A stretch of DNA of 30,969 nucleotides from IMG/VR virus record IMGVR_UViG_3300028388_001035, positions 1 through 30,969 of that record. One strand, 5' to 3'. Below, piece by piece: positions 1-30,969 of the stretch. Both the position numbers and the translations under genes were made by a program. Every line of letters begins with the position of its first letter. The stretch's first letter is position 1. Below the pieces are notes generated by a model. That model searched no databases. It saw nothing but the letters and a program-made list of their open reading frames with translations, and was not told where the DNA came from. The stretch is from a virus.

Positions 1-159
1 GGAAAATGTTGTGCGTGTTGTATCTTCAAACGCTTCACACTCGATAATCGAAATCTCGTCAGCGGCTACAAGGTCTCGCTGCTCACCCGCCTCGGCTGCC
101 GATAGCGAAGAGTAGTCACCGCCAGAGGGCGCGACCGTTACGATAACTTCCGTTGCCAC
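1..159 (-). CDS. N-terminal part of a tail/adhesin-like structural protein (cut by window edge)
   Basis: A GTG at 157-159 opens a frame that stays open for 53 codons to the left edge. The peptide begins VATEVIVTVAPSGGDYSSL. A start of the form 'VTVAPSGGDYSSLSA..EA' is, from memory, common at the N-terminus of phage surface proteins that continue as a beta-helix or beta-rich adhesin; that is family knowledge, not a search result. The GTG lies one base after the stop codon of the upstream gene (TAG at 161-163), as expected for translational coupling in a structural operon. The C-terminal part is outside the window, so size and final function cannot be judged. Confidence 0.65.
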   Translation of the reverse strand, partial: MATEVIVTVAPSGGDYSSLSAAEAGEQRDLVAADEISIIECEAFEDTTRTTFS

Positions 160-160
160 G

Positions 161-931
161 CTATACCGTCAGTTGGTCGGTGAGGTAGTTGGAAATCTGC
201 GCTGCGGTGCCGCTGACCGTGCCGCCGTTGGCTGCAAGGTAATCCAGCCCCGCCTGATTAATCACCCAGCGACGACGACGGAAACTGATCTGCCGCCAGC
301 TTTCCTCTATGTCATCCTTGAATGCGGTGTACACCGTGGCCGCAGGGATTGTGAAGCTGTTCGCGTCGATGATCGTGCCGCCGTTGCGCTCTACCGCTGC
401 CGCGATCTGGGCCGGTGTAAATGTACCAGCGTTAGTGATGCCGACCTGCTGGGTGCCGCTGGCGAACCCTTCATCCACAAACACGACGCCCGCACCTACA
501 GGGTCAATGCCCCAGAATCCTTCGCTGGTAGCAGCGTCGAATGAGCTGATTCCGAACGTATAGCTGGTATTGGTGTGCGACTGGTAGGTACCACCCCATT
601 TCGTGACAAAGCCGTCCATCTGCGCGCGCGTGATTGCATTCGCACCGCTGGTGCTGACCATGGTGCTGGTGATGGTCACGACGTAGTTCCCGTTGCCATC
701 GTTGCTGTCGATGTTGCTGGTGGGTTCGTGCCACCATTCTTGAAGGTAGGACAGCACCTGTTCCACAGTGCGGTCCGTCACCGTCACATGGTAAAAGTTG
801 CCAGCGGCGGGCACTTCAGCGCCGCCGAACACGTGGTCGTCAGGAAACGCGCCGACGATCTCACCTTGACGCCACTTGCCCGGCGAATCCGGAACTGCGT
901 TGTCGTTTTGCTTAACTAGCAGAATTGCCAT
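161..931 (-). CDS. Structural protein of unknown function, 256 aa
   Basis: This 256-residue protein starts at an ATG overlapping the end of the upstream 63-aa gene by 20 nt and ends one base before the next gene's GTG. It has no signal peptide or membrane segment. It is rich in Gly, Thr, Ser and Asn with alternating beta-like stretches in the middle (NGNYVVTITSTMVSTSGANA), and has a helical, Arg-rich patch near residue 215 (SFRRRRW). Position among portal, collagen-like and adhesin genes suggests a virion component, perhaps of the tail or a fibre. I do not recognise the family. The DNA is more GC-rich than the terminase-portal region, which hints at a separately acquired host-interaction module. 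Confidence 0.7.
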   Translation of the reverse strand: MAILLVKQNDNAVPDSPGKWRQGEIVGAFPDDHVFGGAEVPAAGNFYHVTVTDRTVEQVLSYLQEWWHEPTSNIDSNDGNGNYVVTITSTMVSTSGANAITRAQMDGFVTKWGGTYQSHTNTSYTFGISSFDAATSEGFWGIDPVGAGVVFVDEGFASGTQQVGITNAGTFTPAQIAAAVERNGGTIIDANSFTIPAATVYTAFKDDIEESWRQISFRRRRWVINQAGLDYLAANGGTVSGTAAQISNYLTDQLTV

Positions 932-1103
932 CTACCACCTCGCCATCGCGCCTGTGCGCGAGTCTATATGAGTGAAAGTTTTCAGCAAAGGTAAATTGCA
1001 GCCAGCCGCCGATCCACAGCCCGTAAACCACCGCGAGCAGCTTTGACCAGCCAAACTGCGCCTTACTAGCGACTTCTGCAAGTATTTCTGCTTTTGTTGC
1101 CAT
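912..1103 (-). CDS. Small single-pass membrane protein, 63 aa
   Basis: The 63-residue product starts MATKAEILAEVASKAQ and has one hydrophobic stretch at about residues 19-40 (WSKLLAVVYGLWIGGWLQF), followed by a polar, His- and Arg-containing tail. A helical N-terminus followed by one membrane segment is compatible with a small inner-membrane phage protein, but no family is recognised. It sits between a 148-aa structural gene (12-bp gap) and the 256-aa gene (20-nt overlap), so it is co-transcribed with virion genes. It could be an auxiliary lysis or infection protein; this is inference from topology only. Confidence 0.6.
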   Translation of the reverse strand: MATKAEILAEVASKAQFGWSKLLAVVYGLWIGGWLQFTFAENFHSYRLAHRRDGEVVDGNSAS

Positions 1104-1115
1104 AATTATTTTCCC

Positions 1116-1562
1116 TTACGCTACCGTAGCAATGCCAGAAGCATTCCACGTAATTGTCAGGTCGCCAGCCGTCATGTCAATAACAGCACCAAGATCAACA
1201 AAAGCAACAGCCGGATCGCCTGCTTGTGTATCATTGTAGATAATTGCCCAACGAGCGTCCGTCGGGTTTCCTGCGTTTTGTGCCCACGTTACTGATGCAC
1301 CTGTGTCATCAAACGTTGCAGTGCCACCTGCCGTAGGGTCGTCCCACATAGCTGCCCATGTGTCCAAGGTTTCACCCCCAGCCGCATAGTTACCGCCTGC
1401 TGTAACTTGAGTAAAATCCCCCAAAGCCGGAGTGGCTGTAGTGTCAGCAGGAGTTGCAGTAGAATTTACTAGAGCCACTTTAATTGTGTCACTTCCTGCC
1501 CATCCTGCAAAATAATCAATAGCTTTTGCTGCGTTAAACCATGTAACAGTACCCGCTGCCAT
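1116..1562 (-). CDS. Phage structural protein, 148 aa (head/tail accessory)
   Basis: The frame is open further upstream, but the ATG at 1562 (MAAGTVTWFNAAKAIDYFAG) is the likely start: GGAGG lies about 6 nt upstream and the previous gene stops at 1564. The protein is Ala, Thr and Gly rich with many short beta-like segments (IKVALVNSTATP; LTITWNASGIATVA) and no membrane segment. Small proteins of this style are common in phage structural operons, where they often act as decoration or tail accessory proteins. That role is inferred from position downstream of the collagen-like protein; the exact function is unknown. Confidence 0.7.
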   Translation of the reverse strand: MAAGTVTWFNAAKAIDYFAGWAGSDTIKVALVNSTATPADTTATPALGDFTQVTAGGNYAAGGETLDTWAAMWDDPTAGGTATFDDTGASVTWAQNAGNPTDARWAIIYNDTQAGDPAVAFVDLGAVIDMTAGDLTITWNASGIATVA

Positions 1563-1563
1563 G

Positions 1564-2340
1564 TTAGACCTCCAATTGAATCCAAGTTGTATCGGGGTTA
1601 AAGAAAATTTCATCAGCGCCTACGGCATAGCCCATGACCCTGATAATTACGCCAGCACTAGAGGGACGCACGTTTGTAAACTCTCCGCTAGTTTCTGACA
1701 AGTACAGGATGTCTCCTGTGGTAAACCCCGACTTGGGGTAAAATCCATTTACAAAAAATACACCTTCGGCATCAAGTGCCATAGTTTCTGTACTTATTGC
1801 CACCAATGGTGAAGAAGCAGCCTCTGAATTAGCATCTACTTTGAGCATTTTACCGTTGGGAGCGTAATAACACAAATCACCCGCAACTAAGGCCTCACCG
1901 GCAACAAAAGTACGTGTGAATCCTTTTGTACCAAGGTCCAAGTTTTCCGTAAGCCTCCCACCGGACAAAGCCCCGCCAGACCCTGAGCCACCAAAGTGGT
2001 AATTGATAATATTGCCTTCGTTGTCTTTGTACAAAGAGTCCATAGAGCCTGCATCAATGACTTCTCCACTTGATAAGGTAACCGTAAGGTGGTTGTCAAA
2101 GTCTACTGATACATCAACAACGGATACACCTTGTTCGCCTTGCGGGCCTTGTTCACCTTGCTCACCTTGAGGGCCTTGAGGTCCTTGGATTCCTTGGGGT
2201 CCCTGAGGGCCAGTATCTCCTTTAGGTCCACGTTCACCTTGAGGACCTTCAGGACCTTGCTCGCCTTTGAGGGCTTTAACGTTGGCAACTTGCTTTTTAA
2301 GGTCTTCGTAGACTGCCAAAAGCATTACGTTAGATGCCAT
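1564..2340 (-). CDS. Collagen-like virion fibre protein, 258 aa
   Basis: Residues about 1-24 form a short helical N-terminus. They are followed by about 15 uninterrupted Gly-X-Y triplets at residues 26-71 ([19 protein letters not shown]...), the signature of a collagen-type triple helix. The rest is a beta-rich globular region containing '[19 protein letters not shown]' and a GSGSGG linker, a pattern seen in phage capsid or tail fibre ends and DUF2190-like proteins. A trimeric head or tail fibre is the natural reading: the collagen rod forms a stalk and the C-terminal domain a knob. The start overlaps the portal gene end by 11 nt. The Gly-X-Y DNA is repetitive (2130-2275), so length variation by slippage is possible. 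Confidence 0.82.
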
Positions 2341-4336
2341 TGTTTAACATCTCCATAAGTTTCTTTTCGGCTTCGTTGTTGGCTGACAAATTCTTAGTCT
2401 CAGCTTCCATTTTTGCGTTGCGTGTTTCCATCTCTTTTTCTTTCATAGCAAGCTCAGCAACCCTGATTCGACGCTCAAACTCTTTTTCGTCGTCAGAACC
2501 TTCGTCAAGGTTAGTTGTGCTGGCCCGAATAAGATCCACCTGAAGCTCCTGAGGAGCCAACTGAGCCTCGACGGACAGCTTGGTGGCATTGGCTTGGTCC
2601 TTCTGTGCTTGTGCGCTTAGAGCGGCTGTCTGGGCCTGCTGGAAGGCCATTTGAGCTTGGTGTTGTTCCATTTGCATCTGTTGTGCTTCAGGATTAGGCT
2701 CAGAGGCTTTACGCAGGGTAGCAATAAGCGTTTCACGGTTGTTAAGGGCCATGTTTTCTACAATGGCTTCCACTAGCGCAGGGTACGCTGGGCTGTCTTG
2801 GTTCATTGTTTGCAGCAGTTGCGTAAGTTGAGTTACTTCGTATTCCCGCGCAATAATGCCCAATGAGCTAGTAGTATGGAAGCTAAAGTCCCTTACCGGA
2901 TAGCGCTCTGGATCATACTGCATGTACCTGTAGGCTGCTTTCTGTATAAAGGGAATGAGGAAAGAGTCTTGGAAGCTAATCAACGTGCGCTTGTGGCGTT
3001 TAATAATGGCACCGAGGGACATAGAGATCCCTGCTGCTGTAGCTTCACCATTAACTTGCCCAGCAATACCTGCGGAGTCTACAGCGCCGGTGGCTTGCTG
3101 GAGCATTTGTTGCAGTGCACTGGTTTGAGCAAAAGATGTTTGCTTAACGTCACCAATGTTCAAAGGCATAAAGGCACGAGCAGGGTCACCTTGGGTGAGC
3201 CAGACTTTGCCCGGACGTACGTCGTACTTGACTCCGGGAATTTTGGTGTTGGCGTCCATGGCAAGCATAGGTGCAACCGTGAGAGCCAAAGTGTCAATAC
3301 GTGCCCGCATTTCAACGTCAAGGGCTTTCTGTACGTTGTAACCTTTCTCGCATGTTCCTCGTCCCCAAAAGCGCCCCGGAACAATGTCCCACTGGAAAGC
3401 TACAACTGAACGGTCTCCCGTCATCATGTAGGGTGCTTTCTGTGCCTTGAGGACAGTTTGACCACCGTTGGCAAGCACAACACATGCTTCGGTGTACAGC
3501 TTATCTTCTAGGTCGTCGTCATATTCTCTGAGCAGTTCAGTAGGTACTTTGCCGTAGTATTTAATCAAGCGTACACGATCTGAGTTGTCTCCGGGCGAGG
3601 ATGCAAGTTCAGGGTCTGCTTCAAGGTCCCTGTCATGCACTGCTTCCCCAATGGGGCCTTCAAAGTACACACCTTGTTCTTGAAGTTCTTCTACAGTGTG
3701 CTTACTAACAAAGGAATCAATAGCGCAACCCAGCGCATCTTCAACACACGTTGCAGCCGGGTCAATTCGGAAATTCTGAGGCAGTACGGGGACCAGTTTG
3801 ACAACCGGACGTTCTTCAAATTGTACACCGCCTATAGTCAATTGGCCGTCCATGCCGGGCCTAGAGGCAGGCTTTTCTTCCACAACGGTGTCTAGGACTA
3901 CTTCAGCTATTCCTGTGCCAAAAATAGATGCGTTAAGCAGGCATTCGGCCACAGCGCGTCTGATTTTACATTTTTCGAAGTCTCGCAGAAGCTGATTACG
4001 GAGAAATTCAACATCCTGAGGGTTTTCATCCCCAATATTATCTTTAATGTCAAACCAATCACCTCTTCCAAAGGTAGCTTCTTCAATTTCAGCTACATTT
4101 GACTCGACAGCTTGCTGCAAAGCCGGTGAAATCAGCCTAGAGCGCTCAGATTGTCTCTCTTGATCTTCTTTAGCCCAAATACCACGCCAAAGACGATAGT
4201 ATTCTCGGTGTTTTTCTTCATAATTTGTTTCGTAGTCTTGCGCCCACTGGTCAACTTGGGAGATTACCCACTCCCCAAGGTCATCAAAGGCCTCCGAGGG
4301 GTGTTCTTCCAGTGAGTTATAAGATAAATCGTCCAT
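2330..4336 (-). CDS. Portal protein (podovirus type), 668 aa
   Basis: The product is the size of podovirus portal (head-tail connector) proteins. It follows the terminase large subunit directly, the two overlapping by one base. The N-terminal half carries typical portal text such as '[10 protein letters not shown]', '[26 protein letters not shown]' and '[11 protein letters not shown]'. The last 130 or so residues are a long Gln/Ala/Glu-rich coiled coil ([20 protein letters not shown] and onward), matching the C-terminal barrel helix of P22-like and T7-like portals. Twelve copies would form the DNA channel at one capsid vertex and bind the terminase. No capsid or scaffold gene follows directly; a collagen-like fibre gene comes next, which is unusual. 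Confidence 0.9.
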
Positions 4337-5607
4337 TAGTAACCTGCGTATAAGTCAAGAGGTTCAGATGTGTCTAGTTCTTGGTCAAAATCGTTGTACG
4401 GGTTGTACATAACTTTGGCTAATTGATCTATGTACGCCAACGCATCCACCATGTCGTCATGGGTTAATGGATCAGGGAACTGAAATAACTGGTCTAGGAA
4501 CTTATAATTCCAATCACCTTTGTTCAGGGCAATCCTACCGTTCTCAAAACGTCCCTGTAAGGCCCACATAATCCTATCAGTTTTCTTTTTGTTGCCGTGG
4601 GTCAGTTCTTGTATGTTAAAGAATCTGCCGTTTTGTCTCATTAAATCTTGCAAAGGAGACATAACGGCTTGTTTAGCAATTCCCTTCTCAATCCCTACAG
4701 CGACTGGCTGATACGTTGCAACAGCCCAAAAGATTTTATTGGCCGTAGTGTTTAAATCCCAACGACCACTAATAATGTCCTCTACGTACCATCCTGCTTG
4801 GTTAACTTTTACGACCGCTATCGCCGTGTCGTCCAACCGAGCATTTTTTAATTTACGTGCTTTAGCTGTATCTTCAAAACCAGCAAGGTCAACTGCTATG
4901 TAGTACTGGCCGGTTTGAGGGGATTCTGTCGAAAATTTAACCCATTCTTCCTTGAACATTTCGGACCCCAAGGATTCAAAGGATGCCATGAATTCCTGTC
5001 TGAATGCGTAGGAAGACATTGATCGTTTAGCTGCGTCAATTTCTTCTTTTGCGATGGTCGGGTTATCATAGGACGTGAAATGCCACGCTTTGTAATTCTC
5101 GTACCCATCTACTTGTTTATCTGCCTTGAGGTACAGATCATAGAAATGGTTGCGTCCCTCCGGAGTTCCAATGAACAATGCGTCCCCTTGTTGGTCAGCC
5201 AATGCAGGCCTGAGGATTAGTTCCCATACGTCAGGCTTAATGCCTGCGTACTCATCCAACACCAAAAACTTAAGTGATACACCACGCATTGTATCTGGCC
5301 TATCACCACCTTTGAGACTAATCTTAGCCCCGTTAATCAGTGTAATTTGCAAGTTGTTAATGTGGTACCCTGTGATTACGTCTTGACCTAAGTCGAGCAG
5401 GGTGTCCCACATAATGTCTCTTGCCTGTCCCTGAGTAGGTGCAACGTAAAAGACATGCCCTTTGTCACTTTGGAGGCCGTAGATTAATAGCATCCAAGCA
5501 GCAAGCCTAGACTTACCACAACGCCTCCCAGCGGCTACAATCTTAAAGCGACTAGGATCATTAAAGACTTCAATCTGCCACGGGAGCAGCTTTACGTCAA
5601 GATCCAT
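4336..5607 (-). CDS. terL: Terminase large subunit, 423 aa
   Basis: This is the DNA-packaging motor ATPase and nuclease. The Walker A motif is at residues 25-33 (AAGRRCGKS), Walker B at about 112-120 (LKFLVLDEY), and the coupling motif IGTPEG follows. The C-terminal RNase H-like nuclease starts with YYIAVDLAG near residue 235 and ends with the conserved HDDMVDALAY. The length of 423 aa is usual for short podovirus or siphovirus versions. The start overlaps the M15 peptidase gene by 11 nt and the stop overlaps the portal start, giving a coupled TerS-peptidase-TerL-portal order. Confidence 0.95.
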   Translation of the reverse strand: MDLDVKLLPWQIEVFNDPSRFKIVAAGRRCGKSRLAAWMLLIYGLQSDKGHVFYVAPTQGQARDIMWDTLLDLGQDVITGYHINNLQITLINGAKISLKGGDRPDTMRGVSLKFLVLDEYAGIKPDVWELILRPALADQQGDALFIGTPEGRNHFYDLYLKADKQVDGYENYKAWHFTSYDNPTIAKEEIDAAKRSMSSYAFRQEFMASFESLGSEMFKEEWVKFSTESPQTGQYYIAVDLAGFEDTAKARKLKNARLDDTAIAVVKVNQAGWYVEDIISGRWDLNTTANKIFWAVATYQPVAVGIEKGIAKQAVMSPLQDLMRQNGRFFNIQELTHGNKKKTDRIMWALQGRFENGRIALNKGDWNYKFLDQLFQFPDPLTHDDMVDALAYIDQLAKVMYNPYNDFDQELDTSEPLDLYAGY

Positions 5608-5956
5608 AGCCCCACATAGTCAAGTACAACCTATCATCGTCATCTAGGTGTACACTGCCGTTGTTTACACCAATCCCTGTAAATTCCATCTTAATGGCTT
5701 CTTGGACCAGTTTGCGCATATGAGGGCCACGGACAAGCAAATCAACAGCTACACCCCTTGTGTGCGCACCACCACCATTAGGTTTGTTACGCTCCAAAGA
5801 ATGCGTTGTTGACCTAAAGCCACTTAGGACTACCAAAGGGAAACCTAGGCGGTGTCTAAGCTCATCCAAACGGTACAGGAAACACTCAGACATTTGGTTT
5901 TCACCAGTCTCTTTACAATCAAACTCAGACTTCTTAAAGTACTTAAGTGGTCTCAT
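5597..5956 (-). CDS. M15-family peptidase, probable endolysin, 119 aa
   Basis: The frame can be read from 6049, but residues before the ATG at 5956 look unlike a protein and overlap TerS deeply, so MRPLKYFKKSEFDC is chosen as the start. The family zinc motif of D-Ala-D-Ala or L-Ala-D-Glu peptidases is present: SGFRS at 45-49, then GAHTRGVAVD with H65 and D72, and SVHLD with H103. These enzymes cleave peptidoglycan peptide cross-links; in phages they act as endolysins or entry lysins. The protein has no signal peptide or wall-binding domain, so release would need a holin. The location between the two terminase genes, far from the holin-like gene at 29.2 kb, is notable. Confidence 0.85.
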   Translation of the reverse strand: MRPLKYFKKSEFDCKETGENQMSECFLYRLDELRHRLGFPLVVLSGFRSTTHSLERNKPNGGGAHTRGVAVDLLVRGPHMRKLVQEAIKMEFTGIGVNNGSVHLDDDDRLYLTMWGYGS

Positions 5957-6350
5957 CGGTGTACTCTGCGTCAATGGCTTCCTCTGTGGACACCTTTGTT
6001 TCTCCAACACCAGATATGTTGATCTGTATAGCGTTTCTAGCATTACCACCCTTTAGGATTTCTTTTTCAAACGCAGCCACAGGAGCTACACGGTCCATAA
6101 CAAGTTTCCAAGCTGCTGCTTGATTCTTATGCTCAGGGTCCAAAGCTGCATCAAAGATTGCATCTAGTACCTTACGTGACCTTGGGGACGCAAGCATTCT
6201 GTCCCTGTATTCATTAATTATACTTTGGACACCCTTAGGTCTACCTACGGGTCTTTTCTCTGTTTTCTTTGGAGGTCTACCTTTACGTTTATTCTTTGGT
6301 ATTTCTTCTAAGGTATTATCCTTTAATGTTTTTTCTTTAGGATTATCCAT
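5943..6350 (-). CDS. terS: Terminase small subunit-like DNA-binding protein, 135 aa
   Basis: The N-terminal 40 residues are highly basic and carry two AT-hook-like motifs (KGRPPKK and VGRPKG). They are followed by a helical region (SIINEYRDRMLASPRSRKVL... NQAAAWKLVMDRVAP) that resembles the core of small terminase subunits in marine podoviruses. It is the first gene of the leftward unit, with AAGGA 9 nt before the ATG, about 30 nt after the predicted transcription start of the perfect sigma-70 promoter at 6390-6418. The small subunit would recognise the packaging site and load TerL. Assignment rests on position and text resemblance; a general DNA-binding regulator is the main alternative. Confidence 0.75.
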   Translation of the reverse strand: MDNPKEKTLKDNTLEEIPKNKRKGRPPKKTEKRPVGRPKGVQSIINEYRDRMLASPRSRKVLDAIFDAALDPEHKNQAAAWKLVMDRVAPVAAFEKEILKGGNARNAIQINISGVGETKVSTEEAIDAEYTDETT

Positions 6351-6389
6351 TTTAGGGGTCCTTAAATTCTTTGCTACACTAATGTTATT

Positions 6390-6418
6390 ATTATAACATA
6401 TTTTTTTGCAAATGTCAA
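6390..6418 (-). promoter_or_regulatory. Consensus sigma-70 promoter for the leftward (late) unit
   Basis: On the minus strand the sequence reads TTGACA (6418-6413), exactly 17 bp, then TATAAT (6395-6390). Both hexamers and the spacing are perfect, and the spacer is A-rich. Transcription would start near 6383, leaving about a 30-nt leader before terS. The promoter is expected to be strong with host RNA polymerase, so late timing must come from repression or DNA topology rather than promoter weakness. Confidence 0.85.
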
Positions 6419-6438
6419 GTCTTTTTTTGGTGCGCCCT

Positions 6439-6467
6439 TTTACCCCTTCGCTGCGCTCAGGGGTAAA
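6439..6467. repeat. 9-bp inverted repeat with 11-nt loop
   Basis: TTTACCCCT (6439-6447) and AGGGGTAAA (6459-6467) are perfect complements. The loop contains a nested CGC-T-GCG inverted repeat. There is no T-run immediately after the stem on either strand, so an intrinsic terminator is unlikely. It lies just upstream of the leftward promoter and beside AT-rich DNA, so a protein-binding site or a cruciform involved in origin function is possible. Confidence 0.6.
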
Positions 6468-6527
6468 CCATTGTTTAGATTACAGTTTTATTAATTTGAA
6501 CTTTGGGTATTTTTTCTGAATTTTCCG

Positions 6528-6560
6528 TCTAGTAAACCTAATTTACCTTCTAGTAAACCT
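6528..6560. repeat. Two 12-bp direct repeats at 21-bp spacing in AT-rich DNA
   Basis: TCTAGTAAACCT occurs at 6528-6539 and again at 6549-6560, starts 21 bp apart, i.e. two helical turns. The core GTAAACC also occurs at 6463-6469 in the arm of the inverted repeat, and a related AGTAAACT is at 6586-6593. Same-face spacing suggests binding by a dimer or by cooperating monomers. Confidence 0.6.
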
Positions 6561-6610
6561 GAGTGGCAGCACCTTAGTTACCATAAGTAAACTCCCCCCC
6601 CCGGGGTACC

Positions 6611-6619
6611 TGTGGATAA
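6611..6619 (-). promoter_or_regulatory. DnaA box (perfect TTATCCACA)
   Basis: TGTGGATAA on the plus strand is the complement of TTATCCACA, the strongest known DnaA box of E. coli-type origins. It lies between the AT-rich segment and the repeat arrays. A single 9-mer match could arise by chance, but two further boxes lie about 160 bp away in the same orientation. Confidence 0.65.
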
Positions 6620-6646
6620 CTTTACAGCTATGCAACAAGTTTCATA

Positions 6647-6767
6647 GGTGTCAAATGTGGCCAAGGTTCCATTGTGACACTTAGGGGTGTCAAATGTGGC
6701 CAAGGTTCCAAAGTGACACTCAAGGGTTCCAAAGTGACACTCAAGGGTTCCAAAGTGACACTCAAGG
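6647..6767. repeat. 21-bp repeat family (three exact copies plus a diverged one)
   Basis: A 21-bp unit starting GTTCCAAAGTGACAC is repeated exactly and without gaps at 6705-6725, 6726-6746 and 6747-6767. A diverged copy (GTTCCATTGTGACAC) is at 6666-6686. Upstream, a longer unit beginning GGTGTCAAATGTGGCCAAGG is present at 6647 and 6686, offset by 39 bp. Each unit contains TGACAC, and GTGTCA also occurs in inverted orientation (6649-6654 against 6675-6680). The 21-bp period is two helical turns, as expected for sites bound on one DNA face by an initiator or repressor. Confidence 0.85.
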
Positions 6768-6776
6768 GTTGAGTTG

Positions 6777-6795
6777 TGTGTATAAGTGTGTATAA
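6777..6795 (-). promoter_or_regulatory. Two tandem DnaA-box matches, 10 bp apart
   Basis: TGTGTATAA occurs at 6777-6785 and 6787-6795. The complement TTATACACA fits the DnaA box consensus TTATNCACA. Both have the same orientation and nearly one helical turn of spacing, and match the orientation of the perfect box at 6611-6619. They sit between the 21-bp repeats and the 11-bp iterons. Confidence 0.6.
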
Positions 6796-6817
6796 GTGTG
6801 TGCCAATGTGGTACCCC

Positions 6818-6960
6818 ATAGGTTGCACATAGGTTGCACATAGGTTGCACATAGGTTGCACATAGGTTGCACCTAGGTTGCACATAGGTTGCACCTAGGT
6901 TGCACATAGGTTGCACCTAGGTTGCACATAGGTTGCACCTAGGTTGCACCTAGGTTGCAC
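6818..6960. repeat. Iteron array: 13 tandem copies of an 11-bp unit
   Basis: The 143 bp are exactly 13 x 11 bp of (A/C)TAGGTTGCAC with no insertions or deletions. Only the first base varies: units 1-5 have A, then C, A, C, A, C, A, C, C. Where the unit starts with C, the junction forms the palindrome ACCTAGGT. An 11-bp period keeps all units nearly on one face of the helix, as in iterons bound by replication initiators. The array stops 26 bp before the -35 of the rightward promoter. Peptide readings through it are periodic repeats of the same few residues on both strands and are not taken as genes. Confidence 0.92.
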
Positions 6961-6986
6961 AACATATGAATTTTTTGTTACACCTC

Positions 6987-7014
6987 TTGCATTCCCCGAT
7001 TGTTTGGCTATACT
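6987..7014 (+). promoter_or_regulatory. Sigma-70 promoter for the rightward (early) unit
   Basis: TTGCAT (6987-6992), 16-bp spacer, TATACT (7009-7014). Each hexamer is 5 of 6 to TTGACA or TATAAT. The start would be near 7021, giving about a 100-nt leader before the ATG at 7123. Adjacent is TCCATGGA (7018-7025), a short palindrome that could be an operator. The iteron array lies directly upstream, so the binding protein could affect this promoter. Confidence 0.7.
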
Positions 7015-7122
7015 GTGTCCATGGATAGGGAGGGAACACCCAGCAATACTAGGACTTGTTTGCTTGCACAATTGTGGGCGCTGTGGTATTGCTGTACGCA
7101 AAGCAACGCGGAGGGAAGACAA

Positions 7123-7509
7123 ATGAACTACGACACACTGCGCACCCAAATACTTGAGCGCAACCCTAGGGACCGTGGCTTCTGTGGTCCTTTGGCCATC
7201 GCGGCAGTCACCGGGCTACACGCCGGAGACGTGGCGGAATACGTCAAAGACAAACGAGAGAAGAAGAGAGGAGGAATGACTGGAAGTGCAGTACTGTCCA
7301 CCGTCCAACGTTTGACAGGGCACGCGCCTACCTTGGTCGAAGATTCACGGGTCAAAACACCCATATCTGCTGCTAGAAACTTGCCAAAGGGTACATATTT
7401 GTGTTTCACTAGAAATCATGCGTTTGCAGTGGTCGATGGAAAAGTAGTAGACTGGGCCGAAGACAGACAATTCCGCATTACTCATATATTCAAAGTACAC
7501 GGAGTGTAG
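7123..7509 (+). CDS. Putative papain-like cysteine peptidase, first early gene, 128 aa
   Basis: The ATG at 7123 is chosen because GCGGAGGGA lies 7-8 nt upstream; the frame is open further up, with an in-frame ATG at 7021. The text fits a minimal papain-like (C39 or transglutaminase-like) fold: a Cys at the start of a helix, GFCGPLAIAAVTG with C21, then after a basic segment a strand-like NHAFAVVDG with H99, and VVDWAED with D110 as possible third residue. Such Cys-His-Asp order is the family's catalytic arrangement. As the first gene after the early promoter it would be made first, so processing of a host protein or counter-defence is a reasonable guess. No close family name is recognised. 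Confidence 0.72.
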   Translation: MNYDTLRTQILERNPRDRGFCGPLAIAAVTGLHAGDVAEYVKDKREKKRGGMTGSAVLSTVQRLTGHAPTLVEDSRVKTPISAARNLPKGTYLCFTRNHAFAVVDGKVVDWAEDRQFRITHIFKVHGV

Positions 7510-7512
7510 ACA

Positions 7513-8184
7513 ATGGGTTACCTAGCATTCGGAAATGACAGCAAAACAGTGAAGGGTGAGACGGAAGGTGTGATGACCGGCATGCTATACCTCATACCGG
7601 ACGACACGTTGTGTCCCATGGCTCGCACTGCTGGGTGCCGTGATGCTTGTTTGGTGACGGCTGGGCGCGGTAGAAGGACCAACGTCAAAGCGGGACGTTT
7701 GCGCAAAACACAAGAGTACTACACTGACCCTGTAGCATTTGTGGACACGTTGAGCCGTGAAATAACTTTGGCCCAGCGTAGGGCAGAGCGCAAGGGCATG
7801 ACGTTGGCTATTCGTTTGAATGGTACCTCGGACATACCTTGGGAACACAAGCGTGGCAGTGGTGGCATGACGTTGATGGATATGCACCCTGATGTGCAAT
7901 TCTATGACTACACCAAGCTACCGACGCGAAAAGTACCCAAAAATTACCATTTGACAGTTAGCTACAGCGCAGCAAATTCAAAATATGCACAAAAAGCGCT
8001 TGACAGTGGCCACAACGTTGCTGTAGTATTCCGTCACAAGTCAGATATACCTAGAACCTTTGGTGGTCGCAAGGTAATCGACGGTGATAAAACTGATCTG
8101 CGGTTTACCGATCCAAAGGGCGTAGTAGTAGCGCTGTACGCCAAAGGTACAGCTAAACATGACACAACGGGGTTTGTACAATGA
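7513..8184 (+). CDS. GP88-family phage protein, 223 aa
   Basis: The sequence resembles the phage 'gene product 88' family, whose function is unknown. Key text is the cysteine cluster C34-X7-C42-X3-C46 (LCPMARTAGCRDACLVTAGRG), a conserved basic helix (NVKAGRLRKTQEYY), a long helix (FVDTLSREITLAQRRAERKG) and AIRLNGTSDIPWE. The Cys cluster followed by a regular strand-helix order suggests a metal- or cluster-binding barrel, somewhat like phage Gp37/Gp68 (DUF5131) proteins; that link is my inference. It starts 3 bp after the peptidase-like gene, with GGAG upstream, so both are co-expressed at once on infection. Its stop overlaps the next start (ATGA). Confidence 0.75.
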   Translation: MGYLAFGNDSKTVKGETEGVMTGMLYLIPDDTLCPMARTAGCRDACLVTAGRGRRTNVKAGRLRKTQEYYTDPVAFVDTLSREITLAQRRAERKGMTLAIRLNGTSDIPWEHKRGSGGMTLMDMHPDVQFYDYTKLPTRKVPKNYHLTVSYSAANSKYAQKALDSGHNVAVVFRHKSDIPRTFGGRKVIDGDKTDLRFTDPKGVVVALYAKGTAKHDTTGFVQ

Positions 8185-8318
8185 GTTTATATCACGTAAG
8201 TTTTTACAGCGGGAATCGTTATTGGATTGTCGAGGCGTTCAATTTAAAGCATGCCGAAGCGTTGACAAACGCAACATTTCCCGACGAATCTTTTGCAATA
8301 CGAAGAGTTTCGCCATGA
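8181..8318 (+). CDS. Small hypothetical protein, 45 aa
   Basis: An ATG at 8181 overlaps the stop of the GP88-like gene (ATGA) and opens 45 codons, MSLYHVSFYSGNRYWIVEAF and onward, ending with a TGA that in turn overlaps the next ATG. The peptide is well balanced, with a beta-like start (YHVSFYSGNRYWIVEAF) and a helix (NLKHAEALTNATF), as in a tiny alpha/beta domain. The double ATGA coupling is the main evidence that this frame, rather than the longer overlapping frame from 8159, is translated. Function unknown. Confidence 0.7.
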   Translation: MSLYHVSFYSGNRYWIVEAFNLKHAEALTNATFPDESFAIRRVSP

Positions 8319-8452
8319 AACCAAAAAGTTACAATCCTGTAGCTAAGCATGCTTACAAGTTTAACAAAAGCAAGCGTTTGACTCCGGAAAAGTTAAAGCA
8401 AAAGCAGGGCTATCGTAAACACAAAAAACAGTGGAGACTAGACAATGAATAA
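8315..8452 (+). CDS. Small, very basic protein, 45 aa
   Basis: The start is the ATG at 8315 within the previous gene's stop (ATGA). The frame is open back to 8159, but that part lies over the 45-aa gene and reads unlike a protein. The product (MKPKSYNPVAKHAYKFNKSK and onward) is dominated by Lys and Arg with few acidic residues, so binding to nucleic acid or to an acidic partner is plausible; this is inferred from charge. It overlaps the next gene by 8 nt. Confidence 0.65.
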   Translation: MKPKSYNPVAKHAYKFNKSKRLTPEKLKQKQGYRKHKKQWRLDNE

Positions 8453-8636
8453 TGATGTGCCTGAGCGTCCGCCTACAGTGGGCGAGATGATCTTGGAAAT
8501 TGTCGAATACGAGATGAATAATATGTCGTGGGCGGACATAAAAACTGTCTTGGAAGCATATCTTTGTGAGCGCCTAGCAGCAATACCCCCTGAGGCGCTC
8601 TCAGAGCGCTATGATTCAATTTTTAACCGTTACTAA
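8445..8636 (+). CDS. Small acidic hypothetical protein, 63 aa
   Basis: An ATG at 8445 follows GGAG by 8 nt and overlaps the basic 45-aa gene. The protein (MNNDVPERPPTVGEMILEIV...) is acidic and mostly helical with no motif I recognise. It is the last gene of the first early cluster and is followed by a 154-bp gap with a promoter. Near its 3' end a 6-bp hairpin, GCGCTC-TCA-GAGCGC (8595-8609), precedes a T-rich stretch (8614-8625) and may attenuate transcription. Confidence 0.65.
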   Translation: MNNDVPERPPTVGEMILEIVEYEMNNMSWADIKTVLEAYLCERLAAIPPEALSERYDSIFNRY

Positions 8637-8705
8637 TGGGTAGGCATAGGGGTAGATTAGCGTCGATCCTGAGCCTTCTGAGGCGCTTATAGGAGATATA
8701 GCTAT

Positions 8706-8734
8706 TTGTTATAACGATTAGCGTTTGTTAGAAT
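8706..8734 (+). promoter_or_regulatory. Probable sigma-70 promoter in the 8637-8790 gap
   Basis: TTGTTA (8706-8711), 17-bp spacer, TAGAAT (8729-8734). The -10 matches 5 of 6 and the -35 matches 4 of 6. It would start transcription near 8741, inside a pair of direct repeats, and serve the zinc-ribbon-like gene at 8791. Confidence 0.5.
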
Positions 8735-8737
8735 AAC

Positions 8738-8774
8738 ACAATGTTCGGGATCAATCATACAATGTTCTGTATCA
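8738..8774 (+). repeat. Two 16-bp direct repeats at the predicted transcription start
   Basis: ACAATGTTCGGGATCA (8738-8753) and ACAATGTTCTGTATCA (8759-8774) differ at two positions and start 21 bp apart. Their position just after the -10 element at 8729-8734 is that of a repressor operator. No other gap of this kind shows the same motif, so it may be a specific switch for the following small genes. Confidence 0.6.
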
Positions 8775-8790
8775 TTTGGGAGAAAGACTA

Positions 8791-8982
8791 ATGAGATGTA
8801 AAGCATGTAACGTATTACTAGACGATTGGGAAATTGCACGTAAAGATAAGTCAACGGGTATGTACACTGATTTGTGTACAGAATGCTTGACAGTTAGCAA
8901 CGAGGAGCTGTACAACGAAATAGGTGTTGACAAACACTCAGATTCAGTGTATACTATACTTAAGTATTCAAAGGAGACCTAA
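8791..8982 (+). CDS. Small zinc-ribbon-like protein, 63 aa
   Basis: The ATG at 8791 is preferred over an in-frame TTG at 8776 because GGGAGA lies 8 nt before it. The protein has two CXXC pairs, C3-X2-C6 (MRCKACN) and CTEC near residues 29-32, about 22 residues apart, a spacing typical of a small zinc ribbon. The C-terminal half is helical and acidic. Such proteins in early phage regions often bind nucleic acids or host transcription proteins; this is inference. Its 3' end contains the strong promoter at 8927-8955. Confidence 0.68.
   Translation: MRCKACNVLLDDWEIARKDKSTGMYTDLCTECLTVSNEELYNEIGVDKHSDSVYTILKYSKET
8927..8955 (+). promoter_or_regulatory. Strong sigma-70 promoter inside the end of the zinc-ribbon gene
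   Basis: TTGACA (8927-8932), exactly 17 bp, TATACT (8950-8955): a perfect -35, a 5-of-6 -10 and optimal spacing. Transcription would start near 8962, about 20 nt before the GTG of the membrane micropeptide at 8983, just leaving room for its AAGGAG ribosome site. Confidence 0.7.
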
Positions 8983-9051
8983 GTGTTAACCTATATATTT
9001 ATACTCTTAGTTATTACACTTTGGTTTATTCTTAAGGATAAAAGTCTATGA
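8983..9051 (+). CDS. Membrane micropeptide, 22 aa
   Basis: A GTG at 8983 directly follows the stop of the zinc-ribbon gene and is preceded by AAGGAG at a 7-nt distance. The 22 codons encode an almost wholly hydrophobic helix (LTYIFILLVITLWFIL) followed by a charged tail KDKSL, which predicts one membrane span with a cytoplasmic tail. The stop overlaps the next ATG (ATGA at 9048-9051). Ribosome site, coupling and coherent topology make it a believable gene despite its length. Possible roles are superinfection exclusion or tuning of a host membrane protein; both are guesses. Confidence 0.62.
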   Translation: MLTYIFILLVITLWFILKDKSL

Positions 9052-9236
9052 TTACTACACTTAAGTGCACTAAAGTAAACTCTAGGGTAATTAGGGATTC
9101 CGAGGTGTCATCGGTACTAGAAATTGCTGTGTACAACAAAGATGCCAAGATTGGAACGATTAACCTTGTTATGTTGGACAGTGAATCCACAATTGCAGCG
9201 GAAAACTTAGGAGAATTAATCCGTGAAACTGAATAA
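9048..9236 (+). CDS. Small hypothetical protein, 62 aa
   Basis: The ATG overlaps the stop of the membrane micropeptide. The 62 residues alternate strands and a C-terminal helix (VLEIAVYNKDAKIGTINLVM, then AENLGELIRETE), as in a small alpha/beta fold, with no Cys pair, signal or membrane segment. It ends inside the next gene with a 14-nt overlap. No family is recognised. It is part of the early unit driven by the promoter at 8927-8955. Confidence 0.62.
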   Translation: MITTLKCTKVNSRVIRDSEVSSVLEIAVYNKDAKIGTINLVMLDSESTIAAENLGELIRETE

Positions 9237-9426
9237 AGATCAACAATACCGTGAAGCGCTTTGGATTGGCGATGTGCGGTTCGATGTAGCCTATGAATTA
9301 TTTGGTCCATTGGGAGACCCTAAGGGTGTCGCAATTATTTACATAGACCCTATTTGTGGTGTACCGGACCCTAATTTGGATTATGAAAGCATTATTTTAA
9401 AAGAACTGGAGAATGATTTACTATGA
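9223..9426 (+). CDS. Small hypothetical protein, 67 aa
   Basis: The start is a GTG at 9223, preceded by AGGAGA at 8 nt. The product (MKLNKDQQYREALWIGDVRF and onward) is acidic with a central hydrophobic strand (GVAIIYIDPICGV). It overlaps its neighbours by 14 nt and 4 nt. I recognise no family, and the size suggests an accessory early protein, perhaps a host-protein binder. Confidence 0.62.
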   Translation: MKLNKDQQYREALWIGDVRFDVAYELFGPLGDPKGVAIIYIDPICGVPDPNLDYESIILKELENDLL

Positions 9427-9965
9427 CTGATATCTACATTGATGGTAAGCTTGTAAAGCGTTTGGACATAACCTTGGATGGCGTCAGCACGCCGCCTGTT
9501 GAGCCTCCGAAGGAACCTGTTCGGCCTCCGAAGGAGGAACCTCCACTCGTAGAGCAGGAGGGCGTCACGGTCAAGAGCCTTGGCCTTCTGGAGCGCGGCA
9601 ACCTAAAGCAACGACGCTTCACGGTCCCACGGAACGAAATATCGGCGTATATGTTCGTCGTGCCGGAAGACACGTCAGCTAGTGTGGTGTTCTTCACCTT
9701 CGGCCCACAGCAGACTGACACGGCTGGGATCCGTGTGTGGGTCAGCGAGACGCCGGGTGGGGTTGTGGTTCCGGGTCGTCATGGGTACGTGGAGAATGCG
9801 TTTATCCGCCGAGGCGACACGTTTGGCATCGCCTCTCCGATCCTTGGGCGTGGGCAGGAGCGACGTGGTAATCCCATATCGGCGGGCAAGGAGTACTACC
9901 TGAACGTTGAGTGCTTCCGAGGTGGGGCGCTCGATACGATCATGAAGATCGGAGGTAACCTGTAA
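9423..9965 (+). CDS. Unknown protein with proline-rich linker and beta-rich domain, 180 aa
   Basis: Residues 1-22 form a short domain (MTDIYIDGKLVKRLDITLDG). A Pro/Glu/Lys linker follows at about 24-42 (PPVEPPKEPVRPPKEEPP). The remaining 135 residues alternate short strands and Gly turns (SAYMFVVPEDTSASVVFFTF; YYLNVECF) like a beta-sandwich. Its GC content and third-position G/C use are clearly higher than in the AT-rich small genes just upstream, which suggests separate acquisition. A virion-type or carbohydrate-binding beta domain in an early unit would be unusual. The function is unknown and no enzyme motif is visible. Confidence 0.65.
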   Translation: MTDIYIDGKLVKRLDITLDGVSTPPVEPPKEPVRPPKEEPPLVEQEGVTVKSLGLLERGNLKQRRFTVPRNEISAYMFVVPEDTSASVVFFTFGPQQTDTAGIRVWVSETPGGVVVPGRHGYVENAFIRRGDTFGIASPILGRGQERRGNPISAGKEYYLNVECFRGGALDTIMKIGGNL

Positions 9966-10237
9966 TGGCAACTAACCCCATGACCGTAGAGTCATGCCTA
10001 GAAGCGCCGCTGCTGCATGATGAGCGCAAAGCGCTAGATGATCACACGCGACAAGAAGAAGGAATAGTTATTGACATTATAACGGAAGGTCACCCCAAGG
10101 ATGCGCGGCAAGCTAATGCAAGAGAGTCGATTAGCAGGGCTTTGGAAGATTACTACCCCGAATCCGCTGAACATGCGCTAGTTATCGGCGTTCTCTACAC
10201 TTTGAAAAAGCAAGCCTTGGCGGGCGAGGAGGAGTGA
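9965..10237 (+). CDS. Small helical hypothetical protein, 90 aa
   Basis: GGAGG lies about 8 nt before the ATG. The protein is acidic and mainly helical (LLHDERKALDDHTRQEEGIV; EHALVIGVLYTLKKQALAGEEE) with no recognisable domain. It begins a run of four coupled small genes, most with strong GAGG ribosome sites, that reads like an imported accessory cassette. Its stop and the next ATG share a base (TGATG). Confidence 0.62.
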   Translation: MATNPMTVESCLEAPLLHDERKALDDHTRQEEGIVIDIITEGHPKDARQANARESISRALEDYYPESAEHALVIGVLYTLKKQALAGEEE

Positions 10238-10452
10238 TGAGTAGATGCCCACAATGCGGAATGAAAGAGTGCTGCGGCGGTGATTTTGCACCGGAAGTGT
10301 ATAAGTTAGAAGCCGAGCTTGCCGAGGCGCTGGAGCTACTTAAAAACGCATCGTTTATTTCTACAAGAAAGCCTATGGCGGCGCAGTATTGGGCCGACAG
10401 GCGCGACAGGTTTCTACGCGAAAACATAGAAAATAGGGTGAGTGATGAGTGA
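10237..10452 (+). CDS. Small protein with Cys-rich N-terminus and coiled coil, 71 aa
   Basis: The ATG at 10237 is chosen over the GTG three bases upstream because it forms the TGATG junction. The N-terminus MSRCPQCGMKECCGGDF has CXXC and CC pairs, a likely half zinc site. A short helix repeat (YKLEAELAEALELLKNA) resembles similar 'AELE..LAEA' helices in the genes at 10445 and 11015, suggesting related or co-evolved small phage proteins. Function unknown. Confidence 0.6.
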   Translation: MSRCPQCGMKECCGGDFAPEVYKLEAELAEALELLKNASFISTRKPMAAQYWADRRDRFLRENIENRVSDE

Positions 10453-10705
10453 CTCTTTCACCGGAAGGCCCACGCCGCTCAGCGATGCTGAGGTGCTTAC
10501 CCTGCGCCAGATGATCGCAGAGCGGCAGGTCAATGTGGCGGAGCTGGAGGCAGAGAACGCGAGGCTGCGGGGCCTATTATCAATCGCGCTATGCCCAAAC
10601 CGGAACATATGTGATGACGGTGTGTTAACACTTGGGGGAGATATTGAGCCTTGCCAGTGGTGCGAGGAAACAAAAGAGGCACTCAAGGAGGCAGGGGATG
10701 AGTAA
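10445..10705 (+). CDS. Small protein with leucine-zipper-like helix, 86 aa
   Basis: The ATG at 10445 follows a GTG and overlaps the previous gene by 8 nt. A long amphipathic helix, LSDAEVLTLRQMIAERQVN and on to LEAENARLRGLL, could dimerise. It is followed by a Cys-containing part (CPNRNICDDG... CQWCEETKE) with possible metal ligands. The layout of coiled coil plus Cys tail mirrors that of the 71-aa neighbour in reverse order. No known family is claimed. Confidence 0.6.
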   Translation: MSDSFTGRPTPLSDAEVLTLRQMIAERQVNVAELEAENARLRGLLSIALCPNRNICDDGVLTLGGDIEPCQWCEETKEALKEAGDE

Positions 10706-11015
10706 CGAGTCACAAATGAGCCAAAAAGAATTAAATAAAATACTGGATGACCACCAGCTATGGCTTGCTAATAGTAAAGAAGGCAAGCGCGGCAACCTGA
10801 GCTATGCGGGTCTGCGCTATGCGGATCGTTATGCATTTCCTCACGCTTCCCTCAATGATTCAGGATGGCTAATTTTTGCTGGATGTCGAAGATTCACGCT
10901 TGACGAAGCCAGATCGCATTGGGGTGAGTCTTACTCCGGCGAACGCTGGATAGGCGATATGTATTTACATGCTGTTGATTGGCTTGAGCAGCGGATTGCA
11001 GAGGAGGGTGAGTGA
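10698..11015 (+). CDS. Hypothetical protein with pentapeptide-like stretch, 105 aa
   Basis: The ATG at 10698 has AAGGAGG 6 nt upstream and overlaps the previous gene by 8 nt; the longer frame from 10632 lies over that gene. The middle part, GNLSYAGLRYADRYAFPHAS, reads like degenerate A(D/N)LXX pentapeptide repeats. The following segment, FAGCRRFTLDEARSHWG, is a text I associate with the C-terminal part of several phage accessory proteins with pentapeptide repeats. That family link is from memory. The role is unknown. Confidence 0.62.
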   Translation: MSNESQMSQKELNKILDDHQLWLANSKEGKRGNLSYAGLRYADRYAFPHASLNDSGWLIFAGCRRFTLDEARSHWGESYSGERWIGDMYLHAVDWLEQRIAEEGE

Positions 11016-11338
11016 TGGGATGCAGTTGCCTTAAAGACAGTCTAGCCGTGTGTCCTTACCACCCGTTAGAGCACGAAAAAATCGAAGTGCTGGTTAAGCG
11101 CATCGCAGAGCTAGAGGACCAGCTTGCCGAGGCGCGGGAGGACCGGGCAAGGCTGGAATGGATGGCAGCAAAAGAAGGAGTTATCGAAAGGCACCCCAAC
11201 AGGCAGGAGTGGTGTGTCGCAGCCGATGGCATGGACTACCACACAGACTGGCGCGGTAACTGGCGTGATGCCATCGACGAAGCCATGTCGCAGGAGGCGA
11301 GTGATAAAAATTTTCTTGACAAGCCAAAGAATCTATGA
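11015..11338 (+). CDS. Coiled-coil hypothetical protein, 107 aa
   Basis: The ATG at 11015 shares its first base with the previous stop (TGATG) and has GAGGAGGG upstream. Cys residues near the N-terminus (MGCSCLKDSLAVCPYH) could bind metal. They are followed by a coiled coil (LVKRIAELEDQLAEAREDRA) and a compact C-terminal part with Trp and His. This layout matches the genes at 10237 and 10445. It ends just inside the promoter of the replication genes (11316-11344). Confidence 0.62.
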   Translation: MGCSCLKDSLAVCPYHPLEHEKIEVLVKRIAELEDQLAEAREDRARLEWMAAKEGVIERHPNRQEWCVAADGMDYHTDWRGNWRDAIDEAMSQEASDKNFLDKPKNL

Positions 11339-11344
11339 GATACT
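11316..11344 (+). promoter_or_regulatory. Sigma-70 promoter for the replication genes
   Basis: TTGACA (11316-11321), 17-bp spacer, GATACT (11339-11344) preceded by TGA, an extended -10 (TGN). The start would be near 11351, exactly at the palindrome TGTCCA-GTG-TGGACA. It would drive ssb, primase-helicase, polymerase and the nucleases independently of the upstream small genes. Confidence 0.65.
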
Positions 11345-11349
11345 ATTAG

Positions 11350-11364
11350 TGTCCAGTGTGGACA
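11350..11364. promoter_or_regulatory. Palindromic operator-like site at the replication promoter start
   Basis: TGTCCAGTGTGGACA is a perfect 6-3-6 inverted repeat lying over the predicted transcription start of the promoter at 11316-11344, upstream of the AAGGAG of ssb. Its position fits a repressor or the SSB itself as an autoregulator. A hairpin in the leader mRNA is the other possibility. Confidence 0.5.
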
Positions 11365-11383
11365 GAACAAAGGAGATTGAAAT

Positions 11384-11767
11384 ATGGTAGTTGAAGGAAT
11401 GAGCACCTTTTCCAAGGTAACCGAGCACGATAGTTACATGGGCCAATCAACGGGCAAGTACACTCTGATGGTTACTCTGTCAGACGAAGATGCTGCGAAA
11501 CTGGAATCCCAAGGCATCAAGGTAAAGACATACTGCCCCGAAGATGGCGAGCCTGTACAACAGCGTAAGTTTTCGTCAAAGTTTGACGTGCGTGTGCTGG
11601 ACGCCGAGGGTAATCGGTTTAGCGGGGAAATTCCTTGGAACTCTAAGGTGCGCGTAAAGTACAAGCTAGGCAACGAACACCCGGTGCATGGCATGGGAAC
11701 CTACCTTGAGGCCGTAAAAATCCTTGAGCTTGGTGAAGACTCCGATGGCGACGACGACGACTTTTAA
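11384..11767 (+). CDS. ssb: Single-stranded DNA-binding protein, T7 gp2.5-like, 127 aa
   Basis: The ATG at 11384 has AAGGAG 8 nt upstream. The core is OB-fold-like: alternating strands (KYTLMVTLSDEDAAKLESQG; FDVRVLDAEGNRFSGEIPW; KVRVKYKLG) and no Cys. The C-terminus is strongly acidic, ELGEDSDGDDDDF, ending in Phe. T7 gp2.5 has such an acidic, Phe-ending tail that docks on the polymerase and helicase. The protein is shorter than gp2.5 (232 aa) but similar to SSBs of small marine podoviruses. It directly precedes the primase-helicase, sharing one base (TAATG). Confidence 0.8.
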   Translation: MVVEGMSTFSKVTEHDSYMGQSTGKYTLMVTLSDEDAAKLESQGIKVKTYCPEDGEPVQQRKFSSKFDVRVLDAEGNRFSGEIPWNSKVRVKYKLGNEHPVHGMGTYLEAVKILELGEDSDGDDDDF

Positions 11768-13374
11768 TGGGACGTTGTGTAGCTAAAGAGCCTTGTCCTC
11801 GTTGCGGGTCTAGGGATAACCTTGCTCGCTTCGAGGACGGAGGTGCCAAGTGTTTTACCCCTGACTGTGGGTACTTCGAGCCTTCCACTGGAGCAGTCAC
11901 GATGGAACAAAAACAGCCTGCTACGCAGGTACCCGGTGTAATTGCTGATATTCCCGACCGCAGGATTTCAAAGGCAACCTGTCAAAAGTTTGGCGTACAC
12001 GTAGAGTATGGGCCGGACGGTAAGATCAGCAAGCACCATTATCCCGTTTTTAACGAGAGCGGTGACTTGGTTCTTGTAAAGACACGTAAGTGTGAGAACA
12101 AGCAATTCTTTTCTTCCGGTACTCAACAAGGCGCTACCCTTTTTGGACAGAACACTTGCAAAGGCCGGGGCAAGTACATCACAATCACTGAAGGTGAACT
12201 TGACGCGCTTAGTGTCAGTGAGATGTTTGACCGTAAATGGGACGTTGTGTCTCTAAGGAATGGTGCGTCCAATGCAGCAACCGAAATCAAAGGTGCCCTT
12301 GACTTCTTGGAAGCATACGATTCGGTCGTTGTCTGCTTTGATAATGACTCGGCGGGACAAGCGGCAGTTGCGTCCATTCAGGACTTGTTTACGCCGCAGA
12401 AACTCAAAGTCGTTAAGCTGCCCGCCAAAGACGCCAGCGAGCTACTTCAGGCAAGGAAAGTCCAAGACTTTACGAAGGCGTGGTGGGACGCAAAGACGTA
12501 CAGGCCGGACGGTATTGTCGCCGGGGCTGAATTGTGGAACCAGATCACGGAAGATCAAAAAAAGCCGTCAGTCCTTTATCCTTGGGCGGGACTTAATGAT
12601 CTCACTAGGGGCTTCCGACTCTCGGAGTTGGTTACTATTACCTCCGGATCAGGCATGGGCAAAAGCCAGATGGTTCGTGAGTTGGAGTATCACCTCCTAC
12701 AAGCCACCGAGGATAACATCGGAGTCCTCGCGCTGGAGGAGAATGTCACCAGAACAGCGCTTGGCATTATGTCGGTCGCGGCGGATACCCCGCTACACTT
12801 GGAAGAGGACCTAGACCATGAGACAATCCGGCCGTTCTTTGATGCAACATTGGGAACCGGACGATACTACCTTTATGACCATTTCGGGTCTACTAATATT
12901 GACAATCTCATTAGTCGTATCCGTTACATGGTCAAGAGCTTGGATTGTCGGTGGATTGTTCTGGATCACCTTAGCATTGTTGTGTCCAGTCAAGAGAATG
13001 GTGACGAGCGCAAGGCAATTGACGAAGTAATGACACGGTTGCGTACGCTAGTTCAAGAGCTAGGCATTGGTATGTTTCTAGTGTCTCACCTGAAACGAGC
13101 AGGAGGCACTGCCCATGAAGACGGTGGTAAAATTTCTCTTAGCGAGCTTCGCGGTAGTCAGTCTATCGCTCAACTTAGCGACATTGTATTGGGCTTGGAG
13201 AGGGACCAGCAGAATCCCGATTCTATACTCCGAAATACAAGCACAGTCCGAGTACTTAAGAATCGTTATAGTGGACAGACCGGCCCTGCATGCTACTTGC
13301 AATATGAGGTAAAAACAGGTAGAATGTTGGAAACAAGTGCACCCAGAGAGGACGCTACCGAGGATGACTTCTAA
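11767..13374 (+). CDS. Primase-helicase, T7 gp4-like, 535 aa
   Basis: This is a two-function replication protein. The N-terminal zinc site is C10-X2-C13 with C29 and C34. A TOPRIM primase core follows, with TEGELDAL near residues 141-148 and VVCFDNDSAGQAA near 188-200. The RecA-like helicase starts around residue 265: Walker A TSGSGMGKS at about 291-299, ALEENVTRT, Walker B WIVLDH near 395-400, SHLKRAGG and SELRGSQSIAQLSD. It ends EDATEDDF, an acidic tail with terminal Phe like that of T7 gp4. Size is close to T7 gp4 (566 aa). It lays primers and unwinds DNA for the polymerase encoded next, whose gene overlaps by 11 nt. Confidence 0.95.
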   Translation: MGRCVAKEPCPRCGSRDNLARFEDGGAKCFTPDCGYFEPSTGAVTMEQKQPATQVPGVIADIPDRRISKATCQKFGVHVEYGPDGKISKHHYPVFNESGDLVLVKTRKCENKQFFSSGTQQGATLFGQNTCKGRGKYITITEGELDALSVSEMFDRKWDVVSLRNGASNAATEIKGALDFLEAYDSVVVCFDNDSAGQAAVASIQDLFTPQKLKVVKLPAKDASELLQARKVQDFTKAWWDAKTYRPDGIVAGAELWNQITEDQKKPSVLYPWAGLNDLTRGFRLSELVTITSGSGMGKSQMVRELEYHLLQATEDNIGVLALEENVTRTALGIMSVAADTPLHLEEDLDHETIRPFFDATLGTGRYYLYDHFGSTNIDNLISRIRYMVKSLDCRWIVLDHLSIVVSSQENGDERKAIDEVMTRLRTLVQELGIGMFLVSHLKRAGGTAHEDGGKISLSELRGSQSIAQLSDIVLGLERDQQNPDSILRNTSTVRVLKNRYSGQTGPACYLQYEVKTGRMLETSAPREDATEDDF

Positions 13375-15121
13375 TGATGAAACACACGGACTGCCTAGCC
13401 CGAGTGATGTGGTCTTCGCAGACATTGAAGCTGATGGTTTACACCCTACACGCATCCATTGTCTTGTGGTCAAGTACCGAGGAAAGCGAGAAGTAATCTA
13501 TGATGCAGGAAGTTTTCATAAGTACATGCTTAGGGTTGATGGTGCACCATTTTGCTTCCACAATGGTTTGGGATATGATTGTCCGGTACTCAGAAGACTA
13601 TGGGGTGTCAAAGTGCACAACTGTATTGATACTCTGGTTCTCTCAAGTCTTGCTAACCCTAGTCGTAGCGGAGGGCATTCTCTCCGCGCTTGGGGCAATA
13701 GGTTAGGGTTCCCCAAGGGCGATTATAAGGGATCGTGGGAGCATTATAATTGGCCCATGCTTAGGTACTGCGTAAGGGACGTAGACGTAACAGAGAGGCT
13801 GTACGAGGCTCTCAGAGAGGAACTGCAAGGATTTTCTGCGGAGTCCATCGAACTTGAGCACGACGTAGCTCGAATTATTCAGAAACAGGTTAACCATGGC
13901 TGGTACTTTCGTCTACAGGACGCGCATCAGTTACATGCAAAACTTAAGGAGAAACAGTATGAGCTTGAAGATAAAGTACGCGAACATTTTAAACCGCTGC
14001 CGACGTTTGTCAAGGAAGTGGTACCGAAGTATAAAAAGACGGACGGCGAACTAAGCGCTGTAGGTTTGAAGTTCCTTGGGGACAATTGGACGCAGGTGGC
14101 CGGGGAATTTTCCCGCATTGACTTCCAACCGTTCAATCTAGGTTCACGACAACAGATAGGGCGTTACCTCCAACACTTTGGCTGGGAACCTAAGGTCTTT
14201 ACGGAGACAGGCCAGCCGCAGGTGGACGAGACAATTCTGTCCTCTGTTACAGACATTCCTGAAGCCCAGATGATTGCTGAGTATCTGATGGTACAGAAAC
14301 GTGTCGCACAGATCCATTCTTGGATTGAAGCGATTGGTGACGACCAGCGCATACACGGTAGGGTCAGAAGCAACGGAGCTATTACAGGGCGCATGACGCA
14401 CGATAGTCCCAACGTTGCTCAGGTGCCTTCTAGCAATGCACCGTACGGCGAGGAGTGTCGATCATTGTGGACTGTCCCCGAGGGCTTCTCTTTAGTTGGG
14501 TGTGACGCCAGCGGCCTTGAGCTTCGCATGCTGGCACACTACATGAATGATGAGGAGTATACCAATGTATTACTCACAGGTGATATACACAGCGTTAACC
14601 AAGCAGCTTCTGGACTCAGTACAAGAGATCAAGCGAAAACATTTATTTACGCTTTCCTGTATGGAGCCGGAGACGCTAAAATCGGGTCTATCGTTGGAGG
14701 AAATAGAAGAACTGGAAAAGAACTTAAGGAGCGCTTTCTCCGAAACACACCAAGCCTTAAGGACCTACGAGAACGAGTTGAGCGATCTGCTGACCGAGGT
14801 TACCTCAAGGGGCTTGATGGACGGAAGCTACACGTTCGATCCTCTCACGCGGCACTGAACACTTTGCTGCAAGGGGCTGGTGCTATTGTGATGAAGCGCG
14901 GGCTTCAAATACTTGACAGTTATGTGCCTAAGTGGAAGATTCAGATGAACTTTGTTGGGAACATACACGATGAATGGCAGATGGAGGTTCGCCAAGGACA
15001 AGAGGATAAGCTGGGACACTTAGCTGTTGCCAGTATTCAGGCAGCAGGACAGTCATTTAACCTACGTTGTCCATTGGACGGAGAGTACAAAGTAGGTAAA
15101 ACTTGGGCTTCTACCCACTAA
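13364..15121 (+). CDS. polA: Family A DNA polymerase with 3'-5' exonuclease, T7 gp5-like, 585 aa
   Basis: The ATG at 13364 is preferred over a GTG at 13337, which lies deep in the helicase gene. The exonuclease has FADIEADGL with D20 and E22, FHNGLGYDCP, and YCVRDVDVTERLYE. Polymerase motifs are A (GCDASGLELRML, about 380), B or O-helix (RDQAKTFIYAFLYG, R421, K425, Y429, Y433) and C (IHDEW, about 533). The residue matching E. coli Phe762 is Tyr429, as in T7 (Tyr526). At 585 aa it is about 120 aa shorter than T7 gp5; whether a thioredoxin-binding loop is present cannot be seen by eye. It replicates the phage genome. Confidence 0.95.
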   Translation: MTSNDETHGLPSPSDVVFADIEADGLHPTRIHCLVVKYRGKREVIYDAGSFHKYMLRVDGAPFCFHNGLGYDCPVLRRLWGVKVHNCIDTLVLSSLANPSRSGGHSLRAWGNRLGFPKGDYKGSWEHYNWPMLRYCVRDVDVTERLYEALREELQGFSAESIELEHDVARIIQKQVNHGWYFRLQDAHQLHAKLKEKQYELEDKVREHFKPLPTFVKEVVPKYKKTDGELSAVGLKFLGDNWTQVAGEFSRIDFQPFNLGSRQQIGRYLQHFGWEPKVFTETGQPQVDETILSSVTDIPEAQMIAEYLMVQKRVAQIHSWIEAIGDDQRIHGRVRSNGAITGRMTHDSPNVAQVPSSNAPYGEECRSLWTVPEGFSLVGCDASGLELRMLAHYMNDEEYTNVLLTGDIHSVNQAASGLSTRDQAKTFIYAFLYGAGDAKIGSIVGGNRRTGKELKERFLRNTPSLKDLRERVERSADRGYLKGLDGRKLHVRSSHAALNTLLQGAGAIVMKRGLQILDSYVPKWKIQMNFVGNIHDEWQMEVRQGQEDKLGHLAVASIQAAGQSFNLRCPLDGEYKVGKTWASTH

Positions 15122-15144
15122 TCACAACAGAAGGAGAACCACTT

Positions 15145-15429
15145 ATGGTTCACTCAAGCAGAACAGGGGACATCGCGGAGCATTACGTCATTACTTGGCT
15201 GTGGGACAATGGCTATGAGGTATTTATAAACGCGGGCTGCACCGGCCCTGTGGACATCATTGCACTAGATAAAGTAACACAGCACGTATACCTAATTGAC
15301 GTAAAATCGTCGAGTTTAGGTTCCAAATCTGGGTACTATCGTTCCCATGAGCAGAAGGAGTTAGGGGTGAGAATAGTCGAATTTAATACGGAAACAAGAA
15401 AATGCAGGTTTATAAACCATGTCGAATAA
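15145..15429 (+). CDS. Small PD-(D/E)XK nuclease-like protein, 94 aa
   Basis: The ATG at 15145 has AAGGAG about 9 nt upstream, so the longer frame from 15103 that overlaps the polymerase is rejected. The core motif is GPVDIIALDKVTQHVYLIDVKSSS: D in the first strand, then D-X-K in the next, the metal-binding pattern of the PD-(D/E)XK fold, with a helix GDIAEHYVITWLWDNGYEVF ahead. The 94 residues are about a minimal fold, as in small resolvases and group I intron-type endonucleases. It lies between the polymerase and a second nuclease. The substrate is unknown. Confidence 0.75.
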   Translation: MVHSSRTGDIAEHYVITWLWDNGYEVFINAGCTGPVDIIALDKVTQHVYLIDVKSSSLGSKSGYYRSHEQKELGVRIVEFNTETRKCRFINHVE

Positions 15430-16315
15430 AACTGTAGACACATTAGTAGCAGACATATACGATCTAGTTAGCACTAAAACTCCGCCCGAAGGCGTTAATT
15501 TGGAGGAAGAGATCGAACGCTTTGGGGAATCCATGAAAGCCTTAATGCGCGATCAGTTCACTAGGGAACAGCGAGATAATCGAACGCTTCGTTTAAGCAG
15601 TATAGGTTCTCCATTGCGGCAACTGTGGCATCGTATACGTGGTACCCAACGTGAACCTATCTCTGGACCGACATACATAAAATTTATGTACGGACACGTC
15701 ATTGAAGAGATGATGGTTTTCCTTACACGCCTTGCTGGGCACTCCGTAACGGACCAGCAGAAGGTTTGCGAGGTCGAAGGGATCAAAGGGCACATGGATT
15801 GTCGCATTGACGGACTTTTGGTGGACGTCAAAAGTAGCTCCGGGAGGTCCTTTAAGAAGTTTGAAGATGGGTCCTTAGCTTTCAGTGATCCCTTTGGGTA
15901 CGTGGCTCAGATCAAAGCCTACGCGCACTCAGAAGGCGACACGGAGTACGGCTGGCTCGCCATGGACAAGCAGACGGGTAAGATTGCCTTGCTTGTGTAC
16001 GACGAGAAGGACGATATGGCTCAAGTGTACGATAAAATCAATTGGGACATTGCGGAGCGTGTACGTACTGTAAAAAAGCTGGTGGGGCAATCAACGCCCC
16101 CTCCTCAATGTCACGAGACTTTGCCAGATGGGAAAAGCGGAAACATGCGTTTGGCCGCTGGGTGTTCTTACTGCGAATTCAAGCAAAGTTGCTTTCCACA
16201 GTTACGGCAATTCGAGTATTCTACTGGACCAAAATACTTAACAGAGATCTCGCGTCTTCCAAACGTGCCCGAGGGAAAACTACCGGAGGTAATTGATGCG
16301 TCCGAAGTCAACTAA
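15419..16315 (+). CDS. PD-(D/E)XK exonuclease, Cas4/RecB-like, 298 aa
   Basis: The central nuclease core is KGHMDCRIDGLLVDVKSSSG, with D and D-X-K, followed by a Q-type helix motif (GYVAQIKAYAH) typical of RecB or Cas4 nucleases. The C-terminal cysteines (PPQCHE, then AGCSYCEFKQSCFP) match a likely [4Fe-4S] cluster as in Cas4 and AddB proteins. In podoviruses such enzymes take the place of T7 gp6 exonuclease in host DNA breakdown and recombination. It overlaps the small nuclease by 11 nt and the resolvase by 20 nt, so three nuclease genes are expressed together. Confidence 0.83.
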   Translation: MSNKTVDTLVADIYDLVSTKTPPEGVNLEEEIERFGESMKALMRDQFTREQRDNRTLRLSSIGSPLRQLWHRIRGTQREPISGPTYIKFMYGHVIEEMMVFLTRLAGHSVTDQQKVCEVEGIKGHMDCRIDGLLVDVKSSSGRSFKKFEDGSLAFSDPFGYVAQIKAYAHSEGDTEYGWLAMDKQTGKIALLVYDEKDDMAQVYDKINWDIAERVRTVKKLVGQSTPPPQCHETLPDGKSGNMRLAAGCSYCEFKQSCFPQLRQFEYSTGPKYLTEISRLPNVPEGKLPEVIDASEVN

Positions 16316-16676
16316 AAAATATGGACAATACAGGAGTGGACTTGAAAAAACATTTGCAAAGGAGGCACCGAGAGGGTTATTCGCTTACGAGCCAGAGCGT
16401 ATACCTTATATCGTACACCGCGTATATTGCCCTGATTTTGTACACCTACCATCTGGTACTATGATTGAATGCAAAGGGTTTTTTAGGGCCGGAGACACCT
16501 TGAAATATAAATCCATTCGTGATACAATAGATAGAGAACTTGTGTTTGTGCTGTCCGATCCTAACAAAAAGATCCGCAAAGGATCAAAAATGACTATGGG
16601 ACAGTGGTGCGAAAAGGAAGGTTTTGCATATTTTACAGTTAACCAGATGGAGGAGCTACTTGCTTATGTTGTATGA
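16296..16676 (+). CDS. Endonuclease I-like Holliday junction resolvase (T7 gp3-like), 126 aa
   Basis: The ATG at 16296 has GGAGG 6 nt upstream. Key text, compared by eye to T7 endonuclease I, is YRSGLEKTFA, then YEPERIPYIVHRVYCPDFVHLPSGTMIECKG, in which E20 (SGLE), PD and E-X-K are the PD-(D/E)XK catalytic residues, and a C-terminal KKIRKGSKMTMGQWCEKEGF matching the T7 KLYKGSPTSYGEFCEKHG region. The enzyme resolves branched DNA before packaging and helps degrade host DNA. It is slightly shorter than T7 gp3 (149 aa). Its stop overlaps the next start (ATGA). Confidence 0.88.
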   Translation: MRPKSTKKYGQYRSGLEKTFAKEAPRGLFAYEPERIPYIVHRVYCPDFVHLPSGTMIECKGFFRAGDTLKYKSIRDTIDRELVFVLSDPNKKIRKGSKMTMGQWCEKEGFAYFTVNQMEELLAYVV

Positions 16677-16879
16677 AGACTCTTGACGAAATAATCAGTT
16701 ATATGACCAACAATTACGATCCTTATGAACTTGTAGAAATGTTACAAATATCTTCAGTAGAAATACTTGACAGATTCGAGGATCGTGTGGTACACTATTA
16801 TGACCAACTAAACGAAATGATTGAACTAGAGGAAGAGCCATATGACCAAGACTACCGTTACCCGTGGTTCGTTGAATGA
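16673..16879 (+). CDS. Small acidic protein, 68 aa
   Basis: The ATG overlaps the endonuclease stop (ATGA). The product (MKTLDEIISYMTNNYDPYEL and onward) is acidic and helical with the text VEMLQISSVEILDRFEDRV, a form I recall from small conserved phage proteins near nucleotide metabolism genes, with no function known. A promoter-like sequence lies inside it (16767-16796). It overlaps the DUF3310 gene by 38 nt, a larger overlap than usual here, but both frames look coding. Confidence 0.65.
   Translation: MKTLDEIISYMTNNYDPYELVEMLQISSVEILDRFEDRVVHYYDQLNEMIELEEEPYDQDYRYPWFVE
16767..16796 (+). promoter_or_regulatory. Possible sigma-70 promoter before the nucleotide genes
   Basis: TTGACA (16767-16772), 18-bp spacer, TACACT (16791-16796), a perfect -35 with a 4-of-6 -10. 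It would serve DUF3310, MazG-like and nrdJ genes. It lies inside a coding region, so a chance match is possible. Confidence 0.35.
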
Positions 16880-17105
16880 AGTATCCCCCCAAGAATGGGA
16901 CGCTGTGTCTAAGCCAGCGCACTACAATCAGAACACCTTGGAGACAATTGAGGTCATACAGGACACCCTAACTAGGGATGAGTACGTAGGGTATCTGTGG
17001 GGGAATATTATCAAGTACAGCCAGCGGTGGCCCCACAAGAACGGCGTTGAGGACCTCAAGAAAATGGTATGGTACGCACAGGAGCTAATAGATGTTTATG
17101 AATGA
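16842..17105 (+). CDS. DUF3310 protein (SaV-like), 87 aa
   Basis: The conserved layout of the family is clear: KPAHYNQNTLETIEVIQDTL, then YLWGNIIKYSQRWPHKNG and EDLKKMVWYAQELID. DUF3310 proteins are common in phages beside nucleotide metabolism genes; the function is not established, and the label 'nucleotide kinase' in databases is not supported by a visible P-loop here. It overlaps the MazG-like gene by 14 nt, so both are translated from one message. Confidence 0.85.
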   Translation: MTKTTVTRGSLNEVSPQEWDAVSKPAHYNQNTLETIEVIQDTLTRDEYVGYLWGNIIKYSQRWPHKNGVEDLKKMVWYAQELIDVYE

Positions 17106-17403
17106 TTACCAAGCTAAGGCATGTTCGTTTGCTTTGTATCAACATGATATGTATCCGGTAACATCATTGATGGTGGAGTCAGCGGAGCTTGCTGATCTGT
17201 TTATTAAACCCAAGTTGCGGGGGGACATTGAAGAGATTCCCCGAGACGACGTAGTGGCGGAAGCGGGAGACGTTCTATGGAACCTTGCCAACCTGCTTAA
17301 CGACAACAACATTACCTTGGAAGAGGTAGCCAAATACAACCTTGAGAAGCTAGGAGATCGTGCTAAGCGCGGTGTAATCATGGGTAAAGGAGATAGGCGA
17401 TGA
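17092..17403 (+). CDS. mazG: MazG-like nucleotide pyrophosphohydrolase, 103 aa
   Basis: The all-alpha NTP pyrophosphatase motif is present: ESAELADLF (EXXE-like) followed about 35 residues later by EAGDVLWNLANLL (EXXD). GGAGC ahead supports the ATG at 17092. MazG-like enzymes hydrolyse (d)NTPs to monophosphates; in marine phages they are thought to tune nucleotide pools or alarmone levels, a proposal still debated. Neighbours are DUF3310 and class II ribonucleotide reductase, all consistent with nucleotide supply for replication. Confidence 0.85.
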   Translation: MFMNDYQAKACSFALYQHDMYPVTSLMVESAELADLFIKPKLRGDIEEIPRDDVVAEAGDVLWNLANLLNDNNITLEEVAKYNLEKLGDRAKRGVIMGKGDRR

Positions 17404-17570
17404 TGCTTTACCTTGTAGGAGACGACGAATCCGCTAAGAATAACTCTTGGTGGGCAATGACTAACTCACAGGAGAAGGCGGCGGATCTTCTTGTGGAGCT
17501 TCCCGGCGCTACACAGATTAAAGCCTTTGTCCCTAAGGAGGCCAAAAAGAATGGAAGTAATAACGGGTAA
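17400..17570 (+). CDS. Small hypothetical protein, 56 aa
   Basis: An ATG at 17400 sits in the MazG-like stop (ATGA) with AAAGGAG nearby, opening 56 codons (MMLYLVGDDESAKNNSWWAM and onward) to a TAA at 17570. The peptide starts with a strand (MLYLVGDD) and ends with a strand-like IKAFVPKEAKK, a plausible small alpha/beta protein. The short ATGA coupling and a 20-nt overlap with the next gene, which has its own AAGGAGG, support translation. Function unknown. Confidence 0.62.
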   Translation: MMLYLVGDDESAKNNSWWAMTNSQEKAADLLVELPGATQIKAFVPKEAKKNGSNNG

Positions 17571-17802
17571 GTTCGGTTCAGAAAGAGACAAAGAACTTGA
17601 GGAGCAGACCCTTGATGACATGCTAGATATGTTTAGGGAATATTGCAAAGAGTTTGGCGTAACTGAGGTAATGCTGGTAGGCAACTCCGAATCAGGCACA
17701 GAACTTTTTTCAGCAAGCAACATGAACATCGCAGATCAAGTGCTGTGCATGGAAGCCCTCAAACATTCATTTTTTAATACGCTTATGGCGGCGGAGGTTT
17801 AA
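17551..17802 (+). CDS. Small hypothetical protein, 83 aa
   Basis: The ATG at 17551 has AAGGAGG about 10 nt upstream. The longer frame from 17491 lies over the 56-aa gene and is rejected. The product has an acidic helical first half (KELEEQTLDDMLDMFREYCK) and a second half with VTEVMLVGNSESGTELFSAS and LCMEALKHSFFNTLMAAEV, which reads like a small alpha/beta domain. I do not recognise a named family. It lies in the nucleotide gene group ahead of nrdJ. Confidence 0.65.
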   Translation: MEVITGKFGSERDKELEEQTLDDMLDMFREYCKEFGVTEVMLVGNSESGTELFSASNMNIADQVLCMEALKHSFFNTLMAAEV

Positions 17803-17803
17803 A

Positions 17804-17998
17804 ATGCCTTGGATTCAGGTAGATCCCGAAGATGTTGTTGAAAAAAGTTTGCTAGACGCTCTAAAGGACAAAGACTCCTTGTCAGATGACGATGCAAAAG
17901 CATTTAAGCATGTGTTGGCTTTCTACATGATTCCTAGCGAGTACAACGTTAGGTTCGGGGAAAACGAATGGGAAAAAATAATGAACGAGGAGGATTAA
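17804..17998 (+). CDS. Small acidic hypothetical protein, 64 aa
   Basis: The ATG at 17804 has GGAGG about 7 nt upstream. The protein (MPWIQVDPEDVVEKSLLDAL and onward) is acidic and helical with no motif. It ends in a TAA sharing its last base with the nrdJ start, so coupling to the reductase is likely. A role related to nucleotide metabolism is suggested only by position. Confidence 0.65.
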   Translation: MPWIQVDPEDVVEKSLLDALKDKDSLSDDDAKAFKHVLAFYMIPSEYNVRFGENEWEKIMNEED

Positions 17999-19869
17999 TG
18001 GATAGTTATCAAACGTATATTGCTAAATCTAGGTACGCAAGGTATCTGCCAACCGAACACCGAAGGGAGTCGTGGAACGAAACAGTCAATCGTTATGTCA
18101 ATTTCTGGCTTGACCGAGGACAGATCAACAAAACCGAATCCAAAGTAATTGCTGATGCCATCAGAAACTTGGAGGTGATGCCTTCTATGCGTTGCCTGAT
18201 GACAGCGGGCCCTGCTTTGGACCGGGATAATGTAGCAGGGTTTAATTGTAGTTACCTGCCTATTGATACGCCGAGGGCTTTCGATGAACTCATGTACATT
18301 CTTCTGTGCGGAACCGGGGTCGGTTTCAGTACTGAACGGCAGTATGTTAACAAGCTACCTCCCCTCCCCGACCATTTCGAGCATACCAATACAACTATCT
18401 CCGTGGCGGACTCGAAAGTTGGATGGGCAAAAGCCTTCAGAGAACTGGTGTCTTTGCTATATGCAGGCCAAATACCCAAATGGGATACTAGCCGAGTGCG
18501 CCCTGCTGGTACACCCCTCAAAACTTTTGGTGGCAGAGCTAGTGGGCCAGAACCTCTTGAGGACTTGTTCAATTTCACAGTTGAAGTATTTACAAACGCG
18601 ACTGGAGAAAAACTTAGTTCCTTGGAGAGCCATGACTTGTGCTGTAAGATTGCTCAAATCGTCGTCGTGGGCGGAGTGCGCCGTTCTGCCCTCATCGGCC
18701 TTTCCAATCCTAGTGACAGCCGAATCGCAAAAGCTAAGCATGGTCAGTGGTGGGTTGACAATGCCCAACGTGCTCTCGCGAACAACAGCGCATGTTACAC
18801 TGAAACACCGGACCTCGACAAATTCCTAGAAGAATGGAGTAACCTGTATGAGAGCAAATCAGGAGAGCGAGGATTCTTCTCTAGAGTCGCTAGTCAACGT
18901 CAAGCTGCAAAAAACGGCAGACGAGATCCTGAATATGCTTTTGGAACTAATCCATGCTCAGAGATCATCCTCCGACCTAACCAGTTCTGCAATCTGTCGG
19001 AAGTTGTTGTCCGGCCAAACGATACGTTTGATGACCTTAAGCGAAAAGTACAGCTTGCAACTATCCTTGGGACTCTACAAGCGACACTTACCGACTTCCG
19101 ATACCTCCGGAAAGTTTGGAAAGATAACACGGAGGAAGAGGCACTACTCGGTGTGAGCTTGACGGGCATTATGGATCATCCTATTCTTTCATGCGAAGAA
19201 AACCATGAGATTAAAAAGTGGTTGACGGACTTAAAGGAGATCGCCATTGAAACAAACAAAACTTGGGCTAAGCGACTCAAAATCAAACAGTCCGCTGCGA
19301 TCACTTGTGTTAAGCCTAGCGGTACTGTTTCTCAGTTGGTTAATTCTGCCTCTGGTATTCATCCTAGGTTTAGCCCTTATTATATACGACGTGTGCGGGC
19401 GGATGCTAAAGATCCTCTTTGCAAAGTTCTTGAGAGCGCCGGAGTGCCCTGTGAAGACGACCAAATGAATCAGGGTACCAAGGTATTCAGTTTCCCACAA
19501 AAAGCGCCTGAGGAGGCTGTGTGTACGTCTGAGGTGGGTGCAATGCAGCAGCTTAAGTTGTGGAAAGTGTACCAAGACTATTGGTGTGAACATAAGCCCA
19601 GCATTACGGTGTATTACAAGGACTCAGAGTTCCTTGAGATGGGTCAGTGGCTGTACAACAACTTTGATGCTGTCTCAGGGGTTAGTTTCCTGCCGTACAG
19701 TGACCATACGTACCCTCAGGCACCCTACGAGGAAATCAATGAAGAACAGTACAAGGAATTGACTAAAGACTTCCCTACTGACTTTAATTGGGACATATCG
19801 GAGGAATCAGATGTTACTGAAGGGAGTCAAGAGTTGGCTTGTGTTGGGGGGAGTTGTGAGTTGACTTAG
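17998..19869 (+). CDS. nrdJ: Ribonucleotide reductase, class II (adenosylcobalamin-dependent), 623 aa
   Basis: The ATG at 17998 follows AGGAGG by 5 nt. All five cysteines of the monomeric Lactobacillus leichmannii type are present in order: C84 (GFNCSYLP), C320 in NPCSE with E322 (thiyl radical site), C331 (QFCNLSE), 11 residues after C320 as in the model, and the C-terminal pair C615 and C620 (CVGGSC) for re-reduction. No ATP-cone domain is visible. At 623 aa it is shorter than the 739-aa model. The enzyme reduces ribonucleotides to deoxyribonucleotides using B12, without a separate small subunit, so the host must have B12. It ends the rightward unit. Confidence 0.95.
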   Translation: MDSYQTYIAKSRYARYLPTEHRRESWNETVNRYVNFWLDRGQINKTESKVIADAIRNLEVMPSMRCLMTAGPALDRDNVAGFNCSYLPIDTPRAFDELMYILLCGTGVGFSTERQYVNKLPPLPDHFEHTNTTISVADSKVGWAKAFRELVSLLYAGQIPKWDTSRVRPAGTPLKTFGGRASGPEPLEDLFNFTVEVFTNATGEKLSSLESHDLCCKIAQIVVVGGVRRSALIGLSNPSDSRIAKAKHGQWWVDNAQRALANNSACYTETPDLDKFLEEWSNLYESKSGERGFFSRVASQRQAAKNGRRDPEYAFGTNPCSEIILRPNQFCNLSEVVVRPNDTFDDLKRKVQLATILGTLQATLTDFRYLRKVWKDNTEEEALLGVSLTGIMDHPILSCEENHEIKKWLTDLKEIAIETNKTWAKRLKIKQSAAITCVKPSGTVSQLVNSASGIHPRFSPYYIRRVRADAKDPLCKVLESAGVPCEDDQMNQGTKVFSFPQKAPEEAVCTSEVGAMQQLKLWKVYQDYWCEHKPSITVYYKDSEFLEMGQWLYNNFDAVSGVSFLPYSDHTYPQAPYEEINEEQYKELTKDFPTDFNWDISEESDVTEGSQELACVGGSCELT

Positions 19870-19881
19870 TAGATGCGCTAC

Positions 19882-19924
19882 GGAACCCTCGTGTCTTATG
19901 TACGCGAGGGTTCCTAGTTTATTA
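19882..19924 (+). terminator. Intrinsic terminator between the converging units
   Basis: GGAACCCTCGTG (19882-19893) pairs with CGCGAGGGTTCC (19903-19914) through 12 pairs including one G-U, with a 9-nt loop, followed by T-rich TAGTTTATTATTATT. It lies 12 bp after the nrdJ stop. The minus-strand side has no T-run, so it mainly stops rightward transcription, though the stem may also slow the leftward message that ends at 19950. Confidence 0.8.
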
Positions 19925-19949
19925 TTATTCTTGGACAGACGGAGGTGTG

Positions 19950-21680
19950 TTATTCGTCCTGTTCCTCTAACTGATTAGCTAAGGTAACCGCAACTTTAAT
20001 ATCCAAGGCCATTTCCTTACGTGCCTCAGGCCCAAGCTCTTTCATAGCCTTTGTTGCCTCACTCGCCATGTTTCGGATGGTGTACGCGGCGCGGCCTTTA
20101 GGGGTTTGGATTGGGGCACTTTTCCATACCTTTTGGAAGGCCCTCCCGGAGAAATACAAAGGGGACAAACCAATAAGCGCCGCTTTGTACACAAGGTTCT
20201 GAGCCACACCATAAGGAGTTGAAGCGTCAACAAGCCCAAGCCTTTGGTACATTCGCCCAAGGGACCCCTCCGCCTCTTTAGCTGCTTTGGGGAGAACCCT
20301 ATCGGCGGCCGTGATCAACCTGCTCTGTTCCAGTCTCAGGTCTTTAGTAGCCCCGTTGTCTAGTTCATCCACCATTGAATTTAAGGTAGTCCGTATGGAC
20401 TTATAGATTTCTTTGTTAGCCGCTGGCATCGCGGACCCTTCGGCGTAAGCCTGCTCCGCAAGTTTTTTGTAGAGATTATCAAATTCTTGGCGAGCCTTAT
20501 AAAGACCGTGGACGTTGTACCCTGTTGTGTCCAAATAGCGCAGGGCTTGGTTAGACATGTCCTCAAACTTTTTCATGGTTCCCTTCAGCGTTGTCGAAGG
20601 AGTGCCTGTTATCGCCGGTAAATCGTTGGCCAGTTTGTTTAAGGAATCGTTAAGTCTACGTTGGACGTCTAAAGGCGTAACTTCGGTGGTGTTTGCTAAG
20701 GCCTTTAGTTTGGTATCAATTTCGTTGCCAATGGTCTTGGACTTCTTTGAGATGGCATTGTAGTTATGTTGCCAGTTCTGCGCGGAACTTATGTTGGGGA
20801 CTTTTTTAACAGTATCCAACAGAGCTATCTCCTCCGCAGTCAATACACGCTGCTTGGGGATGAAACCCATCCCTCCGTCCGTCATATTTCTAACGGCAGC
20901 TTCTCGGCCCTTCGGGCTATCATCCTTGATAATTTTCCAGACGTCAGCGTCACGCCCTTTAAGGGTTTGGCCCGGCTGTCTATTTCCCGCCTCTGCTGCG
21001 GCCAGTCTTTCTTGGGGTGTCACCCTACCAGTTTTAGGCTTCAGGGGCATTTCTGTGGCTAGGTCCTTACCCGGGCCAACTTTCTTCGTTAGGAGTTTTG
21101 AGGCGGCCCCTAAGTTTATAGCCTGAGATAACGTGTCGTATTCTTTAGGATGATTTTCCTTAGCCCACGCAAGAGCATCCCCACCTTGCTCAATCGCGGA
21201 CACAATGCCCTTGCCGACGGAAGTGTTTGCCAGAGCTTCGGCAGCTTCCCTAGTCTCACGGCTAATGTCCGCCCTAAAGCTTTGTGGAAGCAATGTCCAC
21301 CCAGTCTGCGCGATGCCTGTTACTGTCTCCCATATAATATCACCAGCGAATCCAACGGCATTTCCGCCAATTCTGGTTAGTTCTTCGACTTGGGTTATTC
21401 CCTGATCATAGTCGCCTTGTTGGAGGGCCGCCCCGGCAGTCATAGCGTCTGACGCTTGTTGCACACGCTCCCCATGGGCCTGTTTAATGCCTGTGCCTAT
21501 CCCCATGATTCTGTCTAAAACACGATTCCAAGAGTCAGGCTCGTCAGGAATTACTGGCTCTCGCTTAGGGCCAGAATCAAATAATGCAAGATCCTCAGGA
21601 CTAACTGTTCTTTTAAACTCAGACTTGCTTTCTGGTTCATCGAACAGCGCCAAATCGTCTTTGTTTGTTGTGGGCTTCAT
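19950..21680 (-). CDS. Probable internal/ejection virion protein, 576 aa
   Basis: This large protein is the last gene of the late unit. It starts with two copies of a short acidic motif (KDDLALFDEPE and PEDLALFDSGP, about residues 7-17 and 27-38). A mixed helical region of Ala/Gly segments follows (VGKGIVSAIEQGGDALAWAK), then a long helical C-terminal half. It has no enzyme motif that I can see. Podoviruses carry several such proteins inside the capsid, ejected with DNA to form a channel across the cell envelope. The role is inferred from size, composition and position beside two similar genes. The start overlaps the previous stop (ATGA). Confidence 0.7.
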   Translation of the reverse strand: MKPTTNKDDLALFDEPESKSEFKRTVSPEDLALFDSGPKREPVIPDEPDSWNRVLDRIMGIGTGIKQAHGERVQQASDAMTAGAALQQGDYDQGITQVEELTRIGGNAVGFAGDIIWETVTGIAQTGWTLLPQSFRADISRETREAAEALANTSVGKGIVSAIEQGGDALAWAKENHPKEYDTLSQAINLGAASKLLTKKVGPGKDLATEMPLKPKTGRVTPQERLAAAEAGNRQPGQTLKGRDADVWKIIKDDSPKGREAAVRNMTDGGMGFIPKQRVLTAEEIALLDTVKKVPNISSAQNWQHNYNAISKKSKTIGNEIDTKLKALANTTEVTPLDVQRRLNDSLNKLANDLPAITGTPSTTLKGTMKKFEDMSNQALRYLDTTGYNVHGLYKARQEFDNLYKKLAEQAYAEGSAMPAANKEIYKSIRTTLNSMVDELDNGATKDLRLEQSRLITAADRVLPKAAKEAEGSLGRMYQRLGLVDASTPYGVAQNLVYKAALIGLSPLYFSGRAFQKVWKSAPIQTPKGRAAYTIRNMASEATKAMKELGPEARKEMALDIKVAVTLANQLEEQDE

Positions 21681-22855
21681 TGGGTTACTCTACCTATCTC
21701 ATACGTGGAACCGGATTCAGGATCTCTGTACAACACGCGATCATCCGGAGTAGTTCGGTACTCAGGACCCTCTGGGGCAAGGCCTAGAAGAGAGCGTTTA
21801 AAGTTATTGTAGTGGTACTCTACTTGGTCTAGTTGTTTATTAAAGGCTTCGTCACCGGCAGAGGGGTCCAAATTATCAATGACGGACTGTAGTAATCTGT
21901 TCTCCAAATTTGACACTTGGCCCAAGGCACCGCCTGTGGGGCTGTTTAATCGCATTTCCTCAAGCTGGTCAAAGCCAAGATTCGCTCTAATTTTTGTAAT
22001 TACGTTGTTTAGTCGTCTTGCGTCCGTAGGGAGAGGGAGTTCTCCTACTGAGTAAAACAAAGCCCACTGGTCTTTTGCCAGTGTTCTAGCTTGTGAAATA
22101 GCGCCCAGCACGTTATCCGTTTGGGCGAGGTCTGCAAAAAGCTTCTTTTGTGCTTTATCATCAGCCGTTACTTTTTCTTCGTTCGCTTTAGGTACTAAAG
22201 GTGTATTCGCTGGGTCTTTAATAAACTGAAGTACTGATTCCGGAGTGTAATCTTCATACAACCCTGCGATGTCCTTTGGCTTCATTGTTTCTATAGTTTT
22301 AGGCTCTTCAGGCGGGGAAACATACTCTCCTGTTGTGGTGTCAAATACACGGTTACCTACAGTCTTATATTTATCAAACTGCTGAGTGACAATTTCCATT
22401 GCCTCAGAAGAACTAACGCCAGCTTTAGACGCTAATGACATATAGGCCGCCCTATGCTCTTTCTTATTAAAATCAAACTCAGGGGAATACGCCATACTCG
22501 TTAGTGCCGCAACACCTTGTTCTTTAGCTCGCGCCCTCGCGGCCTCTTGCTGTTTTACTTGGGATTGAACACGCTGCCTAAGAACGGTTGCAGCCTGTGT
22601 AGGGTCCGCACCAGTCTGCTGTGCAGTAGCAAGGATACTTTGGTACACCTCAGGCATGTTCTCTGCCGTAGCTTGTCCTGCCTGTACTAGCATAGACTTC
22701 TGCCCTTCGTTTTTACGACGGGACATAATGTCAGCCTGTGCTATCTGACCACCGGGCAAGTTCTGTGCAATCTGTGACCCAAGGTTAAACATCCCTTGCC
22801 CACCAAAAGAGGGGTTAAGGAGTGCGTTTGTTAACATCCTAGAATATTGAGCCAT
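21677..22855 (-). CDS. Probable internal/ejection virion protein, 392 aa
   Basis: The protein has a hydrophobic, Gly/Asn-rich start (MLTNALLNPSFGGQGMFNLG), then long Gln- and Ala-rich helices (VLRQRVQSQVKQQEAARARA) and mixed helical parts without a catalytic pattern. GAGGA lies upstream of the ATG at 22855. Composition and place in the triplet of late genes suggest an internal core or pilot protein. A major capsid protein was considered and set aside because the text is helical and charged rather than beta-rich. Confidence 0.68.
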   Translation of the reverse strand: MAQYSRMLTNALLNPSFGGQGMFNLGSQIAQNLPGGQIAQADIMSRRKNEGQKSMLVQAGQATAENMPEVYQSILATAQQTGADPTQAATVLRQRVQSQVKQQEAARARAKEQGVAALTSMAYSPEFDFNKKEHRAAYMSLASKAGVSSSEAMEIVTQQFDKYKTVGNRVFDTTTGEYVSPPEEPKTIETMKPKDIAGLYEDYTPESVLQFIKDPANTPLVPKANEEKVTADDKAQKKLFADLAQTDNVLGAISQARTLAKDQWALFYSVGELPLPTDARRLNNVITKIRANLGFDQLEEMRLNSPTGGALGQVSNLENRLLQSVIDNLDPSAGDEAFNKQLDQVEYHYNNFKRSLLGLAPEGPEYRTTPDDRVLYRDPESGSTYEIGRVTQ

Positions 22856-22860
22856 TGTTA

Positions 22861-23724
22861 TTAATCCTCTGACTTAAAAACACTTTTCCAGATTCCGCCT
22901 GCGGCGTTACCAAAGATAGAAGCTATGTCGCCGTCGGCTGTCTGGAAAGGCGAAAGTACCCCACCAAGTAGGCCTTGGCCCAAATTACCCAGCAGACTCC
23001 CCTGTCCCAATTGTGCAGCAAGTTTTTGCTCCATGCCGGACATAGACGCTTCACCAAACAAGCCAGCAGCTTGCCGACGGGCCAGATCGGCCAGCGCTGC
23101 ACCTTGGAGGCCTGTGGTCTGCTGGTCAAGCATTTGTGCATACGGAAGGAACTGGTTCTGCATAAACTGCGTGCCAATTGTTGCATTTTGTGCCTGATCG
23201 GCCATAGCTTGTTGTATGGCCATGATGGACGCTTGGTTCTTTCCTTCCGCAATTGCCTTTTGCATTGCCAACTGCTCCGGCGTGCCACCGTAGGCATTGG
23301 TAATTACTCCTGCACGCCCTTGACCAGCCAAACGGTTATTCAATGTATCTAGCTGACGTTGTTCTTCAGGACGTTGAAGTGCACGAATACGGTTGTACAC
23401 ATCAGCTTCCCGGTCCGCTGTATTGCCCATCGCGTTACCAAACAAGGTATTGGCGTACCCTTGAAGGGTATTCGATTGTTGTTGGTAGGGCTGAGAAAGG
23501 TTAAGCTGAAGACTTCCGTCTGCGTTTGTCCGACCGGTTCCAATGCCACTGGAAACATTAAATGGTTTAAAGCCTGCCATCCCACTTAATGTGGTAGCTA
23601 GTTTGTCCCCGTAAGATTTGGCTTCGTTCCCTACGTCTTCAAGATTATCATAAGCGCCCTTAAGTAGACCACCCCCGACAATCCCGGTGCCTATACCAAG
23701 CAGATTAGAAAGAAAATCAGCCAT
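22861..23724 (-). CDS. Probable internal virion protein, Gln/Ala-rich, 287 aa
   Basis: The frame is open from 23754, but MADFLSNLLGIG at 23724 is preferred because GAGG precedes it and the upstream part overlaps the 503-aa gene. The N-terminus (LLGIGTGIVGGGLLKGAYD) could insert in membranes. The middle is Gln- and Ala-rich helix (QASIMAIQQAMADQAQNATI), and the C-terminus is Gly/Leu-rich (GQGSLLGNLGQGLLGG). This composition resembles small ejection proteins such as P22 gp7 or T7 gp14, in composition only. It lies just downstream of the tail nozzle-like gene. Confidence 0.68.
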   Translation of the reverse strand: MADFLSNLLGIGTGIVGGGLLKGAYDNLEDVGNEAKSYGDKLATTLSGMAGFKPFNVSSGIGTGRTNADGSLQLNLSQPYQQQSNTLQGYANTLFGNAMGNTADREADVYNRIRALQRPEEQRQLDTLNNRLAGQGRAGVITNAYGGTPEQLAMQKAIAEGKNQASIMAIQQAMADQAQNATIGTQFMQNQFLPYAQMLDQQTTGLQGAALADLARRQAAGLFGEASMSGMEQKLAAQLGQGSLLGNLGQGLLGGVLSPFQTADGDIASIFGNAAGGIWKSVFKSED

Positions 23725-23734
23725 TATTATATCC

Positions 23735-25246
23735 TCACCAAACCTTTCGACCAATAGTCGCGTAATGTGTTAATTCTTGAATACTAAACTCTGATCCATT
23801 AATTTGTGCTTCAATGCCCACTTTAACGTGTGCCCCTGATCCAGTTGTATTAATATTCAAGATGTTCAATGTTCTGTCTATTCCCCACACAGCTAGGTTC
23901 CAAAATGATATGTTCCATTTGGGCGTTGTGGAAACTGTTCTAACAGGAAGTATTGCAGAGTTTTCCCAATCAGGATTAAAATCGTATGCCCACCTCAAAG
24001 TTGCTGTGTCATTTGTAGCACCAATGATAATTGGGCGCACTTTCTTAAGGAACTTAAATTGTGCTGGATCGCCAAAGTCCATTTGAGTTGTATTGTATTC
24101 TAGCTGGTATGCTTCACCATTGTCTGTGTAACCAAAGTATTTTCCTACACCACTGGAACCCGCCACGTACAACACTCCGGTATCCCAATCACGAGTAAAA
24201 GCAAAGAATGGACAATTAGGCCAGCGAGTAGCCCTAAGATACCCAGTCTCTAATGGCCTACGAAGATCAAATACGTAAGCTATCTCAGTCGTAGGGAACA
24301 AAAGAATATAAAAGCCTTCTTCAGGGCTATATACAGTTTTGACTTCATTGATGTTATTTGGAATCTGAGCAATAACGTCGTCTCTAACGTTTCCTGAGAT
24401 TTCCCGGTTAGGCATGGTTTCTTCTTGAATTGTTCGACCAAAACTACGCAAACCTGTATTGCTCAGGAACAGCAGATCATTGCCTGTGGACTGTACGCTA
24501 TCCCTTGCTACACACCCTACGTTACCTACCGTGTCCGACAAAACCATTGTAGCAGGATCGTCAGCCCCTTGATACACCAAGATATTGTTCCGACCAAAGA
24601 TTATAAGATAACCGTTATGTGACGCCAAGGCAACAATTTCATCCCGTCCAGCAGGCCACACGGTTGTCAAATCAATCAAACCTGCACTGCCTGTGTTGAA
24701 TGCCGTGGGATCTCTTAGGTCAGACCAATACAGAATAGTAGAATTGTTCGTTGTGTCTGCAAGCCACAGACGGCTGAAAGCAGCAAGACCACAGTTAGCG
24801 CCTGCCAGACTGTCACTATTGGTGGCCGCAGTTTGCCCAAGTGCTACAGGCGCTCCTCCGTCCGTAGCTCGTAAGGGATCTTCTCCTCTTTGAAGGAATA
24901 TCATCCAGTTTTGCATAGGGAGCATCTGCCAATTGCCTTCCGACGCAACAACTAATGACGAAGACATCGTTGCTACTCCTGTATAAATCCCCACAGTAGT
25001 TGCGGAATATACAGCCTCATTCCCCGCTTCGTCAATATAGTGCCCAATTGACTTAATTGTTTCAGCGGGATTGCCGGACGTAGTTAAAACATTGTATCCT
25101 TTGCGTGCGGCGACACGTCCAAACTTGTCAATTACACAATTGTCTGCTTTACTTGCGTATTCCGGGGGCAGACTGGTAGGGGAGTCTTGCGTGTTGAGTC
25201 CAGCAAAACCGGGCGCACGTATTGTAATTGTTTCAAGATTAGCCAT
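23735..25246 (-). CDS. Tail nozzle/tubular-B-like structural protein, 503 aa
   Basis: The start MANLETITIRAPGFAGLNTQ with 'SLPPEYASKADNCVIDKFGRVAARKGY' is an N-terminal pattern I associate with podovirus tail nozzle or stabilisation proteins (P22 gp10, T7 gp12 analogues) of marine phages. The rest is beta-rich with repeating strands, consistent with a propeller-like fold. The gene follows the adaptor-like 214-aa gene with an 8-nt overlap, the usual adaptor-nozzle order in podoviruses. It would form the lower tail tube to which fibres attach. Confidence 0.78.
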   Translation of the reverse strand: MANLETITIRAPGFAGLNTQDSPTSLPPEYASKADNCVIDKFGRVAARKGYNVLTTSGNPAETIKSIGHYIDEAGNEAVYSATTVGIYTGVATMSSSLVVASEGNWQMLPMQNWMIFLQRGEDPLRATDGGAPVALGQTAATNSDSLAGANCGLAAFSRLWLADTTNNSTILYWSDLRDPTAFNTGSAGLIDLTTVWPAGRDEIVALASHNGYLIIFGRNNILVYQGADDPATMVLSDTVGNVGCVARDSVQSTGNDLLFLSNTGLRSFGRTIQEETMPNREISGNVRDDVIAQIPNNINEVKTVYSPEEGFYILLFPTTEIAYVFDLRRPLETGYLRATRWPNCPFFAFTRDWDTGVLYVAGSSGVGKYFGYTDNGEAYQLEYNTTQMDFGDPAQFKFLKKVRPIIIGATNDTATLRWAYDFNPDWENSAILPVRTVSTTPKWNISFWNLAVWGIDRTLNILNINTTGSGAHVKVGIEAQINGSEFSIQELTHYATIGRKVW

Positions 25247-25883
25247 TATACAGGGTTAGCTCTTCGGGACGGAAATTGGCGTCACGCGCAATTGCGTTAC
25301 CCAATGACAGTTGAGCAATTGTAAGGTACTCTTGGGCACTGGTTCCACCAGTTTCACCGCGCTCTCTGGTTGCCAAAGACAACGCAAGGTGCATAATAGG
25401 GTCAGTAGGCAGAATAACGTTTTCAGCGTCCGACGTAGGAACGGTGTTGCGCTTACACACCTCAAATGTTATATCGTACACGTCGTCAGGTGTAGGAGTC
25501 AGAGTGGCCTTGAGAGAGCCTGTAGTGGCGTCTGTGCCACTCAAAGTGTACCCTGTAGGCTTCCCTTCGGAACTCCCTAAAAGACGCTCACGAGCCGTGT
25601 AGCCCGTTGTACGCTTGTGCAACTCAGTGTCCCCAGCCATGTACGCCCAATACACCATAGAATCAGGTGGTGTGTCGGTAATTACAACGTAATCCTGTGA
25701 GGCCACAGTCGGAACAACCACAAGGTCTCTGAGAGCAGACCAGTCGTGGGCGTCTTCAACAATTTTATACGCATCCCGAACAAAGCCTGCAATCATCTTA
25801 CTGAATGTGGTGGCCGCTGTTGTCGTGACTTCGTTTTCCCTAAGTCGCTTTAAGACTTCATTTGTTAATTCTAAAAATGTCAT
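25239..25883 (-). CDS. Head-tail adaptor/tubular-A-like protein, 214 aa
   Basis: The N-terminus MTFLELTNEVLKRLRENEVT and the following helix (VRDAYKIVEDAHDWSALRD) are characteristic of gatekeeper or adaptor proteins of podoviruses (T7 gp11 and P22 gp4 type). A beta-rich middle and an LALSLATRERGETGG helix follow. It would bind the portal ring and carry the nozzle. It is coupled to both neighbours by overlaps (4 nt and 8 nt). Family naming is from text pattern and gene order, not a search. Confidence 0.78.
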   Translation of the reverse strand: MTFLELTNEVLKRLRENEVTTTAATTFSKMIAGFVRDAYKIVEDAHDWSALRDLVVVPTVASQDYVVITDTPPDSMVYWAYMAGDTELHKRTTGYTARERLLGSSEGKPTGYTLSGTDATTGSLKATLTPTPDDVYDITFEVCKRNTVPTSDAENVILPTDPIMHLALSLATRERGETGGTSAQEYLTIAQLSLGNAIARDANFRPEELTLYNG

Positions 25884-27910
25884 CGAACATACCTACTCAA
25901 TAAGCCATCAAGGAAATTACTAGCACGTATGGGCATAGCCGGAGCAATTTGAAATTGTGCGGAAGGGACTCCGGGCATAGCCATAGGGCTGCCTCCAGTT
26001 CTGGGGGTGCCTAGTAGACCGCCTGCTGACGGGAGAGCACTAGATCCATCACCCCCAGAAGGTAACTCATCGGAGCCGCTTGGAGGTAACTCATCGGAGC
26101 CGCTTGGAGGCCCTAGTTCCGGAGGTAGTTCAGAACTAAACATATCGTCCTGAAGTTCTTCCCGATTTCTCCAACCATAAAGTACCCAGTTGTCTCGATT
26201 GTAGCCGTTGTCACCACCAAAGTAGTTACTTGGGTCATCACCAGAGGCTACTAGCTCATCGTATTGCTGTTGAGCAAATTCTATTTCTTCCGGAGTAAAC
26301 CCTTCATTATTAATACGATTCTGTTCAAACTCTCCTTGGTAGCTTTGTTCCCATGTAGGATCAAAAGGTGAGGCTACCATAGGATCATTGGGTACTACGG
26401 GATCATTGGGTTCATCAGGCCACGTAGGATCGTAAGGAGAAGTTACTACTAAGTCATCGTTAATTGTGTCTCCTAGCGGGTTATCGGGATCTACCGTTGT
26501 GTCGTCGTTTATGTCCGAAAACTCTACGTCCGGGAGAGTAAAGTCAAAGTTGGGCCCCTCAATGTTGTCAATGGCATCAAAGACCACACCCCAATCCATT
26601 GAGTTAACCGAAGCAGGAAGATTAGTTAAACCACCGGCCTCTGTTGCCGCAAAGCCCAAAATGTTGGCCAACAGGCCCCCTGAGGCAATGTCCCCAGCGG
26701 AGCTAAGACCCGCCTGTACGTCTTCACGGTTCCAAATACCCTGTAGTTGACTTTCGCCCCTAGGGGTCATTAAGTCAAAGAACCTTTCGTCGTACTGGCC
26801 CAACAAAGCAGCTACTTTATCCTGTTCAGACAAGGTGTCCCACTCGGGACCGGGACCCAGTAAGTTCTGTATACCGTCCAGTACTGAATCAGGGATAAGA
26901 TTAAGAACATTATCTACGGCATTTTGCATACCTTCAATGTTCAAATCAGCAAAATTCTGGCCCGTTACTTGAGATAAAAAACCGTCGGGACCCAATAAAC
27001 CACCAAAGTCCGCAAACTTTGTCATCCCTTGTCCGTACTCAATAAACTTATCCGCCATAGTAATGTCAATACCGACAGCGTTACTAAAGTCCGTGGCAAG
27101 GACAGTCCGTTGAGAGTCTGACAGGTTGGCTAAGTCCTCTTGAGTAAGTCCTTGTTTTTCTAGGTAAGGCTTAAGCAGAGCCCCTGCTGCGTCCTCACTG
27201 GTGTACGCCATGAGGTCCTTCATAAAGTCAGTAGCAATGTACCCAGCGGAGCCCGTAAGGCCTGCCCGAAGCATGTCTGAGACGTCTATGGACCCCTCAG
27301 TCACCCCCTGTACAACAGCATTGCTTAAGGCTGATTTAAGGCCTGCACCTACAAAGTTGGATGCGTTAATAGCTGACCCAATGCCCGGTATGGCCCCAAA
27401 GACTGTGGACACAAAAGGCCCAGCAAGGGCCCCAAGGGCTATGGAAGGAAGAATCTGTGTAGCGTAGTCACCAAATGACATGGAGTCTACGGGTGACTCA
27501 AAGGTACCTTTCTGTTGACTAAAGGCATTCTCACCTATCCATGCGTTACCGTAGAGAGCTGTGTTAAGATCGCTGTTGCCCGTATTGTAGAAGTAAGGTT
27601 TACCACCGTCAGTAGTAAACAGGTTGACACCCATGTCCTCGGAGATCCTAGCAATCTCTTGGGCTGCCTGAGCTATGTCAGACCTGTTATACCGAGTGAT
27701 GGTGGGGTTAACGTCGTAGGTTGTCCCCGGGTCTACAAACCCTCCAGCGTCAATGTCTTCCGGACTGGCGTAGTTAGGATTAGGGTAGTCCGTGCTGCGT
27801 ATCCCATTTAGGATTTCGGCAACGGCAGCATTAAAAGCAGACAGGTCTTCTACACCAGCCCTGTTGTTTGCCCTGTCGCTAGACCAAAAACCGTTAGACC
27901 CTACAGCCAT
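25880..27910 (-). CDS. Large structural protein with acidic/proline-rich C-terminus, 676 aa
   Basis: The first 400 or so residues are mixed helix with a hydrophobic Gly/Ala region at about 155-205 (LPSIALGALAGPFVSTVFGA) that could span or insert in a membrane. Residues about 480-540 contain repeated D/P-rich motifs (SPYDPTWPDEPNDP; ASPFDPTWEQ). The C-terminus has two copies of an eight-residue unit (ELPPSGSD-type) encoded by an exact 24-bp duplication. It may be an ejection or tape-measure-like protein. The order before the adaptor gene is unusual. No family is recognised, so the role is inference from size and module. Confidence 0.65.
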   Translation of the reverse strand: MAVGSNGFWSSDRANNRAGVEDLSAFNAAVAEILNGIRSTDYPNPNYASPEDIDAGGFVDPGTTYDVNPTITRYNRSDIAQAAQEIARISEDMGVNLFTTDGGKPYFYNTGNSDLNTALYGNAWIGENAFSQQKGTFESPVDSMSFGDYATQILPSIALGALAGPFVSTVFGAIPGIGSAINASNFVGAGLKSALSNAVVQGVTEGSIDVSDMLRAGLTGSAGYIATDFMKDLMAYTSEDAAGALLKPYLEKQGLTQEDLANLSDSQRTVLATDFSNAVGIDITMADKFIEYGQGMTKFADFGGLLGPDGFLSQVTGQNFADLNIEGMQNAVDNVLNLIPDSVLDGIQNLLGPGPEWDTLSEQDKVAALLGQYDERFFDLMTPRGESQLQGIWNREDVQAGLSSAGDIASGGLLANILGFAATEAGGLTNLPASVNSMDWGVVFDAIDNIEGPNFDFTLPDVEFSDINDDTTVDPDNPLGDTINDDLVVTSPYDPTWPDEPNDPVVPNDPMVASPFDPTWEQSYQGEFEQNRINNEGFTPEEIEFAQQQYDELVASGDDPSNYFGGDNGYNRDNWVLYGWRNREELQDDMFSSELPPELGPPSGSDELPPSGSDELPSGGDGSSALPSAGGLLGTPRTGGSPMAMPGVPSAQFQIAPAMPIRASNFLDGLLSRYVR
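26061..26108 (-). repeat. Exact 24-bp tandem duplication in the 676-aa gene
   Basis: The plus-strand unit beginning GGTAACTCATCGGAGCCGCT is present twice, at 26061-26084 and 26085-26108. Being 24 bp it keeps frame and duplicates eight residues in the Pro/Ser/Gly-rich tail. It is a likely hotspot for length change. Confidence 0.85.
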
Positions 27911-28431
27911 TATATAATTCCTACGTATAAGCCTGTTGTAATTACACCAGTAATAATCTCAGACCACGCCCAACGTTTTTTAAGATTCTTCAGAAGCGGA
28001 GGGTCATTTTTAATGACGGCTTTAGCAATGTAAGGTCCTGCTGTAAAGCCCACAACCAAAGCAGGCAGCAGAAAAACAACATCCGTGTTAAAGTAGGCCA
28101 ATGGGAGCACAGGCGCAGCCCAGATAACGCCACGCACAGCCAGAGCAGCAGTAACGTTTTCTCGGAGTACACCTACTTGCCATTTTTCGTAGGTAGGACT
28201 AGGTTTACCACCAAGGGCCTCACCCATTGGCTGTCCCCAGCCGGGACGGGAACCTAAAGTAAACAATACAGCAAAGAGGCCCACAAACAAATACTCTTGC
28301 TCGAAGGTTACGCCACCCAACAGAAGGCCCCAAAGGACAGCCCAGACTACATTAGGGACTTTTGATTCTCCCCACCCTCTAGCGCGGTTTAGGCCGCCAC
28401 CAGCAATTGTTAGCATAATCCAATTAAGCAC
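27910..28431 (-). CDS. Multi-pass membrane protein of unknown function, 173 aa
   Basis: There are at least four hydrophobic segments, including VWAVLWGLLLGGVTF, YLFVGLFAVLFTLG, GVIWAAPVLPLAYF, VVFLLPALVVGFTAGPYIA and WSEIITGVITTGLYVGII. A soluble loop (SRPGWGQPMGEALGGKPSPT) lies between them. It sits between the lysis-like group and the tail genes. A holin would normally be smaller and have a charged tail. A protein of the inner membrane acting in lysis or superinfection control is possible; I recognise no family. The end shares one base with the start of the 676-aa gene (TAATG). Confidence 0.65.
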   Translation of the reverse strand: MLNWIMLTIAGGGLNRARGWGESKVPNVVWAVLWGLLLGGVTFEQEYLFVGLFAVLFTLGSRPGWGQPMGEALGGKPSPTYEKWQVGVLRENVTAALAVRGVIWAAPVLPLAYFNTDVVFLLPALVVGFTAGPYIAKAVIKNDPPLLKNLKKRWAWSEIITGVITTGLYVGII

Positions 28432-28711
28432 GCCTGACTCCTTTGTTGTTCCATGTGTACCACTTTCCTTTTTCTAATGCTTCAGCACTAGTAAATCCTT
28501 TGGCTAATATTGCTTCTTGCAATTCTTTACGCTTCTTTATTGTTATACCTTGAATAAGCATTACAATAGCTTTACTAGAAAAGTAGCTGGGCTTGACAAT
28601 TACGGCTGACCAATCAAAAGGAGTGCCGTAAACGCCCGAAGGGATACTCCGAAGAGCGTATGCAACACGCCCTGTAATGGGATTTGAGCAAAGTTTTTCA
28701 AAATGGTACAT
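28424..28711 (-). CDS. Hypothetical protein, 95 aa
   Basis: The ATG at 28711 (MYHFEKLCSNPITG) is chosen because GAGGA lies 5 nt upstream; five codons more are open. The protein has a weakly hydrophobic middle (SAVIVKPSYFSSKAIVMLIQ) and a C-terminal helix (LQEAILAKGFTSAEALEKGKWYTW). No motif is recognised. It overlaps its neighbours by 14 nt and 8 nt and belongs to the lysis-like group by position. Confidence 0.6.
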   Translation of the reverse strand: MYHFEKLCSNPITGRVAYALRSIPSGVYGTPFDWSAVIVKPSYFSSKAIVMLIQGITIKKRKELQEAILAKGFTSAEALEKGKWYTWNNKGVRRA

Positions 28712-28958
28712 TATCGTCCTCGGCAATAATCACCGTTTTGGTTAAGCAATCAATGACCTCAAAGCCCCGCGCTCGGTGCATTTGGTTGATACGTTCGCAG
28801 AACGAACGGTCCAGCCCTTCCACTTCGATTGATAGCTTTTTGAGGCGTAGGAGCATGGCTTCGTCCTCTTTCTGGAGCGCCCCAATAATTAGCAAAGTGA
28901 GCGCAGACGCAGCCAGCAGATAGGTCAGCAGCAGCTTTGTAGGGACGGTTAGCTTCAC
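28698..28958 (-). CDS. Small membrane-anchored protein, spanin-like, 86 aa
   Basis: The N-terminus MKLTVPTKLLLTYLLAASAL followed by TLLIIGA is a signal anchor or membrane segment. The rest is a charged helix (QKEDEAMLLRLKKLSIEVEG) with a few later residues, the layout of an inner-membrane i-spanin (Rz). No lipoprotein o-spanin gene was found, so this assignment is tentative. It overlaps its neighbours (4 nt and 14 nt) and follows the XhlA-like and holin-like genes. Confidence 0.5.
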   Translation of the reverse strand: MKLTVPTKLLLTYLLAASALTLLIIGALQKEDEAMLLRLKKLSIEVEGLDRSFCERINQMHRARGFEVIDCLTKTVIIAEDDNVPF

Positions 28959-29155
28959 TTTGATAAAAACTCCTGTAACGACGGCCAGATCTGAACAAAC
29001 ACCAGTGCGCCGATTAGCGAGTAAGTGATCCGCTCCTGAGCAGTCAAGCGCTGATTGTGCTTATCCAGCAAGCTGGCGTGCTCTTCTCTCGCAACCTCAA
29101 GCGCGCGCAAGCGCCCCTCACGTATACCGTCCTCGTATGTGTGGTTTTCGGTCAC
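28955..29155 (-). CDS. XhlA-like coiled-coil/membrane protein, 66 aa
   Basis: A helical, charged N-terminal part (GRLRALEVAREEHASLLDKH) leads to one C-terminal membrane segment (YSLIGALVFVQIWPSLQEFL). This is the topology of XhlA-type hemolysin or holin-helper proteins, small proteins that act with the endolysin. The text resemblance is modest. It lies 5 bp after the 3TM holin-like gene and overlaps the spanin-like gene by 4 nt. Confidence 0.55.
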   Translation of the reverse strand: MTENHTYEDGIREGRLRALEVAREEHASLLDKHNQRLTAQERITYSLIGALVFVQIWPSLQEFLSK

Positions 29156-29160
29156 TGGCC

Positions 29161-29568
29161 TTATTTTCCTGTGACCTTTGCCTGAATGACTGTCTTGGCG
29201 ATCTTCTCACCCGACCTACCAACAACGTATCCACCAAGGCCGATCTGAAGCAAGCTCCACATCTGGTCCGCTAGTTCAACCTCGGCGAGACCGAAGCTAT
29301 CAGCAATAGCCAACGAGCAGAACGCCAGCATGACAATAGGTCGCCAATTGGCCGCGAGCCAGTGATCGGACTGCGCCTCAGCCTTGACGATTTGTGCTTT
29401 AGCTTTGAGAGTTTCAGTCTCTTGCTGAATAACCTGCTGTATAACAGTTGCTTGTACTTCTAATAGATGAGCCTTCTGTTCCAAACGCTCATGTTCAGAG
29501 GTATGCAGTTCGTCTATAAGCTCTGCGGCAGGTTTAAATACTCCAGCAACTAATTCTATAAGGTTCAT
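29161..29568 (-). CDS. Holin, 3TM-type superfamily, 135 aa
   Basis: Residues 1-65 are a charged amphipathic coiled coil (ELIDELHTSEHERLEQKAHL... ETLKAKAQIVKAEAQSD). It is followed by HWLAANWRPIVMLAFCSLAIAD and a second hydrophobic segment (MWSLLQIGLGGYVVGRSGEK). The 'W(L/R)..WRP.VM..F' text followed by a Gly-rich segment is typical of the phage 3TM-type holin family. It would form the membrane holes releasing the M15 endolysin encoded at 5597-5956. It lies downstream of a tail-type gene and upstream of the XhlA-like gene. Confidence 0.75.
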   Translation of the reverse strand: MNLIELVAGVFKPAAELIDELHTSEHERLEQKAHLLEVQATVIQQVIQQETETLKAKAQIVKAEAQSDHWLAANWRPIVMLAFCSLAIADSFGLAEVELADQMWSLLQIGLGGYVVGRSGEKIAKTVIQAKVTGK

Positions 29569-29585
29569 TTAATTGCCTTTCCTAA

Positions 29586-30332
29586 CTAATACTCTACGTA
29601 AAAATCAACAAAACTTGCTCCTGTATCCGATCCCGGCAAGGTAACAGTTATGTCTGTGCTTGCTCCGTTTGGAGAATACACAGCGTAGTGTATTTGCCGT
29701 GTAAACCCAGCTAGGGGGTTTGCCCTTGTGTTTTCAATAAGACCAGATGCGTTACTAGTAGCTACAATGCTGCCCTCAGATCTTCCTGTTCCATCGGTGG
29801 ACGTAGCGGCACAGACGTGGTACCGTGTAGCCGCTCCGTTACCTAGTGTTTTTAGGGTAGACGTAGTGAACTGTGCGTTACCTGTAGCTCCGTAAGTGGC
29901 TCCTGTGCCCCCGGGGACAGCAAAAACAAGCACGTGGATGTTATTAGTAAACCCAGTTCCTGTCCAACCTACACTGGCGTTTGTTAAGGCCCCTGAGGTC
30001 CAATTTTCAATATACCACCTAGTCCATTTGTGGTCCCAATTGACTCCACCGGGCTGCCCTGCATTTATTGCTTCTGCTGTTGTGCCCGCTTTGGTAGCAT
30101 TAGTACCGTCTAGGGACACATTGTCAGGATCTGCAATAGCAAGTGTTGTTGCTTCTCCGGTCCACACAAGAACCAGTAAAGTCCACCCCAACGGAATTGA
30201 ATTTGTTGTGGAAAACGTAACTGTGTGGGGACCACCCGAAGAGAATGATGATGAGTTAGTACCAAAAGCTACTAGAGAAGCTACGTCACCGGTTGGAGGA
30301 GTAGGATCGCCAATTAATCTGCGCCATAGCAT
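29586..30332 (-). CDS. Tail fibre/adhesin-like structural protein, 248 aa
   Basis: The protein is rich in Thr, Ser, Gly and Asn with regular strands (PHTVTFSTTNSIPLGWTLLV; NNIHVLVFAVPGG) and no membrane segment. This fits a beta-sandwich or fibre domain from a virion receptor-binding or decoration protein. It directly follows the 130-aa gene with one shared base (TAATG). Naming as an adhesin is inference from composition and location near the tail genes. Confidence 0.65.
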   Translation of the reverse strand: MLWRRLIGDPTPPTGDVASLVAFGTNSSSFSSGGPHTVTFSTTNSIPLGWTLLVLVWTGEATTLAIADPDNVSLDGTNATKAGTTAEAINAGQPGGVNWDHKWTRWYIENWTSGALTNASVGWTGTGFTNNIHVLVFAVPGGTGATYGATGNAQFTTSTLKTLGNGAATRYHVCAATSTDGTGRSEGSIVATSNASGLIENTRANPLAGFTRQIHYAVYSPNGASTDITVTLPGSDTGASFVDFYVEY

Positions 30333-30724
30333 TAAGAAGCAGCCCCAATAAACTTTCCGTATACTGTATTGTTCTGCTTCCAGACAACAATAACATTGTC
30401 GTTTGTATCGTCTAGATCAGGCTCACTCCCCCCAATCCATTTCATAGTTCCCGGCCATGAAACTGTAAAGGAAGTTCCCGGTATTACAATAGTTACGCCA
30501 TCGCCATTCTGAAATGAATCAAAGTTGGCAGTAACGTTTTCGCTGACAGTCCAGTCAAGCATTTGACCATCAGTAAACTCAATGGTTCCGCTACTAACCG
30601 TGTAATTGTTTTCTCTAAACGCCGTAGCTTCAGGAATCCTAATACCAATTAGGTTGAACCTGCGCATTAACTCCTTACGAAACGACTCATCAGGAATGTA
30701 TGGAAATGTAGTATCAATTCCCAT
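30332..30724 (-). CDS. Tail/adhesin-like structural protein, 130 aa
   Basis: The N-terminus is helical (PDESFRKELMRRFNLIGI). The C-terminus has strands (SSGTIEFTDGQMLDWTVSEN, then VTIVIPGTSFTVSWPGTMKWIGGSEP and VIVVWKQNNTVYGKFIGA). The 'D(G/W)..V....VT.PGT.FTV.WP....W.GG..P' text is, from memory, a common module in phage tail and baseplate proteins. It would be a tail attachment or adhesin component. The start overlaps a tentative small frame by 11 nt. Confidence 0.68.
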   Translation of the reverse strand: MGIDTTFPYIPDESFRKELMRRFNLIGIRIPEATAFRENNYTVSSGTIEFTDGQMLDWTVSENVTANFDSFQNGDGVTIVIPGTSFTVSWPGTMKWIGGSEPDLDDTNDNVIVVWKQNNTVYGKFIGAAS

Positions 30725-30785
30725 CTTTGACAGGGGCTAAATAAACAAACGCGCTGTCCAACGTGAACAGCAGCCAGTCAATCAC
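30714..30785 (-). CDS. Possible micropeptide, 23 aa
   Basis: A GTG at 30785 with GGGGG close upstream opens VIDWLLFTLDSAFVYLAPVK and ends in a TGA that overlaps the next ATG (30724). The overlap and G-rich upstream sequence are the only support. The frame is open further upstream without a better start codon. It may be a leader-type coupled frame or chance. Confidence 0.3.
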   Translation of the reverse strand: MIDWLLFTLDSAFVYLAPVKDGN

Positions 30786-30804
30786 TGCCCCCAGTCTCCA
30801 AATC

Positions 30805-30912
30805 TTAGGCTTTTGGATTGATGCCCAAGTAGCCGTCCGTCACGCTCGGGTCTGACGGGTTCGTCTCCGGAAGGTCCAAAGGGTTTACTACATCCAAGTG
30901 CTTAGTCAGCAT
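30805..30912 (-). CDS. Possible short protein, 35 aa
   Basis: The frame reads MLTKHLDVVNPLDLPETNPS and ends at a TAA (30805-30807). It is acidic and Pro-rich, and may be a small virion or linker peptide. I see no good ribosome site upstream, so it could be chance. It follows the partial frame ending at 30919. Confidence 0.3.
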   Translation of the reverse strand: MLTKHLDVVNPLDLPETNPSDPSVTDGYLGINPKA

Positions 30913-30918
30913 TTCGAG

Positions 30919-30969
30919 TCAGCGAGTCATGTTATGGTCGAAACTCACCTTGTCGGCAGCGTGGAAGCC
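30919..30969 (-). CDS. C-terminal end of a gene cut by the right edge
   Basis: Only one minus-strand frame runs from the right edge for 16 residues (GFHAADKVSFDHNMTR) to a TGA; the other two are stopped within about 12 codons. The residues could be the C-terminus of a structural gene lying mostly outside the window. With so few residues, the identity cannot be given. Confidence 0.35.
   Translation of the reverse strand, partial: GFHAADKVSFDHNMTR

Follow-up and report, generated by a model that had tools for sequence, protein, structure and literature searches.

Phages of the cobavirus/Zobellviridae group (ICBM1, SIO1, VpV262 and RIO-1) combine T7-like core genes in two divergent blocks with a gap that carries the direct terminal repeat (DTR), and they have no phage RNA polymerase, as tested for SIO1. 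The DTRs of cobavirus ICBM1 were found with PacBio reads, and a conserved G+C-rich 5' end was noted for all cobaviral DTRs (PMC6775973). In alphaproteobacterial phages, the sites of the host cell-cycle regulator CtrA concentrate in DTRs or gaps and act on transcription, and no positional asymmetry was found for DnaA in the phages of the same analysis, which covered 499 genomes (PMC9437464). DnaA boxes are known from the DnaA-dependent bacterial origin, where a GC-rich spacer and AT-rich DNA adjoin them and a DnaA-trio spacing rule applies to the basal unwinding system (PMC8287927), and from datA-type titration sites, where they are clustered outside oriC. The T7 primary origin (phi1.1A/B) is a further point of comparison for any phage with a T7-like polymerase and primase-helicase.

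The window analysed here is an IMG/VR viral record of 30,969 bp, classed as linear, from an uncultured T7-like phage. An earlier note proposed the gap between its two gene blocks as a candidate replication origin with DnaA boxes and two families of iterons. The boxes are indeed clustered, and boxes recur at the syntenic position in about a quarter of the relatives, so that the cluster is not peculiar to this contig. The GC skew, the conserved core of the gap, the arrays for other regulators in the relatives and the lack of a link to the type of replisome speak against the origin reading, and the gap looks more like a genome-end region engaging host regulators than a proven replication origin.

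Gene blocks and features of the gap

The leftward block of the window encodes portal, terminase and endolysin proteins together with a 135-aa product, and the rightward block encodes a GP88 protein, a gp2.5-like protein, primase-helicase, family-A DNA polymerase, Cas4-type exonuclease, endonuclease I, MazG and ribonucleotide reductase. The 135-aa product had no Pfam or PHROG match, and neither a match to its gene nor a close TerL was found among phage isolates. The features of the gap and its borders are the following.

5943-6350, minus strand: gene of the 135-aa product at the left border of the gap; it is conserved together with the terminase block and, by position alone, small-terminase-like
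6351-7122: intergenic gap from which the two blocks diverge, terminase/structural to the left and early/replication to the right; delimited by ORFs and syntenic in relatives
6390-6418, minus strand: sigma-70 promoter of the leftward block, a perfect TTGACA-17-TATAAT
6439-6467: 9-bp inverted repeat TTTACCCCT/AGGGGTAAA (arms 6439-6447 and 6459-6467), a weak hairpin
6519-6560, plus strand: two 21-bp repeats in AT-rich DNA
6550-6606, plus strand: conserved core, CTAGTAAACCTGAGTGGCAGCACC followed by a C9G4 tract (6594-6606), the probable packaging terminus by analogy
6611-6619, minus strand: DnaA box TTATCCACA; the C run ends 8 bp away
6647-6770, plus strand: direct repeats of 39 bp (two copies) and 21 bp (three copies) (GGTTCCAAAGTGACACTCAAG)
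6777-6785, minus strand: DnaA box TTATACACA, in a 10-bp tandem repeat
6787-6795, minus strand: DnaA box TTATACACA, in the same 10-bp tandem repeat
6817-6961, plus strand: 13 tandem 11-bp iterons CATAGGTTGCA / CCTAGGTTGCA (13.2 copies)
7123-8184, plus strand: first two early genes, a 128-aa ORF and a GP88-family protein (PF17338)

The inverted repeat, the 21-bp repeats and the 13 iterons are all where the earlier note had placed them; the sigma-70 promoter and the C9G4 tract it had missed. No intrinsic terminator was called at the inverted repeat, and its hairpin is not T-tailed. The 21-bp repeats at 6704-6770 sit inside the 39-bp family at 6647-6769. The description of the region as AT-rich is correct for positions 6300-6399 (74-76% AT) and 6500-6549 (70%), but the part with the boxes and iterons (6600-6950) has a genome-like 50-60%. 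AT-rich DNA by the gap is retained in the relatives regardless of the type of array that they carry.

Some relatives are self-closing, at a length of about 36 kb (e.g. G011 and G035), and the window contig is therefore probably incomplete, several kb of the structural block being missing between positions 30,969 and 1. A search of bacterial genomes with TerL for the host gave one match, on a 7.5-kb contig in a MAG, which was uninformative. The predicted gamma-type LexA, Fur and sigma-54/NtrC sites of the relatives suggest a host among the Gammaproteobacteria or their near kin.

DnaA boxes in the window and its relatives

The motif TTATNCACA is matched in the whole window only three times, all within 6611-6795 and on the minus strand (TGTGGATAA read at 6611-6619, TGTGTATAA at 6777-6785 and 6787-6795), which confirms the three boxes of one orientation on which the origin proposal was based. 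Their total is unremarkable, with 1.13 expected and three reached in 12 of 100 shuffles. The unusual part is their clustering: three boxes within 185 bp occurred in none of 1500 order-1 Markov shuffles and two within 185 bp in 10 of 1500. The boxes at 6777 and 6787 represent one event because they are copies of one 10-bp tandem repeat (GTGTGTATAA, 2.6 copies), which leaves the strength of the case within the window sequence alone moderate.

Loci were fetched from IMG/VR with the 135-aa gene, TerL, GP88 and the polymerase as queries; about 160 share the same junction, and removal of redundant gaps left 97 non-redundant syntenic gaps. Over the syntenic loci the density of DnaA boxes is 1.07/kb in the 1.2-kb stretch that follows the 135-aa gene versus 0.049/kb elsewhere. 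The 97 gaps contain 109 boxes, as against 4.8 in shuffles and 44 in elevenfold larger flanking DNA; boxes are 29 times denser in the gaps than in the flanks. Two or more boxes are present in 25 of the 97 gaps, some of which are mutually related and correspond therefore to fewer than 25 independent events. DnaA boxes are a true feature of the clade, in a minority of its members.

The spacings between boxes in the relatives' gaps peak at 11-12 bp and about 22 bp. In 16 of the 25 gaps the first box lies within 11 bp of the conserved core, where 1.25 would be expected, and this proximity is tighter than for the arrays of other regulators, which hints at a DnaA-specific role. The predicted early promoter follows the boxes at a median distance of 202 bp, which is far for simple promoter control and is not the position of an ordinary repressor. 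At least 120 IMG/VR stretches (L313-L431) have two DnaA boxes 11 bp apart, and in L349, L350, L360 and L414, which are outside the syntenic set, a C tract also adjoins the boxes. The isolates ICBM1, SIO1, VpV262 and RIO-1 gave no DnaA-box cluster.

The conserved core and the probable packaging terminus

A T-run, a word resembling GTGGCTACTACA and a tract of the kind of CCCCCTCCCCCC are common to most gaps of the relatives, and the same T-rich element and C tract are present in the window's gap beside the terminase genes. The C tract was found in 79 of 96 gaps, compared with 15% of control windows, and a T-run lies upstream of it in 66 of 71. The SIO1 gap also has both elements, and the DTR of ICBM1 starts inside a like arrangement, at the junction of atatttttgtgt and GTTGTACATACAGCAGGCCACCCCCTAACCCCCC. 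By analogy with ICBM1, a distant relative, the core is probably a packaging terminus and would form the left end of a DTR in the window phage. The core accompanies the terminase side while the replication genes vary between a T7-like and a DUF1376/helicase module, and this makes a packaging terminus likelier than a part of a replicator.

The relative G008 (L450, 5219-6813) has the same terminase junction with the replication module swapped beside the constant core; it carries five DnaA boxes at the core and a DUF1376 primosomal-type protein with a helicase, and a DNA polymerase was not detected. The contig L031 (1-45) begins exactly inside the core (GGATACTATAATAATC...CCCCTCCCCGCCC), as would be expected of a physical end at this place. 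A pile-up of contig ends in the gap was considered as proof of physical ends and is not decisive, being biased by selection and repeats; the self-closing relatives do not locate the position of the ends either.

Arrays for other host regulators beyond the core

Beyond the core, each lineage carries arrays of its own. A panel of motifs run over the 97 gaps gave candidate sites for DnaA, sigma-54, LexA, Fur and NtrC. The matches are motif-specific: 61 sigma-54 sites have the correct spacing, a count that falls to zero when the spacing is shortened or lengthened by one base, and the gamma-type LexA motif CTGT-N8-ACAG gives 32 sites, compared with 0-2 for N7 or N9 and 0-1 for the alpha and Gram-positive types. 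No multi-site pattern in the gaps was found for CRP, FNR, ArgR, PhoB or CtrA, control motifs showed no enrichment, and 44 of the 97 gaps hold none of the tested regulator motifs. The window itself has no sigma-54 site. Sigma-54, LexA, Fur and NtrC do not initiate replication, and the slot that their putative sites occupy is therefore not, as such, an origin slot.

Several of these arrays are worth describing individually. Near-perfect tandem -24/-12 sigma-54 arrays (TTGGCACGNNNNTTGCAT) are present in L183, L234, L241, L205-L210, L198 and L164, with up to eight sites per gap, beyond the core and mostly oriented toward the early genes. LexA-type boxes lie in the gaps of L263, L215, L181, L286-L309 and L276, and in the L286-L309 subgroup such a box is about 30 bp upstream of the sigma-70-type promoter of the early genes. 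The L273 gap has four matches to the NtrC palindrome GCACCNNNNTGGTGC (both strands counted) in addition to sigma-54 sites, which is the layout of a nitrogen-control promoter on a phage. Fur-like sites (AATGAGAATCATT and variants) occur in the L100, L270, L272 and L273 gaps, in tandem in L100. In the Vibrio phage VpV262 (L479, about 170-325), four sigma-54-like sites (TGGCACGAAGTATGCT and similar) were recognised by eye, directly after the annotated terminal repeat of this isolated phage.

Origin function and neutral repeats as alternatives

Under the origin hypothesis, host DnaA would bind the boxes and open the AT-rich DNA on the far side of the C tract; the primase-helicase of the phage would load on the strand thus exposed, and the T7-like replisome would start there. 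We regard this as the main rival reading, possible but less likely than not. DnaA-assisted initiation comes into consideration because the DnaA arrays are helically phased and lie nearer to the core than any others. The boxes are of consensus type and clustered, and the flank is AT-rich. A T7-type start by transcription also finds no counterpart here: a search for PF00940, the phage RNA polymerase, gave nothing in the window and 39 relatives, whose records are fragments, or in SIO1 and HTVC104P, and the same search detected the enzyme in the controls T7 and CRP-804. The window, in this respect as the earlier note had described it, thereby differs from the T7 primary origin while sharing the T7-like polymerase and primase-helicase. 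In the L286-L309 subgroup 3-6 boxes adjoin the core, and some members (G008, L286 and L288) carry the DUF1376 'primosomal' protein with a helicase.

Against an origin stands the variable presence of the array, which is absent from 72 of the 97 relatives, many of them with the same replisome. The array is not linked to the type of replisome, being present in 5 of 18 relatives with the T7-like type versus 6 of 23 others. The switch of GC skew that the earlier note put forward as a check does fall in the gap, with the cumulative minimum at 6602, where gene direction also changes, and several long relatives have their minimum in the gap too. The skew, however, is located in codon position 1 (0.27 and 0.34), and the coding-strand skew at fourfold sites (+0.035 in the right arm, -0.094 in the left) has no leading-strand bias; we have rejected it as evidence of replication. 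In the 16 bp next to the proximal box, inspection of the window by eye revealed no run of DnaA-trios. The likeness to a bacterial origin consists of boxes adjoined by a GC-rich spacer and AT-rich DNA and does not include the trio at the required spacing or a replication-type skew. The boxes of the window also have the orientation opposite to that of most relatives.

It is improbable, in our estimate, that the gap is a packaging terminus alone, with neutral tandem repeats of which the DnaA-like words are expansion by-products. Phage terminal repeat regions are often repeat-rich, and two of the three boxes stem from one 10-bp tandem duplication, but in several divergent lineages the same 9-bp word stands equally far from the core while the sequence around it is unlike, and the motifs of other regulators have exact functional spacing. 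A pSC101- or P1-like origin, with a phage initiator bound to the 11-bp or 21-bp repeats and DnaA assisting it, would account for two dense iteron families plus DnaA boxes in one gap and might use one of the many small early proteins that have no assigned function, but it is the least probable of these readings: just as the earlier note saw no obvious iteron-binding initiator, the proteins searched gave no match to an initiator family in PHROGs or Pfam, and the iterons are not conserved (their exact sequence recurs in only two IMG/VR contigs, both without matches to the window genes). The 21-bp repeat at 6647-6770 has no other exact match in IMG/VR.

A proposed genome-end region with host-regulator arrays

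The reading we prefer, and to which we would give an even chance, is that the gap is a genome-end region composed of a packaging core and swappable arrays for host regulators, DnaA being the regulator here. Its left layer (about 6550-6606), the T-rich element and C tract that stay with the terminase genes, would mark the packaging terminus. The right layer (6611-6961), which adjoins the core and precedes the early genes, would be a slot for tandem arrays whose sites belong to a different DNA-binding protein from lineage to lineage, with DnaA boxes plus two families of iterons in the window and sigma-54, LexA, Fur or NtrC sites in relatives. The arrays may hold host regulators at the genome end that carries the early genes. 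This could tie early infection to the state of the host, here its replication status via DnaA, or could titrate the host regulator. The sequences show the clustering of the sites, a conserved slot and core, and the specificity of the motifs, from which we infer that proteins bind, where the terminus of this phage lies, and that transcription or host DnaA is affected. Points against this reading are the distance of the boxes from the early promoter, the 44 gaps without a tested motif, the lack of a sigma-54 site in the window, iterons that match no known regulator, and the closer approach of DnaA arrays to the core. Titration would resemble datA-type sites in the clustering of DnaA boxes outside oriC and differ from them in that the cluster is on a phage and its effect on host DnaA is conjectural. 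A more general proposal, that this large clade of uncultured T7-like phages without RNA polymerase has beside its terminus a swappable slot in which each lineage arrays another global regulator of the host, we put forward tentatively, with somewhat less confidence. The nearest precedent is provided by the CtrA clusters, in which host-regulator sites are likewise strongly concentrated in the DTR or gap; the putative sites differ in being for DnaA in the window and for sigma-54, LexA, Fur and NtrC in the relatives.

From this point of view, a gap that concentrates host-regulator sites beside a probable packaging end offers a concrete and testable entry point to how early transcription and replication begin in T7-like phages without an RNA polymerase of their own. 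It would extend the idea shown for CtrA to DnaA, sigma-54, LexA and Fur. If DnaA opens the DNA in the gap, the T7-like replisome would have a start driven by the host initiator. If the proposed role of the slot is true, the end of the genome would on entry read or sequester the state of the host in replication, nitrogen, SOS response or iron.
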